Assembly (NCBI RefSeq): GCF_027257175.1
Contig: NZ_JAPFGD010000002.1
Span: forward strand, 62,001-126,000
Direction of reading: 5' to 3'
Length of the DNA: 64,000 bases
Origin: Castellaniella sp. S9
GTDB lineage: Bacteria; Pseudomonadota; Gammaproteobacteria; Burkholderiales; Burkholderiaceae_B
In this document: positions 1-64,000 of the stretch, piece after piece
How the letters are laid out: each line of letters begins with the position of its first letter
How positions within the stretch are numbered: the first letter of the stretch is position 1
Program-made: the position numbers and the translations under genes
The notes under the pieces: model-generated
Seen by the model: only the letters and a program-made list of their open reading frames with translations
What the model was told of the DNA's origin: nothing
Database searches by the model: none

Positions 1-14
1 GATGCGCAGCCGGC

Positions 15-839
15 TCACGAGACCCTCCAGCGCTCGACGGTGCGCTTGAGCGGCTCGAGACACAGGTACTCGAAGGCGAGCAGCAGGCCCAGCACGGCCA
101 GGATCCAGCCCATGGAGGTCGGCGTGTCCAGTTGCGCGCGCGATACCGCCAGTGCGGCGCCGACGCCGTCGGCGGTGGTCAGCAGTTCCGCCATGACGAC
201 GACCTTCCAGGAGGCGCCCAGGGCCGTGACCCAGGAGGGAAACAGGTACGAGGCCATGTGCGGCAGGTACAAGTCGGTGAGCGTCATGCGCCAGGGCAGG
301 CGATAGGCGCGCGCCATGTCGCGCAGGCTGCCGTCCAGGGTGCGGGCGCCCTGCAACGCGCCCACGAAAACCACCGGCAGGCAGGCGACGAAGACCGTGA
401 ACACCGGCGTGGCGTCGCCCATGCCGAACCACAACATCGCCAGCACCAGCCAGGCGATCGGCGGCATGCCCAGCAGCACCGTGGCCAGTGGCCGCGCGAT
501 GATGGCCGCCGTCAGCGAGCGGCCGGCGACGAAGCCCAGCAGGCTGCCGACGCTCAGCGCGAGGCCCAGGCCGGTCAACGCGCGCCGGGCCGAGATCGTG
601 AGTTCGGGACGGGCGTCGCCCTGACCGATCATGGCGGCCAGGCGCTGCAGGGTTTCCAGGGGCCCGGGCAGGATGAGCGAGCCGTAGGCCTGCGCGCCCC
701 ATTCCCAGACGGCGCAGAACAGCATCAGGCTGGCGATGGCGCCCCAGCCGCTCCAGAGGTAGGCGAGGACCGCGCCCGCCGCGCGCGCCGGGCGGCCGGG
801 CCGCGCCTCGTCCCCGCGGTCGATGGCGGCCGGGCTCAA
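15..839 (-). CDS. ABC transporter permease (SsuC/TauC/NrtB-like)
   Basis: Inner-membrane permease of an ABC importer of the aliphatic sulfonate/taurine/nitrate type; it would move a small solute handed over by the periplasmic protein encoded immediately upstream. The 274-residue product is hydrophobic with about six membrane helices and an EAA-like cytoplasmic loop around 'ALGASWKVVVMAELL'. I start it at a TTG at 839, because this codon overlaps the TGA stop of the binding-protein gene (TTGA), a sign of translational coupling. The frame stays open well upstream, but that stretch reads as GC-rich nonsense antisense to the binding-protein gene. The partner ATPase gene, if present, lies before base 1. 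The substrate cannot be told from sequence. Confidence 0.85.
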   Translation of the reverse strand: MSPAAIDRGDEARPGRPARAAGAVLAYLWSGWGAIASLMLFCAVWEWGAQAYGSLILPGPLETLQRLAAMIGQGDARPELTISARRALTGLGLALSVGSLLGFVAGRSLTAAIIARPLATVLLGMPPIAWLVLAMLWFGMGDATPVFTVFVACLPVVFVGALQGARTLDGSLRDMARAYRLPWRMTLTDLYLPHMASYLFPSWVTALGASWKVVVMAELLTTADGVGAALAVSRAQLDTPTSMGWILAVLGLLLAFEYLCLEPLKRTVERWRVS

Positions 840-1876
840 GCGTAGAACGCCGCGTCGGGCAGTTTGCCGCCCACCAGGCCCGGCTGGTCGGCAAGCAGTT
901 GCTGGAAGAAGAACTCGAGCTCGGGTCGCGCCTCGCGCGCGCTGGCCAGGTGGCGCACCGAGGCCTGCATGGCATCGGCGACGGCCTCGGGAGTGACCAT
1001 TTCGATGTGGCGGGACACCAGTTCGCCGCAGGCTTGCGGGTTGGCCTCGCACCAGGCCTGCGAGCGGGCATAGGCCTCGCTGACGGCCGTCAGCAGCGCC
1101 GTGTCCTCGCGCGCCTGGCCCAGGGCGGCGATGCCCGCCTGGGGAATGCGCGCCGGGCGCGCGAGCACGCGGCCCCATTCCTCGGTGAGGCTGACGCTGC
1201 GGTAGAGGTCCGGCGCCACCGCCGACAGCGGGAAGGAATGGGTTTTGCGCAAGGCCACCGACACGGCCGGCTCGGCCAGCAGGGCGTGGTCCACCCGCCG
1301 CGTCAGCAGCAGCTGCATGGCGTCCATCGGGGTCGCGACGTAGCGGATCGTGAAGTCTTTCCGGGGATCCAGGCCCTGGCGCCTGGCCAGCAGGCTGAAC
1401 AGGATGTCGGGCATGTCGGCGCGAAAGGGCAGGGCGATCTCCATGCCCCGGAAGTCGGCCAGGGTGCGCATGTCGGGGCTGCGCGAGATCATCCACAACA
1501 TGCCCCACACCGAGACGTTCAGCAGCGTCAGCGGGATGCCGCGGTTATACAGATTGGCGCCGACGTTCGAGGGCACCGCCATGAAGTCGGCCGCGCCGTC
1601 GAGCGCCAGCGCCCGCAACTGGTCGGGGTTGGTCCACAGGTGGAATTCCACGTTCCGGGCCACCGGCGCCAGGGCGCCGGATTCCATCATGTGGATGAAA
1701 GGAAAGGAGACCGTGGCGGGCGGCCCCGACAGCACCAGGCGGTCGCGGGGCCCCTCGGCGGCCAGGGCGCGGGCGGCGGGCGACCCCGCCACGGCGAGGG
1801 CGGGCAGCAGGCCCAGGAGCGCGCGGCGGCGCGGGCGCGGCGCCGCCGGGGCGGTGGGGCGGGGGGAGGCAAACAT
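836..1876 (-). CDS. ABC transporter substrate-binding protein (NMT1/THI5-like)
   Basis: Periplasmic solute-binding component for the permease that follows. The 346-residue protein begins with a basic stretch (RPRRRALLG) and a hydrophobic Ala-rich segment, so export by the Tat or Sec route is likely. The rest fits the two-lobed NMT1/SsuA-like fold, with the 'AADFMAVPSNVGANLYNRG' segment typical of this group. It is first in the minus-strand operon and its stop overlaps the permease start. GGA lies about 12 bases before the ATG. Family assignment is secure; the ligand is unknown (sulfonates, nitrate or pyrimidine-like compounds are the usual ones). Confidence 0.85.
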   Translation of the reverse strand: MFASPRPTAPAAPRPRRRALLGLLPALAVAGSPAARALAAEGPRDRLVLSGPPATVSFPFIHMMESGALAPVARNVEFHLWTNPDQLRALALDGAADFMAVPSNVGANLYNRGIPLTLLNVSVWGMLWMISRSPDMRTLADFRGMEIALPFRADMPDILFSLLARRQGLDPRKDFTIRYVATPMDAMQLLLTRRVDHALLAEPAVSVALRKTHSFPLSAVAPDLYRSVSLTEEWGRVLARPARIPQAGIAALGQAREDTALLTAVSEAYARSQAWCEANPQACGELVSRHIEMVTPEAVADAMQASVRHLASAREARPELEFFFQQLLADQPGLVGGKLPDAAFYA

Positions 1877-1878
1877 AA

Positions 1879-1943
1879 TTGAGGATTCCTTTCGTTCTCA
1901 ATATTATTTCGCCGATTCCCCGGGGAGCCAATGACTATTGTCA
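1879..1943 (-). promoter_or_regulatory. Possible operator region upstream of the ABC operon
   Basis: The 110-base gap before the ABC operon is the most AT-rich part of the chromosomal segment. It holds an inverted repeat TTGAG (1879-1883) / CTCAA (1897-1901) and a second one, TGAC-TATT-GTCA (1932-1943), on whose minus strand a TTGACA hexamer can be read. A TAATAT-like box lies near 1901-1906, but the spacing to TTGACA is too long for a standard sigma70 promoter. This is a suggestion of regulator binding only; no family is assigned. Confidence 0.25.
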
Positions 1944-1986
1944 ATGAATAGGGCTGGAACCCCGCGCGCCACGGCCGCATGGCCGC

Positions 1987-3042
1987 TCAATCATCCGGTG
2001 GAGCCTGGTCCATGCGGCGCGCCCAGTCCGCCAGCGGCAGGGGCGGCTCCTGCGTCCAGATCCGCCGCAGCACGGTGGACAAGGCCTCCCGGCCGCGTTC
2101 GCTGGGCCAGCGTGTCGGCGTCACCGCCTGCCAGCGCCCGGCGGCGTCGCGCTCGGCCACGCGAAAGCGGAACGAGTACAGGCCGCTGGCCAGGCCCATG
2201 CGCAGGTCGGTCGCCACCAGCCGGCCGTCGATCTCGTCGTACCGCAGCCAGTCGCCGGTGAACCAGCGCAGTCCCTGCAGCGCCGGGATGTCCGCGGCGG
2301 CCTCGGCCAGGCCGCGATTCAGGGGCGCGCGCAGGGTTTCCGCGGGACCGCGATCCAGGAGGCCGGCGATGGCCTCGACCATATCGCCGTCCGCCGTGCG
2401 GGCCACGACCCGCCACAGCAGGATGCTGAAGGGCTCGGGCGTCGAGAACAGGGCTTCGACCCGGATGCCCTGTCGTTCGAGCTGGGCGTGCACCCGGTGC
2501 TCGATGACGGTCTTGAAGGCGACGGAGCAGGCCAGGTAGGCCGTGCTGATCGCCAGGGCCCAGCAGGCGATGCGCCGGTTGGCAGGACGCGCGCCTGTGG
2601 CCAGGCCGGCTGCGGCGGCCACCAGCAGCGGCAGGGTATAGAACGGATCGATGATGAAAATCGTCGACCAGGCGGTCGGCGTGGGGCGCCAGGGCCAGAA
2701 GAGCTGGGTGCCGTAGCTGGTGAAGGCGTCCAGCAGTGGATGGGTGACCAGGGTCAGGCACAGCGCCGCGAACAGCCACAGGCCTGTATAGCCTGGATGC
2801 GGCCGCAGGCGGCGCAGCAGCCAGGCCAGCAGGGCGGCCAGGGCGGTGAGCGTCAGCAGGGCGTGCGAGAAACCGCGATGATTGATCATGGCTGACAGCG
2901 GATCGGCGTGCCGGATGATGACGTCCAGGTCGGGCAGGGTCGCCAGGACCGCGCCCGCGACATAGGCCTTGCGGCCGTGCGCGCGTCCCAGCATGGCGCC
3001 GCAGATGCTGGCGCCGAGGGCGGCCTGGGTGATGGAATCCAT
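1987..3042 (-). CDS. Membrane-bound metal-dependent hydrolase (YdjM/DUF457 family)
   Basis: Predicted inner-membrane metal-dependent hydrolase of the YdjM/YbcI/DUF457 family; the physiological substrate is not known for the family. The 351-residue protein has the characteristic 'TLPDLDVI', 'NHRGFSHA' and 'HPLLDAFTSYGTQLFWPW' motifs, whose His and Asp residues are the probable metal ligands, and about four to five membrane helices in the first 190 residues. A soluble C-terminal region of about 160 residues follows. I prefer the ATG at 3042 over an upstream in-frame TTG at 3066, since family members start close to 'MDSITQAALG'. It stands alone, divergent from the MscS gene. Confidence 0.8.
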   Translation of the reverse strand: MDSITQAALGASICGAMLGRAHGRKAYVAGAVLATLPDLDVIIRHADPLSAMINHRGFSHALLTLTALAALLAWLLRRLRPHPGYTGLWLFAALCLTLVTHPLLDAFTSYGTQLFWPWRPTPTAWSTIFIIDPFYTLPLLVAAAAGLATGARPANRRIACWALAISTAYLACSVAFKTVIEHRVHAQLERQGIRVEALFSTPEPFSILLWRVVARTADGDMVEAIAGLLDRGPAETLRAPLNRGLAEAAADIPALQGLRWFTGDWLRYDEIDGRLVATDLRMGLASGLYSFRFRVAERDAAGRWQAVTPTRWPSERGREALSTVLRRIWTQEPPLPLADWARRMDQAPPDD

Positions 3043-3203
3043 GGTGTGGGGTCTCTGGCTTTTCAAAGGGGGTGGCGAGGGGTCTTTTATAGCCTATACG
3101 GCCACAGCCCCATCCCGCGCCGGTCTTGGGTCGCGAGGCGCTTGTCGGTACACTGACCCCTTCGGCCGGCCCGTGCCGCCGGCCGAGCGAATGGAGGAAA
3201 GAT

Positions 3204-4364
3204 TTGAACGATACACCACTCATCCAGGACCTCGTGTCCGCCTACCGTGAATGGCATACCGCGATCCTCGTCTTCGGCGTAGTGCTGGGCACTTTGCTCG
3301 CCGGCCTGGCCGTGCGCGCCCTCTTTGACCGCCTGGCGCGCCGGGTGGACGAGCTGCGCCACGTCTGGGCGCACGGCCTGTTGACCAGTGCCAGCACGCC
3401 GGCGCAGGTCGGTGTCTGGATCGTCGGCCTGGCCGCGGCGGTCCACGTCCTGCTGGACGTGCGCGAGGGCGCGGGGGACTCGACCCTGGCGCAGGCGGTC
3501 GGGCCGGCGCGCGACGTGGCGATCATCGGCGTGGCCATGTGGTTCCTGCTGCGCGTCGCCGGCCGCGTGCAGGACAACATGATGGCGCGGGCGCGGCATC
3601 GCGGCCACGAACTGGACCCCACGGCCGCGGACGCGGTGGGCAAGCTCGCGCGCGCCTCGATCGTCATCACCGCCATCCTGATGATGATGCAGACCCTGGG
3701 CTTTTCCATCGCCGGCCTGCTCGCCTTCGGCGGCGTGGGCGGCATCGCCATCGGCTTTGCCGCGCAAAGCCTGGTGGCCAATCTGCTGGGCGGGCTGACG
3801 ATCTTCGCCAGCCGCCCCTTCAAGGTGGGCGAATACATCATCATTCCCGGGACCGACCTCATGGGCGGTGTCGAGCACATCGGCTGGCGCGCCACGCGGC
3901 TGATCGGCTTCGACTGCAAGCCCTTCTACGTGCCCAATGCCATGTTCAACAGCGAGCCGGTCATCAACCACACGCGCATGACCGCCCGGCGCATCATGGA
4001 GGACATCCATATCCGCTACGCCGACATCGACGCGGTGCCCGCCATCGTCGCCGAGGTGCGAGCGATGCTGGGGGAACACCCCGGCGTGAAACACGATTTC
4101 TTTGCCTTCAACTTCAGCAGCTGCGGAAACTTCTCCCTGAAGCTGTTCCTGTACGCCTTCACCGTCACGACCGACTACAACGAGTACCTGGATGTCCAGG
4201 AAGACGTCCTGCTCAAGATCGCGGGCATCATCCGCCGCCACGGCGCCGAACTCACCGGCCCGGCCACGCGGGTGGACATCCCGCAATGGGAAGGCCCCGC
4301 GCCGGATCCGGCCCGGCAGGGCTTGGGCAATCAGCCGCTGCCGCCCTTGTCCTCGCCGGCCTGA
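3204..4364 (+). CDS. Mechanosensitive ion channel, MscS family
   Basis: Small-conductance mechanosensitive channel that opens under membrane tension and protects against hypo-osmotic shock. The product (386 aa) has about four membrane helices followed by the MscS signature, with the glycine/alanine-rich pore helix 'AFGGVGGIAIGFAAQSLVAN' and the beta-domain entry 'ASRPFKVGEYI', then a cytoplasmic alpha/beta domain. The start is taken as TTG at 3204, because a near-perfect ribosome site (GGAGGAAA, 3193-3200) lies just before it; an ATG at 3126 is in frame but has no such site. It is larger than E. coli MscS (286 aa), with extra N-terminal helices. Confidence 0.85.
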   Translation: MNDTPLIQDLVSAYREWHTAILVFGVVLGTLLAGLAVRALFDRLARRVDELRHVWAHGLLTSASTPAQVGVWIVGLAAAVHVLLDVREGAGDSTLAQAVGPARDVAIIGVAMWFLLRVAGRVQDNMMARARHRGHELDPTAADAVGKLARASIVITAILMMMQTLGFSIAGLLAFGGVGGIAIGFAAQSLVANLLGGLTIFASRPFKVGEYIIIPGTDLMGGVEHIGWRATRLIGFDCKPFYVPNAMFNSEPVINHTRMTARRIMEDIHIRYADIDAVPAIVAEVRAMLGEHPGVKHDFFAFNFSSCGNFSLKLFLYAFTVTTDYNEYLDVQEDVLLKIAGIIRRHGAELTGPATRVDIPQWEGPAPDPARQGLGNQPLPPLSSPA

Positions 4365-4514
4365 GCAGGGCTCCAGGCCTGGCCGTGGCGTCTACCGGGG
4401 CCTGGGCCTTGAAGGCGTGCGGGGGCGCCCCCATATGATGGTCCGTGCCGGCCGACTCAACGGCGGGCCGCCGCATCCGCATTGCCATCGACGATTCTTT
4501 GAATGAAGAGCACC

Positions 4515-6413
4515 ATGAGCCAAACCGAGACAACGCCCGAGACCCTGGGCTTCCAGGCCGAAGTCAAGCAGTTGCTGCACCTGATGATCCATTCCCTGTA
4601 CAGCAACAAGGAAATCTTCCTGCGCGAACTCGTGTCCAACGCGTCCGACGCGTGCGACAAGCTGCGCTTCGAGGCCATCGACCACCCCGATCTGCTGGCC
4701 GGCGACACCGAGCTGCGCATCCGCGTGACCTTCGACAAGGACGCGCGCACCCTCACCATCGCCGACAACGGCGTGGGCCTGTCGCGCGACGAGGCCGTCG
4801 CCAACCTGGGCACCATCGCCCGCTCGGGCACCCGTGAATTCTTTTCCCAATTGACCGGCGACAAGCAAAAGGACGCCCAGCTCATCGGCCAGTTCGGCGT
4901 GGGCTTTTACTCGGCCTTCATCGTGGCGGAAAAAGTCTCCGTGCGCAGCCGCCGCGCCGGCCTGCCGGCCGCCGAGGGCGTGCTGTGGGAATCCGACGGC
5001 CAGGGCGAGTTTTCCGTGTCCGCCGTCGAGCAGGCCGAGCGCGGCACCACCGTCACCCTGACCCTGCGCGCCGACGAGGACGAATTCCTGTCCGGCTGGA
5101 AGCTGCGCGAGATCCTGCGCCGCTATTCCGACCACATTTCCCTGCCCATCCAGATGCGCAAGGAGGAATGGGACGCCGAGAAATCCGAGCAGGTCGTCAC
5201 GGACGAGTGGGAAACCGTCAACCAGGCCAACGCCCTGTGGACCCGCGCCAAGGCCGACATCACCGACGAGCAGTACCGGGAATTCTACAAGCACGTCGCT
5301 CACGATTTCGAGGACCCGCTGGCCTGGACCCACAACCGCGTCGAGGGCCGCAGCGAATACACCCAGCTGCTGTACATCCCCAAGCGCGCGCCGTTTGACC
5401 TGTGGGATCGCGATGCCCGCCGCGGCGTCAAGCTCTACGTCAAGCGCGTCTTCATCATGGACGACGCCGAGCAGCTCCTGCCGGCCTACCTGCGCTTCGT
5501 GCGCGGCGTGGTCGATTCGGCCGACCTGCCGCTGAACGTCTCGCGCGAGATCCTGCAGGAAAGCCGCGACGTGCGCGCCATCCGCGAAGGATCCGCCAAG
5601 CGCATCCTGGGCCTGCTCGAGGACATGGCCAAGGACAAGCCCGATGAATATGCCGAGTTCTGGACGCAGTTCGGCCAGGTGCTCAAGGAAGGCGTGGGCG
5701 AGGACGCCGCCAACAAGGACCGCATCGCCGGCCTGCTGCGTTTTGCCTCGACCCAGTCCGACAGCCCGCTGCAGGCCGTGTCCCTGGCGGACTACGTGGG
5801 TCGCATGAAGGACGGCCAGGACAAGATCTACTACCTGACCGCCGATTCCTACGCGGCCGCCGCCCACAGTCCGCACCTGGAAGTGTTCCGCCGCAAGGGG
5901 CTGGAGGTCCTGCTGCTGTCCGACCGCGTGGACGAATGGATGCTGTCCTACTTGCGCGAATTCGACGGCAAGGCCCTGGCCTCGGTCGCCAAGGGCGGCC
6001 TGGACCTGGACGCCCTGGCCGACGACGAGGAAAAGAAGCAGCAGGCCGAAGCGGCCGAGGCTTTCAAGCCGACCATCGAGCGCCTGAAGACGGCCCTGGG
6101 CGAGCGCGTCAAGGACGTGCGTGTCACGGCCCGCCTGGTCGACTCGCCCGCCTGCGTGGTGGTCGACGAGCACGAACTCAGCCCGCACCTGCTGCGCATG
6201 CTCAAGGCGGCCGGCCAGGACGCCCCCGAGGTCAAGCCGATCCTCGAGGTCAACCCAGGCCATCCGCTGGTCAAGCGCCTCGAGGCGCAGCCCGATGCCG
6301 CCTTTGGCGACTGGGCGGAACTGCTGCTGGACCAGGCCATGCTGGCCGAGGGTGCGGCCCTGAAAGATCCGGCCGCGTTCGTCAAGCGGATGAATGCTTT
6401 GCTGCTGGGTTGA
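4515..6413 (+). CDS. htpG: Molecular chaperone HtpG (Hsp90)
   Basis: Bacterial Hsp90, an ATP-driven cytosolic chaperone. The 632-residue product is of normal length and carries the GHKL ATP-binding motifs: '[15 protein letters not shown]' (N box), 'DNGVGL' (G1) and '[11 protein letters not shown]' (G2/lid), followed by the middle and dimerisation domains. ATG at 4515 is preferred to an in-frame ATG at 4503, because GAAGAG lies at the right distance before 4515 and orthologues begin 'MSQT...[11 protein letters not shown]'. No heat-shock promoter was recognised in the 150 bases upstream. A strong hairpin follows the stop. Confidence 0.95.
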
Positions 6414-6423
6414 TCAGGCCGCG

Positions 6424-6451
6424 CCGGCGATCTTCGCAAGGGGATCGCCGG
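6424..6451. terminator. Hairpin between convergent htpG and ampD
   Basis: A 9-bp perfect inverted repeat, CCGGCGATC (6424-6432) / GATCGCCGG (6443-6451), fills the gap between the convergent htpG and ampD genes. It lacks a T tract, so it may act as a bidirectional transcription barrier rather than a textbook intrinsic terminator. Confidence 0.45.
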
Positions 6452-7042
6452 TCAACCCGGGCCCTGGCCGAAGCGTCCCCAATCAAACGCCGGCCCCGGG
6501 TCGGTCTTGCGTCCGGGCGCGATGTGCTCGTGCCCCTGCACCCACTGGATCGGATGGCGCGCCCGGATCGCGGCCGCCAGCGCCTGCAGGCGCGCGTACT
6601 GCGCGTCCGTGTAGGGCAGGGTGTCGGTGCCCTCCAGTTCAATCCCGATGGAAAAATCGTTGCAGCGTTCCCGCCCGCGGAAGGTGGAGACCCCCGCATG
6701 CCAGGCACGCAGCGTGGTCGGCACGAACTGCACGATCGTCCCGTCGCGGCGGACCAGGAAATGCGCCGACACCCGCAGGTCGCGAATGTTCTCGAACCAG
6801 GGATGGGCCGTGAAATCCAGCCGGTTCTGGAAGAATTCGATGACGGCGTCGCCCTGGAACACGCCGGGCGGCAGGCTGATGTTGTGGATCACCAGCAGGC
6901 TGGGATCCTCGCCGCCGGGGCGTTCGTCGTGGTTGGGCGAGGGGCGGCGCAGGACGCCGGCCGCGGGCGCCAGCCAACCTGAGTCCTCGATGGCCAGCGC
7001 GGTCCCGCCAGCCGCGGCGGCGGCGCGGGCCGGTGGAGTCAT
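6452..7042 (-). CDS. ampD: 1,6-anhydro-N-acetylmuramyl-L-alanine amidase AmpD
   Basis: Cytosolic zinc amidase that cleaves anhydro-muropeptides during peptidoglycan recycling; loss of AmpD induces AmpC in many bacteria. The 196-residue product has the Amidase_2 fold. By comparison with E. coli AmpD the zinc ligands are His53 ('VIHNISL'), His171 ('GHEHIAPGRKTDPGP') and Asp181. The ATG at 7042 overlaps the TGA of the upstream PP0621-like gene (ATGA), which fixes the start and implies coupling. It is the last gene of a three-gene minus-strand operon with the ypjD-like gene. Confidence 0.93.
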   Translation of the reverse strand: MTPPARAAAAAGGTALAIEDSGWLAPAAGVLRRPSPNHDERPGGEDPSLLVIHNISLPPGVFQGDAVIEFFQNRLDFTAHPWFENIRDLRVSAHFLVRRDGTIVQFVPTTLRAWHAGVSTFRGRERCNDFSIGIELEGTDTLPYTDAQYARLQALAAAIRARHPIQWVQGHEHIAPGRKTDPGPAFDWGRFGQGPG

Positions 7043-7290
7043 TTCTTCAGGCCCAGGCGCGCGTGCTCGGCGCTGCACCAGGTCTTGCCCTGGCTCATGA
7101 AGGCCTCAGCGCGCGGCAGATAGATCTGGCAGTGCTCGCAGCGCACCATGGAGTGGGCCGTGCCCGAGCCCGCGTCGCGCTCCGGGCGCGGCGGCGGCGC
7201 GCTGCGCTCGCGTGCATTGCGGTGGGTGACCATGCGCGCGACCAGCATGACGCCCAGGATGATGACGATCCAGATCAGTAATTTAGCCAA
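7039..7290 (-). CDS. PP0621 family protein (small zinc-ribbon-like membrane protein)
   Basis: Short membrane-anchored protein of unknown function (PP0621 family). One N-terminal helix ('LLIWIVIILGVMLVARMV') is followed by a charged linker and a C-terminal pair of cysteine motifs ('VRCEHCQIYLP' and 'TWCSAEH') that could hold a metal. I use a TTG start at 7290, because it lies inside the last codons of the ypjD-like gene (8-base overlap) and puts the helix at the very N-terminus, giving 83 residues. The stop overlaps the ampD start. Function unknown; the conserved linkage to ampD suggests an envelope role. Confidence 0.75.
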   Translation of the reverse strand: MAKLLIWIVIILGVMLVARMVTHRNARERSAPPPRPERDAGSGTAHSMVRCEHCQIYLPRAEAFMSQGKTWCSAEHARLGLKK

Positions 7291-8134
7291 GCGTGCCCCG
7301 CTGGAGGATGACGTCGAGGACGAAGCGGCTGCCGGTGTAGGACAGCAGCAGGAATGCGAACCCGGCAAGCGTCCAGCGCAGCGCCGTGCGCCCGCGCCAG
7401 CCTTTGATGTGGCGGCCGGCCAGCAACACGCCGAAGGTCGCCCAGGACAGCAGGGTAAAGACGGTCTTGTGATCCATGGGCAGCGCAGGCCCGCCCAGGC
7501 GCAGCGACACCTGGATGCCGGTGACCACCGTGAGGGTCAGCACCGCGAAGCCGATCCAGATCAGCCGGAACAGGAGTTGCTCGAGCACCAGCAGCGGCGG
7601 CATGGACTCGAGGGCGCGGGCAAAGACGTCGCGCCGGTCCTCGGCCTGGACCGGGCGGTGCAATTGGCGATCGAGGGCGGTCATCAGCATCGCATGCAGC
7701 GCGGCCACGGTGATCAGGCCGTAGGCCGTCATGGCGATCAGCAGGTGCGTGCGCAGCCAGTCGTTGTTGGCGTGCGGCACCAAGTGGCCTTGCGGAAAGG
7801 CGGCGGCCAGCAGGCAGGTGACGGCGGCGGCGGGCAGGAGCAGCAGCAGAACGCTGTCGATGCGCAGCAGGAAATTCTCGATCCAGAAGACGATCATGCC
7901 CAGCCAGACGGCGGTGGACAGGGCCAACGCCCAGCCCAGGTGCAGGCCTTGGGGTACGATGATGGCCAGGGCGATGCCCGCGCCGTGCAGCCCGATGGCG
8001 CCCAGCACGCAGAGGCGGCCGATCGCCTTGCTGGGCTGGCCAGCCTGGCCGCGCGCCAGCGGCCGCCAGCGGGCGGCCGTCAGCACGCCGTAGGCCAGCG
8101 CGGCGAGCAAGTGAAATACAATGCTTGCAGACAT
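7283..8134 (-). CDS. CcsA/YpjD-like cytochrome c assembly family membrane protein
   Basis: Inner-membrane protein of the CcsA/CcmC-type cytochrome c assembly family, closest in context to E. coli YpjD, which also lies beside ffh. The 283-residue product has eight or so membrane helices and the conserved C-terminal 'MDHKTVFTLLSWATFG' and 'GWRGRTALRW' segments. Conserved histidines could bind heme, but no function is established for YpjD. It heads the minus-strand operon with the PP0621-like gene and ampD and is divergent from ffh, with which it shares a 94-base intergenic region. Confidence 0.8.
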   Translation of the reverse strand: MSASIVFHLLAALAYGVLTAARWRPLARGQAGQPSKAIGRLCVLGAIGLHGAGIALAIIVPQGLHLGWALALSTAVWLGMIVFWIENFLLRIDSVLLLLLPAAAVTCLLAAAFPQGHLVPHANNDWLRTHLLIAMTAYGLITVAALHAMLMTALDRQLHRPVQAEDRRDVFARALESMPPLLVLEQLLFRLIWIGFAVLTLTVVTGIQVSLRLGGPALPMDHKTVFTLLSWATFGVLLAGRHIKGWRGRTALRWTLAGFAFLLLSYTGSRFVLDVILQRGTLG

Positions 8135-8228
8135 AGTCCCCTTGGGTGTCCGGCGAGCGGCGTGCGCTCAAAAACGCCTATTTTATGCGCTGCCCGCCCG
8201 ATCAACCAGTTTCAGCGAATCCATCATC

Positions 8229-9644
8229 ATGCTCGACAACCTCACCAATCGCCTGTCCCGCATCGTCAAGACCATGCGCGGCGAGGCGCGCCTGACCGAG
8301 GCCAACACCCAGGAGATGCTGCGCGAGGTGCGCATGGCCCTGCTGGAGGCCGACGTGGCCCTGCCGGTGGTGCGCGATTTCGTCGCCCGCGTCAAGGACC
8401 GCGCCCTGGGCCAGGAGGTCGCCGGCAGCCTCAATCCCGGCCAGGCCCTGGTCGGCGTCGTGCACAAGGAACTGACCGCGCTGATGGGCGGCGACCTGGG
8501 CGCCGAGGCGGGCGAATTGTCCCTGGCCGCGCAGCCGCCCGCCGTGATCCTGATGGCCGGCCTGCAGGGCGCGGGGAAAACCACCACCAGCGGCAAGCTC
8601 GCCAAGTGGCTCGCCGAGGGCGAGCACATCCAGCATGGCCGCAAGACCGGCCGCAAGAAAGTCCTGCTGGTCAGCGCCGACGTCTACCGCCCCGCGGCCA
8701 TCGACCAGCTGCGCACCGTCGCCGCCCAGGTCGGCGTGGATTTCCTGCCCACCGATCCCTCGCAGAAGCCCGAGGACATCGCCCGGCAGGCCTTGGATCA
8801 CGCGCGCCGCCATCACTACGACGTGCTGCTGGTCGACACCGCCGGCCGCCTGGGGATCGACGAGGCCATGATGGCCGAGATCAGCGCGCTGCATGCGCTG
8901 CTCGATCCCGTCGAGACCCTGTTCGTGGTCGATGCCATGCAGGGCCAGGATGCGGTCAACGTCGCCCGCGCATTCTCCGAGGCGCTGCCGCTGACCGGCG
9001 TGGTCATGACCAAGCTCGACGGCGACGCCCGCGGCGGCGCGGCCCTGTCGGTGCGCCACATCACCGGCAAGCCCCTGAAGTTCGTCGGCGTCTCGGAAAA
9101 GCTCGACGGCCTCGAGCCTTTCCACCCCGAGCGCATGGCCCAGCGCATCCTCGGCATGGGCGACATCGTCTCGCTGGTCGAGCAGGCCCAGCGCAACATC
9201 GACGCCGCCGAGGCGCAGAAACTGGCCGCAAAGCTCAAGTCCGGCGATCGCTTCGACCTCAACGATTTCCGCGATCAGCTGCAGCAGGTGAAAAAACTGG
9301 GCGACATGGGCTCGCTGCTGGAAAAACTGCCGGCGCAATTCGCCCAGGCCGCCTCGCAGATCCAGGGCGGCCAGGCCGACAAACAATTAGGCCGCACCGA
9401 GGGCATCCTCAATTCCATGACCCCGCTCGAGCGCGCCAAGCCCGAACTCATCAAGGCCTCGCGCAAGCGCCGCATCGCCGCCGGCGCGGGCGTGCCCGTG
9501 CAAGAGGTCAACCGCCTGCTCAAGCAGTTCGAGCAGATGCAGGGCATGATGAAGCAGATGAAGAAAGGCGGCATGGCCAAGATGATGCGGGCCATGGGCG
9601 GCATCAAGGGGATGGGCCGGGGCGGTTTCGGCGGCTTTCGCTAG
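8229..9644 (+). CDS. ffh: Signal recognition particle GTPase Ffh
   Basis: Protein subunit of the bacterial signal recognition particle; it binds 4.5S RNA and signal sequences and docks with FtsY to deliver nascent membrane proteins. The 471-residue product has the N domain, the GTPase G domain with 'GLQGAGKTTT' (P-loop), 'DTAGRLGIDE' and 'TKLDGDARGG', and a C-terminal methionine-rich M domain ('EQMQGMMKQMKKGGM'). The ATG at 8229 gives the standard N-terminus ('MLDNLTNRLSRIVKTMRG'); an upstream in-frame extension is antisense to the ypjD-like promoter and is rejected. The 4.5S RNA gene is not in the window as far as I can see. Confidence 0.96.
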   Translation: MLDNLTNRLSRIVKTMRGEARLTEANTQEMLREVRMALLEADVALPVVRDFVARVKDRALGQEVAGSLNPGQALVGVVHKELTALMGGDLGAEAGELSLAAQPPAVILMAGLQGAGKTTTSGKLAKWLAEGEHIQHGRKTGRKKVLLVSADVYRPAAIDQLRTVAAQVGVDFLPTDPSQKPEDIARQALDHARRHHYDVLLVDTAGRLGIDEAMMAEISALHALLDPVETLFVVDAMQGQDAVNVARAFSEALPLTGVVMTKLDGDARGGAALSVRHITGKPLKFVGVSEKLDGLEPFHPERMAQRILGMGDIVSLVEQAQRNIDAAEAQKLAAKLKSGDRFDLNDFRDQLQQVKKLGDMGSLLEKLPAQFAQAASQIQGGQADKQLGRTEGILNSMTPLERAKPELIKASRKRRIAAGAGVPVQEVNRLLKQFEQMQGMMKQMKKGGMAKMMRAMGGIKGMGRGGFGGFR

Positions 9645-9665
9645 GTCCGACGTGGCGGCGCGGCC

Positions 9666-9866
9666 TCAGCCGCCGCCCACGGCAACGACGATTTCGATGC
9701 GATCGCCCTCGGCCAGATGCGTCTCGGGATGCTGGGTCCTGGGCACGATGTCGCCATTGCGCTCGACCGCGATGCGCTTGCCCTGGTAGCCCAGATGCGC
9801 GACGAGGTCGTGCACGGTGCGCACCGCGTCCAGCCGGGTGGCTTGTCCGTTCAGTACGATGTTCAT
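9666..9866 (-). CDS. thiS: Sulfur carrier protein ThiS
   Basis: Ubiquitin-like sulfur carrier for synthesis of the thiazole moiety of thiamin. The C-terminal Gly-Gly ('VVAVGGG') is the site of adenylation and thiocarboxylate formation. The 66-residue length is standard when started at ATG 9866 ('MNIVLNGQ'); in-frame ATGs at 9872 and 9881 are possible. It is a lone gene here: no thiG, thiO or thiE is adjacent, so it probably works with genes elsewhere. The neighbouring 9932-10879 gene is unrelated. Confidence 0.9.
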   Translation of the reverse strand: MNIVLNGQATRLDAVRTVHDLVAHLGYQGKRIAVERNGDIVPRTQHPETHLAEGDRIEIVVAVGGG

Positions 9867-9931
9867 GCTCATGGAAGTCATATTAACAGTGTCCGGCGCC
9901 GGGTCCGCAGCTATCGGGGCCCGGCCCATGG

Positions 9932-10879
9932 CTATCGATGCGGTTCGCGCGCGTACCGGTCGGTGGCCGCCAGCAGCTGCGCGAGGATGCCGGGTTCGTC
10001 GAAGGCGTGGCCGGCATCGGGAACCAGGTGAAAATCAGCGCCGGGCCAGGCCTTGTGCAGTTCCCAGGCCGAGCGCGCCGGCGTGCAGACGTCGTAGCGG
10101 CCCTGGACGATCACCCCGGGAATCCCGGCGAGCCGGTGCGCATCGCGCAACAGCTGGCCCTCGTCCATGAAGCCGGCGTTGACGAAATAGTGGTTCTCGA
10201 TGCGGGCGAACGCCAGCGCCGCCGCGTCCCCGGTGTGCGCCTGCTGGTGCGCCGCATCGGGCAGCAAGGTGATGGTGTTGCTCTCCCATTGCGTCCAGGC
10301 ATGGGCGGCGGCCAGCCGCGCCTGCGGGTCCTCGCCCGTCAGGCGCAGGCGATAGGCGGCCATCATGTCGCCGCGCTCGGCCTCGGGGATGGGCGCCTGG
10401 TACTGTTCCCACAGGTCGGGAAACAGCCACGAGGCGCCTTCCTGGTAGAACCACAGCAGTTCCGCGCGGCGCAGCAGGAAGATCCCGCGCACGATCAGGG
10501 CGCGCACCCGGTCCGGGTGCGCCTGCGCATAGGCCAGCGCCAGCGTCGAGCCCCAGGAGCCCCCGAAGACCACCATCTGGCCAGCGCCCAGGACCTCGCT
10601 GCGCAGGCGCTCGATGTCGGCGACCAGGTCCCAGGTCGTGTTGTGCTCGATGCAGGCCGAGGGCGTGGAGCGCCCGCAGCCGCGTTGATCGAACAGCAGG
10701 ATCTTGTAGCGTTCCGGGTCGAACAGCCGCCGGTGGGCCGGCGAACAGCCCGCGCCCGGGCCGCCGTGCAGGAACACCACCGGCCGGCCGTCGGGGTTGC
10801 CGCACAGTTCCCAGTAGACCTGATGGCCGTGGCCGGCGTCCATGTGGCCGTGGGCGTAGGGTTCGATCGCGGGATACAT
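9932..10879 (-). CDS. pip: Prolyl aminopeptidase
   Basis: Cytosolic alpha/beta-hydrolase that removes N-terminal proline from peptides (peptidase family S33). The 315-residue product shows the oxyanion motif 'HGGPGAG', the nucleophile elbow 'GGSWGSTLALAYA', an acidic residue near 'GRYDVCTPA' and the catalytic histidine in 'PDAGHAFDEPG'. The ATG at 10879 has a strong ribosome site (GGAGG); its bases overlap the stop codon of trmB upstream (TAGGAGG), so translation of the two is coupled. The frame is open further upstream inside trmB, but the reading there is antisense-like and was not used. Confidence 0.92.
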   Translation of the reverse strand: MYPAIEPYAHGHMDAGHGHQVYWELCGNPDGRPVVFLHGGPGAGCSPAHRRLFDPERYKILLFDQRGCGRSTPSACIEHNTTWDLVADIERLRSEVLGAGQMVVFGGSWGSTLALAYAQAHPDRVRALIVRGIFLLRRAELLWFYQEGASWLFPDLWEQYQAPIPEAERGDMMAAYRLRLTGEDPQARLAAAHAWTQWESNTITLLPDAAHQQAHTGDAAALAFARIENHYFVNAGFMDEGQLLRDAHRLAGIPGVIVQGRYDVCTPARSAWELHKAWPGADFHLVPDAGHAFDEPGILAQLLAATDRYAREPHR

Positions 10880-10887
10880 CAGGCCTC

Positions 10888-11685
10888 CTAGGGTTCGCGG
10901 TGGTGTGCGGGCGCCGCGTCCGCGCGGCGAGTGAAAATCAGGTCCCAGACGCCGTGGCCCAGACGCAGGCCGCGGTTCTCGAATTTGGTCAGCGGCCGAT
11001 AGTCCGGGCGCGGCGCGAAATCCGCGCAAGTGTTGCGCAGCATCGGTTCGGCCGACAGCACCTCGAGCATCTGCTGCGCGTAGTGTTCCCAATCGGTGGC
11101 GCAATGGACGTAGGCGCCCGGCGCCAGGCGGCTGGCCAGCAGGGCGACGAAGCGCGGCTGGATCAGGCGGCGCTTGTGGTGGCGCTTTTTCGGCCAGGGA
11201 TCGGGAAAATAGATGTGGGCGCCGGCCAGCGACCCCGGCGCGATCATGTCGTGCAGCACCTCGACCGCGTCGTGCTGGATGATGCGGATGTTGCCCAGGC
11301 CGTGTTCCTCGATGCGCTTGAGCAGCGCGCCCACCCCCGCGTTGAACACCTCGACGCCGAGGAAATCATCACCCGGCCGGGCCTGGGCGATCTGCTGCGT
11401 GGTCTCGCCCATGCCAAAGCCGATCTCGAGGATCACCGGCGCCTCGCGGCCGAAGGCCTGGGCCAGGTCCACCGGCCGGGATTGGTAGGGGATCGACCAG
11501 CGCGGCAGCCATTGGGCGAGCGCCTGCTCCTGGCTGGGGGTGATGTGGGCGCGACGGTGGACGAAGCTGCGGATGTGGCCGCTGCCCGACGGATGCGTCG
11601 CGGTCACGATGGGCGGGTAGGATTTGGGGAGGTTCAAAATACTGGTAAAATATCGGGCTGCAAGGGTTTTGGATGAGCCCATCAT
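10888..11685 (-). CDS. trmB: tRNA (guanosine(46)-N7)-methyltransferase TrmB
   Basis: SAM-dependent enzyme that forms m7G46 in the tRNA variable loop. The 265-residue product has the SAM motif '[10 protein letters not shown]' and the family hallmark '[16 protein letters not shown]'. Two consecutive ATG codons at 11685 and 11682 could start it, and the first 35 residues are not conserved-looking, so a slightly later start is possible. It is the first gene of a coupled pair with prolyl aminopeptidase and ends the chromosomal part of the window before the tRNA gene. Confidence 0.93.
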
Positions 11686-11725
11686 TCTACCGTAAATCCT
11701 TGCGAATCAATCGATTGCGGTCGAT

Positions 11726-11799
11726 GCGGGTGTAGTTCAATGGTAGAACGGCGGCTTCCCAAGCCTCAAGCGTGGGTTCGATTCCCATCACCCGCTCCA
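11726..11799 (+). tRNA. tRNA-Gly (anticodon CCC)
   Basis: A full cloverleaf can be drawn: acceptor GCGGGTG / CACCCGC, D arm GTTC / GAAC, anticodon loop TTCCCAA with anticodon CCC at positions 34-36, T arm GTGGG / CCCAT, and encoded CCA at 11797-11799 (74 nt). It decodes GGG. The anticodon stem GCGGC / GCCTC has a C-U mismatch at positions 28-42, unusual for a glycine tRNA. The gene is the integration site of the downstream element: its 3' end abuts the ICE integrase region, the standard arrangement for PFGI-1/clc-type elements. Confidence 0.95.
11782..11799 (+). other. Candidate attL (3' end of tRNA-Gly)
   Basis: ICEclc-type integrases recombine at the last 18 bp of a tRNA-Gly gene. The last 18 bases of this tRNA are taken as the attL core by analogy. 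The matching attR repeat must lie beyond base 64,000 and cannot be checked here, so the exact core length is inferred. Confidence 0.5.
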
Positions 11800-11924
11800 C
11801 GTCAACATTCCACGGTGTTCCGTCAATGGCCATTAGGTTCTATAAGTCATTGATTGTTGGGAAGTTATTCTAATCTGGATGTTCCACTGACATCCATGGA
11901 AAGCTCCCTACAGCGCCTCTGAAT

Positions 11925-11960
11925 GGGTACATTATTGGGTACATCAATACGTATGTACCC
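11925..11960 (+). repeat. GGGTACAT repeats upstream of the integrase
   Basis: Two direct copies of GGGTACAT (11925-11932, 11937-11944) and one inverted copy ATGTACCC (11953-11960) lie between the tRNA and the integrase. Repeats of this kind at the integrase end of tRNA-targeted elements are candidate arm-type binding sites for the integrase or operators for its promoter. The rest of 11800-12038 has no gene; fragments similar to the internal conserved block occur at 11809-11820 and 11883-11901. Confidence 0.45.
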
Positions 11961-12038
11961 GGTGCCGGATTGTTGATGGGCGCAAACATCAGGTGAGATC
12001 AGCATAAGTCCAACTTCCCCGCTTCAGGAGTTGGCACC

Positions 12039-13928
12039 ATGGCTCTGTCCGATCTGACTGTCCGTAAAGCTACGGCGACGGGTAAAGACCGCAGCATTGC
12101 GGATTTCGATGGTCTGTATCTCTTTGTTCCCGTTCAGGGGCGAAAAGCGTGGCACTTTCGTTACTACTATGTCGGCAAGCGTCAACGCTTTTCCCTGGGG
12201 ACCTACCCCGAGGTGTCGCTGCGCGAGGCCAGAGACCTGCGCGACGAGGCCAGGGCCTTGTTGGCCAAGGGCATTAATCCTCGCAACGAGCGTAAAAGAA
12301 AGCGCCAAGCGATCGTCTTGGCCGGTGCCGATACGTTTATGGCGGTCTATAAAAAGTGGCTCGCTCATCGTCAGCTTTCGCTCGATGAGTGCCGCCAAGG
12401 CAGCTATGATCAGATTCAACGGGTATTCAAGGCGAACGTTTTTCCTGTGCTGGGCAATCTGACCGTCCATGAGATCACACAGGCTCACCTGTTGGATATC
12501 ATCGGCAAGGTCGAGGCGCGGGGTTCGCTGTCGGTGGCCGAGAAATTGCGCACGTGGTTGAATCAACTTTTTTCCTACATCAAGGTGGTCGTTACGGGGA
12601 TAAAGGAAAATCCGGCCGCTGATCTGGATGTGGTGGCGTTGCCGTTGCCCCCGGTCGACCACAACCCCTTCCTGCGCATGGCCGAGCTGCCAGTTATGCT
12701 GCAAACGCTGCGCAAGTACCGGGGTCGGCTCACGACTCAACTGGGTTTGCGGCTGCTGATGCTGACTGGGGTGCGCACGGGAGAATTACGATATGCCACA
12801 CCCGATCAGTTCGATCTGGACCGGGGCCTCTGGATCATCCCTGTGGTGCGTCTGAAGCAGCGTAAGATGCTCACGAAAAAGAATCGCAAGCGGATGTCCG
12901 ACATTCCGCCTTATATCGTCCCGTTGTCCGTGCAGGCCCAGGAAATCGTTCGTTACCTGCTGGCGCAGTTCAAACCAGCTCAGGTGTACCTGTTGCCAGG
13001 AGCGAGATTCCTACTCAGGCCAGTGAGCGAAAACACGCTGAACCACGCACTCAAGCGCATGGGGTACGAGGACCGACTGACTGGGCATGGCATTCGCGCA
13101 ACGATCTCCACGGCACTCAACGAGCTGGGATACCTCAAGAAATGGGTCGATGCTCAGCTCTCGCATGCCGACCCGGATAGGATCAGTGCCACCTATAATC
13201 ACGCCGAGTACGTAGAACAACGGCGTGTCATGATGCAGGACTGGGCCGATCGACTTGATCTATTCGAGCAGAACCACGTCCAGGCGGCCAGCATGCACCT
13301 GACCATTACGCTGCAAGGCTTGCCCACCATTGCCGGCCAGGCCGTGACGCATCGTCCCATCATCAATCCGAATACGCCAACGCTCATCGTGGCCCCAGCA
13401 ACACCCGATATGCCCATCGTGCCGGAGTCAGCCCAGCGTTTGCCCGCAGTGGAGGTGCCGGACTATGCCAAACCTCAGCCGTCACCTCTGCAGCACGAAC
13501 GAATGAAGCTGCTCGATCTGTTCGAGGCCGCCCACCACCTGCGTGTTGTTGACTACGCGACGTTAGTGGGTAAGTCCAGGCGCTGGATCAGTTATGAAAT
13601 CCAGGCGCGCAATCTGCTCGCGCTTAGTATGGGCCATCGTGGCTTACGCGTACCCGATTGGCAGTTGGACCCACTCAAGCGGCGGCTGGTCCAAAGTGTG
13701 CTCGCCTCAACCCCACCCGACATCGACGCCTGGCAGATTTACCACGTATTAACAGAGGCGCATGAGTCGCTGGGGGGGCGTTCGCCAATTGAGGCCATCA
13801 CCGTGCGTAACCTAGATTATCTCGTTGGCTTGGTGCGTGACACGCTCTACGCTATGCAATGGCCCGTCTCACCCTTCACGACGCTCTCGCAAATGGAGAA
13901 TGCCACAGCGGTCGAGATGATGGTATGA
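12039..13928 (+). CDS. int: Site-specific tyrosine recombinase (P4-type ICE integrase)
   Basis: Integrase expected to catalyse insertion and excision of the ICE at the tRNA-Gly 3' end. The 629-residue product has the N-terminal DUF4102/arm-binding domain ('KAWHFRYYYVGKRQRFSLG'), a SAM-like core-binding domain and the catalytic domain with Arg246 ('TGVRTGEL'), His350 and Arg353 ('GHGIRAT'), His376 ('QLSHAD') and Tyr386 ('ATYNHAEY'). About 220 residues follow the tyrosine; a long C-terminal extension is typical of ICEclc-type integrases (about 650 aa) rather than phage P4 integrase. ATG at 12039 follows CAGGAG. Confidence 0.95.
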   Translation: MALSDLTVRKATATGKDRSIADFDGLYLFVPVQGRKAWHFRYYYVGKRQRFSLGTYPEVSLREARDLRDEARALLAKGINPRNERKRKRQAIVLAGADTFMAVYKKWLAHRQLSLDECRQGSYDQIQRVFKANVFPVLGNLTVHEITQAHLLDIIGKVEARGSLSVAEKLRTWLNQLFSYIKVVVTGIKENPAADLDVVALPLPPVDHNPFLRMAELPVMLQTLRKYRGRLTTQLGLRLLMLTGVRTGELRYATPDQFDLDRGLWIIPVVRLKQRKMLTKKNRKRMSDIPPYIVPLSVQAQEIVRYLLAQFKPAQVYLLPGARFLLRPVSENTLNHALKRMGYEDRLTGHGIRATISTALNELGYLKKWVDAQLSHADPDRISATYNHAEYVEQRRVMMQDWADRLDLFEQNHVQAASMHLTITLQGLPTIAGQAVTHRPIINPNTPTLIVAPATPDMPIVPESAQRLPAVEVPDYAKPQPSPLQHERMKLLDLFEAAHHLRVVDYATLVGKSRRWISYEIQARNLLALSMGHRGLRVPDWQLDPLKRRLVQSVLASTPPDIDAWQIYHVLTEAHESLGGRSPIEAITVRNLDYLVGLVRDTLYAMQWPVSPFTTLSQMENATAVEMMV

Positions 13929-14627
13929 GGCCACATTGATAGGACACAGATGGCCTTGGCGGCATTAAATAATTAAGCTGAGGTCATCGTGGTTTGGGCC
14001 ACTTTTACTCGCCACGTCTTGCTTCTGCAAGCGCTAGGACTCCAGCTTGACGAGTCCTGGCGCTCAGCCGCATTGCGCCATAGCCGGCGTATCTAAGTCG
14101 AACTGACGCGGTTCGTACGTCAGCACCCTAGACATCCGCGTGCGCGCTTCTCTCACTGATTGTTATTCAATTCGACCGATATCCGGTCCGCCGCCTACAA
14201 CCCGCTACTTGAAGTACGACGCGGCTAACTAGGAGTATTCAGATTGCCGGAACAGAATCCTAGTTGCAAAATTGGTCTCTCAGGATTCCGGATGGGTCTT
14301 AGGCGACCGGCGCTTCCCCTAGTGTTCCTTGGCATGGCGAAAAATATGTATCAGTGATGCCGTCTGCTTAGACCGTCGGTAGAACACCTAAGACCTATTG
14401 AGACTTGTAGGGGCAGGTAAAAACCATGACGCTGGCCAGTATGTACGAGTAACGGGTTAACGCTGGAGCTTGTGAGGTGGCCAATCAGAACCATCGAATT
14501 TTCGCACATCAAGCGCGTGATCGCTACCGGCGATCGGCGGACCTGATGTCAGTTCTCAAGGCTTTTACAAAGGCGCTCGTACAGCAGAAGAGTCGGTGAT
14601 GTAGCACTCCCACAAGGAGACGGAGAC
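13929..14627 (+). other. Long noncoding region after the integrase
   Basis: About 700 bases without a convincing reading frame on either strand. I see no repeat longer than about 8 bp and no T-tract terminator after the integrase. In clc-type elements the integrase-proximal region is regulatory, so it may hold promoters or a leader for the gene at 14628, but nothing specific can be supported. Confidence 0.4.
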
Positions 14628-15374
14628 ATGCATGAGAATCCCTCAACATCCATGGTTTTCTATCGCCCCATCGAAGCAGCCATTCGCTGGGTGGGCCTAT
14701 TGGGACACGAGCAGGAAATCCTGTCTGCCATCTCGTCGCCAAGAAATTTACCGCGAACGCTCGATTATCCCCGGTGGGACGATCTTCTATTATGCATGGA
14801 TCGTATCTACGATGCCGTCATCCACCGGGAATTGCCTTATGGACAAAACGGCGTCACGTTAAATGATGAATCGCTGTTTGATTCGACCGAGCTGACTATT
14901 CGTCATATCGATTTGAAGCGTTGGATACGCATCCATTACCCAGAGCATCGCCCTAGGTTCCTTTTCAGTCGCAGCGAGCGCATTGCGCATCCCTTCATCA
15001 CGTTGGAGGCGGGCCAGGCCATGCTGATCGAGCGACAGGCCATGAAAGCCGAGCTTGAGCAATGCCGCCGCCAGATGCACGCGCTTCGGGAACAGCATGA
15101 AAGCTTTCTTAAGCAATCGGTGGTGATCTCAGCCTGTAGTCAAGGTAACATTTCCGACAGGGCTGAAGCAACGTACCTGAACATCATCGGTGGAATGCTG
15201 ACGCTGATGCTGGGGACGTCACCCGCAGGCAAGGCCTACTCCAGTTTCAGGACTCAGGAAGCCGTGGTGAGCGCCCTGGTGGCGCATCACCAGAGTGTCA
15301 TGGGGATCACGGAACGAACCTTGAACGGCAAGTTTGCCAGCGCAAAACGCAGGCTGCGTAGCGCAAACAGCTGA
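14628..15374 (+). CDS. Conserved ICE/phage-island hypothetical protein
   Basis: Product of 248 aa with no recognised enzymatic motif. The N-terminal half is rich in Trp, Asp and Arg. Residues about 130-170 form a likely coiled coil ('AMKAELEQCRRQMHALREQ'). The C-terminal third ('YLNIIGGMLTLMLG' and 'ITERTLNGKFASAKRRLRS') resembles a helical domain that I recall from many hypothetical proteins encoded beside AlpA-type regulators in mobile elements. Start at ATG 14628 with AAGGAGACGGAGAC before it. A regulatory or DNA-binding role is possible but not shown. Confidence 0.75.
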   Translation: MHENPSTSMVFYRPIEAAIRWVGLLGHEQEILSAISSPRNLPRTLDYPRWDDLLLCMDRIYDAVIHRELPYGQNGVTLNDESLFDSTELTIRHIDLKRWIRIHYPEHRPRFLFSRSERIAHPFITLEAGQAMLIERQAMKAELEQCRRQMHALREQHESFLKQSVVISACSQGNISDRAEATYLNIIGGMLTLMLGTSPAGKAYSSFRTQEAVVSALVAHHQSVMGITERTLNGKFASAKRRLRSANS

Positions 15375-15491
15375 GCGCTGCCAGCTTGTATCTGCAGTCT
15401 CCGAAACTGCATTTGCAATGTACTTCCACACCCGTTTCGATTGAATAGAGGTTACGCCAACAAGCGCTACCAAGCGTTAAGGAGTGACCCT

Positions 15492-15704
15492 ATGTCGCAG
15501 ACACCTGCCTTGCCCCCGGGCGAACGCCGCATTTTACGACGCGAAGAAGTTGAAGCCAAAACGGGCTTTAAGCGCGCCCATATCTACAACCTGATGAAGA
15601 AAGGCCAGTTTCCGAAGGCCTTGCGCCTCGGGGTGCGCGCGGTCGGCTGGGATTCAGTTGAAATCGACCAGTGGATCACCGAACGCCTCGATAACCGGGC
15701 GTAA
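15492..15704 (+). CDS. AlpA family transcriptional regulator
   Basis: Small DNA-binding protein of the AlpA/MerR-like excisionase superfamily. The 70-residue sequence has the expected layout: 'ILRREEVEAKTGFKRAHIYNLM' region as helix-turn-helix, then 'KGQFPKALRLG' wing and 'AVGWDSVEIDQWI'. In P4 AlpA drives integrase expression, and in clc-type ICEs an AlpA-like gene starts the regulatory operon ahead of parA. ATG 15492 is preceded by AAGGAGTGACCC. It sits 40 bases before parA, so the two are probably co-transcribed. Confidence 0.9.
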   Translation: MSQTPALPPGERRILRREEVEAKTGFKRAHIYNLMKKGQFPKALRLGVRAVGWDSVEIDQWITERLDNRA

Positions 15705-15744
15705 CCGCTCTCCCTCACATTTTCACACCCACACGGAGAGCGCC

Positions 15745-16623
15745 ATGCAGGTTGTATCCATCATTTCTACCAAAGGCGGCGTGGGAAAGACAACCACCGC
15801 CGCCAACCTGGGCGGGTTCGTCGCCGATGCGGGCCTGCGCGTGCTGCTGCTTGATTTTGACATCCAGCCCACGCTGTCGTCCTATTACGAGCTGGCACAT
15901 CGTGCCGCCGGTGGCACCTACGAGCTGCTCGCCTTCAACGAGCAGCGTATCGAGCAGTTGGTGTCTCGCACCGTTATCGCTGGTCTGGACTTGGTGGTGT
16001 CCAACGATGACCGGGGCGAACTGAACACACTATTGCTGCATGCGGCCGATGGACGCTTACGGCTGCGCCATCTATTACCGGTGCTGGCGCCGCTCTATGA
16101 CCTGGTGCTCATCGATACGCAGGGCGCGCGCAGTGTGATGCTGGAGATGGCCGTGCTCGCTTCCGACTTAGCGCTGTCGCCGGTTACCCCCGAAATCCTG
16201 GCCGCACGCGAATTACGGCGCGGGACCATACAGTTGATTGAGGATATCGCGCCGTATCGGCACCTGGGCATTGAGCCGCCGCCTTTGCAGCTGCTCATCA
16301 ACCGGGTACATCCTGTGTCGTCAAACGCCCGTCTGATCCAGCAGGCGCTTCGCGATTTATTCCAGGGACAAGTTGGCCTTCGTGTGCTGGGCACGGACGT
16401 GCCTGCCATCGAAGCCTATCCCCGCGCCGCGACACGGGGCCTGCCCGTGCATCGCATCGAATACCGACAGCCGACAGGTCGCGTGGCACCCGCCGCACTT
16501 GAGACCATGCGATCGCTTGCCATTGAACTTTTTCCGTTGTGGAAAGAGCCTTTGGCCCGCGTCTCGGGCCGCCCGCAGCACCCGCATCAACCAGGGAGCG
16601 CACGCCATGGCCAACGCGCATGA
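15745..16623 (+). CDS. parA: ParA family ATPase
   Basis: Deviant Walker ATPase for partition or positional control of the excised element, working with the ParB-like protein encoded 240 bases downstream. The 292-residue product has the deviant Walker A 'KGGVGKT' (residues 10-16), the A' motif 'LLLDFDIQPTLSSYY' with D-x-QPT, and 'LVLIDTQGARS' as Walker B. ATG 15745 has GGAGAG eight bases before it. The C-terminus overlaps the start of the HicA-like gene by 17 bases in another frame, which is common in this operon. Confidence 0.92.
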   Translation: MQVVSIISTKGGVGKTTTAANLGGFVADAGLRVLLLDFDIQPTLSSYYELAHRAAGGTYELLAFNEQRIEQLVSRTVIAGLDLVVSNDDRGELNTLLLHAADGRLRLRHLLPVLAPLYDLVLIDTQGARSVMLEMAVLASDLALSPVTPEILAARELRRGTIQLIEDIAPYRHLGIEPPPLQLLINRVHPVSSNARLIQQALRDLFQGQVGLRVLGTDVPAIEAYPRAATRGLPVHRIEYRQPTGRVAPAALETMRSLAIELFPLWKEPLARVSGRPQHPHQPGSARHGQRA

Positions 16624-16867
16624 GTTAGCACGTGGCCATAAGCGGCTGCGTGCTCTGATTGATTTTGCCATTGCTGAAGGCTGGCACGTGAAGCGAACAT
16701 CAGGCGGCCATCTCAAATTCACTAAGGCGGGATACGCGCCGATCTACACCAGCACGACGGCAAGCGACCATCGAGCCAGTCTCAATGCGCAGGCCCAGAT
16801 TCGGCGCGCTGGCCGGCAATGCCGCCCAATCCTTGAAAACCTTCAGCGGGGGACAGGCCATGGCTGA
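16607..16867 (+). CDS. HicA-like small protein between parA and parB
   Basis: An 86-residue protein with a double-stranded-RNA-binding-like fold similar to HicA toxins: 'LIDFAIAEGWHVKRTSGGHLKFTK' region with the central 'GGH' motif (His is catalytic in HicA mRNA interferases), then 'PIYTSTTASDHRASLN' where HicA has 'vPxHxgxeLk'. No HicB antitoxin is encoded nearby; instead parA overlaps it upstream and parB overlaps it by 8 bases downstream. ATG 16607 follows AGGGAG. It may be a repurposed HicA fold rather than a toxin. Confidence 0.75.
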   Translation: MANAHELARGHKRLRALIDFAIAEGWHVKRTSGGHLKFTKAGYAPIYTSTTASDHRASLNAQAQIRRAGRQCRPILENLQRGTGHG

Positions 16868-18512
16868 CATAACTTCCCAGGATATGGCAACCAAGTTGCT
16901 GGCCGCGGGCTTTGAGCGCAACAGCTCCTCTGCCTCTGCATTGAGCGACCCGATCGCCGATACCCCCATGATCGTCACTTTGGATCAGCTGCGTCCCTAT
17001 GATCACGATCCGCGCATGAAGCGCAATTCCGCGTACGATGAGATCAAGGCCTCTATTCGAGAACGTGGGCTGGACGCATCCCCCGCCATTACCCGGCGAC
17101 TGGGCGCAGAGCACTACATCATCCGCAACGGTGGTAATACCCGCTTGGCGATTCTGCGCGAACTGTGGTCAGAAACCAAGGACGAACGTTTTTTCCGCAT
17201 TTCTTGCCTGTTTCGGCCTTGGCCAGAGCGGGGCGAGATCATCGCCTTGACGGGACACCTAGCCGAAAACGAGTTGCGCGGTGGCCTGACGTTTATCGAG
17301 CGCGCGCTCGGTGTGGAAAAAGCTCGCGAGTTCTACGAACAGGAAAGTGGCACAGCGCTGAACCAATCCGAACTTGCGCGCCGCCTGGCCGCCGACGGTT
17401 ATCCCGTGCAGCAATCCCACATCAGCCGCATGTCCGATGCTGTACGCTATCTGCTGCCGGCCATCCCGACCGTGCTTTATGCCGGACTGGGCCGTCACCA
17501 GATCGAGCGGCTTGCCGTCATGCGCAAGTCCTGTGAGCGTATCTGGGAGCCGCATACAAAAGGCAGGGCGGTATCACTGGATTTTGAGAGTTTCTTTCAG
17601 GACGTGCTGACCCAATTCGATACGCAGGTGGAGGAGTTTTCCTGGCAACGCGTGCAGGACGAGTTGATTGGACAAATGTCTGACCTGCTGGGTGTGGACT
17701 ATGACGTTTTGAGCCTGGATCTGAATGACTCAAACAGTCGTCAGCGCGCCTTGGCGAGCGAGCCAACACCCGAAGGTTCGCTTACGACATTATCCGTACC
17801 CACGGCAGCGCCGTCCTCGACTGTTGAAACACCGCCCACGGTCTCTGCGCCACTCAGTGCGCCGCCTGTCAGCCCACCTGCGGTGAATTCGCCGCCTCGC
17901 GAAGCCATCGTGGGTGCTAACGACGCTAACACCGATGGTATCGATGACTCCGAGCGTCTGCGGGAACATATCATCTCGACAGCTCCCACGACCGAACGGC
18001 TGCAGTCTATTCAGCGCATGGTGGCCGACCAGTTGGGGGATGCGATACCGCCCGAATTTGCGGCCAACGTGCTGCAATCCATTCCTGTGCAAGCCGGTGG
18101 GTTGTATCCGATTTCGGATGTCTGGTACATCGACACGGGGTTGGACGCACCCGATCGGCTGCGAATCCACATTGAACAATTCGCACGAGAAATCGCCGAC
18201 GAGGCGGGCGTGGCTGACTGTGTGCAGGCGAGCTGCGATGGTATCGGGTTCCGTTGCGCTGAATGGCAGGAAAGCATGCCAGTAGCAGCACGTGCCGTCA
18301 CGCACTTGTTGAGGGCACTAAGCGGTCAGCCTATCGCTGTGCCAGAGCCTGACGATGAGCGTCTGGCTGCCCACTTGCCGGTGCTGCTACACGGTAATGG
18401 CCAGCAGGCGCCCGGTTTGAGCGATACCGCCTTGGTCAAGTTATTTCGCTTGCTGCGCCTGGCAAGACGCCTGGTGGAGCTTGACCTCAATAGACCCCAT
18501 CGCGGTGCGTGA
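16860..18512 (+). CDS. parB: ParB family protein (PFGI-1 ICE type)
   Basis: ParB/Srx-type nuclease-fold partition protein, the partner of ParA. The 550-residue product is longer than chromosomal ParB (about 300 aa), as in the ICE-specific PFGI-1 ParB family. The N-terminal domain has 'IVTLDQLRPYDHDPR' and the CTPase-like 'RNGGNTRLAILREL'. A middle helix-turn-helix region around 'NQSELARRLAADGYPVQQS' would bind DNA. A Pro/Ser/Thr-rich linker (about 300-365) leads to a C-terminal domain of about 180 residues. A parS-like sequence lies downstream at 20304-20319. Confidence 0.9.
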   Translation: MADITSQDMATKLLAAGFERNSSSASALSDPIADTPMIVTLDQLRPYDHDPRMKRNSAYDEIKASIRERGLDASPAITRRLGAEHYIIRNGGNTRLAILRELWSETKDERFFRISCLFRPWPERGEIIALTGHLAENELRGGLTFIERALGVEKAREFYEQESGTALNQSELARRLAADGYPVQQSHISRMSDAVRYLLPAIPTVLYAGLGRHQIERLAVMRKSCERIWEPHTKGRAVSLDFESFFQDVLTQFDTQVEEFSWQRVQDELIGQMSDLLGVDYDVLSLDLNDSNSRQRALASEPTPEGSLTTLSVPTAAPSSTVETPPTVSAPLSAPPVSPPAVNSPPREAIVGANDANTDGIDDSERLREHIISTAPTTERLQSIQRMVADQLGDAIPPEFAANVLQSIPVQAGGLYPISDVWYIDTGLDAPDRLRIHIEQFAREIADEAGVADCVQASCDGIGFRCAEWQESMPVAARAVTHLLRALSGQPIAVPEPDDERLAAHLPVLLHGNGQQAPGLSDTALVKLFRLLRLARRLVELDLNRPHRGA

Positions 18513-18527
18513 GAGAGGAGGATCGTC

Positions 18528-19088
18528 ATGTCCACACCACACCCTTTGAATCAGGCCGTTATTGCCCAGGCGCTGTACGATCTGCGCAACGGCCAGCTGC
18601 GCCGCTGTAAGGCGATGGGGTTCGGTGAGGAAGAGCTTAACGCGCTCAAGCGTCCCGAACTGATTAGCGTGCTCCTGAATGCTTCCGTGTCGTGGTGCTC
18701 TGTGTCGATCAATCGCGACGTGGTCAAGCGGTTGCTGCAACAGGCTCAGGACGCGGAAAAAGAGATCGCTTTCGTGGATCGCATGCTCCGGCTTGGTGCC
18801 AGCACAGAAATGGTCGGTCGCTTCTACGGTTTGACGCATCAGGAGGTCGCTCTGCGGCGCGACATTTTGGGATTACCCAAACGCAAGGGGCGCCACCCCG
18901 TGCTGGATGAAGAGCAGGATACGGCGCTCTGGAAGCAGTGGAGGGTGTTTGCAGAGGCCAGAAGCATTGCGTGTGATGATGACGCCGCCATGTTGGAGGC
19001 CGCCATGGACTTGGCCGAAGACATGGCGCTGCCGCTATCCGTGGTCTGGTCAGCAATCAAGGGCTGGGTTGACCAAGGGTTGGGCTAG
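18528..19088 (+). CDS. DUF2857 domain-containing protein
   Basis: A 186-residue protein of the DUF2857 family, found in the maintenance operon of PFGI-1/SPI-7-type elements between parB and the STY4528-type gene, as here. It has a central predicted helix-turn-helix ('LGASTEMVGRFYGLTHQEVA'), so DNA binding is likely, perhaps in a FlhC-like manner: in ICEclc, DUF2857-type proteins have been implicated in transfer activation (established knowledge recalled, not shown here). ATG 18528 with GAGAGGAGG upstream. Confidence 0.85.
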   Translation: MSTPHPLNQAVIAQALYDLRNGQLRRCKAMGFGEEELNALKRPELISVLLNASVSWCSVSINRDVVKRLLQQAQDAEKEIAFVDRMLRLGASTEMVGRFYGLTHQEVALRRDILGLPKRKGRHPVLDEEQDTALWKQWRVFAEARSIACDDDAAMLEAAMDLAEDMALPLSVVWSAIKGWVDQGLG

Positions 19089-19091
19089 GTC

Positions 19092-20267
19092 GTGGCGGAC
19101 CATGAAGCGAGTCGGCACGATGGCCCCGTCTTGCTGTCCAACCTGTTGGACGGTGCGCTGACGGAACTTTCTTCCGAGCAGGAGCAGAACCCAGCGAGCG
19201 ATGGGTTTCTCTATAGCGGTAATCGGCACGAGAGCGTTCCGCGCCGGCTTTTTCTCGATAGACGATTGACACCGTTGGAGCGCAACGCCTGGCAAGTCTT
19301 CCGGCTGCTGCTCAATGATGACGGTGTCACGGCATTTCCCACCTACGAGCAATTGCGACCCTGGCTTGCCTCGATGCCGTGCGGGGCTCAAGCCTCGCAT
19401 GAGACCGTGGCGCGCGCACTGACCTTGTTGCGTCTGACGCGCTGGCTCAGTCTGGTGCGCCGTCGGCGCGACCCCAAAACGGGTCGTATTCAGGGCAATC
19501 TCTATGTGCTGCACGACGAACCGTTGACGCCGTTTGAAGCCATGCAGCTTGACCCGGATTATCTGGAGCTGGTCAGTCAGTCTCTGAGCCACTCGGCCAA
19601 GGCCGTTCAGATCGTCGGCCTGAATACGTTGCAGGAAATTGCCGATGACCCCTTGTTGCAGGGGCGCACGTTGCCCTCTCGTTTGTACGTGCTCGCGCAA
19701 CGCCTGCAGCAGGACGCGCCAGACAAGAGTTATCCACAGGAGGGGGGGCGCCACGAATCCGAAGAAGGCGGCTCGGGCTTACTTCGGAATGTCGAAGCCC
19801 CGTCTTCGGAATCCGAAGCAGGGGTGAAACCCGCGTCAAACGGCACTCTTCCGAATCCGAAGCGGGACCGTACAGTACGTGAGGTAAGTATTAAAGAAGT
19901 ACGTACGGCTGAGCCCGTTCGCGGGGCACAGAATTTACGCTTGCCCCAACGTTTTGGGCAATTAAAGCAAGAGCAGCAGGCGGGCACCTTGGTCGCGCTA
20001 CGCCAGGTGGATGAGTCCCTACGCCAGGCGGTGCTCGACGAGTGGGCGGCGCGTTGCAATAACCAGGTGGTGCGTAATCCTGCCGGCTATCTGTTTGGCA
20101 TCATTCAACGCGCGATCAGTGGGGACTTCAAACCCTGGGCAGGAAAGTCGAAAGGCCCGGCACCCACTAAAGCACCTACATCCGAATCAGCGCCGCGCGA
20201 AGTGGTGCCGCCCGAAGTTGCTCTGGAACATCTCAATCGATTGCGTGAATTGGTGAATAAGGACTGA
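19092..20267 (+). CDS. STY4528 family pathogenicity island replication protein
   Basis: Putative replication initiator of SPI-7/PFGI-1-type elements. The 391-residue product has a winged-helix domain in its first half ('TPLERNAWQVFRLLLNDDGV' and 'ASHETVARALTLLRLTRW'), a variable basic/Ser-rich middle and a C-terminal region with 'NQVVRNPAGYLFGIIQRA', a helical motif shared with other island replication proteins. It starts at GTG 19092, three bases after the DUF2857 stop, so it is coupled. The middle section is less conserved and slightly AT-richer than the ends. Confidence 0.85.
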   Translation: MADHEASRHDGPVLLSNLLDGALTELSSEQEQNPASDGFLYSGNRHESVPRRLFLDRRLTPLERNAWQVFRLLLNDDGVTAFPTYEQLRPWLASMPCGAQASHETVARALTLLRLTRWLSLVRRRRDPKTGRIQGNLYVLHDEPLTPFEAMQLDPDYLELVSQSLSHSAKAVQIVGLNTLQEIADDPLLQGRTLPSRLYVLAQRLQQDAPDKSYPQEGGRHESEEGGSGLLRNVEAPSSESEAGVKPASNGTLPNPKRDRTVREVSIKEVRTAEPVRGAQNLRLPQRFGQLKQEQQAGTLVALRQVDESLRQAVLDEWAARCNNQVVRNPAGYLFGIIQRAISGDFKPWAGKSKGPAPTKAPTSESAPREVVPPEVALEHLNRLRELVNKD

Positions 20268-20303
20268 GTCCGGTTAGCGGGGTGGGGGAGCAGCCATGGC
20301 CTG

Positions 20304-20319
20304 CGTTCCACGTGAAAAG
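20304..20319. promoter_or_regulatory. parS-like site
   Basis: The intergenic sequence around 20305-20317 reads GTTCCACGTGAAA. Compared with the chromosomal parS consensus (TGTTYCACGTGRAACA) it matches 13 of 16 positions, missing only the outermost bases. It lies directly downstream of the parA-parB-STY4528 operon in a 229-base gap. ICE ParB proteins differ from chromosomal ParB, so the true target is unknown; this is a candidate only. Confidence 0.4.
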
Positions 20320-20338
20320 CCATCGCGTGTTGAGGATC

Positions 20339-20378
20339 GGAACACCATGGACGTTCTTGGAGCTATCCCCTGGGGATA
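20339..20378 (-). repeat. Conserved element copy 1 (palindrome plus block)
   Basis: On the minus strand this reads TATCCCCAGGGGATA (20364-20378), a perfect odd-length palindrome, followed by GCTCCAAGAACGTCCATGG and TGTTCC. The same palindrome and block occur at 22347-22388 and 24274-24316 in the opposite orientation. Here it sits 119 bases before the PFL_4669 start, so it may be an operator for that operon. Confidence 0.7.
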
Positions 20379-20496
20379 ATTCGCTGGCCAGTGCGGCCAC
20401 GGCGAAACTGGGATAAGCGCGTATCCATTTCTTGACTGACTGCCTTCTGGCTCATGCCGATGATGGTGCCTTACCCATTCACGACGAGTCGTCACT

Positions 20497-21297
20497 ATGT
20501 CCAACGAACGAAATTCCTCCGAGTCCTTGCAGTTGAACCTCGGGTCTCTGCGCAGCGCCATGTCGCTCACGCTGCACACGCACCACGCCTCACGCATCTG
20601 GCACGGGCGTGCGCCCGCCGAAGGTAAGCCGGCGATCGTCGGCCTAAACGGTTTTGTGTCGATTATGAACAAGCTCAAACGTGGCGCGGAGCAAGACGAT
20701 CCGTATTCCGACTGGTGGATGCTGCGCATTGAAGACAAGCTCGAGCAAACCAAGACCACGCTTCAAACCCTGGGCGAGCAGGTCGATCAGGCCCTGACTA
20801 ACGTGCCATCGGCGCTGAGCCTTGGGGAGAACCTGAACGTGCAGCCCGTTAAGCTGCCGCTCTTCGTTAATGCCCAATTAGGGTTTGCCGCCGTCTATCT
20901 ACTGGCCGATTACGATGAGATCGCGCGCAAACTTATCCTGGCGCATCACACAGCACTGATCGATCGCCGCACACTGGAGCGCTGGCTAAATGAGGGTGCG
21001 CACGCACTGCGCAGCCTGTTCAGTCTGGCGCAGCAATACCGCTACTCGGGTACGCAGCGCGACGATTTTGCCGCCAAGAATGCCGCCGCGCGAGCCGCCA
21101 TCGAGAAGTTCGGCGAATTGCCCGAGGATGTGCTGGAAGGTACGAGGCGCTCACGCTTTGCGCCACCGATCGTGCGCCGGGGCCAGCCGCTGAGTAGCCA
21201 TGTCGAGCCCGATGCGAGCGATACGCCGTCTGTCGCATCAGATGCTTCGCCCGACACGTTTGAGCCTGTTGCCACCGACGAGGACGAATCGGCATGA
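20497..21297 (+). CDS. PFL_4669 family integrating conjugative element protein
   Basis: ICE core protein of the PFL_4669/TIGR03761 family, 266 aa, function unknown. It starts with 'LNLGSLRSAMSLTLHTHHAS' and has 'WHGRAPAEGKPAIVGLNGF', both typical for the family, and an acidic disordered tail. It heads a three-gene run with DUF3158 and ssb, and its TGA overlaps the DUF3158 ATG. Location next to ssb and topB suggests a role in DNA processing or replication of the excised element. Confidence 0.9.
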   Translation: MSNERNSSESLQLNLGSLRSAMSLTLHTHHASRIWHGRAPAEGKPAIVGLNGFVSIMNKLKRGAEQDDPYSDWWMLRIEDKLEQTKTTLQTLGEQVDQALTNVPSALSLGENLNVQPVKLPLFVNAQLGFAAVYLLADYDEIARKLILAHHTALIDRRTLERWLNEGAHALRSLFSLAQQYRYSGTQRDDFAAKNAAARAAIEKFGELPEDVLEGTRRSRFAPPIVRRGQPLSSHVEPDASDTPSVASDASPDTFEPVATDEDESA

Positions 21298-21827
21298 GCG
21301 ATCACCACGATAGCGCACGCCGCCACTTCCAGGCGTTGCAACAGACGGACTTCCTGCGGCTGGAACACGCGGCCTATCTAAAAGGCCTTTTAAAACCTTT
21401 TAAAGGTAAGGGGGCTTTGGAGGATTGGGCCAACCAGTGCTTTGCACTACGCGACGACATGATAGGCCTGGCGCAGCGGCGGGTCCTGCCACAGACGAGC
21501 GGCTATCCCTTTCACCTGCTGGATGTGGAACTGGCCCAACAAAACACTGGCGCAGGCACGACCTTTTTGCGCTGGCGCAAGCATGATCGTTCGGCCATGG
21601 GCGTGGCGTTGTGGCAGGCGCTGATGGCCAGCGCCGCCACGCCAGTCACGATGCTCGATGACCTGCATGCCATCGAGCAGCAGCGCATTGTGCTGAACAT
21701 GCAGATCAGTCTTTTGCACACGCTCGGGCGCCAGGCTCGGGAATGCGCCAACAAGTTGGCTCAGGCCGAAGACGTTTATCTGCGCCGGCTGCGATCTATG
21801 TCTGAGACAGACCGCGATCAGCGGTAA
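21294..21827 (+). CDS. DUF3158 family protein
   Basis: A 177-residue ICE core protein of the DUF3158 family, unknown function. The sequence is helical, with 'FLRLEHAAYLKGLLKPFKGK' near the start and 'TFLRWRKHDRSAMGV' in the middle, both conserved in ICE homologues. Its ATG overlaps the stop of the PFL_4669 gene by four bases, and ssb follows after 51 bases, so the three probably act together. Confidence 0.88.
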   Translation: MSDHHDSARRHFQALQQTDFLRLEHAAYLKGLLKPFKGKGALEDWANQCFALRDDMIGLAQRRVLPQTSGYPFHLLDVELAQQNTGAGTTFLRWRKHDRSAMGVALWQALMASAATPVTMLDDLHAIEQQRIVLNMQISLLHTLGRQARECANKLAQAEDVYLRRLRSMSETDRDQR

Positions 21828-21878
21828 TCCCAACCGCCTGCGCCGGAGCAGGCACCCCAAGCATCAGGAGATTGATCT

Positions 21879-22280
21879 ATGAGTACGCATTTTTTCGGTG
21901 AAGGCAACATCGGTTCAGCCCCGGAGTATCGTGAGTTTCCCAACGGCAACGACGAACCTAGTCGGCTGCTGCGCCTTAACGTTTATTTTGACAATCCTGT
22001 GCCAAAGAAGGATGGCACCTTTGAGGACCGCGGTGGTTTCTGGGCTCCTGTCGAGCTGTGGCATCGCGATGCCGAGAGCTGGGCCAGCCTGTACCAGAAG
22101 GGCATGCGTGTGTTGGTGGAGGGGCGTACTGTTCGGGACGAATGGGAGGACGCCCAGGAAAACGAGCGCGTGACTTTCAAAATCGAAGCACGGCGCGTGG
22201 GCATTTTGCCGTTTCGGCTGGAGGCGATCAAAGTCAGCGCCAAGTCCGTCAGTGCCGAATCAGCGGCTGAGGACGAATAA
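21879..22280 (+). CDS. ssb: Single-stranded DNA-binding protein (ICE-encoded)
   Basis: Element-encoded SSB of 133 aa with an OB fold: 'GEGNIGSAPEYREFPNGN', 'FWAPVELWHRD' and 'GMRVLVEGRTVRDEW'. The usual acidic C-terminal tail for protein recruitment is present as 'ESAAEDE', though it lacks the final DDDIPF of E. coli SSB. In this ICE family SSB protects single-stranded DNA during transfer and transient replication. A strong intrinsic terminator follows at 22293-22328, so this is the last gene of the PFL_4669 operon. Confidence 0.92.
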   Translation: MSTHFFGEGNIGSAPEYREFPNGNDEPSRLLRLNVYFDNPVPKKDGTFEDRGGFWAPVELWHRDAESWASLYQKGMRVLVEGRTVRDEWEDAQENERVTFKIEARRVGILPFRLEAIKVSAKSVSAESAAEDE

Positions 22281-22292
22281 CTTATTTTGTGT

Positions 22293-22328
22293 GGAGCAGC
22301 GGCATGTCGATGTTGCTGCTCCTTTTTT
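22293..22328 (+). terminator. Intrinsic terminator after ssb
   Basis: Perfect 8-bp stem GGAGCAGC (22293-22300) / GCTGCTCC (22315-22322) with a 14-base loop, followed directly by six T residues (22323-22328). It closes the PFL_4669-DUF3158-ssb operon. Confidence 0.85.
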
Positions 22329-22346
22329 AACGTCGGGCGATACACC

Positions 22347-22388
22347 TATCCCCAGGGGATAGCTCCACTGACGTCCACTGTGTTCCAC
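22347..22388 (+). repeat. Conserved element copy 2 (palindrome plus block)
   Basis: Palindrome TATCCCCAGGGGATA (22347-22361) joined to GCTCCACTGACGTCCACTG and TGTTCCAC (to 22388). It is nearly identical over about 42 bases to copy 3 at 24274-24316. It lies between the ssb terminator and the gene at 22509, so it is placed to control that gene or to mark a recombination point. Confidence 0.75.
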
Positions 22389-22508
22389 GCTTTCCCTGCA
22401 GTATTTCTGCTGTCTCGACTATTGCTATTACGTCGGCACTACGTGATCACTCGTTACACTGTGCGTAGAGCCTTTACGACGGGCATTAGACTCAAGGAGA
22501 TTCACAGC

Positions 22509-23288
22509 ATGATTGGATTGAGGACGCGGCATTCCTTTGCGCAGTTTCTGGAATTACAGGAGCCCGCTGTTTCGATAGTGCTGTTGGGCAAGTATGGTGT
22601 TGCACACCTTTCATTGACTTCGTCCCAACTGCTGTCCCAGTTGAACAATATCGCACGAGGCCTGGACGATCGGACCATCATGTTGGTACTGAGTGAGGTG
22701 GTGAGCACTGCAGGGGATTTGCGCGCGCGGGTCAATCCGAAGTATCGATTTGACGAGCGTATGCACGATCTGACGCAGTGCCTATTGCTAGACGGTTATG
22801 CCATTGAAAGCAAGAAGCTGATTCAGACAGATCCTTCGGTTGGCGAGGCAGCACCGGTGGAAGATGACCTAGTTGAGGCGCTACGTAATTGCACTGCCCC
22901 TCAGCGCGAAGATATTATCTCGAAAATTAACGATTCGGCTCAAGCGTTCCGTGCGACGCCTCCTGATTTCAACGCCGCGTTGGTAAACGCACGTGTCGCG
23001 CTTGAAACTTTGGCTGTAGATGTTGCCGCTGATGTGGCCTATTATTTCCCCAATCCGGCACCCTATGACCCAGCCAAATGGGGCAGTGTGATCGAGTTTT
23101 TACGCAAGTGCGATGAAATTACTCTGGAAGAGGAACGCGGGTTGGCAGGTGTATTTGGGTTCTTGAGTCCCGGCGCTCATAGACCTGTGGGCATATCTCA
23201 GGATCAAATGACGCGCCTGGGCCGATCATTCGCTCTTAATATGTGCTGGTTCTTACTTAAGAACCGTCTGGCCAAGCGTCCAGGTTAG
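22509..23288 (+). CDS. Hypothetical protein with a HEPN/Abi-C-like C-terminal region
   Basis: Product of 259 aa, not a known ICE core gene; it lies in the variable slot between ssb and topB. The C-terminal third ('FNAALVNARVALETLAVDVA' and 'FLSPGAHRPVG', then a final helix 'GRSFALNMCWFLLKN') resembles helical HEPN/Abi-C-type domains of abortive-infection proteins, but I do not see a clear R-x4-6-H catalytic motif. ATG 22509 has AAGGAG at good spacing; the frame is open upstream without a ribosome site. A defence role is a guess. Confidence 0.7.
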   Translation: MIGLRTRHSFAQFLELQEPAVSIVLLGKYGVAHLSLTSSQLLSQLNNIARGLDDRTIMLVLSEVVSTAGDLRARVNPKYRFDERMHDLTQCLLLDGYAIESKKLIQTDPSVGEAAPVEDDLVEALRNCTAPQREDIISKINDSAQAFRATPPDFNAALVNARVALETLAVDVAADVAYYFPNPAPYDPAKWGSVIEFLRKCDEITLEEERGLAGVFGFLSPGAHRPVGISQDQMTRLGRSFALNMCWFLLKNRLAKRPG

Positions 23289-23352
23289 GCAGTCGGCTTG
23301 TTGGTTCGATTGGGGCATCGTCGCCCAGCAAGCGACGATGCCGAGTCTCGAC

Positions 23353-24069
23353 TTAGGGTTTCAAGGATTGCTGATACGCGAAATACGCCTGTTCGTCCTC
23401 GTAATCTTGATCCCGCCAACTGTCATCGGCAGATGCGCCCGCGCCGCCTTCCTGGAATACTAGGCCGGCACGTCCGGCCTTTTGATAGACCAGCCATCCA
23501 CTGCATTTGAGCGTGTCCCCATTGAACATGCGATCGCCATTCGGATCGTACTCTCCTATCATTTCGCCGTCGGATTGGATTTTCCATTCATTGACAGCAG
23601 TCCAAAGATCCTCGGTGGGCGGGCATTCGATGCTGAGCTCGGGTTCATCAACGAAGCTAGCATTGCTTTCCGCCATCGAGATCGCTACGTCCTCGTCCTC
23701 ATAAATTGTTTCCGCTAGAGCCTGGCGTCCGTAGGTGTCGTAGAAGTCGGATATATCATCGCATACCTGGGCGTGGGTGATGGCGCCTTTTAGGGCGGCT
23801 ACGCAGTGCGCGACAACCTGCACGCTCGCCTGTTGGTTCAGGGTTGCAGCACGCTCGATTCCCATTGGCTGATTAAGCACAATGAACTCCGCGTCGTCTA
23901 AATGGTAGTTCAGACCCGGATCTAGCTCTTCGGCGGTTAAAGCGGCGAGGGTGCGGTAGCCGAGTAATGCGGCGATGATTTCAGAGAGGTGTGAGCGCTT
24001 GGCAGATAACCCTTGCGCGGCGAGGGATTTTGATGCTGCGTAAGCGGCAGGGGCTAGAAAGGTAGCCAT
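23353..24069 (-). CDS. Hypothetical protein with glyoxalase-related N-terminal domain
   Basis: A 238-residue protein on the minus strand, opposite to its neighbours. The N-terminus ('SLAAQGLSAKRSHLSEIIAA' then 'LLGYRTLAAL') matches the short helical domain (glyoxalase-related) found at the start of many plasmid proteins of unknown function. The rest is acidic with no enzymatic motif that I recognise. ATG 24069 has GGAG 13 bases upstream; GTG at 24084 is an alternative. It shares the ssb-topB variable slot with the gene at 22509. Confidence 0.7.
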   Translation of the reverse strand: MATFLAPAAYAASKSLAAQGLSAKRSHLSEIIAALLGYRTLAALTAEELDPGLNYHLDDAEFIVLNQPMGIERAATLNQQASVQVVAHCVAALKGAITHAQVCDDISDFYDTYGRQALAETIYEDEDVAISMAESNASFVDEPELSIECPPTEDLWTAVNEWKIQSDGEMIGEYDPNGDRMFNGDTLKCSGWLVYQKAGRAGLVFQEGGAGASADDSWRDQDYEDEQAYFAYQQSLKP

Positions 24070-24247
24070 GTCGGAATACTCCACGTCTGTTCGGGCGCTG
24101 GACGTTTTGTCGCGATCGAACAGCCGGTATCCCGGATCGTTGAAAGCGAAGTAATGTTTTAGGATGGAGCGAGGTTACCTGTTTTAAGTCGACCAGAACT
24201 TAGGCGGGTGCCGGTTGTGATCATAGTCCTAAGCATGCGAATGAGCA

Positions 24248-24316
24248 ATATCCCCTGGACATATCCCCTGGACATATCCCCTGGGGGTAGCGCCACTGAC
24301 GTCCACTGTGTTCCAC
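24248..24316 (+). repeat. Conserved element copy 3 with 13-bp tandem repeats
   Basis: Three tandem 13-mers: ATATCCCCTGGAC (24248-24260 and 24261-24273) and ATATCCCCTGGGG (24274-24286). The last runs into GTAGCGCCACTGACGTCCA and CTGTGTTCCAC (to 24316), the same block as copy 2. Together they lie about 180 bases ahead of topB. The repeats look like protein-binding iterons built on the TATCCCC half-site. The rest of 24070-24495 has no gene I can support. Confidence 0.75.
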
Positions 24317-24495
24317 GCGCCTCCCGATCTGGACGCAACTGTTCCAGACCCTCCCGATTCGGCCTGATCCTTTCGCGCGTCGGTGAGCACGCCGTTAAAG
24401 CGCTTGCACCATGTCCAACTTGTTTACTGCCCGAATCTGACGCTGCGTCCATGCTGTCTCCATTGGCAGTATCAACGAGATCCGGATGGAACAGC

Positions 24496-26511
24496 ATGAG
24501 GCTATTTCTGTGCGAGAAGCCCTCGCAGGGCAAAGATATTGGCAAAGTGCTCGGTGCCACGCAGCGCGACAACGGTTGCCTCAAAGGCCCAGGCGTCATC
24601 GTGACCTGGTGCATCGGCCACTTGGTCGAGGCGGCACCGCCCGAAGCCTATGACGAGCAGCTTAAACGCTGGTCGATTGAGCAGTTGCCCATTATTCCCC
24701 AGCATTGGCGTGTCGAAGTCAAACCCAAGACCGCCACGCAATTCAAAGTCGTCAAGCAGTTGCTGGCACAAGCTACCGAATTAGTGATCGCCACCGATGC
24801 TGATCGCGAAGGCGAACTGATCGCCCGCGAAATCGTTGATCTGTGTGGCTATCAAGGACCTATTCAGCGCCTGTGGCTGTCCGCCTTGAACGATGCGTCG
24901 ATTAGCAAGGCATTGGCCGCTCTGAAACCGTCTTCTGAGACGCTGCCCATGTACCATTCGGCCTTGGCGCGCTCCCGTGCTGACTGGCTGGTGGGCATGA
25001 ATCTGAGCCGCCTTTTCACCCTGCTGGGTCGGCAGGCCGGCTACGATGGTGTGCTGTCCGTGGGCCGGGTGCAAACACCCACGCTTAAACTCGTCGTGGA
25101 TCGTGACCGGGAAATTTCCCGGTTTGTTTCCATCCCGTTCTGGGCCATCGATGTGGCGCTCTCTGCTACAGGGCAATCTTTCATCGCGCAGTGGCTGGCC
25201 CCCGAAGCCTGCACCGACGAGGTGGGCAGGTGTTTGCAGGAGCCCGTAGCGCAGCAGGCGGCGCAGCAATTACGTGCAAACGGTGCCGCCCAGGTCGTGT
25301 CCGTCGAAACCGAGCGAATGCGCGAAGGTCCGCCACTGCCGTTTGATCTGGGCACACTACAGGAAATCTGTTCCAAGCAATTGGTCTTGGATGTGCAGGA
25401 AACCCTGGACATTGCTCAAGCCTTGTACGAAACGCACAAGGCCACCACTTATCCACGCTCGGATTCGGGTTACTTGCCCGAGAGCATGCTGGCCGATGTG
25501 CCAGCCGTGCTTGACAGCATGCTCAAAACCGATTCCACGTTACAGCCTGTCATGGGGCAGCTTGATCGCACACAGCGCTCGCGTGCATGGAACGACAGTA
25601 AGGTAACGGCTCACCATGGCATCATCCCCACGCTGGAACCCGCGAACTTGTCAGCCATGAGTGAAAAAGAGCTGGCCGTCTACCGACTGATCCGTGCGCA
25701 CTACCTGGCGCAGTTTCTACCCCATCACGAGTTTGACCGCACCATTGCGCGGTTTTCATGCACAGGCGAACATCTTCAAGCCGTAGGCAAGCAGATCGTC
25801 ATCCCAGGATGGCGGTTGGTGCTGGCCGAGCAGCAACCGGAGGATGCCGACGATGACACCGCCCCGCGCAGTCAAGTGCTGCCCGCACTTAAGCAAGGCC
25901 TGTCCTGCCAGGTGACCAACGTCGATCTTAAGGTGCTAAAGACGCTGCCTCCCCGCTATTACACGCAAGGCGAGCTGGTCAAGGCTATGAAAAGCGTCGC
26001 GAAGCTTGTGTCCGATCCACGCCTGAAGCAGAAACTGAAGGACACGGTGGGTATCGGCACCGAGGCGACTCGCGCCAATATTATTAACGGCTTGCTGACA
26101 CGTGGCTATCTGCTCAAGAAAGGCCGGGCAGTCCGCGCATCGGAGGCGGCCGGCACACTCATTGATGCCGTGCCTACAGCGATTGTCGATCCCGGCACCA
26201 CGGCGGTTTGGGAGCAAGCGCTGGATATGATCGAGGCGGGCCAGCTTACCCATGAGGTCTTCATCGACAAGCAGTCGGCCTGGATTGCGCAGATCATCGC
26301 CCAATACCAGGGCACCGCCTTATCAATCAAGGTGCCCCAAGGCCCGCCGTGCCCGCTGTGTATGTCGGCCATGCGCCAACGCACCGGCAAGAACGGTCCT
26401 TTTTGGTCATGTTCGCGCTATCCCGATTGCAAAGGCACGTTGCCGGTTGAATCGGCCAACGCCAAGCGCAGTGTGCCGCGTAAGCGCCGCAGCGCACCCA
26501 AGGCATCCTAA
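24496..26511 (+). CDS. topB: DNA topoisomerase III (ICE-encoded)
   Basis: Type IA topoisomerase of 671 aa, a conserved member of SPI-7/PFGI-1 elements. It has the Toprim domain ('FLCEKPSQGKDIGKVLG' and 'IATDADREGELIAREI'), the active-site tyrosine Tyr319 in 'TTYPRSDSGYL', and a C-terminal zinc finger ('CPLCMSAMRQRTGKNGPFW' then 'CSRYPDC'). The ATG at 24496 is chosen because the protein begins at 'MRLFLCEKPSQ' in the family; the frame is open for 96 codons upstream through the repeat region, which is not coding. It probably resolves replication or transfer intermediates. Confidence 0.95.
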   Translation: MRLFLCEKPSQGKDIGKVLGATQRDNGCLKGPGVIVTWCIGHLVEAAPPEAYDEQLKRWSIEQLPIIPQHWRVEVKPKTATQFKVVKQLLAQATELVIATDADREGELIAREIVDLCGYQGPIQRLWLSALNDASISKALAALKPSSETLPMYHSALARSRADWLVGMNLSRLFTLLGRQAGYDGVLSVGRVQTPTLKLVVDRDREISRFVSIPFWAIDVALSATGQSFIAQWLAPEACTDEVGRCLQEPVAQQAAQQLRANGAAQVVSVETERMREGPPLPFDLGTLQEICSKQLVLDVQETLDIAQALYETHKATTYPRSDSGYLPESMLADVPAVLDSMLKTDSTLQPVMGQLDRTQRSRAWNDSKVTAHHGIIPTLEPANLSAMSEKELAVYRLIRAHYLAQFLPHHEFDRTIARFSCTGEHLQAVGKQIVIPGWRLVLAEQQPEDADDDTAPRSQVLPALKQGLSCQVTNVDLKVLKTLPPRYYTQGELVKAMKSVAKLVSDPRLKQKLKDTVGIGTEATRANIINGLLTRGYLLKKGRAVRASEAAGTLIDAVPTAIVDPGTTAVWEQALDMIEAGQLTHEVFIDKQSAWIAQIIAQYQGTALSIKVPQGPPCPLCMSAMRQRTGKNGPFWSCSRYPDCKGTLPVESANAKRSVPRKRRSAPKAS

Positions 26512-27059
26512 GATGCCCAATACCCCCTGTGCCATGCAGGCCGATCCGGTTGTATGGCATTAACCCCGCAGCTTTGCGGGATTCCCAGCGCGCCACTCCT
26601 TCTATAACCGTGTGCGTGCCTCGCCACGCCGAAGACGGCTGCCGAGGCCAGAAGGATGCTTTTACTTGAAACGCTTCCATGCGCTTTCCCTTGATCGTTG
26701 ATCGTCACGTCGGCACCGATGGGTCCCCTGGTACTTTGCCGTCGCGTCACCCTGCGAGGCACCAGGAGACCTTTCGGGGTTAACGGTAATCGGTGCCGGT
26801 GCCCGCCGGTGAAACACCGGGCTCCCTTTGTGCGCGGATGTGCGCCAGACAATGCCGGCCCCAACCACGACATGGGCCGGGTGTGATTGCTGTGACAGCG
26901 TACGGTTCTAGCGACAACCGTGAGCCTAGATCAGCCCACGGGTGGTGACTTCCTCCCGCGCCGAAGGCTTATGGGTCTTCGGCACCTTTCTCCTGCTTTA
27001 CCACTACCTTCCGGCCCGGCCGATGTCGGTTATGGCCCCTACGAACAGGAGAAACGCAA
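26512..27059 (+). ncRNA. Candidate large structured RNA upstream of the cytosine methyltransferase
   Basis: The 548 bases before the methyltransferase gene hold an unusual density of perfect or near-perfect stems: CCCGCA/TGCGGG (26565-26580); a long stem CGGCACCGAT (26711-26720) / ATCGGTGCCG (26789-26798) enclosing GGTCCCCTGGT (26722-26732) / ACCAGGAGACC (26761-26771, one mismatch); CCGGTG-aaa-CACCGG (26806-26820); ACGGTT/AACCGT (26902-26921); GCCGAAG/CTTCGGC (26960-26983). Frames open on both strands here are broken up and lack ribosome sites. It may be a leader, a separate RNA, or DNA with a structural role; strand is assumed from the downstream gene. Confidence 0.5.
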
Positions 27060-28529
27060 ATGAACCCTCAGCCTACCCACACAACATTGCAGTACGGCAG
27101 CGTGTGCAGCGGTATTGAAGCCGTGAGTCTCGCGTGGCAACCACAAGGTATGCAAGCCGCGTGGTTTTCAGAGATTGACCCGTTCCCGTGCGCCGTACTC
27201 ACCCATCACTATCCCGCCGTACCTAACTTGGGCGATATGACTCAGATCGCCACACTGGTACGTGACGGTCAGGTCGTCGCGCCAGACATTCTCGTGGGCG
27301 GGACGCCTTGCCAAGCGTTCAGCATCGCTGGCGCACGTCAGGGGCTTTCCGACCCGCGTGGCGCCTTAACCCTCAAATACGTGGAGTTAGCCAATGTCAT
27401 CGACCAAACCCGCCAACAAAATCAACGCCCTCCCGCCACAATCATTTGGGAAAACGTCCCGGGCGTCCTTAGTGACCGCTCCAACGCCTTTGGCTGCCTG
27501 CTGGGTGTACTGGCCGGCGAAAGCCGTGCGCTCGAACCGCCAGGGGAGAAATGGACGCACGCAGGTTACGTGTCTGGCCCCCAACGCCGTCTCGCCTGGC
27601 GTGTGCTCGACGCTCAACATTTCGGTCTCGCCCAACGCCGCAAGCGCGTGTTTCTTGTGGCAAGTGGTCGAGATGACGTCGATCCCGCCCAAGTACTTTT
27701 TGAGCGCAAAGGCCTGCACGGGGATTCTTCACAGGGCTTTGCGTCGTGGCAAGACATTGCCTGCACTGCTGGCGCAAGCACTAAAACATCAGGTCGATAC
27801 GGATGGCTGAATCAAAACGATAGCGATGAAACACTGTCTTTTGCGTTTGGTAATGGCGCCGGCCCGGTCGGGGTTTCATCGTGCCTGCTGGCTGCGGGTA
27901 CTAAACATGATGCCAGCACTGAAACCTACGTTGTGCAATCGGCAGCCGACCACATCACCCACACGCTGGAAACCGTCAACAGCGGCACAGGCAACAGCGA
28001 GGAGGCTATCGGTAAACGTGTACCTATCATTGCTTTCGCCCAAAACTCCCGCGACGAGCTACGTTGGGAGTCTGGGCATGGTCAGGTGGTCGGCACACTC
28101 TCAACCGGTGGCGGCAAGCCTGGTCAAGGTGTACCGATGGTACTCAGCGTCTCCTTGCGCGGTCGCGCAGAGGAAACGAATACGGAGCTAGGTACGCACA
28201 TATCCCCAACCTTACGCGCCTCTGTAGGAGGAGGTGACAAACGACTTGTGCTGTTGCAACACTACGAGGCACATTTCCAGTATATGCCCCACGAGCCAGA
28301 TGGCACGCACTGGTCGCAGTGGCGTGTGCGTCGGCTGATGCCGATTGAATGCGAACGGCTGCAGGGCATGCCTGACGACTACACGCTGGTGCCATACCGT
28401 GGCAAGCCAGCCGCCGATACCCCGCGTTATACAGCGATTGGCAATTCCATGGCTGTGCCATGCCTATCCTGGCTGGGGCAACGGCTGATGCAGCACCTAC
28501 GAAAAGAGGAGAAGTCTGGCGCGGATTGA
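27060..28529 (+). CDS. DNA (cytosine-5-)-methyltransferase (orphan)
   Basis: C5-cytosine DNA methyltransferase, 489 aa. Motif I 'GSVCSGIEAVSLAW', motif IV with catalytic cysteine 'GGTPCQAFSIAG', motif VI 'WENVPGV', motif VIII 'AQRRKRVFLVA' and motifs IX-X 'ECERLQGMPDDYT'/'YTAIGNSMAVP' are all present, with a target-recognition region of about 150 residues in between. No cognate restriction enzyme is adjacent. Such orphan enzymes in conjugative elements usually protect incoming DNA from host restriction. ATG 27060 has AACAGGAGAAACGCAA upstream, after a long structured leader. Confidence 0.92.
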   Translation: MNPQPTHTTLQYGSVCSGIEAVSLAWQPQGMQAAWFSEIDPFPCAVLTHHYPAVPNLGDMTQIATLVRDGQVVAPDILVGGTPCQAFSIAGARQGLSDPRGALTLKYVELANVIDQTRQQNQRPPATIIWENVPGVLSDRSNAFGCLLGVLAGESRALEPPGEKWTHAGYVSGPQRRLAWRVLDAQHFGLAQRRKRVFLVASGRDDVDPAQVLFERKGLHGDSSQGFASWQDIACTAGASTKTSGRYGWLNQNDSDETLSFAFGNGAGPVGVSSCLLAAGTKHDASTETYVVQSAADHITHTLETVNSGTGNSEEAIGKRVPIIAFAQNSRDELRWESGHGQVVGTLSTGGGKPGQGVPMVLSVSLRGRAEETNTELGTHISPTLRASVGGGDKRLVLLQHYEAHFQYMPHEPDGTHWSQWRVRRLMPIECERLQGMPDDYTLVPYRGKPAADTPRYTAIGNSMAVPCLSWLGQRLMQHLRKEEKSGAD

Positions 28530-28583
28530 TGCAAGACTAACTGAACGCTCAACGCCACGCTATAGGCCTGACTTACTGAACCT

Positions 28584-28697
28584 TCAGTAACCACCAGCAG
28601 CCCCGGTCGTTCAAGCTGCGTCGCGAAGTTTTCGCGCCGACCACCTCGTCCGTTTCGCATCACGCCGCGGACGCGCATCCATTACGGATGTCGATGC
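28584..28697 (+). ncRNA. Pseudoknotted leader RNA, copy 1 (before the GHKL ATPase gene)
   Basis: Fold inferred by eye, shared with 30529-30641, 31384-31494 and 34829-34947. P0 GCAGC (28597-28601) / GCTGC (28615-28619); P1 CGCGAA-gtt-TTCGCG (28622-28636); linker; P2 CGTCCG (28647-28652) / CGGACG (28668-28673) with GCATC in its loop (28657-28661); P3 CATCC-attac-GGATG (28676-28690); then GATGC (28693-28697), complementary to the P2 loop. It ends 140 bases before the ATG. The 5' box is weaker here than in the other copies and is embedded in a separate perfect hairpin (28573-28590). Confidence 0.65.
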
Positions 28698-28837
28698 CGC
28701 TTCTCCATTGGGCGTTTCAGCCCAGCCTCTCCAACACGGGTAAACCCCAGACCAATGCGTCTGCGCGTAGGGTCAAGCCGTTCTTATCTTTTCCACTGCG
28801 CCTCACCGGCGTTCGTTCTATTTCCAGGAGTCATCCT

Positions 28838-29668
28838 ATGAGCACTATTCGTCTCAAAACCAATCAGCACAAGTTGATTGCCAACCTACGGCATGCGTTC
28901 AACCAAGCCTCCATGCTTGGCGAACTATTGCAAAATGCTCGGCGTGCCCAAGCGAGCCACATCCAAATCACCGTCGAAGGCGATACGCTTATCGTCAGGG
29001 ACGACGGAGTCGGTATCGCCGACCTGCAGACCCTTATCTTCATTGCCGAGTCGGGCTGGGATAAAGATTTGCAAGCCCGTGAGAACGCGTTCGGTCTAGG
29101 CGTACTCTCCACGTTGTACTTTGCTCAACACCTGAGTGTTCATTCCATTGATCAGGCCTTTAACGCCGCAACGGAAGCAATCATGCGCGGCGACGCTGTC
29201 CTGGTTTATCCAGAGTCGCCACGCGTAGGCACCGAAATTCGTCTCGATGGTGTCCAGTCCCCCGATGCAGGCATCAACCTGCCCGAATGGGTCGGGCGCA
29301 AGCTCAACCGGCTGTGCAAAGCCTTTCCCGTTCCGGTCTTTTTGAATGGCACTGAAATCGACAGGCCGTTGGCCGACCCTTCCTTGTCGTGGCGACAAAC
29401 CAACATGGGTGAAGTTCTTATCGACCTGCGTGCCTCGCGCATGCAGTGGGGGTGCTTCCTGCAGGGCCTGCCTATCGGCGAACGGCCAATGTACAGCAAG
29501 CATCAGATCATTCTGTTGCCCGATGATACGCTCGCGAAACTGCCAGATCGCCAGTACTTGCTGAATGAGGCTCAAGATCACAAACGCATCCAAACTGCCG
29601 TTGACCTAGCTTACCGCGAAGCCTTAATTGAGGCCAAGCAACGCTTAGCGGCAAGAGAGTTTATTTAA
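28838..29668 (+). CDS. GHKL-type ATP-binding protein, N-terminal part
   Basis: ATPase of the HSP90/GHKL fold: N box 'ELLQNARRAQASHIQI', G1 'RDDGVGIADLQ', G2 'ENAFGLGVLSTLYF'. 276 residues from ATG 28838 (CCAGGAG upstream) to a TAA at 29666-29668. The same frame continues without interruption for another 242 codons and has no ATG or GTG start for the first 82 of them, so this is probably the first half of one protein of about 518 aa, cut by a nonsense codon. Function in the ICE is unknown. Confidence 0.8.
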   Translation: MSTIRLKTNQHKLIANLRHAFNQASMLGELLQNARRAQASHIQITVEGDTLIVRDDGVGIADLQTLIFIAESGWDKDLQARENAFGLGVLSTLYFAQHLSVHSIDQAFNAATEAIMRGDAVLVYPESPRVGTEIRLDGVQSPDAGINLPEWVGRKLNRLCKAFPVPVFLNGTEIDRPLADPSLSWRQTNMGEVLIDLRASRMQWGCFLQGLPIGERPMYSKHQIILLPDDTLAKLPDRQYLLNEAQDHKRIQTAVDLAYREALIEAKQRLAAREFI

Positions 29669-30397
29669 GACTATGCGCAGACCTGCCTCGATTCGTCCAA
29701 CGCCGATCTGCTCAACGACGTCCCCTTCGTTCCCCGCTCCTGGTTTCGTGACTGGGTACAGGAGCCAGCCGGTTTTCGTCGGTACTGGCAGTATTGTCTG
29801 CCCTCGGGTGTTTTCGCCCAGGAAGTACTCGAAAAGTCGGGTGTCTGGCAGATCGTCACTGACGAGAACGATGAGCATACCGCCGAAGTCTATCTGGAAG
29901 CCAGCAATGCCTTTTTGCTGGATAAGTCTCGCCTTGACAACGGGCACTGGCTCAATTGTCTGATCAGACAGATCACACCCGAGCAGATTCGCGTCCGATC
30001 AGGGACAACTCTGCACAAGGACGCTAGTCTCTGGTTGGCTGACGACGTTGAACTGGAGTTGGTTGAGACACTTCATGTTGGTTTCGATGATCAACCAGAG
30101 TATACGGTGGAAGCCGTGCGCAAGTCGGACACGCTCTACCTGACACCAACTGCGGGGGGCAGGACTGAGTTGGTCTCCGACTACCTATTCGACGAACGGT
30201 ACGACGAGGATCGCGAAGACGAAGACGCTATAGTCATCATGACTTTTATTGCCGTGGGCTGTTCACAGTCTCCCGATCAGGTGCTCAAGGCCTTGTTGCC
30301 TGACTTTCTATGGAACATCGCCCAACCTAAGCTCGCCAATGCTTGCATTCATCTGGTATTTGACAGCGAAGGTCAACTGAGCGCGGTTCAACCCTAA
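29669..30397 (+). pseudogene. C-terminal part of the GHKL ATP-binding protein, separated by an in-frame TAA
   Basis: Directly in frame after the TAA of the preceding gene, a 242-codon open frame begins 'DYAQTCLDSSNADLLNDV' and reads as protein-like sequence to TAA 30397 (for example 'SDYLFDERYDEDRED' and 'MTFIAVGCSQSPDQVL'). There is no ribosome site and no ATG or GTG in the first part; the first TTG is at 29915. The most likely reading is the back half of the 28838 gene after a nonsense mutation. Less likely: stop-codon readthrough, an internal TTG start giving 160 aa, or a sequencing error. Confidence 0.65.
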
Positions 30398-30414
30398 ACA
30401 GTCTCTTACTTTCC

Positions 30415-30436
30415 GCTCCCTTCGGGGAGCTTTTTT
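30415..30436 (+). terminator. Intrinsic terminator after the GHKL ATPase locus
   Basis: Stem GCTCCC (30415-30420) with a stable TTCG loop and GGGAGC (30425-30430), followed by TTTTTT. Its good state supports the view that the split gene ahead of it was one transcription unit. Confidence 0.85.
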
Positions 30437-30528
30437 CCTCACAAGCAATCTGATACGACCAAGTACCGATTGGCAAATGACACATCCGAATCGTCATCGG
30501 ATGCTTATGACATGGGTCGCTGATCGTT

Positions 30529-30641
30529 TCAGCACCATGCCAGCAGCCAGGGTTTGCAGGCTGCCGTGAGACCTCCTCACGTCACCCGCCAGTTCGCACA
30601 TGCATCGCACCGGCGAACGTTGCCCACGCGGGCATTGATGC
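30529..30641 (+). ncRNA. Pseudoknotted leader RNA, copy 2
   Basis: 5' box TCAGCACCATGCCAG (30529-30543); P0 GCAGCC (30543-30548) / GGCTGC (30559-30564); P1 CGTGAG-acctc-CTCACG (30565-30581); linker TCACCCGCCA; P2 GTTCGC (30592-30597) / GCGAAC (30613-30618) with loop GCATC (30602-30606); P3 GCCC-acgc-GGGC (30622-30633); GATGC (30637-30641), complement of the loop. It ends 78 bases before the ATG at 30720. Stems differ in sequence from the other copies but keep pairing, which supports an RNA structure. Confidence 0.75.
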
Positions 30642-30719
30642 TTATTTCTCCAACCATATGAGTACATGTCACGTCCCATCAGAGGAGTGCCATCGCTCGA
30701 CACCATCCTAGGAATCCAC

Positions 30720-31283
30720 ATGGAAACCACAATTCAGCAATCGCGCATCACATTAAAGAGTCTCAAAGTGGCTCAGTTCGCCAGCGAAGAGACACTGTGC
30801 TTCACTGCCACCGTGCTGTTGGACGGCATCGCCATTGCTCAAGCACGCAACGACGGGCGCGGGGGGTCGACCTTCCTTCATGCTCTGGAAGGCAAAGCCT
30901 CGCAATTGTCCGATGCCAAACAGTTTGCCACAGGTCTACCACCGGCCCAGTTCGAAGGAGGTGTGACCGGTCAGGATAATACCCCGCTTGTTATCGAGAT
31001 GACACTGGATTTTCTCGTCGACCAGTTAGCTGAAACCCTACACACCGATCGCAAGCTGCGCACTGCATTCAGTCGTGACATCGGCAATAAAGTGCTGTTC
31101 ATCAAAAACGGCAAGTTGCTTTTTTTAAAAGGCGTTAAGCTCAAAACGATCACAGACCGACCGGCATACTTCACTGCCTTGCGCGCACGGCAGGCCCTGC
31201 CCATCGTCATTCTGGCTGAACTAGCTCCAGACGAGGCATTTGTCGTATGGAAACGCTATGCCACGGGCGAACACACAACTTAA
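30720..31283 (+). CDS. ICE accessory-core hypothetical protein (187 aa)
   Basis: Unknown function. No enzymatic motif or membrane segment is visible. The sequence looks like a compact alpha/beta protein ('LKSLKVAQFASEETLCFTAT', 'LVIEMTLDFLVDQLAETL', 'KNGKLLFLKGVKLK'). ATG 30720 follows GGAATCCAC; an in-frame ATG at 30666 would extend it into the leader and is not used. It has its own terminator upstream and a structured leader, so it is probably its own unit. Confidence 0.7.
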   Translation: METTIQQSRITLKSLKVAQFASEETLCFTATVLLDGIAIAQARNDGRGGSTFLHALEGKASQLSDAKQFATGLPPAQFEGGVTGQDNTPLVIEMTLDFLVDQLAETLHTDRKLRTAFSRDIGNKVLFIKNGKLLFLKGVKLKTITDRPAYFTALRARQALPIVILAELAPDEAFVVWKRYATGEHTT

Positions 31284-31383
31284 TCTTTCATCGCAAGGTC
31301 AATCGGGTAACGGTTGATTTCCCATTTCAGGCTGCTAACAGCGGACATCGGAACGATGCTTGTCGCATGTTTTGCTGATTGTG

Positions 31384-31494
31384 TCAGCACCATGCCAGCA
31401 GCTCGGGTTCAGGCTGCCGTGGAGTTTCTCCATGCCACCCACCAGTCCGTCATCGCATCAAGTTTGCGGACGGGTGCCATCGCGGCGCCGATGC
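31384..31494 (+). ncRNA. Pseudoknotted leader RNA, copy 3
   Basis: 5' box TCAGCACCATGCCAG (31384-31398), identical to copy 2; P0 GCAGCT (31398-31403) / GGCTGC (31412-31417, one G-U); P1 CGTGGAG-ttt-CTCCATG (31418-31434, one G-U); linker CCACCCACCA; P2 GTCCGT (31445-31450) / GCGGAC (31466-31471) with loop GCATC (31455-31459); P3 GGTGCC-atcgc-GGCGCC (31473-31489, one G-U); GATGC (31490-31494). It ends 75 bases before the ATG at 31570. Confidence 0.75.
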
Positions 31495-31569
31495 CGATTT
31501 TTCAACCGCCAGCGGGAGTTGCCATCCCGTTAAAGGCATGGACGTCTCGCTACCTCAAGGAGTTCCTCT

Positions 31570-31782
31570 ATGTCCCAGCAAGCTTCTTTTGGCCATCTGG
31601 CCTTGACCTACGTCGGCACCTTTCTGCCGCTCGAAGTACTGAACAGCGCCGCCGGCCATTACATCGGTACACGCGACGCCCACGGCCCCGTCTCTCGCGA
31701 GTCGGTTGAGTATTTCCGAAGTTCAGCAGCCGCTCAGCGTGCGCTCAATCGAGGCGGCTGGACACAGCTGCACTATTCGTAA
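31570..31782 (+). CDS. Small ICE accessory-core protein (70 aa)
   Basis: Unknown function. A 70-residue soluble protein ('FGHLALTYVGTFLPLEVLN', 'SRESVEYFRSSAAAQRALN'). ATG 31570 has CAAGGAGTTCCTCT directly before it. It is preceded by a structured leader (31384-31494) and followed after 32 bases by the 31815 gene, with which it may form a pair. A small DNA- or protein-binding modulator is possible; nothing in the sequence decides this. Confidence 0.65.
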   Translation: MSQQASFGHLALTYVGTFLPLEVLNSAAGHYIGTRDAHGPVSRESVEYFRSSAAAQRALNRGGWTQLHYS

Positions 31783-31814
31783 TCCATATCAAGGAGAACG
31801 CTATCAATTTCCTC

Positions 31815-32195
31815 TTGCCACATTACCTCGTTGATCATCTCCCAAAAAACGAAAGGTATTTCGCCAGCGCGCCCGAGGCCTTTTTCCAAGCGTGGAAGCG
31901 CGGTGTTCAAATCGCCGGACATGAGTGGTTTGGCGATGGCACACACGATGGTCTGGCCGCTGCCTCCAGTAAGTGGGATCTACGTCCTAACTTGTTCCTG
32001 CTCAATGACTCCCTGGGTGTCCTGAGCAGCGGCCAGCGCATGTTCCTGGCCGCCATGGTCAGCTTTTACAACGCCAGCGAAGGCGCTGCCATGCTGCGTC
32101 GCTGTGGTTTTGAAGGCCTGTCTGATTTGGGCGGGCTGGATCTGCAACGACGGCAGGTCATTGCGGACCTGGTGCTGCACTACAACGGCTGGTGA
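31815..32195 (+). CDS. ICE accessory-core protein with an abnormal start codon
   Basis: Unknown function, 126 aa from TTG 31815 ('PHYLVDHLPKNERYFASAP', then an alpha-rich C-terminus 'GLDLQRRQVIADLVLHYNGW'). A strong ribosome site AAGGAG (31791-31796) is placed for a start at 31803, but the codon there is ATC, in frame and giving 'xNFLLPHYLVD'. The simplest view is that an ancestral ATG at 31803 mutated to ATC, leaving the gene with a poor TTG start 18 bases from the ribosome site, or translated from ATC at low level. Confidence 0.65.
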   Translation: MPHYLVDHLPKNERYFASAPEAFFQAWKRGVQIAGHEWFGDGTHDGLAAASSKWDLRPNLFLLNDSLGVLSSGQRMFLAAMVSFYNASEGAAMLRRCGFEGLSDLGGLDLQRRQVIADLVLHYNGW

Positions 32196-32232
32196 GATTG
32201 CGAAGCTAAACCGCCGTACTTTTTACCCCTAT

Positions 32233-32272
32233 GAGGGACATGGGTCCCCTCGGGGTCATGTCCCTCCTTTTT
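32233..32272 (+). terminator. Strong hairpin with T tract between two accessory genes
   Basis: Stem GAGGGACATG (32233-32242) / CATGTCCCTC (32257-32266), perfect over 10 bp, with an inner CCCC-tc-GGGG, then CTTTTT. It lies 37 bases after the 31815 gene and 17 bases before the 32289 gene. An intrinsic terminator or attenuator is likely. Confidence 0.75.
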
Positions 32273-32288
32273 ATCTAGGAGTGACTAT

Positions 32289-32753
32289 ATGCCCCGTAAC
32301 CCATCTTTTGCCGTCGTCCTTGAAGGCGGCCTCGTTCAATCCCTTCTCGTGCAGGACTGGCCCGCACAGATACCTATGCCACGCATCGCGGTAGTGGACT
32401 ATGACACCGAAGGTGCAACCGACGACGAGATCACGCATTTTTCGATCGGCGACAAGCCTGAGGAAGCCATCTGCCGCGGCGAAGTGCCGGTGTTATACGA
32501 ATCCGTCACCGATGCGCTCTCTCCCAGGGCGGTGCTCACTGCGCTGGGCGAATCCATGGACGATGAAGATGCCGAGTCGCCGCTGACAATCGCACAAAGC
32601 GTGCGGCAAACCATTCTCGACTTGGACGCACAGATCAATGCCAATGAGCAAGCGCCCACTGGCGACGATTACAACCACCTCTATGTCCTGGCCAACTGCG
32701 GCCTGATTGATGTGCTCAAAGCGCTGGGCGACACCACCAACTTTGGTGATTGA
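32289..32753 (+). CDS. ICE accessory-core hypothetical protein (154 aa)
   Basis: Unknown function, strongly acidic (for example 'DTEGATDDEITHF', 'ESMDDEDAESPLTI'). No membrane segment or catalytic motif seen. ATG 32289 has TCTAGGAGTGACTAT before it, right after a strong hairpin (32233-32272), so its expression could depend on readthrough of that hairpin. An acidic, DNA-mimic-like composition would fit an anti-restriction role, but this is speculation from composition only. Confidence 0.65.
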   Translation: MPRNPSFAVVLEGGLVQSLLVQDWPAQIPMPRIAVVDYDTEGATDDEITHFSIGDKPEEAICRGEVPVLYESVTDALSPRAVLTALGESMDDEDAESPLTIAQSVRQTILDLDAQINANEQAPTGDDYNHLYVLANCGLIDVLKALGDTTNFGD

Positions 32754-32794
32754 TTCACGACGCGGCCTGACCGGTCGCTATTTATGTTCCACCC

Positions 32795-32814
32795 ACCGGG
32801 GTTCAATCCCCGGT
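32795..32814 (+). promoter_or_regulatory. Hairpin leader before the 32854 gene
   Basis: Stem ACCGGGG (32795-32801) / CCCCGGT (32808-32814) with loop TTCAAT and no T tract. The loop plus 3' arm (CAATCCCC) is also complementary to GGGGATTG just downstream (32816-32823), so two exclusive pairings are possible, as in attenuators. This is not evidence of one. Confidence 0.4.
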
Positions 32815-32853
32815 AGGGGATTGGTCCCGTTTATCCTCTGCTGGAGAAATCCC

Positions 32854-33570
32854 ATGACCAAGATCGTTAACCCTTTCGCTCGTGGGTATCAGAACCTGCG
32901 TATTATCCGAACGTTGCTCATCACTTACCATGAGCGCTGCTCGCCAGTCTGGCGACCATTGCATGACAGCCAGGTACACCTTTCCGACGAACAAATCGCA
33001 TTATTTCCTTGCCTGAGTTGCCAAGATTTCGCGATCATTACCGTGGATCAGGATGTGCCTAAAGAACTGAAAGCCCAGTGCCAGGCAGAAGGCTTTGTCA
33101 GTGCGGTGGTCTACGCCATTGTCGCAGACGATTTCGATGGCGAGCCGGTGCAGGTGGGCGACACCTACTCCGAAGAAGCCGCCCGCGAGGTGGTACGCCG
33201 CCTGAAATTCGAGACCGGCGTATACAGCCGCGCCTGGGAAATCAGCACGGCTCACATCACCGAGCAGTCACAGCGTTATTTGCGTGATTTAGCCGATATT
33301 GCCACGCCGACCGGCTTCATGTTTATCGCGTTTCGGGTGCCGTACAGCCCGGCCATAGGCGTCAAGCTGATCGCCACCCCTTGGACGGATGAAAACCTGC
33401 GGTCCATCGAAGAGATCACCGCCGAGCAATTGCGCCAGGAACATCTGTCCAAAGGGATGCCAGAGGAGCTGATGCGCGTGCTGCATTTAGCTGCCAAAGC
33501 CGATGTGCGCATTCTGATATTCGATGCCGATGCGCCCGAACTAGATGGTCTCCCAGTCTACGAAATGTAG
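32854..33570 (+). CDS. ICE accessory-core protein with DUF5983-like region
   Basis: A 238-residue protein of unknown function. The segment 'WEISTAHITEQSQRYLRDLA' with following residues resembles the short DUF5983 family found in mobile elements; I am moderately sure of this. Upstream of it, 'AIVADDFDGEPVQVGDTYS' and 'EEAAREVVRRLKFETG' look like a second small domain. ATG 32854 has CTGGAGAAATCCC before it. A terminator follows at 33583-33607, so it is the end of its unit. Confidence 0.7.
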   Translation: MTKIVNPFARGYQNLRIIRTLLITYHERCSPVWRPLHDSQVHLSDEQIALFPCLSCQDFAIITVDQDVPKELKAQCQAEGFVSAVVYAIVADDFDGEPVQVGDTYSEEAAREVVRRLKFETGVYSRAWEISTAHITEQSQRYLRDLADIATPTGFMFIAFRVPYSPAIGVKLIATPWTDENLRSIEEITAEQLRQEHLSKGMPEELMRVLHLAAKADVRILIFDADAPELDGLPVYEM

Positions 33571-33582
33571 GTTTTCTCATTT

Positions 33583-33607
33583 GCCCCTTACCCAGGGGCT
33601 TCTTTTT
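33583..33607 (+). terminator. Intrinsic terminator
   Basis: Stem GCCCC (33583-33587) / GGGGC (33595-33599) with a 7-base loop, followed by TTCTTTTT. It ends the transcript of the 32854 gene. Confidence 0.75.
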
Positions 33608-33742
33608 GTCTGCATGCTTGGAAAGCGGATGAACACCGCAACTGTTTCATGACAGACGGCATCGTTTCACTGCCTCATCCTTAAAGCATGTTCGCTGGCG
33701 TAGCCGGCAGCATCCCAGGCAGTCAAGGCCGTTAAGACTGCG

Positions 33743-33828
33743 GCGAACACACAGTTCGCTGGCTGACCTCATCTCCGGACGATCATCGTCCATTCCACCC
33801 CCACGGGATCTTTCATCCCCTGGGGATG
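33743..33828 (+). ncRNA. Divergent structured leader before the 33858 gene
   Basis: This region has GCGAAC-acaca-GTTCGC (33743-33759), an alternative GTTCG (33754-33758) / CGGAC (33776-33780) stem resembling P2 of the four leader RNAs, GGACGAT-c-ATCGTCC (33777-33791) and the palindrome CATCCCC-T-GGGGATG (33814-33828). The P2-like loop has CTCATC and GATGAG lies downstream (33825-33830), so a pseudoknot with changed but matching bases is conceivable. It does not align cleanly with the other four copies. Confidence 0.35.
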
Positions 33829-33857
33829 AGAGGTTCCGTATTTTCGGAGACTCCATC

Positions 33858-34673
33858 ATGGATCATCAAACCATTCGTCAACAAATGCCTACTCTGGTTG
33901 CCGGTCATGTGCCGAGTAACGCGCGATCCTTCCAATTCAACATATTCGACGGTGAACCGAAGGAGTCCATGTTGGGCTTTCGCGTTGATCCGTCGCCTTT
34001 TGAGGGCAAAGTCATCGCGACCACTGATGAGGCCATTGTTGTCAAAATCAGTCGAACGAAGTTTGCTGTTCTGGATCGTACGCTCATCACCGAAGTTCCC
34101 GAAGAGGGAGCCAAGGTCGAAGTCATACCCTATGCACGCCGTCGCTTCGACGGTCAGCGTGCCGATACGCCGGAAGAGGTCATCGAACACACGGGAGACG
34201 GCACGCCTTATACCGTACAACGCATGATCCTGGGTGCGGCACCGGCCAAATTGCCCGTTGCGCAGCCGCGGTGTCTGGAACTGCAGCAACTTATCGAACA
34301 ACTGGAGCAACTGCCTGCCCCCGATGGGCATCGGCGGATTGCTCACATGCTGGTCGATGCACAAGCACGGGACTTTTCCCTCGTTGATCCCACGCCTGCA
34401 GACATCATCCGGACACCGCCCACAGTGAGCTTCACGGTTGAAACTGCGAAGTTCTCGGGGCGCGTCAGCGTGATCTATCTGCGTGCCGATGATGCGTATG
34501 CGGTGGCGCTGCATCGCGACGATGAACAGGTCGAGCGCCGAGACGATGTTTATTTCGACATGCTGGGGGAGACCTTGGCCGATTTGATTGATGACGGTAC
34601 CTGGCGCCGCATTTGTGTTCAGACCTTGCAACAGCCAGCCCGCAGCAAGAAAGCGCTTTCCTCTACTACCTAA
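33858..34673 (+). CDS. ICE accessory-core hypothetical protein (271 aa)
   Basis: Unknown function. The N-terminal half is beta-rich ('GKVIATTDEAIVVKISRTKF', 'EVPEEGAKVEVIPYARRRFD'), followed by 'ELQQLIEQLEQLPAPDGHRR' helices and a C-terminal beta-rich part ('FTVETAKFSGRVSVIYLRAD'). I recall similar proteins in plasmids and ICEs with no assigned role. ATG 33858 has GGAGACTCCATC before it. It is flanked by terminators on both sides (33583-33607 and 34693-34724), so it is a one-gene unit with its own leader. Confidence 0.7.
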   Translation: MDHQTIRQQMPTLVAGHVPSNARSFQFNIFDGEPKESMLGFRVDPSPFEGKVIATTDEAIVVKISRTKFAVLDRTLITEVPEEGAKVEVIPYARRRFDGQRADTPEEVIEHTGDGTPYTVQRMILGAAPAKLPVAQPRCLELQQLIEQLEQLPAPDGHRRIAHMLVDAQARDFSLVDPTPADIIRTPPTVSFTVETAKFSGRVSVIYLRADDAYAVALHRDDEQVERRDDVYFDMLGETLADLIDDGTWRRICVQTLQQPARSKKALSSTT

Positions 34674-34692
34674 CCAACCTAGTCCCATCTCA

Positions 34693-34724
34693 GCCCCCGA
34701 CCAACCATCGGGGGCTTGTTTTTT
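34693..34724 (+). terminator. Intrinsic terminator
   Basis: Perfect 8-bp stem GCCCCCGA (34693-34700) / TCGGGGGC (34708-34715), 7-base loop, then TTGTTTTTT. It ends the 33858 unit. Confidence 0.88.
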
Positions 34725-34828
34725 GGTGATTCCATTGGTTGCGGCCTATACGGTCCGGTGCGATCACCCATTGTTGGTGGCGTATCGGCAGGCATGGTGC
34801 AACCCTTGACCCATGATTGTTGACGTTG

Positions 34829-34947
34829 TCAGCGACATGCCAGGCGACCATTGGTTTTTAAGGTTGCGGCGCGACGCCTGTCGCGTGACCACACCAGTTC
34901 GCACCGCATCCTTGCGCGAACGACTGCCTTTTTTTTGGTGGTGATGC
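34829..34947 (+). ncRNA. Pseudoknotted leader RNA, copy 4 (before DUF3577)
   Basis: 5' box TCAGCGACATGCCAG (34829-34843); P0 GCGACC (34844-34849) / GGTTGC (34862-34867, one G-U); P1 CGCGAC-gcct-GTCGCG (34870-34885); linker TGACCACACCA; P2 GTTCGC (34897-34902) / GCGAAC (34916-34921) with loop GCATC (34906-34910); P3 ACTGCC-t(8)-GGTGGT (34923-34942, two G-U); GATGC (34943-34947). It ends 88 bases before ATG 35036. I recall that an RNA motif named after DUF3577 has been proposed in comparative screens; whether this is that motif must be checked. Confidence 0.75.
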
Positions 34948-35035
34948 AGCTGCCTTTCTCAACCCATCGCGGGGTTACGCACCTGCCGCTTTGGGCATGG
35001 TGTGTCTTCCGCTTCTTTTTCACTGGAGATTCACC

Positions 35036-35950
35036 ATGAACCAAACCTCATCCAATACGAAGTCCTACTTCGACCTTCATACTTCGGGCATTGGCTATTT
35101 GCAGCGTGTCCGGATGGTACCCGTACGAGGCGGGCGTCGTGCCGAGGCTTTCCTCGCATGCACCGTCGCCGCGCTGGTCGGTCCTGCAAAGGACTCGACG
35201 CTGCGCTTTTTTGACGTCAAAGTCTCTGGCGCTGATGCCAAGACACTGGTGCAGCGTTACGTCGGCGTCGATGATCCGAAACAGCGGCCCTTGATCCGCT
35301 TTCGGATTGGCGACCTCTGGGGCGACCCCTATATTCGTCCCAGCGGCGAGCGCAAGGGGGAGCCTGCGGGAAGCCTTAAAGGCCGACTGCTCAAAGCCGA
35401 GTTGATTGATCGCGCCGAACTGGCACAGATCGAACAGCATGAAGTGATCACCCGAGGCATTGGGTATCTGAACCGTCCCAAGGAAGTGGCGCCGAAAAAT
35501 GGCGACCCGTTCCTGTCATGCTCCATTGGCGCCTTGGCCGGGCCGGTCGATGAACCCGAATATCGGTACATCGATACCATCGTCACCAACGCCGATGCCC
35601 AGCACCTGGTGCGTCGCTGTGTCGAGGCTGTAAAGTCCGAACGCAAAGTACTGATTGCCTTCCGTTTGAATGACATGAAGACCGATCCGTACCTCCGTAC
35701 CAAGGGTGAGCGCGCTGGCGAAGCCGCCTTGTCTTTAAAGTCCAACCTGGTTCACATCGGCCTGATCAAGGTCGATGGTAAGCAGGTTTATCCGGCTGTT
35801 CCCCAGGCCCCTGTACCCGAGGACGCTTTGGCGATTGAGGGCACAGATCAGACCAGCAGCAACGACGATGCAACGCCTTGCGAACCCGCAGAAGGCGAAA
35901 TTCAGGACCTACCGCAGACCGACGAGCCAGCGATGGCAACGTCGTTCTAA
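35036..35950 (+). CDS. STY4534 family ICE replication protein (DUF3577)
   Basis: ICE core protein of the STY4534/DUF3577 family, 304 aa, thought to act in element replication. It contains two similar halves: 'GIGYLQRVRMVPVRGG' with 'FLACTVAALVGP' (about 16-60), and 'GIGYLNRPKEVAPKNG' with 'FLSCSIGALAGP' (about 136-175), i.e. an internal duplication. Each half also ends in a similar motif ('GDLWGDPYIRPSGERKGE', 'NDMKTDPYLRTKGERAGE'). An acidic tail follows. ATG 35036 has CTGGAGATTCACC before it. Confidence 0.88.
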   Translation: MNQTSSNTKSYFDLHTSGIGYLQRVRMVPVRGGRRAEAFLACTVAALVGPAKDSTLRFFDVKVSGADAKTLVQRYVGVDDPKQRPLIRFRIGDLWGDPYIRPSGERKGEPAGSLKGRLLKAELIDRAELAQIEQHEVITRGIGYLNRPKEVAPKNGDPFLSCSIGALAGPVDEPEYRYIDTIVTNADAQHLVRRCVEAVKSERKVLIAFRLNDMKTDPYLRTKGERAGEAALSLKSNLVHIGLIKVDGKQVYPAVPQAPVPEDALAIEGTDQTSSNDDATPCEPAEGEIQDLPQTDEPAMATSF

Positions 35951-35999
35951 TCTTACCCTCAAGGCCCGTTTCAGGGGCTTGATCTTTCTCGCTCTGCCG

Positions 36000-36072
36000 C
36001 CCGCAACCACTCAACGTGGTTGTGGGCATTCGCACATTCATCCCAAGTAGTCCACTTCTCGCATAAGCGAGA
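36000..36072 (+). promoter_or_regulatory. Two-hairpin leader before the DUF932 gene
   Basis: CCCGCAACCAC (36000-36010) / GTGGTTGTGGG (36016-36026), 11 bp with one G-U, and TCTCGC-ataa-GCGAGA (36057-36072), 32 bases before the ATG. No GCATC/GATGC pair is present, so it is a different class from the four pseudoknotted leaders. Confidence 0.5.
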
Positions 36073-36103
36073 TCCGCTGCCTTCTTTATCCAGGAGACTC
36101 ATT

Positions 36104-36931
36104 ATGTCCCTCGCTTCCAGTTTCTCAGCTCGGTCGCCGGTATTGCGCTCTGATCGACCGTTGTCGAATGATCAGATTCGTGCCGTTGTTCCATCCATCT
36201 TTGCGGAAACCCCGCATGAAAGTCGCTCCGAGCGATACAGCTACATCCCGACCGCCACCGTGCTGTCGGAACTTCGCAAGGAGGGGTTCGAGCCCTTCAT
36301 GGTGTGTCAAACGCGTGTTCGCAATGAAGATCGTCGCGAACACACCAAGCACCTCATACGCCTTCGCCACGCAAGCCAGATCAGTGGTGCCGAGGCCAAC
36401 GAGATCATCCTACTGAACTCGCATGATGGCTCCAGCAGCTACCAGATGCTCGCCGGCATGTTCCGTTTCGTTTGCCATAACGGCCTGGTTTGCGGTGATA
36501 CGTTTGCTGATGTCCGTGTGCCGCATAAGGGCGATGTAACCGATCGGGTCATCGAAGGTGCCTACGAAGTTCTGAAAGGTTTTGAGCAGGTGCATTCATC
36601 GCGCGAGGCCATGCGCGCAATCACGCTGGAAGAGGGCGAGCAAGAAATATTTGCCCGCTCTGCTTTGGCACTTAAATATGACGATCCGAACAAGCCAGCA
36701 CCCGTTACGGAGAGCCAGCTACTCATGCCTCGACGCTTTGAAGAGCGCAAGGCCGACCTTTGGTCGACCTTTAATCGGGTGCAGGAAAACTTCATCAAAG
36801 GTGGGCTCTCCAGCCGCGCCGCCAACGGCCGTCAGCAGCGTACTCGGGCTGTGCAGGGAATAGATCAAAACCTGCGGCTGAACCGGGCGCTTTGGATGCT
36901 TGCCCAAGGCATGCAGCAATTAAAGGCGTGA
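36104..36931 (+). CDS. DUF932 domain-containing protein
   Basis: A 275-residue protein of the DUF932 (DUF945-like) family, common on plasmids, phages and ICEs, with no proven function. Family signatures include 'SERYSYIPTATVLSELRKEG', 'HLIRLRHASQ', 'SYQMLAGMFRFVCHNGLVCG' and the C-terminal 'FNRVQENFIKGGL'. ATG 36104 has CAGGAGACTCATT before it. It is the last gene of the accessory-core array; a strong terminator follows at 36939-36976 and then the first cargo insertion begins. Confidence 0.88.
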   Translation: MSLASSFSARSPVLRSDRPLSNDQIRAVVPSIFAETPHESRSERYSYIPTATVLSELRKEGFEPFMVCQTRVRNEDRREHTKHLIRLRHASQISGAEANEIILLNSHDGSSSYQMLAGMFRFVCHNGLVCGDTFADVRVPHKGDVTDRVIEGAYEVLKGFEQVHSSREAMRAITLEEGEQEIFARSALALKYDDPNKPAPVTESQLLMPRRFEERKADLWSTFNRVQENFIKGGLSSRAANGRQQRTRAVQGIDQNLRLNRALWMLAQGMQQLKA

Positions 36932-36938
36932 GCCATGC

Positions 36939-36976
36939 GGACCTCGCCCGTAATGGGCGGGTCCACTTTTCTCTTT
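36939..36976 (+). terminator. Intrinsic terminator closing the accessory-core array
   Basis: GGACCTCGCCC (36939-36949) / GGGCGGGTCC (36955-36964) around a 5-base loop, followed by ACTTTTCTCTTT. Confidence 0.75.
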
Positions 36977-37104
36977 GATCGTCGCGCTTTATGTGGCTAA
37001 AACGCATAAATCAGGCTGCTTTCCCTTCAGATTTGCGTATCCTCAACACTTGGTCCAACCAATAGATTCTGTACTTTAAAAGTATACGTAAGTAGCGTAC
37101 AGTA

Positions 37105-37447
37105 ATGGGCGTCGCATTCATTGAGCTACCGCCGTTCGAGCCTTACCGAGCTATGTACCTTGACGACGACGTATTTAATGAGCTTCAATGATGTAGACTC
37201 GCGTGCCGGGGATGTCATCCAGAGTACGGGTGGTTGATGAGAGGTGCGCTTCGCAGGTGAAAGAATGAAGAATGCAAAAGGGTAAACGTAAGGGTATCCG
37301 GGTCATCTATTACTGGCGGTTGGGCGGTGCGCAATTATGGCTTTCACTCTGTATGGCAAAGACGTTCAGGATGACCTCAGTGCAGCGCAGAAAAAAGTGC
37401 TGAAGAGTTTGCTGGACATAGAAGTCAACGCGAGGAAGAAACCATGA
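37105..37447 (+). pseudogene. Decayed RelE/HigB-type toxin gene
   Basis: Pieces of a RelE/HigB-family toxin can be read in changing frames. ATG 37105 gives 'MGVAFIELPPFEPYRAMYL' and stops at 37189. Further on come 'GDVIQSTGG' followed by two stops, then 'KRKGIRVIYYWRLGGAQLWL', and after a one-base deletion 'FTLYGKDVQDDLSAAQKKVL' to the TGA at 37447. The order matches intact toxins ('...ELPPF...GDVIQGTGG...GKRGGIRVIYYW...LFTLY.KDE..DL'). At least two frame changes and internal stops make it non-functional. Its last four bases overlap the antitoxin ATG, the usual arrangement. Confidence 0.8.
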
Positions 37448-37758
37448 AACGAAATATGTTTGCTGAGGTGGCCGAAGGTTTTAATGCCTTGGCATGCACG
37501 CGAACGGGTAAGGTCACGCTGCGTTCGCACAAACTGAAAATGCACAAGCTTCCTGCTGTTACCGCAGGTGAGTTGGTGGAAATTCGCGAGCATTTGCACT
37601 TGTCGCGACCGGTATTTGCCATGTACCTGCGCACCAACGCACGGACATTGGAGAGTTGGGAGCAGGGGCGCGCGAAGCCCAATGCCCAGGCAACTACATT
37701 GATTCGTCTAGTGCAGAAATTTCCAGAAACGGTGGGGCATCTGGTGGCACTGGCGTGA
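37444..37758 (+). CDS. HigA/NadS-type antitoxin, Xre family
   Basis: Helix-turn-helix antitoxin of 104 aa. The C-terminal two thirds form a Cro/C1-type domain: 'ELVEIREHLHLSRPVFAMYL' and 'TNARTLESWEQGRAKPNAQA'. It overlaps the end of the toxin remnant by four bases (ATGA). The antitoxin is intact although the toxin is broken, so it could now serve as a stand-alone repressor or anti-addiction factor. It lies 25 bases before the methyltransferase gene and might regulate it. Confidence 0.85.
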   Translation: MKRNMFAEVAEGFNALACTRTGKVTLRSHKLKMHKLPAVTAGELVEIREHLHLSRPVFAMYLRTNARTLESWEQGRAKPNAQATTLIRLVQKFPETVGHLVALA

Positions 37759-37783
37759 GCGCGACCATGTCTAGGGTGTATAG

Positions 37784-40630
37784 ATGTTGATAAAGGGCCA
37801 CCAGCAATGGTGGGACCATCTGAGTGACCCTGCGGGCCACGTGGAAGGACTCGTCCTCGTCGGCAGCTATGTGAACGATGGACGGCCACCCGAAGAAGTG
37901 GTCATGATGGAAAAGGCGCGCGAGTACGGCGCGCAGGCCGTATTCTTTGAAGCAAGCCGCAATGGCAAGCGTGCTGTGGCGCAAGCGTTCATTTTTATTG
38001 CCGAGGGACCAGAGAAGAACCAGGAGTTTGCCGAGATCCACAAAAAATTGTGGAGTTGGGGTGGCGTGCCACTTGTCTATCGGAAACTGCCCGGACAATT
38101 GCAATTATTCCGGTGCGCGCACGGTCCGGACTTTGTTTCCTCCTCTGGAGAGCTGGTATGCAATCCGGTTCGTACATTGCTGCTTGCTTCGGCGGTTGCT
38201 GCTGACCCATGGTGGAATGGAGAGCAGTTGCACAACGGCACGTTGTGGGATAATACGGAGGCTTGTAAGGTCTTGCTTTCGTCGAGCAAGTCTGCGCACA
38301 AAGGCCTTATCAATGCCGTCAAGGAAATCAGTGATGAACTGAACGACGAAGGTATCTTGCCTAAGCACCTGCGTCGGAAGTTATTGATTCTCTCGTTGTT
38401 GATCGCCTATCTGGAACAGCGCGAAGTTTTCAAGGATGGTTATCTCGCGCGCTTCCTTCCTGATGCGACCAAGTTTTTTCAAGTGCTTGCCAACGGTCCT
38501 GCGTTGGTCTCGTTGCTGGAGGATTTGGAGGGGCGATTCAATGGACACGTCTTCACGTTTAATGAAGCTGACCGCGAACGGTTAAAGGGCAGTCAACAGT
38601 TAAGTCGCTTCTCAAGACTAATTGAAGGACGTGAAGAGGTCGGTGGCCAATTGACGCTTTGGCAACTCTATTCGTTCAAGGACTTGCCGGTTGAACTTAT
38701 CAGTCATATCTATCAGTTGTTCGTTAAGGATGCCGACAGTTCCGTCTATACGCCGCCGTTTCTCGTACGCTTGATGCTGGAAGAGTCGTTGAGCTGGGCG
38801 CGTCTTGATCGATTGCAACAACGCGGTGAGATTATCCTCGATCCATCATGTGGGTCGGGCGTTTTTCTCGTGGAAGCCTACAAACGGCTGGTGCTGCATT
38901 GGCGTAGTCGAAACCAATGGCAAAAGCCCGGTGTCACCGTCCTAAAAGGATTGTTGAAGTACGTTCACGGCATCGATTGTGAAGAAGGCGCGATAGAACT
39001 TGCTGCATTCAGTCTGTGCTTGGCGCTTTGTGATGCGCTAGAGCCGGAAACTATCCGTGCCACCATCAAGCTGTTTCCGCCACTTGCTGGAAAGACGTTG
39101 CACTTGTCCTGCTTTTTTGAGGCCAAGGAGCAAAACTTGATCACGTCCCCCATCGGCGTCGTGGTCGGCAATCCACCGTTTACGTCGCAACTGACGACGC
39201 CGGGCGCCAAGCGGAGTTATGAACGTTATAACGCGACCATTGGTACGCTACCAGATAAGCAGCTTGCGTATCTCTTTCTGCACGAGGCGATGGAAATGGT
39301 CGCTGAGGGCGGCATTCTGAGTATGCTGCAACAGTACAACTTCCTTTACAACCAGCACTCGCTTTCATTTCGGCGTGACTTCATTTCTAAATGGGATGTG
39401 CGGGAGATTCTCGATTTCATTTCAGTGCGTGGGTTGTTCCAAAAGGGCAAGGCTGACACTAAGATCATCGTAATCGTTGCGGAAGCGGTACCGGCGCCGG
39501 AAGATCGGCAAATTCTGCATGCAACCTTTCGACGCAGTGGGCGCTCTGATGCCGAACAGGGCTTCGATATCGACTACTACGATCTGCACTGGTTGCCCCG
39601 ACAACTTGCTTTGACCAATGACGCCGTGTGGCGTACGGACTTGCTTGGTGGCGGACGTGCGCTGGGACTGGTTAATCGGTTAAAAAGCTACAGGACTCTG
39701 GGCGAGTATGCCAAGGAAAAGGGTTGGGATTTCGGTGAGGGTTTTATTGAGGCCCAGAAAGGTAAACGCGTAGCGGCCAGCCATATCACAGGGAAGAAGT
39801 ATCTACCGTCCGAAGCGCTTCTGGAGGATGGGGTAGATCGCAGTAAAATCACCGTCGCCACGGGCGATCTTTTTAAGACGGCATACACGAGTAGCCGATA
39901 CACGCCGCCGATGTTGCTTATTCGAGAGCAAATGGACCTAGCGCATTGTCTGTGGAGGGATTCCTACCTCACCTACGGTCAGCAGATTGTCGGATTCTGT
40001 GCACCGGAAAAAGATATTGCTGATCTGGAGATACTGAACAGGTGGATGTGCAGTTCTCGCCGTGTACTGCAAGCACATCTTGCGTTGATCAGTCCGCGTC
40101 TCTTTGTTCAAAAGGCAACTGCATTGCAGGCCGACGATGTGTTCTCCATACTTTATCCTAAGGAAGGAAGCTTGGATCTGAGTCCTAATGAGGAGGTCCT
40201 GATGGACGACATCGTGGACTATTACCGTGACCTTGTTCGACTCGGCGAGGATTCGAAGGCCATGAAGGAGAGCGGGCTTGCCGCAGTCCCCGCTTTCAGC
40301 GAGATCTTTGTGCGCCAAGTCAATGCCATCTACAAGAAGAGGCCAGTACAGGCGCTGGCCCCGCAGGCTTGGCCAGGTGTCATTTGTCAACCGTTTGTGT
40401 TTGGCAATGGGAAGGTGGATTGGAATGATGCTGAGGCGCTAAAGGGGAAATTGGGGGCGTTGCTCCATGAGCGGCAGGGCGGAGTTTTACAGGTCACCCG
40501 CATCGCACGTATCTATGACGGGAATTTTATCTTCCTGCTCAAACCGGATCGTCTGAGATTCTGGATGCGATCCGTGGCATTACGTGACGCCGACGAAACA
40601 TTGGCAGATCTCCGGGCACAGGGGTTCTAA
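37784..40630 (+). CDS. N-6 DNA methyltransferase (type IIG/BREX-like architecture)
   Basis: Adenine-N6 DNA methyltransferase of 948 aa. Motif I 'LDPSCGSGVFLVEA' is near residue 353 and motif IV 'GNPPF' near 463. About 340 residues precede the catalytic domain and about 400 follow, the latter probably the target-recognition part ('KGWDFGEGFIEAQKGKR', 'YTPPMLLIREQMDLAH'). No clear nuclease motif is seen in the N-terminus. It is followed after 10 bases by a PD-(D/E)XK-like protein, so a two-gene restriction-modification module is likely. ATG 37784 has only a weak ribosome site (GGGTG). Confidence 0.85.
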   Translation: MLIKGHQQWWDHLSDPAGHVEGLVLVGSYVNDGRPPEEVVMMEKAREYGAQAVFFEASRNGKRAVAQAFIFIAEGPEKNQEFAEIHKKLWSWGGVPLVYRKLPGQLQLFRCAHGPDFVSSSGELVCNPVRTLLLASAVAADPWWNGEQLHNGTLWDNTEACKVLLSSSKSAHKGLINAVKEISDELNDEGILPKHLRRKLLILSLLIAYLEQREVFKDGYLARFLPDATKFFQVLANGPALVSLLEDLEGRFNGHVFTFNEADRERLKGSQQLSRFSRLIEGREEVGGQLTLWQLYSFKDLPVELISHIYQLFVKDADSSVYTPPFLVRLMLEESLSWARLDRLQQRGEIILDPSCGSGVFLVEAYKRLVLHWRSRNQWQKPGVTVLKGLLKYVHGIDCEEGAIELAAFSLCLALCDALEPETIRATIKLFPPLAGKTLHLSCFFEAKEQNLITSPIGVVVGNPPFTSQLTTPGAKRSYERYNATIGTLPDKQLAYLFLHEAMEMVAEGGILSMLQQYNFLYNQHSLSFRRDFISKWDVREILDFISVRGLFQKGKADTKIIVIVAEAVPAPEDRQILHATFRRSGRSDAEQGFDIDYYDLHWLPRQLALTNDAVWRTDLLGGGRALGLVNRLKSYRTLGEYAKEKGWDFGEGFIEAQKGKRVAASHITGKKYLPSEALLEDGVDRSKITVATGDLFKTAYTSSRYTPPMLLIREQMDLAHCLWRDSYLTYGQQIVGFCAPEKDIADLEILNRWMCSSRRVLQAHLALISPRLFVQKATALQADDVFSILYPKEGSLDLSPNEEVLMDDIVDYYRDLVRLGEDSKAMKESGLAAVPAFSEIFVRQVNAIYKKRPVQALAPQAWPGVICQPFVFGNGKVDWNDAEALKGKLGALLHERQGGVLQVTRIARIYDGNFIFLLKPDRLRFWMRSVALRDADETLADLRAQGF

Positions 40631-40640
40631 CTAATAACCT

Positions 40641-41360
40641 ATGCTCGCCAACTCAGCAAATCACCAAGTCCAGTCAGGCGCTCTCAGCACAAACGTGCAT
40701 CTGGGGGCAACATCAATGCTTGAGTTGCTTGATTTCATTGCGGATCAGTTACCGGGCTGGCGCGACCATCCTGATCGACCAAAGAAAACGTCTGAGACCG
40801 ACCTTACTTCGCAGCTGTGCGGCTACCTGAACATTGCAGCGCGGTTTTCTTCGGGGTGGGACATTTTGCAATTCAGGATAGAAGAGCCTGACGAGCAGCG
40901 GAAGGGACGAAAAATCGATCTTGTGGCGTCACCATGCGGACCTACGGTCTGGATCGAGGGGCGACGCTGCACACAATTCGATACATTGCTTCCGATTGAA
41001 TGCAAGCGACTGCCGACGCCGAAAAGCAAAGACCGTGATGAACGTGAATATGTCATCAATCGGAAGGCGACCACCGGTGGTATTCAGCGCTTCAAAGCTG
41101 GCAACCACGGTGCGGCACATGTTCTTGCTGGCATGATTGGCTACGTGCAGGCAGAGTCGCCTGCAGTCTGGCATGGCCGGCTGAACACTTGGATTGAAGA
41201 GCTGGATGGTTCTGTACATGTCGGATGGACTGCCAAGGACCGGCTCCATGCCGACCCGAGGGATGCCAAGCCCGATCTGACGATCTATCGGTCATCTCAT
41301 GCCAGGGAAAAAGGGCTTCCAGATATTGACATGCGTCATCTCTGGATCGAAATGAGCTGA
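40641..41360 (+). CDS. PD-(D/E)XK nuclease-like protein, probable restriction partner
   Basis: A 239-residue protein with a nuclease-like pattern: 'RKGRKIDLVASP' (acidic residue) followed at suitable distance by 'TLLPIECKRLPTP' (E-x-K), typical of the PD-(D/E)XK core, and a later conserved-looking 'GAAHVLAGMIGYVQ' helix. It lies 10 bases after the methyltransferase gene. It would cut DNA lacking the methyl mark. An in-frame ATG at 40719 is an alternative start with a G-rich site; the family alignment would decide. Confidence 0.7.
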   Translation: MLANSANHQVQSGALSTNVHLGATSMLELLDFIADQLPGWRDHPDRPKKTSETDLTSQLCGYLNIAARFSSGWDILQFRIEEPDEQRKGRKIDLVASPCGPTVWIEGRRCTQFDTLLPIECKRLPTPKSKDRDEREYVINRKATTGGIQRFKAGNHGAAHVLAGMIGYVQAESPAVWHGRLNTWIEELDGSVHVGWTAKDRLHADPRDAKPDLTIYRSSHAREKGLPDIDMRHLWIEMS

Positions 41361-41452
41361 TTCTTTCAGGGCATGCCGGCATATCGTGCCGTTAGGCTCT
41401 TGGGCGTTGCTGAGTGGTGCAATGGACATCCCAATGGTCAGCCGCTATTTTC

Positions 41453-41617
41453 TCAGCATGAATCATTCTTTCTTCTTTCCTCCGCCCGCAACTGCAGATC
41501 CAGCGGCGAATAGTAAGTCTCGTCCCGCGTGTATGGCGGGAGCAAAGCCCATTTCAGCATGAGTAAGCCAGAAAGTAGGGCGGCGGCCAGAAATAGCGAA
41601 GCCAATTCTCCCAGCAC
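41453..41617 (-). CDS. Possible small membrane protein
   Basis: In the 397-base gap 41361-41757, a minus-strand frame from GTG 41617 (or TTG 41602 with GGGAGAA directly before it, or ATG 41572) to TGA 41453 reads as a hydrophobic helix ('LASLFLAAALLSGLLML') followed by a polar tail ('PPYTRDETYYSPLDLQ'). It is codirectional with the helicase gene and 140 bases downstream of it. It may be a small membrane protein, a fragment, or chance. Nothing else is recognisable in the gap. Confidence 0.25.
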   Translation of the reverse strand: MLGELASLFLAAALLSGLLMLKWALLPPYTRDETYYSPLDLQLRAEERRKNDSC

Positions 41618-41757
41618 TTGTCACTTGTATTAGAGCGCCGATTACACCAACGCTGTCTTGCCCTTGACGAGCAACAACCCAGTCAGCTACTGCGCTTACT
41701 GCTCAGCGCGAGGCTTAGGCATCCTGATATTAGCTCGAACGACGAGGGCCGCTCGCA

Positions 41758-43581
41758 CTACCACTCGCCGACGCCTGCTGCTTGCATACGTACTTCGAGT
41801 TCATCTAGAAAGGGCGAGCGTCCAAAACGCATGGGGCCATAGCGACCTTCCACAAATCCAGAGTAAAGCATATGTACTTCGTCACGGGCCCGCGTTAAAC
41901 CGACGTAAAAGAGCCGCCGGCTCTCTCGCAACTTCTCTGGTGACTCGTTGCGCCAAGGCAAACTACCGAGATCTAGACCGATCATGATTACAACGTCGTA
42001 CTCGCAACCCTTGGCGGAATGAAGAGTTAGCAGATTCACATGGTCGGGCGATCCATCACGGCCACCGAAACTTACGATATCGAGTGCTGCCAAGGCTCCT
42101 CCAGTGGCGAGAGCAGCTGACATGCGCTCTATTTGCTCACCCTGATCGGCCAGTGCCGGCTCGCTATCCAGCAATTGATTGACAATGCCAGACCGTAAAT
42201 CGCCAACAAAGTCTCTGGCTGGACGCTCTTCGGCTCGTAGCGACCATAACAGCGCGGTAAGAGCCTGCCCTTCGTGCCTTGCCTGCCTATCATTAAGACG
42301 AGTACGGTGAAAAGCTAGCCAGCGATCAATGAGTCCACGCAACTGCGGGCGCCCGAGGCGCCATCCCCCTGCACACCATGCCGCGCAATCTTCGATCCAA
42401 CTTGTCAGAGCGACCTTCCGATAGGGGGCCGCTGTATCAACGCGAACATAATCAAAGCCACCAGCTGCTACCGCTTCGGCCACGATATTCCCTCCGCGGT
42501 AATCTTTGTAAAGGATGGCAATGTCGCCAAGGGTGCGGCCGGGCTTTGCGGCCAAGGCGGCCGGAATGATTTCAGCAACGGCATGCTCTGCTTGTCCTGC
42601 AAGTCCGTTATCGCACAGCACGAACTGGATCATCGCCCGCCGGTCTGGATCACTAGCCTGATATCCTCGCACTTCGCCAAGTGCCATTTCCGATGCGTTC
42701 ACGATTTCCGATGCGGAGCGGTAGTTGAGCTGTAGCCGTACACATTGAACGTCGTCCCGATTGGTCAATTCTGTGAGCAAGGCGCCATCTGCTCCGGTGA
42801 AACCATAGATAGACTGATCTGCGTCGCCAACAGCGAATAGCCGGACTCCGCCATCGAACGCAAGGCGTTTGACGATGCGATGTAGTGCAACGCCGAGATC
42901 TTGGTACTCGTCAACCGCCAGCACAGGGAATTTTGCTTGCACCAGCGGGAGTACCCAGTCATGCTCAACGATAAGGCGTTGCCCGAACACCACCATATCG
43001 TCGTAATCGATCAATCCTTCGCGACGCAGTACGGCCTCATAGGCTTCCGCCCATGCCGCCAACTCCTCTTCGCTTCGCCAGGCGACGCTGGCCCGATTGA
43101 GTACTGAACGGCGGTGCCTCCCTAGGTCGATAGTTTTGTATGGATGTCTGGCACCAAACAATCCATCACCAACCTGCTTGAGCAATCGGTCACTTTGATG
43201 CTGAGTAGCGACGGATAGTGGGTAATTGATGGGCAGATCGGCCAGCCTCCCATAGGGCGTCAGGAGATGTCGTAGGCAGAATCCATGTACTGTGCCGATG
43301 AATAAATTTGAAGCTTCGCGAAGTCCCAGCCCTTCGAGTCGCCGGGTAAGTTCCCGGGCGCACTCTTGACTGTATGTGATGCATGCGGCGCCGCGAGGTG
43401 CCTGGACATCCTCTGCCAGGATACGCGCCAATTTCAGAACTAGGGTCTTGGTTTTGCCGCTACCTGGACCAGCGAGCACCACGCAGTGATCTGTCGAATC
43501 GTATGCAGCCAGTTGACCTGGGTTATTAGCCAGGTCTGCGGCGCCGGCTAGGTAAGCCGAGCTGATGTTACGCGACGGCAT
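41758..43581 (-). CDS. UvrD/Rep-family helicase (GajB-like)
   Basis: Superfamily 1 helicase of 607 aa with Walker A 'AGPGSGKT' (37-44), motif II 'VLAVDEYQDLG', motif III 'AVGDADQSIYGF', motif V 'LTLHSAKGCEYDVV' and motif VI 'RRLFYVGLTRARDEV'. It overlaps the end of the OLD-nuclease gene by 14 bases, so the two are coupled. An OLD/TOPRIM ATPase plus UvrD-like helicase is the make-up of the Gabija anti-phage system (GajA-GajB). The protein is longer than B. cereus GajB (about 490 aa). ATG 43581 is preferred over an upstream in-frame start inside the nuclease gene. Confidence 0.85.
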   Translation of the reverse strand: MPSRNISSAYLAGAADLANNPGQLAAYDSTDHCVVLAGPGSGKTKTLVLKLARILAEDVQAPRGAACITYSQECARELTRRLEGLGLREASNLFIGTVHGFCLRHLLTPYGRLADLPINYPLSVATQHQSDRLLKQVGDGLFGARHPYKTIDLGRHRRSVLNRASVAWRSEEELAAWAEAYEAVLRREGLIDYDDMVVFGQRLIVEHDWVLPLVQAKFPVLAVDEYQDLGVALHRIVKRLAFDGGVRLFAVGDADQSIYGFTGADGALLTELTNRDDVQCVRLQLNYRSASEIVNASEMALGEVRGYQASDPDRRAMIQFVLCDNGLAGQAEHAVAEIIPAALAAKPGRTLGDIAILYKDYRGGNIVAEAVAAGGFDYVRVDTAAPYRKVALTSWIEDCAAWCAGGWRLGRPQLRGLIDRWLAFHRTRLNDRQARHEGQALTALLWSLRAEERPARDFVGDLRSGIVNQLLDSEPALADQGEQIERMSAALATGGALAALDIVSFGGRDGSPDHVNLLTLHSAKGCEYDVVIMIGLDLGSLPWRNESPEKLRESRRLFYVGLTRARDEVHMLYSGFVEGRYGPMRFGRSPFLDELEVRMQAAGVGEW

Positions 43582-45349
43582 CGCGGATGTACTCAAGTGC
43601 AGACCGAATGTAATCCGGACAGTTATCGTCAGATACTGATGGAGCAAGCGCCTGTGCGAACCGTCCTTTGCCTATTCGCTCGATCAAAGCGATGAGCCTG
43701 TTCTCGTCCAGCGTCTCGGGATCGTCAACCCAGTCTTGAAGGGCTTCGCGTGTCTGTGCTTTGATACTCAACTCCTGCTCAATGACCTCTTGCATCGCTT
43801 CGGCGAGGCCTTCGGTAAACAATTCTGGCTCAAGCGTGTTTTCGTTAGTGAAATAGCCAAAGTGCTCCGCACGTGTGATGACTGCATCGGCATCCATGTT
43901 CCGATAGTTAACATCTTCTTCAACTAAGCTAAGCAGTTTGATCAAGCGGTTCATAACAAGTGGAGGTCTTTCACCGTTGGGATCGCGGTCCGTTAGAATA
44001 ACGTGTGGGATAGCGAGTCCTTGTGGACCCAACAGCTTCACATATGGTGTGAAATTTGTTCCACCAACCGAACATACAGTGATGCCTAGAAGGTCTAATG
44101 GCATCCCAAGTGCCTCTGCATATGCTGGAATCAGAAAGCGCTCTGCATCGCCCTCGACTAGGATAACTCCGCGAGCAAAGAAGATTTCTCCGCGCGTTAC
44201 GTCTATATAGCGCTGCAAATCATTCTCATCACGTTGCGTGAAAGGAGTAGATGCTGTGGAAACCGCGACCGTCTTACCTTCGGTTATGTCATGCCGCAAC
44301 AGAACGAGGGAACGGATGGGCGTCACGCTCGCGATGTGCGGGGAATGAGTGGTCAGGATTGTGGTCAGGGGTGGTTCGTCTTCACCCACCTCGCCGGTAC
44401 CAAGGAAATAGCGGTAGACCAACCGCTGTACATGCGGATGAAGATGCGCTTCAGGCTCTTCAACGACAAAAAATGTATGGTCGCGCTCTCCGTCGGTGAC
44501 CAATCGGTCGAGTTCCAGGCTCTTAAGCGCAAGAAAGATTAAATTAGCAGTTCCCAGACTTGCATCGCCAATGCCACGCATACTATTGTCGATCAACAGT
44601 CGCAAACTGCGTAGCAGTGCATCCACCCGGGTAGGTGCCAGCCCAAGCGAAAGAGGAACCGCATGCTGCTCACCAGCGAGAGCTATTAGCCGTGCGCTGA
44701 TCAGCTCCGCAGTACTGATGACCGCTTCGTGGCTAACCAATTCCTGCTGAGCGTCGTCGATTTGCGCCTGGAATTCATTACGTGCATCTTCGTCCAATGA
44801 AGCAGCTAAGTCTTCAATGATGGGCCGTAGCGGCGAGTTGCGCCAACTTGCTAGATCCTTCTCAGCATCCCGCAGTGCACCTTGAACATCCAACGGAAGC
44901 ATGCGCCGCATCGACCCACCTATTGCCATATCCGGGTCATTACCTCCGAAGATCACATATTCATAATCTGTGAGCGACTCAGCGTCTCGGCCCAGGCCAG
45001 GCTTGGGCTGATAGCGATAAGTGAGCCGTGCCACCATTGACGGCCCTGGATCGATAATGCAGTCGTTGAGATGCGCCATTAACCGAGGGTCGTCAGTGAA
45101 GTCCGTCAAATCCACCGAAATTTCAATGGCTTCGCCGATTTTCGCTTCGGCCAGCCCATCCCAGAAATGTTCCAGCCCCAATTGTCTATCCCGTTCGGAT
45201 AAACCCGGGTCAAGAATCAACTGCAGACCGCGAATGAAATTGCTCTTTCCTACCTTGTTCTCTCCAACAATAACAATACTTTCACCCGTCTCTATATCTA
45301 CTTCAGAGAAATTAGCAAAATTACTTATTCTTATTCGCGAGATTCGCAT
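43568..45349 (-). CDS. OLD-family ATPase/TOPRIM nuclease (GajA-like)
   Basis: Overcoming-lysogenization-defect family protein, 593 aa. The ATPase has Walker A 'GENKVGKS' (29-36) and Walker B 'FFVVEEPEAHLHPH', and is split by a long helical insert. The C-terminal TOPRIM nuclease has 'VILVEGDAERFLIPAYAEAL' and 'LTDRDPNG', which carry the metal-binding Glu and Asp residues. Length and partner match GajA of Gabija, in which GajA nicks phage DNA when nucleotides are depleted. It starts at ATG 45349, divergent from the pilL gene. Confidence 0.88.
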   Translation of the reverse strand: MRISRIRISNFANFSEVDIETGESIVIVGENKVGKSNFIRGLQLILDPGLSERDRQLGLEHFWDGLAEAKIGEAIEISVDLTDFTDDPRLMAHLNDCIIDPGPSMVARLTYRYQPKPGLGRDAESLTDYEYVIFGGNDPDMAIGGSMRRMLPLDVQGALRDAEKDLASWRNSPLRPIIEDLAASLDEDARNEFQAQIDDAQQELVSHEAVISTAELISARLIALAGEQHAVPLSLGLAPTRVDALLRSLRLLIDNSMRGIGDASLGTANLIFLALKSLELDRLVTDGERDHTFFVVEEPEAHLHPHVQRLVYRYFLGTGEVGEDEPPLTTILTTHSPHIASVTPIRSLVLLRHDITEGKTVAVSTASTPFTQRDENDLQRYIDVTRGEIFFARGVILVEGDAERFLIPAYAEALGMPLDLLGITVCSVGGTNFTPYVKLLGPQGLAIPHVILTDRDPNGERPPLVMNRLIKLLSLVEEDVNYRNMDADAVITRAEHFGYFTNENTLEPELFTEGLAEAMQEVIEQELSIKAQTREALQDWVDDPETLDENRLIALIERIGKGRFAQALAPSVSDDNCPDYIRSALEYIRDAVA

Positions 45350-45380
45350 TGTGTCCTCATTGTTAGCATATGGTTAATCT

Positions 45381-45547
45381 TGACCGCGGACACTGACCCA
45401 CTGTTGTGCAAGGTCCTTCCCAAGCAATACATATCCCGATTGGCTGACGGGTAATGTAACAATTATATGGTTTTCTTACATAATTACTATCAAATAACTA
45501 TATTCGAGAAAGCGGTCACCTCTTAGTTCGTATTCTTGGCTGACCGC
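45381..45547. promoter_or_regulatory. TGACCGC repeats between gajA-like and pilL-like genes
   Basis: The 248-base divergent intergenic region is AT-rich in its middle. It holds TGACCGC at 45381-45387 and 45541-45547 and the inverted GCGGTCA at 45512-45518. This may be a binding site for a regulator of the transfer operon that begins at 45598; no regulator is assigned. Confidence 0.3.
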
Positions 45548-45597
45548 GCAACGACTTCGGACGAAGGTATCGGCTTATTGCAACAGAGAGCCGAGCC

Positions 45598-46176
45598 ATG
45601 TCAGCCATCTTTCCCCTCCAGCATCTTGCTGGTAGCTGCGTGCTGATCGCCGCCGCACTGTTAAGCGGTTGTGCGACTACCACTGCACCGTCAGTAGCCC
45701 CCACTCCTGAAGAGCTTTCTTCCGTGCCCGAGCCCGCACAAGCGGAGTACCTGCCGGTGGTTCGCTATGGTCGCTACACCTTGGTTGAGCTTGCGCCTAC
45801 GGCGGCGCAGCGTGACCTGCTGCTGCAGATCGTCGATGTATCCATGCCTGAGGATGTACATGCCTCGGTGGGCGATGGTCTGCGCCATGTCCTGAAGCGC
45901 AGCGGTTATCAGCTTTGTGAAAGTGGCTCAGTGACCACCGAACTCTATGCGCTGCCTCTACCGTTGGCACATTTGCATTTAGGGCCAATGACCTTGCGTG
46001 ATGCGCTGGTGATATTGGCAGGTTCCGCCTGGGACCTGCAAATCGACGACATGACACGGCAAATCTGCTTTGTTCGATCCAACCCCAGTGAGATCAAGCT
46101 GGAGCCAGCCAGTGACATCCCTGTCAGTGAACCGGTACTGACCTTTCCCGTCATGGTGACAGGAGTCCGTTCATGA
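45598..46176 (+). CDS. PilL-like lipoprotein, PFGI-1-type ICE
   Basis: First gene of the transfer block, 192 aa. Signal peptide with lipobox 'AALLSGC' (Cys about 25), then a Pro/Glu-rich linker and a domain ('GDGLRHVLKRSGYQL', 'MTLRDALVILAGSAWDLQID') like the secretin-associated N-terminal region of PilL in type IV pili of this ICE family. An outer-membrane role is expected. The rest of the pil gene set is not present here. The stop overlaps the next ATG (ATGA). Confidence 0.85.
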   Translation: MSAIFPLQHLAGSCVLIAAALLSGCATTTAPSVAPTPEELSSVPEPAQAEYLPVVRYGRYTLVELAPTAAQRDLLLQIVDVSMPEDVHASVGDGLRHVLKRSGYQLCESGSVTTELYALPLPLAHLHLGPMTLRDALVILAGSAWDLQIDDMTRQICFVRSNPSEIKLEPASDIPVSEPVLTFPVMVTGVRS

Positions 46177-46823
46177 ACGGCGCGCAAAGAAACTCACGCG
46201 GCACGGTCACCGTAGGCTTGCAGATTCTACTTTGGGTCTGGTTGGTCGTGCTCAGCATACTGGTCGGAACTGGGTATCGGACCATGGCAGGCCTCGCTGA
46301 TCGGGCACATGTCGATTCGAGCCTGCGGCAGGTTCAGGTGCTTCAGGCGCGGATCGCTGAATTGGCTGACAGCGTGCAAATGCTCCAAGCCCAGCCCGAA
46401 TCCGCCACAGTCGCCGTACTGCATGAGATGCGCCAACGCCTGGAGACACGTCTTACCCGAATGGAGCAGGCGCTGGCTGACCGCTCCGCCGCAGAAGAAC
46501 TACAGGCACTACGTATCGAAGTCGAGCAGATGAAAACACACTCGCAATCTACTCCGACAGTGCCGCCACCACAAACCAAACCCGTCACGCCTGTGGCTGC
46601 GACTGTGAAGCAATCCCCGTTTCCATTTCGTGTCGTGGGCTCAGAAATGCGCGCCGGGCAGCGTAGCGTGTCTGTCGCGCCTGTAAAGGACGAACTGACG
46701 GCAGACAAGATTCAGGTGGTACTAGCCGGCGAGACGGTGGGGCAGTGGCGACTGCAAGCCATTGAGGCGACCACCGCCGTGTTCCAAAACGGTAAACAGA
46801 CACGCCGTCTGGTCATCCCTTGA
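46173..46823 (+). CDS. ICE transfer-block membrane protein (unknown family)
   Basis: A 216-residue bitopic protein: membrane helix at about 15-38 ('LQILLWVWLVVLSILVG'), a long coiled coil at about 45-125, a Pro/Thr linker and a small C-terminal domain ('RVVGSEMRAGQRSVSVAP', 'VVLAGETVGQWRLQAI'). Position between pilL and the TIGR03759 gene is conserved in PFGI-1-type elements. The layout fits a periplasm-facing scaffold. ATG overlaps the pilL stop. Confidence 0.75.
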   Translation: MNGAQRNSRGTVTVGLQILLWVWLVVLSILVGTGYRTMAGLADRAHVDSSLRQVQVLQARIAELADSVQMLQAQPESATVAVLHEMRQRLETRLTRMEQALADRSAAEELQALRIEVEQMKTHSQSTPTVPPPQTKPVTPVAATVKQSPFPFRVVGSEMRAGQRSVSVAPVKDELTADKIQVVLAGETVGQWRLQAIEATTAVFQNGKQTRRLVIP

Positions 46824-46837
46824 TCCGGAGCCAAGCC

Positions 46838-47566
46838 ATGAAATTACAGATCACCTTGGCGCTTGCCTTGTTCGCAGGGTTGCCCCCGTGGGTGTCGGCA
46901 CAACCCGCATCCCAACAGACCTCCATCAACCAGCCATCACGCACAGGTCAAAGTCAGGTCGAACAAAGCCGCGACGAACGCCTGGCACGGGACTGGGGGC
47001 TGGGCGCAGAGGAGTGGACACGCTATGAGGAACTGATGGACGGCCCGCTGGGGATCTATTCGCCTAACCTTGATCCGCTTTCAGCCCTGGGTGTTGAATC
47101 CCGCTCGGATGAAGAGCGGCGCCGCTATGCCGAACTGCAGGTACAGGCTGAAGCACGCCGCGTCGAGAAACTGCTGGCCTACCAGCGCGCCTACGATGAC
47201 GCCTGGCAGCGGCTGCACCCCGGCTTGCAGCGGGTGAATCTTCCTGAGGCGACGTCTGGCGGCATGTCGATCGCTGGCAGCGGACGTACGGCGATTTTCG
47301 TGAAGGACGAGTGCGCAACCTGCGGTGTGCTTGTGCAGCGTTTGCAAGCGGCGGGCACTGAGTTTGACCTTTACATGGTCGGTAGCCGTCAGGATGATGC
47401 TCGTATCCGTGATTTGGCCAAACGCATGCAGATCGACCCGACCAGGGTACGCAGCGGCACCATCACGCTCAATCATGATGGTGGGCGTTGGCTGTCGCTC
47501 GGTCTGGCCGGCGAGCTGCCTGCTGTTGTGCGTCAGGTGAACGGGCAATGGCAGCGACAGCCGTAA
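46838..47566 (+). CDS. TIGR03759 family integrating conjugative element protein
   Basis: Conserved ICE transfer protein of 242 aa, exported (signal peptide to about 'VSAQ', residue 22). The N-terminal region has 'RDWGLGAEEWTRYEELMDGP' with 'LGIYSPNLDPLSALG', diagnostic for the family. The C-terminal half has 'FVKDECATCGVLVQRLQ' with a CxxC and a thioredoxin-like layout. It may help disulfide formation or assembly of the transfer channel. ATG 46838 follows CCGGAG. Confidence 0.9.
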   Translation: MKLQITLALALFAGLPPWVSAQPASQQTSINQPSRTGQSQVEQSRDERLARDWGLGAEEWTRYEELMDGPLGIYSPNLDPLSALGVESRSDEERRRYAELQVQAEARRVEKLLAYQRAYDDAWQRLHPGLQRVNLPEATSGGMSIAGSGRTAIFVKDECATCGVLVQRLQAAGTEFDLYMVGSRQDDARIRDLAKRMQIDPTRVRSGTITLNHDGGRWLSLGLAGELPAVVRQVNGQWQRQP

Positions 47567-48138
47567 GCTCGGTGCAGCCCCTGTGGGTCCTTCTGTTGGC
47601 GGCTGGTCTGTTCATCAGCAGTGGGCATGCTCAGGAAATTCCCCCTCCCGCCTATCAGTTGGCAGCCCAGCGAGCGGGCATTCCCTCGACGGTGCTCTTT
47701 GCCGTGGCCCTGCAAGAAAGCGGCATCCGCCGCGACAACCGCCTCATCCCTTGGCCCTGGTCGCTGAATGTGGCAGGGCAGTCGCACCGCTATGCCACGC
47801 GTGCCCAGGCTTGCACCGGTTTGCTTCAGGCGCTGCGTGAAACGAGGCCTACTCGCGTTGATGTGGGCCTCGCACAAGTCAACCTGGGCTATCAGAAACA
47901 CCGCTACAGCCGCCCGTGTGATCTGCTCGACCCTTACGCTAACTTGGCAATCGCTGCCGCCATCCTGCTTGAACAGTACAAGCCAGGCGAAGATTGGCTG
48001 TCGGCGATGGGCCGCTATCACCGTCCGGCGGGCGGGGAGCCGGCGGCACGTTATCGGCGCAGTGTTTCCCGGCACCTGAATCGTGTGCAAGGTTCGTCCG
48101 GCGCGTCACGCACCACCCATCAGGAGACTTCACCATGA
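47548..48138 (+). CDS. Lytic transglycosylase (VirB1-like), ICE transfer block
   Basis: Periplasmic murein lytic transglycosylase that would open the cell wall for the mating apparatus. The 196-residue product has a signal peptide ending near 'GHAQ' and the SLT domain with catalytic Glu in 'VALQESGIRRDN' and 'VDVGLAQVNLGYQKHRY'. It overlaps the TIGR03759 gene by 19 bases and the next gene by four (ATGA), so the three are translationally coupled. Confidence 0.9.
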   Translation: MAATAVSSVQPLWVLLLAAGLFISSGHAQEIPPPAYQLAAQRAGIPSTVLFAVALQESGIRRDNRLIPWPWSLNVAGQSHRYATRAQACTGLLQALRETRPTRVDVGLAQVNLGYQKHRYSRPCDLLDPYANLAIAAAILLEQYKPGEDWLSAMGRYHRPAGGEPAARYRRSVSRHLNRVQGSSGASRTTHQETSP

Positions 48139-48677
48139 AACCCTTTTCCCTAGCCGTGCTCGGCTTGTCTGCCCTGATCGCCGCCACACCGTTGTCTGCT
48201 TTGCAAGCGGCAGAACCGCTGATTGTGGTGGACGATCACGGCGGCGTGTCGGCGTTACCGTATTACGAAGCGCTCAACCTGCAGCCGCGAACCGGTGCCG
48301 TACAACGTCCACCCATTCCCATCCCTCAGATTCCGCCTTCAATGGACGCAGAGGCGCAGATGCTGCCTGTACGCAGCGCGAAGCTCACGCCGGGCGCGGT
48401 CGCGCGTCGGGTTATTGAGGCTGCGGGCCTACAACCGTTCTTTCTGATCGGAGATGATGAAGTCTCCCAGGCCTGGCTGCGCCGCCATGCAGTAAGTTTG
48501 CGCGAGCGCAGCGCGGCCGGTTTAGTGGTCAACGTCGAGACGGCGCAGGGGCTGGAACGCTTGCGGGCGCTGGCTCCCGGCCTGCAGCTTTGGCCCGTAT
48601 CGGCGGACGATCTTGCAGACCGGCTGGGTCTGCGCCACTACCCCGCCTTGATTACGGCCACTGGCATCGAGCAATGA
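48135..48677 (+). CDS. PFL_4695 family integrating conjugative element protein
   Basis: Conserved ICE transfer protein of 180 aa (TIGR03765 family), exported: signal peptide to about residue 25 ('LSALQAAEP'). Family features are 'IVVDDHGGVSALPYYEALNL', 'KLTPGAVARRVIEAAGLQPF' and the C-terminal 'RLGLRHYPALIT'. The last resembles the TrbC/TraW-type thioredoxin-like fold. It directly precedes the coupling protein gene and follows the transglycosylase with a four-base overlap. Confidence 0.9.
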   Translation: MKPFSLAVLGLSALIAATPLSALQAAEPLIVVDDHGGVSALPYYEALNLQPRTGAVQRPPIPIPQIPPSMDAEAQMLPVRSAKLTPGAVARRVIEAAGLQPFFLIGDDEVSQAWLRRHAVSLRERSAAGLVVNVETAQGLERLRALAPGLQLWPVSADDLADRLGLRHYPALITATGIEQ

Positions 48678-48681
48678 CGAT

Positions 48682-50856
48682 ATGGCGCAGACCCAGCCGG
48701 TTGAGGTATTGCTGCGCCCCGCCGTGGAGCTTTACACCGTGGCGGTGTGTGCCGGCGCCGCGATTCTGTGCGTGGTGGCCCCGTGGTCGCTCGCGTTGAA
48801 CCCCAGTCTGGGGATCGGTAGCGCCTTAGCGTTTTCTGTCTTTGGCGCGATCCGTTTTCGACAGGCCCAGGCCATCCTGCGCTACCGCCGCAACATTCGC
48901 CGTCTGCCGCGTTATGTGATGACTAGCCGCGAGGTGCCAGTCAGCCAGCAGCGGCTGTTTATCGGCAAGGGCTTTTTGTGGGAACAGAAGCATACGCATC
49001 GGCTGACGCAGACGTACCGGCCTGATTTTCGCCGCTATGTCGAGCCGACTTCGGCTTATCGATTGGCGCGGCGCTTGGAAGAACGTTTGGAGTTCGCGCC
49101 ATTTCCCTTATCTCATTTGGCGCAGCTTACGGCATGGGATGTGCCATTGAATCTAGTGCGCCCACTGCCGCCGGTCGGCGGTTTGCCCCGTCTGCACGGC
49201 ATCGAACCGCATGAGGTTGATGTCAGTTTGCCGTTAGGGGAGCGCGTCGGCCATTCGTTGGTGCTGGGCACCACACGGGTGGGTAAAACGCGGCTGGCCG
49301 AGCTTTTCATCACCCAGGACATCCGCCGCAAGAACAGTGCGGGCGAGCATGAAGTCGTCATCGTCTTTGATCCCAAGGGGGATGCGGATCTACTCAAACG
49401 CATGTACGTGGAGGCCAAACGCGTCGGACGCGAAGGCGAGTTCTATGTGTTTCACCTGGGTTGGCCGGACATTTCCGCCCGCTATAACGCCGTGGGCCGG
49501 TTTGGACGGATTTCCGAAGTCGCCACCCGCATTGCTGGCCAGCTCTCGGGCGAGGGCAACTCGGCGGCGTTCCGGGAATTTGCCTGGCGCTTCGTCAATA
49601 TCGTTGCGCGTGCGCTGATCGAACTGGGGCAACGCCCGGATTATTTGTTGATCCAGCGCCACGTGGTCAACATCGACGCGCTGTTCATCGAGTACGCCCA
49701 GCACTATTTCGCCAAGACCGAGCCCAAGGCCTGGGAGGTCATTGTCCAGCTCGAAGCGCGGCTGAACGACAGGAACATTCCCAGGAACATGATCGGGCGC
49801 GAGAAGCGTGTGGTCGCGCTTGAGCAGTACCTGAGCCAGGTGCGCAACTACGACCCGGTATTGGATGGCCTGCGTAGCGCCGTTCGCTACGACAAGACGT
49901 ATTTTGACAAGATCGTTGCCAGTCTGCTGCCGCTGTTAGAAAAATTGACCAGCGGCAAGATCGCGCAGCTACTCGCACCGAACTACTCAGACTTGAACGA
50001 CCCCAGGCCCATCTTCGACTGGATGCAGATTATTCGCAAACGCGCGGTGGTCTATGTGGGCCTGGATGCGCTCTCGGATGCTGAGGTCGCCGCCGCGGTG
50101 GGCAACTCCATGTTCTCTGATCTGGTGTCGGTGGCGGGGCACATCTACAAGTTCGGCATCGACGACGGGCTACCCGGTTCCAATGCGGATCAGAAGGTGC
50201 CGATCAACCTGCACGCCGACGAATTCAACGAACTCATGGGCGATGGGTTCATCCCGATGATCAACAAAGGGGGAGGGGCAGGCATTCAGGTCACCGCCTA
50301 CACCCAGACCCTGTCTGACATCGAAGCGCGTCTTGGCAATCACGCAAAGGCGGGCCAAGTCATTGGCAACTTCAACAATCTATTCATGTTGCGCGTGCGC
50401 GAGACCGCCACGGCCGAGCTGCTGACCAAGCAGTTGCCCAAGGTCGAGGTCTACACCACCACGGTCGTGAGCGGTGCCACCGACAGCTCGGACATTCACG
50501 GTAAAACCGACTTTACCAGCAATACTCAGGACCGCATCAGCATGACCAGTGTGCCGATGATCGAGCCCGCGCATATCGTCCAACTGCCCAAAGGCCAGTG
50601 CTTCGCGTTGATGCAGGGCGGTGCATTGTGGAAAGTTCGTATGCCGTTGCCAGCGCCTGATCCAGACGAGAGCATGCCGCAGGATCTGCAGCAGCTTGCT
50701 CAGTACATGCGCCAGAGCTACACAGAAACGGGGCAGTGGTGGGAAAATCAGGGCATTCCTGGGCTGCAGGAGCAAGCCTTGCCCGATACGCTGCTGGACG
50801 ACGAGAGCTTGAATGCGGCAAGCCGTGATGCCGACCACGATGAGGCGGTATCATGA
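48682..50856 (+). CDS. traD: Type IV conjugative coupling ATPase TraD
   Basis: Inner-membrane coupling protein that links the DNA-relaxase complex to the transfer channel. The 724-residue product has two N-terminal membrane helices (about 15-55), Walker A 'GTTRVGKT' (196-203), Walker B-like 'VVIVFDPKGDADLL', and later 'NLHADEFNELMGDGFIPMIN' and 'GIQVTAYTQTLSDIEAR', as in the PFGI-1 TraD family. Start at ATG 48682, five bases after the previous stop, with a weak ribosome site; translation is likely coupled. It overlaps the TIGR03747 gene by four bases. Confidence 0.94.
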   Translation: MAQTQPVEVLLRPAVELYTVAVCAGAAILCVVAPWSLALNPSLGIGSALAFSVFGAIRFRQAQAILRYRRNIRRLPRYVMTSREVPVSQQRLFIGKGFLWEQKHTHRLTQTYRPDFRRYVEPTSAYRLARRLEERLEFAPFPLSHLAQLTAWDVPLNLVRPLPPVGGLPRLHGIEPHEVDVSLPLGERVGHSLVLGTTRVGKTRLAELFITQDIRRKNSAGEHEVVIVFDPKGDADLLKRMYVEAKRVGREGEFYVFHLGWPDISARYNAVGRFGRISEVATRIAGQLSGEGNSAAFREFAWRFVNIVARALIELGQRPDYLLIQRHVVNIDALFIEYAQHYFAKTEPKAWEVIVQLEARLNDRNIPRNMIGREKRVVALEQYLSQVRNYDPVLDGLRSAVRYDKTYFDKIVASLLPLLEKLTSGKIAQLLAPNYSDLNDPRPIFDWMQIIRKRAVVYVGLDALSDAEVAAAVGNSMFSDLVSVAGHIYKFGIDDGLPGSNADQKVPINLHADEFNELMGDGFIPMINKGGGAGIQVTAYTQTLSDIEARLGNHAKAGQVIGNFNNLFMLRVRETATAELLTKQLPKVEVYTTTVVSGATDSSDIHGKTDFTSNTQDRISMTSVPMIEPAHIVQLPKGQCFALMQGGALWKVRMPLPAPDPDESMPQDLQQLAQYMRQSYTETGQWWENQGIPGLQEQALPDTLLDDESLNAASRDADHDEAVS

Positions 50857-51602
50857 GTGATGCAGCCTCGACGACACAGCAACAGCAAAACCGACGTCAG
50901 GGGCTGATTGCAAGCCTCATTGCTTTGCCGTTTCGTCTCTTCGGTGTGTTGATCGGATCGCTGCTGATCTCCATCGTGGTCGAATGCGTGGGCATGCACC
51001 TGTTCTGGAAGGAGCAGGGCTGGCGCCACGCCCAGTCCATGCTGCAGTATGAGTTGAGCCACCTGTCGGGCCACTTCACGCGCAGCGTCGTCGTGCGCGA
51101 GCCTGGGCGTACTGCACACCAATTAGTGGACATCGGCTATGACTGGGTGTTCGTCAAGACCGGCGTGGGTGAACGGATGAGCCATACCGCCGATCGCGCT
51201 CGTGAGCCCAGCCAGGCCGGTACCAAGAACTTTCGCTACTACCTGAGCCAAGCCTACGTCTGGTCGGAGCGCTACCTGATTGCCGCGGCTTTCACCACGC
51301 TCACTTTCTTGGTGCGACTACTGATCCTGGTGCTGACCTTGCCGTTAATTCTGCTAGCGGCCTTCGTTGGCCTAGTCGATGGGCTGGTGCGCCGTGACGT
51401 GCGCAAGTTCGGTGCGGGTCGTGAATCCGGGTTCTTTTACCACCGCGCTAAAGCGTCGCTCATGCCACTGGCCGTGCTGCCCTGGGTGATCTATCTGGCG
51501 TTGCCCATTTCCCTGCACCCGCTATTGATCCTGTTGCCAAGTGCCACATTGCTGGGCCTAGCAATAAATCTGACGGCGGGGAGTTTCAAGAAGTACCTGT
51601 GA
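50853..51602 (+). CDS. TIGR03747 family integrating conjugative element membrane protein
   Basis: Conserved ICE membrane protein of 249 aa with about four or five helices ('GLIASLIALPFRLFGVLIG', 'LVRLLILVLTLPLILLAAF', 'PLLILLPSATLLGLAINL'). Conserved loops are 'LFWKEQGWRHAQSMLQYEL' and 'GLVDGLVRRDVRKFGAGRES'. It follows traD in all members of the family. Right after its stop the conserved transfer order is interrupted by the 3.4-kb cargo insertion at 51603-55060. Confidence 0.9.
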   Translation: MSDAASTTQQQQNRRQGLIASLIALPFRLFGVLIGSLLISIVVECVGMHLFWKEQGWRHAQSMLQYELSHLSGHFTRSVVVREPGRTAHQLVDIGYDWVFVKTGVGERMSHTADRAREPSQAGTKNFRYYLSQAYVWSERYLIAAAFTTLTFLVRLLILVLTLPLILLAAFVGLVDGLVRRDVRKFGAGRESGFFYHRAKASLMPLAVLPWVIYLALPISLHPLLILLPSATLLGLAINLTAGSFKKYL

Positions 51603-51624
51603 TTTGTAACTATTTAAAAATGAT

Positions 51625-52674
51625 TCATTTGTGGAAATGGGCGGCGAAATAGTTGATCACCTCTGCAGCCTGTGTACCTTTTCGGAATCTTTGTTGCTCT
51701 GCGAAATCGATCGACGGGAGCATGTGGATTAACTGATGATCAGCATAGTGGGACATCACAGCTTCGGCGTCCAGCCCCGCAGTACGCTGCCCCATCAGTA
51801 TATTGGCCGCTTCAATGGCCGCACCAATCATTACGTCAGCCAGTTGCACCGCCGGGCTGTCCTTGGAATCAACCTGCGTCACCGAAGTGAGCTTCAGGGG
51901 AAACTTGATGCTGGCGATCTCGGACTGGTGAAATTCGATCTGTTGGTCATGATCGATGTAGCGCTGCAGCAGGGTGTTGTAGGTGAGCAGGTTCTTGGAT
52001 TGATCGTGCTCGACACGGTAGGGGCCGTCCACCATGACCTCCATGCGGCTCACTAGAGATTGCAGCACCACGAGAGCTGCGTCGGTGCTCACCCCCGGCG
52101 TGGCGATTGCCGAGAGGCATTCAGGACAGGCATCGACGGCCAGGGGTCCAAGCGCTTCCGGAAGCTCGCGCCACCGTGTTTTTCGTGCCGCGCTTACGAG
52201 CGCTCCTAGTGCTGCCAACGATTTGTCTTTGACGGCATGTTGAAACGCCGCCAGCAGTTTATCGAACGCTTCCCTCCCTAGCTGGGTCGGGCCGGCGTAG
52301 TACAGCAGGGATGCCAGGGCGTAGTTCTGGCCGTCCTCATAGAAGTTCATGCCGCGTTCGTAGTAGAACGGTTCGACGGCGTAATCCATGAACATCAGCA
52401 ACAGCAGGTAGCGCTTGTCGCAGACATAGGTTACGCACTTGTAGTTGGTCAGCAAATCCCGCTGCAGAGCCAGCAGGCGGGGATGGTTGCCGGGCCGGCG
52501 CACTAGTGAGCGGTACTTGAGCTCGGCGGCTTGCAACTTGGGGAAGTGCTCACGAATCAAACGCCGGGCGTCTTCATTGCTGATGGCGATGGTTGACGCA
52601 CCCTGAAAGCGCTGCGCAGGGTTCAGCAGGTCGAACCCGGTGTAGCCACTCTCATCAATCCGGAAGCATTCCAT
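51625..52674 (-). CDS. DUF3800 domain-containing protein
   Basis: A 349-residue protein of the DUF3800 family (RNase H-like fold), seen on phages and in defence-rich regions, function unknown. The N-terminus has the hallmark 'RIDESG' (5-10), and the C-terminal region has 'VDSKDSPAVQLADVMIGAA', the other conserved acidic motif; both would bind metal. Its ATG at 52674 directly abuts the TGA of the RES-domain gene, so it is the third gene of a coupled minus-strand operon with a RES/Xre toxin-antitoxin pair. It could be a nuclease-like add-on. Confidence 0.8.
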   Translation of the reverse strand: MECFRIDESGYTGFDLLNPAQRFQGASTIAISNEDARRLIREHFPKLQAAELKYRSLVRRPGNHPRLLALQRDLLTNYKCVTYVCDKRYLLLLMFMDYAVEPFYYERGMNFYEDGQNYALASLLYYAGPTQLGREAFDKLLAAFQHAVKDKSLAALGALVSAARKTRWRELPEALGPLAVDACPECLSAIATPGVSTDAALVVLQSLVSRMEVMVDGPYRVEHDQSKNLLTYNTLLQRYIDHDQQIEFHQSEIASIKFPLKLTSVTQVDSKDSPAVQLADVMIGAAIEAANILMGQRTAGLDAEAVMSHYADHQLIHMLPSIDFAEQQRFRKGTQAAEVINYFAAHFHK

Positions 52675-53361
52675 TCAAGTTTTCCCCGGCACAATGTTGA
52701 CACCGATCCGATCCGCCAAGTCCAGCACTTCATCGTAAACGTCCGCATCGTCCAGCAGACTACGTGAGTCCCCCTCATGCTGGAGTGAATCACTGGTGAT
52801 GCGATCACCAAATAAGATCATGGCACGTGCCGAATCGTCTTGTCTGGAGACCCACGATAGCCCCTGGGCTTGGGGAAATTGAGAGTGGATTGCTGCAGCC
52901 CACTTGCGTGTGGCAGGGTACTGGTTCTTCTCGGTGTCGATCAGTTGCTTGCGCGTTACGCCCAGCTTGCGTAGCGGTACGCTTGCAAGGTCAACCAGCT
53001 GTAATTCCTCCTCAACTTGAATAGTGGAATGCACCTGGCCAGCTAGTTTGCCTTTATCGACGCTCTTGAAACCGGCCGTGTGCGGGATGTCATGGAACAC
53101 CGTTTCCATCAATGCACACGCCATTGTTGTTCCAGCGTACAGCGTGGGGATCGGGGTTCCCTGCTCATCGTGGATCGGGCTGAATCGCGCATTGCCTTGC
53201 ATGCCGGGATTGAACTGATCCGCTTGGTACATGCTCTGATGCACCCGATGTAGCACCTTTCCCGGTTCCAGCCGGCTGAGCGTGACATGCAGTGTGCCCG
53301 GAGGTTCCGGCGTTGTGTTAGATGCCTCTTCAGTAGGTGATGATGGCTTAGGCCTAGCCAT
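52675..53361 (-). CDS. RES-domain toxin (NAD+ phosphorylase family)
   Basis: RES-domain protein of 228 aa. RES toxins such as MbcT and ParT degrade or ADP-ribosylate using NAD+. The conserved Arg-Glu-Ser positions are probably in 'LHRVHQSM' or 'GNARFSPIHD', 'YAGTTMACALMETVFHD' and the later 'GLSWVSRQDDSARAM', the usual 'GL.Y.SR.....A' element. An N-terminal Pro/Ser/Thr-rich tail of about 25 residues precedes the domain. ATG 53361 follows AGGAAA and overlaps the antitoxin stop by eight bases. Confidence 0.85.
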   Translation of the reverse strand: MARPKPSSPTEEASNTTPEPPGTLHVTLSRLEPGKVLHRVHQSMYQADQFNPGMQGNARFSPIHDEQGTPIPTLYAGTTMACALMETVFHDIPHTAGFKSVDKGKLAGQVHSTIQVEEELQLVDLASVPLRKLGVTRKQLIDTEKNQYPATRKWAAAIHSQFPQAQGLSWVSRQDDSARAMILFGDRITSDSLQHEGDSRSLLDDADVYDEVLDLADRIGVNIVPGKT

Positions 53362-54028
53362 GCGAGATTTCCTGGACCTCGTCCATCGCCGCCTCGATAA
53401 CACGCTCGGGCTCGGACGTCAAAAAATCCTGAGGCTTCTTGCCGCCCAGAAAGCTATTGTCCGAACGGAACCAGTACGCCATGCCCCAGCTGTCTTTGTT
53501 CCTGGCCAAGATCTCAATGACTTTAGCCATGGCTTTTGACGGTCGGAAACCCGCGTTTCGATCTAAGCCGTAACCTGGAAAGTAGTCGACGCCGCCGTGG
53601 TTGATCGCGAAGATTTGCCCCTGCTTTTTCCATTTATTCGGTTGAGCGCTGGGGTTTCGGGTGCTCAACTCTGCCAGTTGTGCAACCTCGGCGGCCGTCA
53701 GCCAGTCACCGCTCTCCAACACGGCTTTGCGCGCCTGCACCAGCATGACCGCTTCCTTGAGCAAGCGGGGGGAAGGCGGTGTCCGAGGCATCAGGACGTC
53801 GACTAAACGTTCAATGGACTCTCGGTCATGGCGCTCCAACATCAGTTCAAACATGGAGGATGTTACGTTAGCGACATTTGCCGCGAGGGCCTCTAAGACC
53901 CGGGGCCTGATATGGTCGAACGTTACGAGCAGTACTTGATCAGCATGTGATTTGCCAAGTCGTGCCTGTACTTCCTTTGGGGTGCCAACCAACGTCGAGA
54001 CGCCCGGATGGTCTATTACGACATTCAT
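53354..54028 (-). CDS. Xre/MbcA/ParS-type antitoxin
   Basis: Antitoxin of 224 aa for the RES toxin. The N-terminal half is helical and includes 'WLTAAEVAQLAELSTRNPSA', a helix-turn-helix-like element. The C-terminal part ('GFRPSKAMAKVIEIL', 'NSFLGGKKPQDFL', then 'ERVIEAAMDEV') matches the toxin-binding domain of MbcA/ParS antitoxins. It is the first gene of the operon; GGGAGCACATCC precedes ATG 54028. An AT-rich region with an inverted repeat upstream is a likely auto-regulatory site. Confidence 0.82.
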   Translation of the reverse strand: MNVVIDHPGVSTLVGTPKEVQARLGKSHADQVLLVTFDHIRPRVLEALAANVANVTSSMFELMLERHDRESIERLVDVLMPRTPPSPRLLKEAVMLVQARKAVLESGDWLTAAEVAQLAELSTRNPSAQPNKWKKQGQIFAINHGGVDYFPGYGLDRNAGFRPSKAMAKVIEILARNKDSWGMAYWFRSDNSFLGGKKPQDFLTSEPERVIEAAMDEVQEISHG

Positions 54029-54055
54029 GGATGTGCTCCCTATGGGTTATGATGG

Positions 54056-54083
54056 TTATCAAATAATATCATATGCTAGATAA
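54056..54083. promoter_or_regulatory. Possible operator between antitoxin and AbiH genes
   Basis: Inverted repeat TTATC (54056-54060) / GATAA (54079-54083) flanks an AT-rich spacer in the divergent intergenic region. It is a likely promoter and antitoxin-operator zone. Confidence 0.35.
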
Positions 54084-54138
54084 TCGTTAAAGTGCCTGGT
54101 TTCTGACAACTTACCTTGGATTGATAGGAAATTTATCC

Positions 54139-55041
54139 ATGAAGCCCCGCAAGCTCTACGTAATCGGCAACGGCTTTGACCTACAGCATGACATCCCATC
54201 GAAGCTGGATCAGTTCAAACAATACCTTCGAGACAACAGCAATAGCGTCTTCAGGGAAGTCGAGGAGTATCTCCCCGTCCGAGAGGACTGGTGCGACCTT
54301 GAGGAGGCGTTGGCAGACATGGATGTGGATGCAATTATCGATAACCTGGGTCATTTCATGGCATCGTACGGAGCTGAGGACTGGAGTGATTCTGGACATC
54401 ACGACTTCCAGTTTGAAGTGGAGAACCTCGTAAAGCGGTTGTCATCAGAGCTTCGGCAGCTATTTGGGGAATGGATACGCCTGCTTCCAATCCCCACTCC
54501 GACAACCGCGCTAAAGCGGCTTATCGAACTGGACCGCACCGCGGCATTCCTGAACTTCAACTACACCAGTACCCTGAGTACGCTCTACGGTATTGCACCG
54601 GAGCGGATACTGTTCATTCATGGCTGCGCGGCACAGTCTGATGAGGAATTAGTGCTGGGACATGCCTGGCACCCGCAGAACCGTCGCTCGCTGAATGACC
54701 GATCAGACATCGCCGATATCGATACTCGGCTGGTCGAGGCTCATGACATCCTTGATGGATACTTCTCTACCACCTTCAAGCCTTCTGAAGCGCTGATAGC
54801 CAAGAACCAACCCTTCTTTCAAGGTCTGGCAAGCATCAAGCAGGTGTTTGTGCTGGGGCATTCCTTGTCGGACATCGATGCTTCCTACTTCCAGGCGTTA
54901 CTCGGCCAGCCCAACGTTTCTGCTGCCCAGTGGCACATCGCCTGTCGCTCGCTCGACGAATGGCTAGAGAAGCAAGCCCAGCTTATTCGATGGGGGCTCA
55001 ATCCTTCCAGCGCACGATCCATTTCCTGGGAAAGCCTTTGA
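54139..55041 (+). CDS. AbiH family abortive infection protein
   Basis: Phage-resistance protein of the AbiH family, 300 aa; the mechanism is not well known. The signature 'VIGNGFDLQHDIPSKLDQF' lies at the N-terminus (about 7-25), with 'AFLNFNYTSTLSTLYG', 'LFIHGCAAQSDEELVLGHAW' and 'VFVLGHSLSDIDASYF' further on, all as in the family. ATG 54139 has AGGAAATTTATCC before it. It is divergent from the RES module and forms the second half of cargo insertion 2 within the transfer operon. Confidence 0.88.
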   Translation: MKPRKLYVIGNGFDLQHDIPSKLDQFKQYLRDNSNSVFREVEEYLPVREDWCDLEEALADMDVDAIIDNLGHFMASYGAEDWSDSGHHDFQFEVENLVKRLSSELRQLFGEWIRLLPIPTPTTALKRLIELDRTAAFLNFNYTSTLSTLYGIAPERILFIHGCAAQSDEELVLGHAWHPQNRRSLNDRSDIADIDTRLVEAHDILDGYFSTTFKPSEALIAKNQPFFQGLASIKQVFVLGHSLSDIDASYFQALLGQPNVSAAQWHIACRSLDEWLEKQAQLIRWGLNPSSARSISWESL

Positions 55042-55179
55042 CTCTACATTAACCTTCCCCTGTCAGGGCAAGGCTTGATTAGCCAAATCCGGACGGATGC
55101 CAGTTCCTATTGTTTGCAGCCTGATTGCGCCTGCAACGCCACCATTCCTCCATTGGTAATCTAACGAAGGGATGGGGCG

Positions 55180-55551
55180 ATGGTGCTCTCGATTCGGTGT
55201 CGCGCCGCGCACGTTGGCGTGTCTCTCTTGCTCACCGCGGTCTTGGCTGGGCCGCTGACGGTTCATGCTGATGTGCCAGCTCAACGGCAACACCTGGCTG
55301 CGGCCCTGCGGCAACTTGATGCGCTGGAACGATTCGTGGCGCAGAGCGCTGCGGCCGCGCCCATCGTGCCGGGCGATCGTTACCATTTCGACTATCCGCG
55401 CTTGCTCGCCGACCTGGCCCGCGTGCGTACCGGCATCCAGTCTCATCTGACCCCTTCGCGTGCCCAACCGCGTGACCTTGCCGAGTTGGTGGGGGATTAC
55501 CGCAGTGAGCGCGCCGCCCAGCACAACCCATTGCCGCAGGCACAGCCATGA
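55180..55551 (+). CDS. RAQPRD family integrating conjugative element protein
   Basis: Exported ICE transfer protein of 123 aa (TIGR01690), named for the literal 'RAQPRDL' motif present near its C-terminus. A signal peptide ends near 'VHADVPA' (about 31). 'ALRQLDALERFVAQ' and 'RYHFDYPRLLADLARVRTGI' are conserved. It resumes the core gene order after the cargo insertion and overlaps the next gene by four bases. Confidence 0.92.
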   Translation: MVLSIRCRAAHVGVSLLLTAVLAGPLTVHADVPAQRQHLAAALRQLDALERFVAQSAAAAPIVPGDRYHFDYPRLLADLARVRTGIQSHLTPSRAQPRDLAELVGDYRSERAAQHNPLPQAQP

Positions 55552-55781
55552 CCTCCGCCCAGATCAGTGCCTTTCAGGCCAACAGTAGCATGTCGCCCGC
55601 CATCATGGCGACCGTCCTTGTAGGTTTCGTGTTCGCGGTGCTTTTGCTGTGGGGTGCCTGGGCGATACGCACGGCCTACGTCGGCTGGGCGGAGAACCGA
55701 ATCAACCAGCGTCAGTTTCTGGGTGTCGTCGTGCGGTTTCTGGCGATGTACCTGGTACTGACTTTTTTCCTCTTATCCTGA
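55548..55781 (+). CDS. TIGR03758 family integrating conjugative element protein
   Basis: Small membrane protein of 77 aa with two helices ('PAIMATVLVGFVFAVLLLW' and 'VVVRFLAMYLVLTFFLLS') and the conserved 'FQANSSMSP' start. VirB2/VirB3-like size and position suggest a part of the transfer channel or pilus. ATG overlaps the RAQPRD stop. Confidence 0.88.
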   Translation: MTSAQISAFQANSSMSPAIMATVLVGFVFAVLLLWGAWAIRTAYVGWAENRINQRQFLGVVVRFLAMYLVLTFFLLS

Positions 55782-55798
55782 CCCGCAAGGAACTGACT

Positions 55799-56155
55799 AT
55801 GAAGACCCGCTTATTTCGCATGCCTAACGCGCTCGCCTCACTGACCTGGGGCTTGGCCTTGCTGCCCACCCTGTCGTTCGCCCAGGGCTTGCCCACGCTG
55901 GAGAATCCCTCGCGCGGCACGGGCGGGGGCATTATGGAGACGATCCGCAACTACGGCTACGACATCGTGCTGTTGGTGGCGCTGCTGGTCGTGGCCTCTA
56001 TGTTCATCGGGGTGTGCTACCACGCCTACGGCACGTACGCCGAAATCCACACGGGCAAAAAGACCTGGGGCCAGTTTGGCCTGAGCGTTGCGGTTGGTGC
56101 CGTGCTGCTCGTGGTCGGCATCTGGCTGCTCACCGAAGCGACGACAGTTCTGTAA
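55799..56155 (+). CDS. TIGR03745 family integrating conjugative element membrane protein
   Basis: Membrane protein of 118 aa with a signal peptide ending near 'LSFAQG' and two further helices, laid out like a VirB2-type pilin precursor; 'GIMETIRNYGYDIVLLVALL' and 'GKKTWGQFGLSVAVGAVLLV' are typical. ATG 55799 has CAAGGAACTGACT. It is codirectional with its neighbours, 17 bases after the TIGR03758 gene. Confidence 0.88.
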   Translation: MKTRLFRMPNALASLTWGLALLPTLSFAQGLPTLENPSRGTGGGIMETIRNYGYDIVLLVALLVVASMFIGVCYHAYGTYAEIHTGKKTWGQFGLSVAVGAVLLVVGIWLLTEATTVL

Positions 56156-56166
56156 GGAAACGGCCC

Positions 56167-56565
56167 ATGTCCGAGCACCAGCACATCCGGGCCGATGGCA
56201 CCGTGTCGTTTCTGCCGCATCGTCTTAATCGCCATCCGGTCGTGGTACGCGGCTTGACGGCGGATGAACTGTGGATATGCTGCGGTTTGTCGGGCGCAGT
56301 GGGGCTGCTGACGGGTGCGCCGTTGTCTTGGGTTTTTTCGACCATTGCCCTGGCGCCGACCTTCATTGTCGTGGGCATTGCCTTGGGCGTGTTCGTCGGT
56401 GGCGGCATTTTGCGCCGTAAAAAGCGCGGCAGGCCCGACACGTGGCTGTATCGGCAATTGCAATGGCGCATCACGATCTCATACCCGTTGCTGGCAGGCT
56501 GGGTGCGCGGCCATGCTTTAGTCACGCGCACCGGCTATTGGACAATCCGAAGGGCCGTGCAATGA
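56167..56565 (+). CDS. TIGR03750 family conjugal transfer protein
   Basis: A 132-residue membrane protein with the two central helices and polar ends of the VirB3/TraL type: 'FLPHRLNRHPVVVRGLTADE', 'APTFIVVGIALGVFVGGGI', then 'RRKKRGRPDTWLYRQLQW'. A channel component in the inner membrane is expected. ATG 56167 follows AAGGAAACGGCCC. The stop overlaps the next ATG. Confidence 0.88.
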   Translation: MSEHQHIRADGTVSFLPHRLNRHPVVVRGLTADELWICCGLSGAVGLLTGAPLSWVFSTIALAPTFIVVGIALGVFVGGGILRRKKRGRPDTWLYRQLQWRITISYPLLAGWVRGHALVTRTGYWTIRRAVQ

Positions 56566-57242
56566 GCCGCTTTAAAAACGAAGTCGCGCACCTGCAGGCG
56601 CATATCAAAACCCTGCGCATCGGTGCAGTCGCGCTGCTGCTGGTGGCGCTGGTCATGGGTGGCGGGTGGTGGAGCGCCCCGCGCGACTTGACCATTCATG
56701 TTCCGCCCGACCTGCGATCGGGTAGCACCCGCAAGTGGTGGGAAGTGCCGCCCGAGTCGGTCTATGCCTTCACCTTTTATGTGTTCCAGCAGCTTAACCG
56801 TTGGCCGACCAATGGCGAAGAGGACTACGCCCGCAACCTGCATGTCCTATCGCCGTATCTGACGCCGTCCTGCCGGGCCTTTTTGCAGGCCGACTTTGAG
56901 TACCGCCGCAGCACGGGCGAACTGCGTCAGCGCGTGCGCGGCGTCTATGAAATCCCCGGTCGTGGCTATGGTGAGAACCCGAGCGCTCGCGTGCGGGTGG
57001 TTTCCGACGATGACTGGATCGTAACGCTCGATCTGAGCGCGGACGAGTACCACGGTTCCGAGCAGGTCAAGCGGGCGCTGGTGCGTTACCCCATCAAGGT
57101 GGCGCGGGCAGACGTCGACCCGGCCCGTAATCCGTTTGGCTTGGTGCTGGACTGCTTTGACGGTGCGCCGCAGCGAATTACCGTGCCAGCGTCAGAAACC
57201 CCCGCGCGTAGCGGCCTGGGACTGCAAGGAGATTCCCAATGA
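56562..57242 (+). CDS. PFL_4703 family integrating conjugative element protein (VirB8/TraE-like)
   Basis: Bitopic inner-membrane protein of 226 aa (TIGR03746): short cytoplasmic N-terminus, helix at about 21-40 ('IGAVALLLVALVMGGGWW'), then a periplasmic domain with 'VYAFTFYVFQQLNRWPTNGE' and 'LTPSCRAFLQADFEYR', similar in layout to TraE/VirB8 scaffold proteins. Overlaps neighbours by four bases on both sides. Confidence 0.9.
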   Translation: MSRFKNEVAHLQAHIKTLRIGAVALLLVALVMGGGWWSAPRDLTIHVPPDLRSGSTRKWWEVPPESVYAFTFYVFQQLNRWPTNGEEDYARNLHVLSPYLTPSCRAFLQADFEYRRSTGELRQRVRGVYEIPGRGYGENPSARVRVVSDDDWIVTLDLSADEYHGSEQVKRALVRYPIKVARADVDPARNPFGLVLDCFDGAPQRITVPASETPARSGLGLQGDSQ

Positions 57243-58141
57243 GCTTCAAACACCGAGTTCTTGCTGGGTTAGGCGTGCTGGTCTGGATGATGGCGATTCC
57301 TGCCCAGGCGGTGGAAATCCTACGCTGGGAACGCCTGCCGCTGGCCGTGCCGCTGGTCGTTGGCCAGGAGCGCATTGTGTTTATCGACCGCAACGTGCGT
57401 GTTGGCGTGCCCGCCAGCGTGGGCGAGCGCCTGCGGGTGCAAAGCGCCGGCGGCGCGGTCTACCTGCGGGCCAATGAGCCCATTGAGCCCACTCGTTTGC
57501 AGTTGCAAGACGCGGATACCGGGGAACTGATTCTGCTGGACATTGCCGCGCACCCAGCCAATGACGGCGAGTCTGCTCTGGAACCGGTACGGATCGTCGA
57601 GGGGAGTACCACCCCCAAGCGTTACGGTCAGCAGGCGGTGGGCAACGACACGGGAGCACACACAGCCCCTGCCAAGCCCGCGCGGCGTGACACCCCGGTG
57701 CCTGTGGTGCTCACGCGCCATGCCGCGCAGAATCTGTATGCGCCGCTGCGTACCGTGGAGGCCGTACCCAGCATCATGCGCGTGAATCTGCGCGGTGACC
57801 TGAGCCTGGACACGCTGCTGCCGACCTTACCGGTACGCGCGGTCGCGTTGGCGTCCTGGCGGCTGGAAGATCAGTGGGTGACAGCGGTCCGTCTGACCAA
57901 CATTAGCAGCGGCTGGCTGGACCTGGACCCGCGTGCGCTGCAAGGCGATTTTCTTACTGCCGCTTTCCAGCACCCGGCCTTGGGCCCACACGGTACGCCC
58001 GAGGACACGACGGTCGTGTATTTGGTAACCCGTGGGCATGGACTGGCGCAATCGCTGCTGCCCGCCATTCAGCGTTTCGACCCAGCGGTGCATCTGCCTC
58101 ATCTCACGCAAGAAGCGCAAGGAGACGGCCATGCGCAGTAA
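57239..58141 (+). CDS. TIGR03749 family integrating conjugative element protein (TraK/VirB9-like)
   Basis: Exported protein of 300 aa with a signal peptide ending near 'PAQAVE' and a beta-rich body ('LAVPLVVGQERIVFIDRNV', 'GGAVYLRANEPIEPTRLQLQ'), in the place of the TraK/VirB9 secretin-like outer-membrane component. The C-terminal part ('TAVRLTNISSGWLDLDPRAL') is conserved in the family. It overlaps the TIGR03752 gene by 11 bases. Confidence 0.9.
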   Translation: MSFKHRVLAGLGVLVWMMAIPAQAVEILRWERLPLAVPLVVGQERIVFIDRNVRVGVPASVGERLRVQSAGGAVYLRANEPIEPTRLQLQDADTGELILLDIAAHPANDGESALEPVRIVEGSTTPKRYGQQAVGNDTGAHTAPAKPARRDTPVPVVLTRHAAQNLYAPLRTVEAVPSIMRVNLRGDLSLDTLLPTLPVRAVALASWRLEDQWVTAVRLTNISSGWLDLDPRALQGDFLTAAFQHPALGPHGTPEDTTVVYLVTRGHGLAQSLLPAIQRFDPAVHLPHLTQEAQGDGHAQ

Positions 58142-59528
58142 CGGACTTTTGAAGTGGCTGATGATTCCGGTAGCCCTACTGGTGCTTTTTGCGGGTATCC
58201 GCCTGCTATCCGGCGGCGACACGACCCGTTCAGGCGCTGCGGGTTCTGGCAGTCAGCTCACGCCCGAAGAGATGCAGGCGCTGGGCATTGAAGGCGATAC
58301 CCCGCACGACACCGTGGCAACGCTCGTGGCGCAGGTCAAGCAGATGCGCACCGAGCTGCAGACGGCGCAGGCCGATAACAAGACGCAACGCAGCGAGAAC
58401 GCGCGCTTGCGCCAGCGCGAGACCGCCATCGACCAGCGCATTAGTTCCGCACTGGAGTCCGAGCGCACCAGCCTGCGGCGCGACCAGGCTCAGCTTGCCA
58501 ACGAACGCCAACAGAGCGAAGGTTTGCTGCAGGATCTGCAGCGTCGCCTGGAAAACCTGGGCAATGCGGATCTGCCCGTAGGACTGGGTCTGCGCGAGGG
58601 GGATGCCGATGGCCTTGGGGCAGGCGCTGATATCCGCTGGGTTGAACCGGATGATGCCCAACAGGACGATGGCCGCAACCGCAGCAGTAGTCTGAGTTTT
58701 CCAACGAGTTTCGGTCCCGCGCAAAAGACACTGGAAACCACTGTCGGCCGCGTGGCCGATGCCGGGGCCAAGGCCGCAGGGGTTAGCACCGCCAAGGCGG
58801 TCTATACGGTGCCGACCAATTCAACGCTGATGGGGTCTGTTGCGATGACGGCGCTCATTGGTCGTGTACCCATCGACGGCACGGTCAACGATCCGTATCC
58901 CTTCAAAGTCATCGTCGGCCCGGATAACCTGACGGCCAACGGCATCGACATTCCCGATGTGGCGGGGGCTGTCTTTAGCGGAACCGCCTCGGGTGACTGG
59001 ACGCTGTCATGTGTGCGCGGCCAGGTGCGCTCTATCACCTTTGTTTTTCATGACGGCACGATCCGCACTATCCCTGAGGACAACGAGCGTAATAATCAGC
59101 GCGACAACCAGGAGGATGGCCTGGGGTGGATCAGCGACCCCTATGGCATTCCTTGCGTGTCGGGCAATCGGCGCAGCAACGCTCAGCAGTACCTGAGCAC
59201 CCAAGCGCTCATTACCGCCGCCGGTGCGGGCGCCGCATCGCTTATTGATTCGGGCAGCGGTCGGACGTCTTACGTGGGGGCGGACGGATCGATGGGCACG
59301 ACAGGCATCAGCGGCAACGAGGCCATGGGTCAGATTCTGGCTGGTGGCGTACGGGATATGTCGCAGTGGGTGAATAAACTCTACGGCCAGGCCTTCGCCG
59401 CTGTGTATGTACAGCCTGGGGCCAAGGTGGCCGTCCATCTGGAGAAGCCCCTCGCTATTGACTACGAACCTGAAGGCCGCCGGGTCGATCATCGTATAGG
59501 AGAAGCCCATGCGCTTGAACTCGATTAA
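58131..59528 (+). CDS. TIGR03752 family integrating conjugative element protein (TraB/VirB10-like)
   Basis: Envelope-spanning channel protein of 465 aa: one N-terminal helix (about 8-26), a coiled coil at about 65-145, and a C-terminal beta-barrel-type domain ('VPTNSTLMGSVAMTALIGRV', 'YVQPGAKVAVHLEKPLAID'), as in TraB/VirB10. 'WTLSCVRGQVRSITFVFHDG' is conserved in the ICE family. ATG 58131 has AAGGAGACGGCC. The end overlaps the lipoprotein gene by 20 bases. Confidence 0.92.
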   Translation: MRSNGLLKWLMIPVALLVLFAGIRLLSGGDTTRSGAAGSGSQLTPEEMQALGIEGDTPHDTVATLVAQVKQMRTELQTAQADNKTQRSENARLRQRETAIDQRISSALESERTSLRRDQAQLANERQQSEGLLQDLQRRLENLGNADLPVGLGLREGDADGLGAGADIRWVEPDDAQQDDGRNRSSSLSFPTSFGPAQKTLETTVGRVADAGAKAAGVSTAKAVYTVPTNSTLMGSVAMTALIGRVPIDGTVNDPYPFKVIVGPDNLTANGIDIPDVAGAVFSGTASGDWTLSCVRGQVRSITFVFHDGTIRTIPEDNERNNQRDNQEDGLGWISDPYGIPCVSGNRRSNAQQYLSTQALITAAGAGAASLIDSGSGRTSYVGADGSMGTTGISGNEAMGQILAGGVRDMSQWVNKLYGQAFAAVYVQPGAKVAVHLEKPLAIDYEPEGRRVDHRIGEAHALELD

Positions 59529-59943
59529 GCCATTGCTGCTGATCGTTACAGCAGCTACGCTCGCCGGATGCGCCACTCACAAGGACGAGTTGCTGCCACA
59601 TGGCGATCGCACCATGCAGGATATCTGGCATACCGAAGCGGGTGAGGGCGGTAGCGGCCAGGTAGCCCGCCGCCAGTTGCTCGACGTGCGTCAAAGCTTG
59701 CGCCGACCACTGACTGAGGCTGATGTGCGCGCAGCCCAGACGGAACAGGCCAGCTACACCCGCACCGCTGCCAATGAAATCCAGCGCCAGTTCCAACGGC
59801 TGCCCAATCCGGACCTCGTGATGTACGTGTTCCCGCACTTGGCGGGCACCGACCCCGTGCCAGTGCCCGGCTATAGCACGGTCTTCCCGCTGTATCAGCG
59901 GGTGCAGTACGCCATGCCGGGCGAGCGCGTGGAGGCCTATTAA
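59509..59943 (+). CDS. TIGR03751 family conjugal transfer lipoprotein
   Basis: Lipoprotein of 144 aa with lipobox 'TLAGC' (Cys about 21), in the position of TraV/VirB7. Conserved parts are 'GDRTMQDIWHTEAG' and 'LPNPDLVMYVFPHLA'. ATG 59509 has TAGGAGAAGCCC; the last base of its stop is the first of the next ATG (TAATG). Confidence 0.9.
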   Translation: MRLNSIKPLLLIVTAATLAGCATHKDELLPHGDRTMQDIWHTEAGEGGSGQVARRQLLDVRQSLRRPLTEADVRAAQTEQASYTRTAANEIQRQFQRLPNPDLVMYVFPHLAGTDPVPVPGYSTVFPLYQRVQYAMPGERVEAY

Positions 59944-62834
59944 TGGCATGGCGTTTTCCCTGGCTTAAGCGTGCCAGCCCTGATGACGAGGTTGCCAACA
60001 CCGATCAGTCCGATGGCTGGCAGCGCCATATTCAGACTCTGAGCGAGGCAGGGATTTCCGAGCCGGGTGGGGCGGTCCAAGGCAACCGGCCCGCGACACA
60101 GGCGGACGAAGAGGCGTTGTACGGCGTGGCGCCGTCCTTTGTCGAACTGCTGCCGTGGGTGGAGTATCTGCCCGACAGTCGCTGCATGTTGTTGGAGGAT
60201 GGCCAATCGGTGGCCGCCTTCTTTGAGTTGATTCCGCTGGGCACTGAAGGCCGGGAGGCCGCCTGGCTGGCACAGGCGCGCGATGCGTTGGAGAACGCCT
60301 TGCAGGACAGCTTTGACGAACTGGACGAGAACCCGTGGGTGCTGCAGCTCTACGCCCAGGATGAAACCAGCTTTGATGAGTACCTCAAGACCTTGCAGGG
60401 TTACGTGCAGCCGCGTGCGCAAGGCACTCCGTTTACCGCGTTTTATTTGCGTTTTTTCGCTCACCACCTGCGGGCGGTGGCCAAGCCTGGTGGGTTGTTC
60501 GAGGACACGGTCGTCACTCGTTTGCCCTGGCGCGGCCAAAGCCGCCGTGTGCGCATGGTGGTCTATCGCCGCGTCACGGGGCAAACCGCACGGCGCGGCC
60601 AGACGCCCGCACAGGCGCTGAACATCGTGTGCGACCGGCTGGCCGGTGGCTTGAGCAACGCGGGTATTCAGGCCCACCGCCTGGATGCGCCGCAGATCCA
60701 CGACTGGCTGCTGCGCTGGTTCAATCCCCAGCCCCGGCTATTGGGAGCCACGGCCGAGGACCGCGCGCGCTTTTACCAACTGACCGCCTATCCGCCAACG
60801 CAAGAACCCGACGACATCGAGTTGGCCAGCGGTCGGGACTTCAGCCAACGATTGTTCTTCGGCCAGCCGCGCTCGGATGTGGCGCGCGGGCTGTGGCACT
60901 TTGACGGTATGCCGCACCGGGTCATGGTCACCGATCGTTTGCGCACGCCGCCGACAACGGGACACCTGACGGGCGAGACCCGCAAGGGCGATGCGATCAA
61001 CACCTTGTTTGACCAGATGCCCGAAGACACGGTGATGTGTTTAACCGTGATCGCCACCCCACAGGATGTGCTGGAGACGCACCTGAACCACCTGGCCAAG
61101 AAGGCAGTGGGCGAGACCCTGGCCTCGGAGCAGACACTGCGGGATGTGCAGGAAGCCCGGTCTCTGATTGGTAGCGCCCACAAACTCTACCGAGGCAGTC
61201 TGGCCTTTCACCTGCGTGGCCGTGATGAGGCAGAACTTGATCACCGTGGCCTGCAACTGGCGAACGTGATGCTTAACGCGGGATTGCAGCCGGTACGCGA
61301 AGAAGATGAGGTGGCACCGCTGAGCACCTATTTGCGATGGTTGCCGTGCGTTTACAACCCCTCGCAAGACCGTAAGCAATGGTACACGCAACTGATGTTC
61401 GCCCAGCATGCGGCCAATCTTGCGCCAGTGTGGGGTCGCAGCCAAGGCACGGGACATCCCGGCATTACCTTCTTTAACCGAGGCGGCGGACCCATTACCT
61501 TCGATCCCTTGAACCGCTTGGATCGGCAGATGAATGCCCACCTGTTCCTGTTCGGCCCGACAGGGTCAGGCAAATCGGCTACTTTGAACAACCTGCTCAA
61601 TCAGGTCACGGCCATCTACCGGCCAAGGCTGTTTATTGTGGAGGCCGGCAACTCCTTTGGATTATTCACCGACTTCGCCAAGAGACTGGGTCTTACGGTC
61701 CACCGCGTCAAGCTTTCCCCCGGCGCTGGCATTAGTCTGGCACCGTTCGCAGATGCCCGGCGCCTGATCGAGACGCCCAGCGACGTACAGACGCTGGATG
61801 CGGACGCCCTTGATGGTGAGCCGACCGCTGATGGCATTGAGGAGGCCGGTGCGGATGAACAGCGCGACGTACTGGGCGAACTGGAAATCACCGCTCGATT
61901 GATGATTACGGGCGGTGAGGACAAGGAAGAAGCCCGTATGACGCGGGCGGATCGCTCGTTGATACGTCAGTGCATCCTGGACGCCGCTCGGCTTTGCCAC
62001 AGCGAAGATGGCGAGCAGCGCACCGTATTGACACGCGACGTGCGCGATGCGCTACGTGAACGCGGCCAGGACGGCACATTGCCCGAAATGCGACGCGCCA
62101 GGCTGCTGGAGATGGCTGACGCCATGGACATGTTCTGCCAGGGCTCTGATGGTGAAATGTTCGATCGGTCCAGCACGCCCTGGCCCGAAGCCGACATTAC
62201 CCTGGTTGATCTGGCGACCTACGCCCGCGAGGGCTACAACGCGCAGCTTTCCATTGCCTACATTTCGCTGATTAGTACGGTCAACAATATCGCCGAGCGG
62301 GATCAGTTTTTGGGACGCCCGATCATCAACGTTACCGATGAGGGCCATATCATTACCAAGAACCCGCTGTTGGCACCCTACGTGGTTAAGATCACGAAGA
62401 TGTGGCGGAAATTGGGGGCCTGGTTCTGGCTGGCCACGCAAAACGTTGATGACCTGCCCAAAGCCGCCGAGCCCATGCTCAATATGATCGAGTGGTGGAT
62501 CTGCCTGTCGATGCCGCCTGATGAAGTGGAGAAGATCGCGCGCTTTCGCGAACTATCGCCAGCGCAGAAGGCGTTGATGCTGTCGGCACGCAAGGAGGCC
62601 GGTAAATTCACCGAAGGTGTGATTCTGTCTAAGAACATGGAGGTGCTGTTTCGAGCCGTACCACCGAGTCTCTATCTGGCCCTGGCCCAGACGGAGCCCG
62701 AAGAGAAGGCAGAGCGCTACCAGCTGATGCAGCAGTTCGGTATCAGCGAACTGGACGCAGCGTTTAAGATGTCTGAAAAGATTGATCGGGCTCGGGGAAT
62801 TGATTCTCTGGCATGGGGACCCATACAGGACTGA
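59943..62834 (+). CDS. Conjugative transfer ATPase (VirB4/TraC-like, TIGR03744)
   Basis: Cytoplasmic ATPase of 963 aa that powers channel and pilus assembly. Walker A 'GPTGSGKS' is at 538-545; Walker B-like 'PIINVTDEGHIITKNPLLAP' lies near 800; 'WFWLATQNVDDLPKAAEPML' is the conserved C-terminal motif. The long N-terminal half ('PSFVELLPWVEYLPD...') is typical of the PFGI-1 family. It starts at the overlap TAATG with the lipoprotein gene and ends the transfer operon seen here; a 271-base gap with no recognised feature follows. Confidence 0.93.
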   Translation: MAWRFPWLKRASPDDEVANTDQSDGWQRHIQTLSEAGISEPGGAVQGNRPATQADEEALYGVAPSFVELLPWVEYLPDSRCMLLEDGQSVAAFFELIPLGTEGREAAWLAQARDALENALQDSFDELDENPWVLQLYAQDETSFDEYLKTLQGYVQPRAQGTPFTAFYLRFFAHHLRAVAKPGGLFEDTVVTRLPWRGQSRRVRMVVYRRVTGQTARRGQTPAQALNIVCDRLAGGLSNAGIQAHRLDAPQIHDWLLRWFNPQPRLLGATAEDRARFYQLTAYPPTQEPDDIELASGRDFSQRLFFGQPRSDVARGLWHFDGMPHRVMVTDRLRTPPTTGHLTGETRKGDAINTLFDQMPEDTVMCLTVIATPQDVLETHLNHLAKKAVGETLASEQTLRDVQEARSLIGSAHKLYRGSLAFHLRGRDEAELDHRGLQLANVMLNAGLQPVREEDEVAPLSTYLRWLPCVYNPSQDRKQWYTQLMFAQHAANLAPVWGRSQGTGHPGITFFNRGGGPITFDPLNRLDRQMNAHLFLFGPTGSGKSATLNNLLNQVTAIYRPRLFIVEAGNSFGLFTDFAKRLGLTVHRVKLSPGAGISLAPFADARRLIETPSDVQTLDADALDGEPTADGIEEAGADEQRDVLGELEITARLMITGGEDKEEARMTRADRSLIRQCILDAARLCHSEDGEQRTVLTRDVRDALRERGQDGTLPEMRRARLLEMADAMDMFCQGSDGEMFDRSSTPWPEADITLVDLATYAREGYNAQLSIAYISLISTVNNIAERDQFLGRPIINVTDEGHIITKNPLLAPYVVKITKMWRKLGAWFWLATQNVDDLPKAAEPMLNMIEWWICLSMPPDEVEKIARFRELSPAQKALMLSARKEAGKFTEGVILSKNMEVLFRAVPPSLYLALAQTEPEEKAERYQLMQQFGISELDAAFKMSEKIDRARGIDSLAWGPIQD

Positions 62835-63105
62835 TTGTTATGTCGGTTAAGGAAACTCTAGCAATAACACAGCGAAATAGCCTAATTTATACTTATATTG
62901 GCTCCGATTTGATCTGGCGGGCACTGACTGGAGAATCAGGCAGAAAACGACCCTAAGCAGACGTCGCGCAAATCTGCCCGGCTGTCTGAACGACACCTTA
63001 CCTGCGATGCGTACCCCGCGCCGAGCATGATTAGGTTCTTGTATCACCCAACGATGCCGAACGCGTGAACTCAGCGAGCATGGCACGGTGATTATGCCTC
63101 GAGAA

Positions 63106-64000
63106 CTATGCCAGAACCACTTTGCGCCGTTCCCCAAAGTCTTTTCGCCATTGCTTCAATTCCTCCAAATCGGCTCGTAATTCTGCCTCTTCCGGTATTG
63201 GCACAGGGACCTCATCAGACTGACTGTGTTCATAGTAGGAATACTTCGTCATGAGGCGATCGATCAAATCGCAATCTCCCGTCTCGATAATAGGCAGCGC
63301 GGCCAGCTTATTGTCCGTCGTCACGCTTCGTCTATGTCGTTTCACTATGGCATAAATGAGGTCATCTTCTACTGTGCGCTCAAGCAACTTTCGGAAATCG
63401 CTGCATATACCTTGCGCCCTATCTCGATACTCGTCGCCTCCACCTTCTTTGCCGGCACGCGCTGCCACGTTCAGCCGTTCGATCAGCAGATTGTTCGCAG
63501 CCGTGGTATTAGCGTTCCAAGTTGCCTGATGCACGGGCTGTCCAGCCTTGCCAGCATAGGTCTCAATGCATGTCTGGAAGAAGTTCTTTCCCTTGACGGG
63601 TTCGCCGATCTTCTTCGCGATGTCCTCCATCGCACCATAAAGGGACAGGCGGTGCGTGAAGACGATGACTTGTCGAGTCTTCGCCAACTCTCCCAGGCGC
63701 TTTGCCACTGCCCATTCGTAGTCATGATCCAGCGAAGAAATCGGGTCATCGAACACAAATGGAGCAGGAAACGGCTTTTCACACACATCTGCCAAGAATG
63801 CCGCCAGCGCAATGATGCGACGCTCACCCTCGCTTAGAACTAGCTCGAGCGGCTGTTTTCCCTTGGCCGACTTCAACTGAAGGCGGTGCTTTGCACTACC
63901 TTTCTCCATCTTGGACTTCACGAGTTCTACCTGAATGCGGCCTGCACCGAGCTTCTTAAGCTCTGCGTTGAATCTGGCAACGTACGCCTGGGTGATGGCC
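63106..64000 (-). CDS. SMC/RloC-like AAA ATPase, C-terminal part (5' end outside window)
   Basis: The frame is open from the window edge to the stop at 63106 (about 297 codons), so the gene is truncated at its 5' end. 'LVLSEGERRIIALAAFLAD' (ABC-type signature region), 'FVFDDPISSLDHDYEWAVAK' (Walker B and D-loop) and 'RQVIVFTHRLSLYGAM' (His switch) mark an SMC/Rad50-like ATPase of the AAA_13/RloC/PrrC group. Such proteins are often defence ATPases or anticodon nucleases; the part that would tell is missing. It is on the opposite strand to the transfer genes, so it is probably cargo. Confidence 0.8.
   Translation of the reverse strand, partial: AITQAYVARFNAELKKLGAGRIQVELVKSKMEKGSAKHRLQLKSAKGKQPLELVLSEGERRIIALAAFLADVCEKPFPAPFVFDDPISSLDHDYEWAVAKRLGELAKTRQVIVFTHRLSLYGAMEDIAKKIGEPVKGKNFFQTCIETYAGKAGQPVHQATWNANTTAANNLLIERLNVAARAGKEGGGDEYRDRAQGICSDFRKLLERTVEDDLIYAIVKRHRRSVTTDNKLAALPIIETGDCDLIDRLMTKYSYYEHSQSDEVPVPIPEEAELRADLEELKQWRKDFGERRKVVLA

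Follow-up and report, generated by a model that had tools for sequence, protein, structure and literature searches.

A conserved 17-bp palindrome around the inrR-ssb operon of ICEclc-type elements and its predicted reading by the ParB-family protein BisD

Genes and repeats of the region

The window, the whole stretch of 64,000 nucleotides of Castellaniella sp. S9 that was analysed, carries an ICEclc-type ICE, in which genes for a ParA-type ATPase, BisD, BisC, an STY4528-family protein and InrR (PFL_4669) are followed by ssb, two cargo genes and topB (Table 1). The palindrome CTATCCCCWGGGGATAG, accompanied by a phased TCCA block, occurs ahead of inrR, after ssb and ahead of topB. Its core TATCCCCWGGGGATA is exact at 20364-20378 and 22347-22361, and the copy at 24275-24289 shows one mismatch. 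With up to three mismatches the core is found seven times in the window, compared to 1.66 expected occurrences, and none of 100 shuffles reached seven.

The block has the form TCCA-N6-TCCA-N6-TCCA, with a 10-bp spacing that phases the boxes helically. Scored with a profile derived from the blocks of 33 relatives, the three copies reach 35.6, 30.0 and 15.7, compared to best scores between 4.7 and 12.3 in each of 20 shuffled windows. With no more than one of its 12 letters differing, the triplet matches four times in the window, each time at one of the three copies (60 shuffles: mean 0.48, maximum 2). In agreement with the original prediction, the combination of palindrome and block at three places is hence real. 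A variant at 33814, CATCCCCTGGGGATG, which had been grouped with these copies, was rejected as a fourth site; according to the alignment the 15-mer is not kept in three close relatives, where the surrounding stretch is 89-90% identical (3/3), and it represents a separate, poorly kept inverted repeat.

Pieces of the block had also been proposed to recur beside the integrase gene. In the window itself these are weak, with a best match of 10 of 12 letters, a level of which shuffles contain on average 4.5 per window. Of the 16 relatives listed with the int start in the locus, however, 14 (several of them near-copies) have the full triplet, with 11 or all 12 letters matching, upstream of int; of the other two, one (L037) was unreadable, and six further relatives were skipped. 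Among the listed relatives the 24-bp triplet thus stands both before int and beside the inrR sites, and no palindrome was detected with it at int. As it occurs there without the palindrome, the TCCA block is probably an activator or promoter element that accompanies the palindrome and has a different reader, probably BisC, InrR or another protein.

Table 1. Positions of the genes and sequence elements in the window
Feature	Position	Strand	Remarks
Weak TCCA repeats between attL and int	11796..11911	+	full triplets here in relatives
ParA-type ATPase gene	15658-16623		adjoins the ParB-family gene
bisD-like ParB-family gene	16785..18512	+	TIGR03764, E 1e-118; proposed palindrome reader
bisD codons 194-258	17364..17558	+	modelled helix-turn-helix and next helix; residues 210, 211, 214, 245, 248, 251
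bisC-like gene	18528..19088	+	DUF2857
STY4528-family gene	19092..20267	+	NCBIfam name: replication protein
Separate palindrome CTTCGGAATCCGAAG	19804..19818	.	inside STY4528 gene; not read as BisD site
TCCA triplet block, site 1	20338..20361	-	11/12 letters; points away from inrR
Palindromic site 1	20363..20379	-	CTATCCCCTGGGGATAA on +; begins 134 bp before inrR
inrR / PFL_4669	20497..21297	+	TIGR03761, Pfam AcaB
Gene at DUF3158 position	21294..21827	+	named from annotated homologues; without own NCBIfam match
ssb	21879..22280	+	
Palindromic site 2	22346..22362	+	CTATCCCCAGGGGATAG; 65 bp past ssb stop
Left 44-bp direct repeat	22347..22390	+	44/44 identical to single copy of empty slot L033
TCCA triplet block, site 2	22364..22387	+	12/12 letters
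Cargo gene 1	22509..23288	+	no family match; homologue in same slot of L034
Cargo gene 2	23353..24084	-	no family match
Two additional 13-bp partial repeats TATCCCCTGGACA	24249..24274	+	abut site 3
Palindromic site 3	24275..24289	+	TATCCCCTGGGGGTA, one mismatch; before topB
Right 44-bp direct repeat	24275..24318	+	3 differences from L033
TCCA triplet block, site 3	24292..24315	+	11/12 letters
topB	24496..26511	+	start codon read from sequence

Distribution of the palindrome and its variants

Across 80 named loci (1.507 Mb) the exact core occurs 160 times, compared to 0.002 occurrences expected from composition. It is present in 62 of the loci, and every occurrence lies between -3,992 and +3,356 of inrR, around inrR-ssb. 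One to three sites of some class precede inrR in 79 of the 80; the sole locus without one, L108, has only 76 bp of upstream DNA there. The 17-mer was detected in eight of 399 Burkholderiales genomes, all eight among the nine with an ICEclc-type InrR (E < 1e-85), while the reversed pattern, used as a control, has no occurrence in the 399. The palindrome is accordingly found at the same positions in relatives, and not absent from close ones, which had been named as an observation against the original prediction. In the own genome, the two ICEs contain every site with at most one mismatch. A host regulator as the reader was rejected on the same ground, the own genome having no site outside the ICEs.

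Both arms of the palindrome vary together, giving CTATACCC, CTATACCA and CGGTCCCC. The variant palindromes were selected by a letter filter picked after they had been seen, and the count of perfect 8+1+8 palindromes served as the neutral test. Such a palindrome lies within 600 bp before inrR in 73/78 near and 25/31 far loci, compared to 9/78 and 1/31, respectively, for the first 600 bp of inrR, which represent the chance level. Fifteen of 20 distant homologues have a perfect 17-bp palindrome of their own in the 600 bp before inrR, where 0.9% is expected by chance, and five have no perfect 17-mer before inrR. Distant homologues including pKLC102 carry different palindromes near the same place, and in pKLC102 and Serratia pE36_1 these form regular arrays with 57-bp and mostly 36-bp steps, respectively.

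The site between ssb and topB is present in most of the window's lineage and absent from all ten ACCC loci. All seven CGG loci whose ssb-topB gap could be read retain CTATCCCC or TTATCCCC there, two of them with one arm letter altered, so that the site at this place does not change along with BisD.

Co-variation of the site with BisD

The data support well one of the explanations offered originally, a common regulator, which is likely to be BisD, the ParB-family protein among the candidates then named. By sequence BisD belongs to the ParB family (TIGR03764). Its structural model is of low quality (mean pLDDT 49.6) and matches ParB, Noc, SopB, KorB and VirB with Z scores of 6.0-7.1 over residues ~165-303, tied with helix-turn-helix domains of sigma factors. 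The InrR model was unusable for fold assignment (mean pLDDT 44), and searches of PDB sequences with BisD and InrR returned nothing useful.

Residues 210, 211 and 214 of BisD follow the class of the site without exception in 74 loci, with QSS in 53/53 CCCC loci, QPS in 13/13 loci with TATACC-type sites and RST in 8/8 CGG loci. Tistrella pTM3, which was outside the set used to find these residues, combines the site CGGTCCCC with R210, T214, T248 and K251. Locus L146 has a QSHIS helix yet an 18-bp site, CTATACCAGCTGGTATAG, and the fit is limited to residue 245 and the residues beside it; L121 also encodes a BisD with QSHIS, but the stretch examined contains no site or inrR. Mutual information and raw class columns are strongly confounded by descent, and we therefore relied on fixed differences, partial correlations and the tree. 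In the tree of BisC and InrR four changes of site class suffice, CGG forms one clade, and the TATACC-like sites may represent one ancestral state, which leaves few independent events; two independent gains of TATACC-like sites are not demonstrated, since the tree permits this single ancestral state.

Between CGG and CCCC loci, eight proteins were compared for fixed residue differences, of which BisD has seven, STY4528 two, InrR one and the other five none (P 0.001 for the share of BisD). The modelled residues 194-258 hold four of these seven (one-sided P 0.005), and likewise 8 of the 24 fixed differences of the ACCC comparison (P 0.004). In this deeper comparison of ACCC with CCCC loci, fixed differences are not peculiar to BisD, as they affect 19/186 columns of BisC, 24/556 of BisD, 14/391 of STY4528 and 9/250 of InrR.

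Over 31 diverse loci with 16 half-sites, site distance correlates with the distance of the BisD helix-turn-helix with a rho of 0.72. This set comprises 15 of the 80 loci and 16 of 38 far or named ones, duplicates and loci without a clear site having been left out. When the N and C parts of BisD, BisC, InrR and both halves of STY4528 are controlled for, the helix-turn-helix retains partial correlations of 0.29 (all), 0.66 (ICEclc type) and 0.35 (distant). The corresponding values over the 31 loci are near zero for BisC (0.03), InrR (-0.05) and the N part of BisD (0.01), and small ones remain for BisD 260-320 (0.18) and the C part (0.13). Of the protein regions compared, the BisD helix-turn-helix hence shows the strongest correlation with the site that is independent of the others.

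We consider it likely that the palindrome is a loading site, similar to bisS or parS, for the BisD encoded by the same ICE, which would thereby switch on the transfer genes. At the sequence level this is supported by the conservation of the palindrome, its fixed place, its confinement to ICEs, the matched change of its arms and the co-variation with the BisD helix-turn-helix. BisD would bind the palindrome as a dimer, load as a clamp, spread over the element by analogy with ICEclc, and co-activate the transfer genes with BisC and InrR. The sites flank the inrR-DUF3158-ssb operon, with one to three before inrR and, in most of the lineage, one between ssb and topB, and at each site of the window the three TCCA boxes, on one helix face, form an asymmetric neighbour. 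The palindrome may be identical with the published bisS boxes. An RNA hairpin or terminator fits less well, since the centre is odd, with a single base, and the palindrome co-varies with a helix-turn-helix, both of which argue for a protein site.

Alternative readings and known systems

Palindromes at this place have been taken for replication origins before. For PFGI-1 a putative oriV was described directly upstream of PFL_4669, based on palindromic repeats (PMC2647930), and for ICEHin1056 one in the replication module, based on iteron-like repeats (PMC2258188). Iterons read by the adjacent STY4528-family protein would be in line with its naming as a replication protein and with its columns 301 and 342, which are also split by site class. 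Moreover, its third quarter reaches a raw rho of 0.72 over the 31 loci, equal to that of the BisD helix-turn-helix, and its partial correlation is 0.26 before the latter is controlled for. Under this control, however, the partial correlation of the C half falls to 0.11, 0.04 and -0.21, compared to the 0.29, 0.66 and 0.35 kept by the BisD helix-turn-helix, so that the site does not track STY4528 independently of BisD. PFGI-1 is described in the same report as encoding no Rep (PMC2647930), and a better iteron candidate is TTCGG-N2-3-CCGAA, which occurs once or twice per locus inside the STY4528 gene in 71/80 loci. We therefore regard an oriV as unlikely. Least probable is a part of an oriT, read by the relaxase, since a perfectly symmetric, multi-copy site tracked by a helix-turn-helix resembles the operator of a dimeric protein more than a nic site. 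ICEclc does possess two origins of transfer with a common repeat motif. Of these, oriT1 and oriT2, the former is described to matter also for replication of the excised ICE (PMC6561031), and activation is stated, with reference to the BisD paper, to depend on the distance from the origin of transfer (PMC13098234), so that bisS and oriT may lie close to each other. A plain operator read by a different regulator of the ICE (AlpA, BisC, InrR or a repressor) would agree with the position ahead of the inrR and topB units, with the many fixed differences of BisC between ACCC and CCCC loci, and with the reported dependence on InrR of the bimodal ICEclc promoters tested, except PbisR (PMC9286271). It is nevertheless very improbable, given the lack of independent co-variation for BisC and InrR over the 31 loci and of any fixed difference in BisC between CGG and CCCC loci. 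In addition, the orientation of the block varies among the site classes, so that the palindrome does not belong to a single rigid promoter.

The original prediction had alternatively suggested a recombination site for cargo swaps at the ssb-topB slot. Copies 2 and 3 are indeed direct repeats around the two cargo genes, and represent an exact 44-bp duplication relative to the empty slot of L033. Related ICEs with one copy and an empty slot exist as anticipated (L033, L035), one with a 97% identical right flank; in L034 and L058 cargo starts at or just past the site, and ORFs lie between widely spaced pre-inrR sites in L043, L049, L053, L070, L071, L081, L097, L100 and L101. Yet only one of nine filled slots has two copies, other cargo boundaries are situated away from the site, L109 carries its cargo on the opposite side of the site, and in L057 and L060 the slot holds cargo without a palindrome. 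Neither cargo ORF of the window has a Pfam or PADLOC match, so that no recombinase is associated with the cargo by this search, and a search of the 399 genomes for cargo homologues returned, besides the own gene, nothing but weak fragments in a single genome. Recombination would not predict co-variation with a ParB helix-turn-helix, and intergenic DNA is permissive to insertion in any case. This part of the prediction is thus weakly supported and a recombination site highly unlikely; the 44-bp duplication resembles a single event that happened at a repeated site, and under the BisD reading the cargo would stem from a secondary event in which 44 bp of the site were duplicated. The filled slot of L047 consists of a partial topB repeat with an N and is probably due to assembly.

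Tentatively, and with somewhat less than even confidence, the data can be combined to a joint reading, in which ICEs of the PFL_4669/BisD superfamily would share a self-addressed, ParB-like activation, the 17-bp site and the reader helix having diverged together (CTATCCCC, CTATACCC, CGGTCCCC, TGGTGCCA, TGATGGCA, TTATTACA and others). The palindromes of PFGI-1, ICEHin1056 and pKLC102, read as oriV since the 2000s, would then include loading sites, the true iterons would be the TTCGG-CCGAA repeats in the STY4528 gene, and residues 210, 211, 214, 245, 248 and 251 of BisD would set the address. The family-wide divergence of site and reader and this rereading of the putative oriV palindromes are probably new. 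ICEclc-type elements disseminate genes for degradation, metals and resistance through the Proteobacteria, and the entry of ICEclc into transfer depends on BisD; if the joint reading is true, the divergence of the sites would keep ICEs that reside together from activating one another. A sequence address of BisD with natural variants on both sides would open loading, spreading and cross-talk among ICEs to direct tests, and provides a one-line motif for locating the control region of new elements. It also separates two kinds of palindromes that older papers appear to describe together as putative oriV.

In ICEclc, BisD is reported to slide from bisS boxes and to co-activate promoters with BisC (PMC13393423); the BisD-CTP clamp and the boxes are attributed to Antar et al. 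2025 (NAR gkaf802, as cited in PMC13393423 and PMC13098234). The system analysed here belongs to the same ICE family and likewise has a ParB-like BisD with BisC as partner. The divergence into site classes, the families of more distant elements and the copy between ssb and topB come from the present analysis. A 27-bp motif is described as common to eight of nine bimodal ICEclc promoters, all but PbisR (Sulser et al. 2022, PMC9286271), and the 24-bp TCCA triplet before int and inrR resembles it in place. Whereas that motif is present at the int promoter, no copy of the palindrome was detected there. Centromeres such as sopC and parS consist of tandem palindrome arrays read by a ParB-family helix-turn-helix, with ParA encoded alongside. 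Here, too, a ParA gene lies next to the ParB-family gene, and pKLC102 and Serratia pE36_1 have regular arrays, but often only one to three copies are present, before inrR and within an ICE regulon. For pKLC102, too, the putative oriV lies in the replication module with palindromic repeats. As in that of PFGI-1, ICEHin1056 and pKLC102, the palindromic repeats described here lie in the replication module; those repeats were read as iterons, whereas the present data favour BisD for reading the palindromes close to inrR, with TTCGG-CCGAA as candidate iterons.

Palindromic sites around inrR

An ICEclc-type ICE is represented in the window by its left part, which includes int, an ORF that we read as AlpA-like, and the genes for ParA, BisD, BisC, STY4528, PFL_4669/InrR, ssb and topB. 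The palindromes that the original prediction had placed around inrR, ssb and topB are found at their positions, two of them exact and one with a single mismatch. The associated block of TCCA boxes lies on the side away from inrR at site 1 and on the topB side at sites 2 and 3. Hence, sites with outward-pointing blocks stand on both sides of the inrR-DUF3158-ssb operon, and there is no single block orientation relative to the downstream genes. Two additional partial copies adjoin the degenerate site 3, as if produced by slippage.

Features of the element in the window
Feature	Position (strand)	Assignment
tRNA-Gly	11726-11799	ICE starts at its 3' end
AlpA-like ORF	15441	
BisD	16785-18512	ParB family; TIGR03764, E 1e-118
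BisC		DUF2857
PFL_4669/InrR		TIGR03761; Pfam AcaB
Second palindrome	19804-19818	inside the STY4528 gene
Site 1	20363-20379 (-)	palindrome
Site 2	22346-22362 (+)	palindrome
Cargo genes	22509-23288, 23353-24084	
Partial copies	24249-24274	two of 13 bp (TATCCCCTGGACA)
Site 3	24275-24289 (+)	palindrome, degenerate

A scan of genome contigs for InrR confirmed 425 relatives, and the best 80 of them were analysed. In the 1.507 Mb of these loci the palindrome core occurs 160 times, with 0.002 occurrences expected by composition. It is present in 62 of the 80, without exception within -3,992 to +3,356 of inrR and usually at about -140 of inrR and 46-76 bp past the ssb stop. The remaining 18 loci have variant palindromes, mostly altered in both arms (the pairs CTATACCC/GGGTATAG, CTATACCA/TGGTATAG and CGGTCCCC/GGGGACCG). 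Counting core or variants, 79 loci show one to three sites before inrR (two in 40, one in 24, three in 15), while the upstream DNA of the 80th is too short; a filter-free palindrome test gives the same picture. Among 399 Burkholderiales genomes the 17-mer was found in eight, all within the nine that have an ICEclc-type InrR (E < 1e-85), and the ninth (G219) has a variant site. The palindrome is therefore the element's own site. A second ICEclc-type ICE on another contig of the same genome (C33, around 88,583) has the same site class as the ICE in the window, so that cross-activation could occur between the two. Close copies of the ICE region (InrR 95-100% identical) are seen in Paenalcaligenes, Pollutimonas and Nitrosomonas eutropha (loci L033, L034 and L035).

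In distant relatives, whose BisD is 32-44% identical by BLAST, a perfect 17-bp palindrome lies at most 600 bp before inrR in 15 of the 20 loci with readable inrR. At least ten half-sites are represented, some of the loci being near-copies; TGATGGCASTGCCATCA occurs four times in one locus (L122) and TTATTACAGTGTAATAA three times in another (L128).

Co-variation of the site with BisD

Eight proteins encoded around the sites were compared between loci of the CGG and CCCC site classes; L093 from Cupriavidus gilardii CCUG 38401 is an example of the CGG class. Fixed residue differences number seven in BisD, two in STY4528 and one in InrR, with none in ParA, BisC, DUF3158, SSB or TopB (for the BisD share, P 0.001). 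Of the BisD differences, four (Q210R, S214T, K248T and E251K) fall within the modelled helix-turn-helix (HTH) and the next helix (194-258). Residues 210/211/214 read QSS in 53 CCCC loci, QPS in 13 TATACC-type loci and RST in 8 CGG loci, with no exception among the 74 aligned loci. Position 245 is V in every CCCC and CGG locus; the other 13 have S, G or A there. At position 248, two groups contain a single exception each (L101, L107).

Thirteen more ICEclc-type BisD proteins, which were not used to find these residues, were checked, including those of the second ICE of the same genome, a Pseudomonas veronii plasmid and Tistrella mobilis pTM3. In 11 of them, QSHIS/V245 or RSHIT/V245 is accompanied by the expected CTATCCCC or CGGTCCCC site, the latter in pTM3. 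In one locus (L121), inrR and site are both missing from the examined stretch. In G219 (locus L146) BisD has A245 and the site is CTATACCA, which speaks against a code resting on residues 210-214 alone. Seven even-centred 18-bp palindromes, CTATACCAGCTGGTATAG, stand before its inrR, altered in both centre and arms.

Over 31 loci with 16 different half-sites, the distance between sites tracks the distance between BisD HTH regions (0.72). The partial correlation is near 0 for the N part of BisD, for BisC and for InrR; it amounts to 0.18 for BisD 260-320, 0.13 for the BisD C part and 0.26 for STY4528. Over the 31 loci, the same raw correlation of 0.72 is seen with the third quarter of STY4528, but not inside either subset. 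Under mutual control, the BisD HTH retains 0.29 versus 0.11 for the STY4528 C half over all 31 loci, 0.66 versus 0.04 in the ICEclc type only, and 0.35 versus -0.21 in the distant elements. Given the gene order bisD-bisC-sty4528-sites-inrR, linkage could explain the STY4528 signal, but not a BisD signal that skips BisC. A BisC+InrR tree needs only four site-class changes, with CGG as one clade at 99/97, and is compatible with TATACC-like sites as a single ancestral state; the independent events are thus few. Across the deep split between ACCC and CCCC, several proteins have fixed differences, with the highest density in BisC (19 of 186 columns versus 24 of 556 in BisD).

In the seven CGG loci with a readable ssb-topB gap, the gap copy is still CTATCCCC or TTATCCCC (one arm letter altered in two). 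BisD may tolerate both sequences, or this copy may serve another role. No gap palindrome was found in the ten ACCC loci (e.g. Pectobacterium L052 and L057). TCCA-like repeats persist in the gap of L057 and L060 despite the missing palindrome.

Cargo slot and neighbouring repeats

The palindrome had also been proposed as a recombination site for swapping cargo between ssb and topB. In Paenalcaligenes niemegkensis (L033), whose InrR is identical, this slot is empty, 290 bp long and has one site. Bases 7-110 of this empty slot match one end of the slot in the window and bases 67-290 the other; this overlap means that 44 bp are duplicated there, the left copy being identical to the empty site. A one-copy empty slot and a duplication thus agree with the proposal, but of the 74 slots that could be read, in the window and in 73 of the 80 loci, nine are filled (450 bp or more) and only that of the window has two sites, which speaks against general use in cargo exchange. 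One of the filled slots (L047) is probably an assembly artefact. The two cargo genes of the window gave no family match. Some cargo in other loci resembles defence genes, with DUF4917/PDC-S21 in L034 and, in L101, a helicase similar to MkoC. A second cargo slot is seen before inrR, where ORF-bearing DNA of ~1-4 kb lies between palindromes in L043, L049, L053, L070, L071, L081, L097, L100 and L101; the proteins searched include PLD-like, OST-HTH and MkoC-like ones.

The TCCA block consists of three boxes at 10-bp spacing. Matches to 11-12 letters of the triplet number 132 in the 80 loci versus 3-7 in three shuffling rounds, and perfect triplets 70 versus 0 or 1. A palindrome is found within 60 bp of 74 of the 132 matches; other matches are located upstream of int or roughly 6.4-7.4 kb upstream of inrR. 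ACCC loci also have the boxes beside the palindrome, with their direction reversed; hence, block and palindrome are separate modules.

The second palindrome, TTCGG-N2-3-CCGAA (mostly CTTCGGAATCCGAAG), occurs within the STY4528 gene in 120 copies in 71 of the 80 loci, once or twice each, with a spacing of 44 bp in the two-copy loci inspected. As it is found in two reading frames, it is not a protein motif.

Proposed mechanism and comparison with known systems

By analogy with ICEclc work as described in two papers that cite it (PMC13393423, PMC13098234), we infer that BisD dimers would bind the palindrome through the HTH, load there and then spread, and would activate promoters jointly with BisC and InrR, while the TCCA boxes may seat an activator partner. 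The sites of the window most likely belong to the published bisS kind. The exact palindromes in four spellings and that of pKLC102 were not found in the main texts of the open papers searched. In length and place, the TCCA block resembles a 27-bp motif that PMC9286271 reports as common to eight of nine ICEclc transfer-competence promoters; this correspondence, in those two respects alone, is suggestive only.

Regular arrays resembling centromeres occur in pKLC102 (L147), where nine copies of TGGTGCCACTGGCACCA follow one another every 57 bp at about 0.6-1.1 kb upstream of PFL_4669, and in Serratia pE36_1 (L151), with 36-bp steps and gaps of 72 before the PFL_4669 counterpart. In ICEHin1056 there are three inverted repeats of 17 bp, each with a three-base centre. 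The TTCGG-CCGAA core recurs in the 23-bp palindrome that PMC2647930 describes in the putative oriV of PFGI-1, and this was the only main text in which the full-text search found it. Of the two palindromes, TTCGG-CCGAA is the better iteron candidate, and its copies are likely replication iterons. Compared with the passages of the literature consulted, the superfamily-wide divergence of site and reader and the rereading of oriV palindromes go beyond what is described there.
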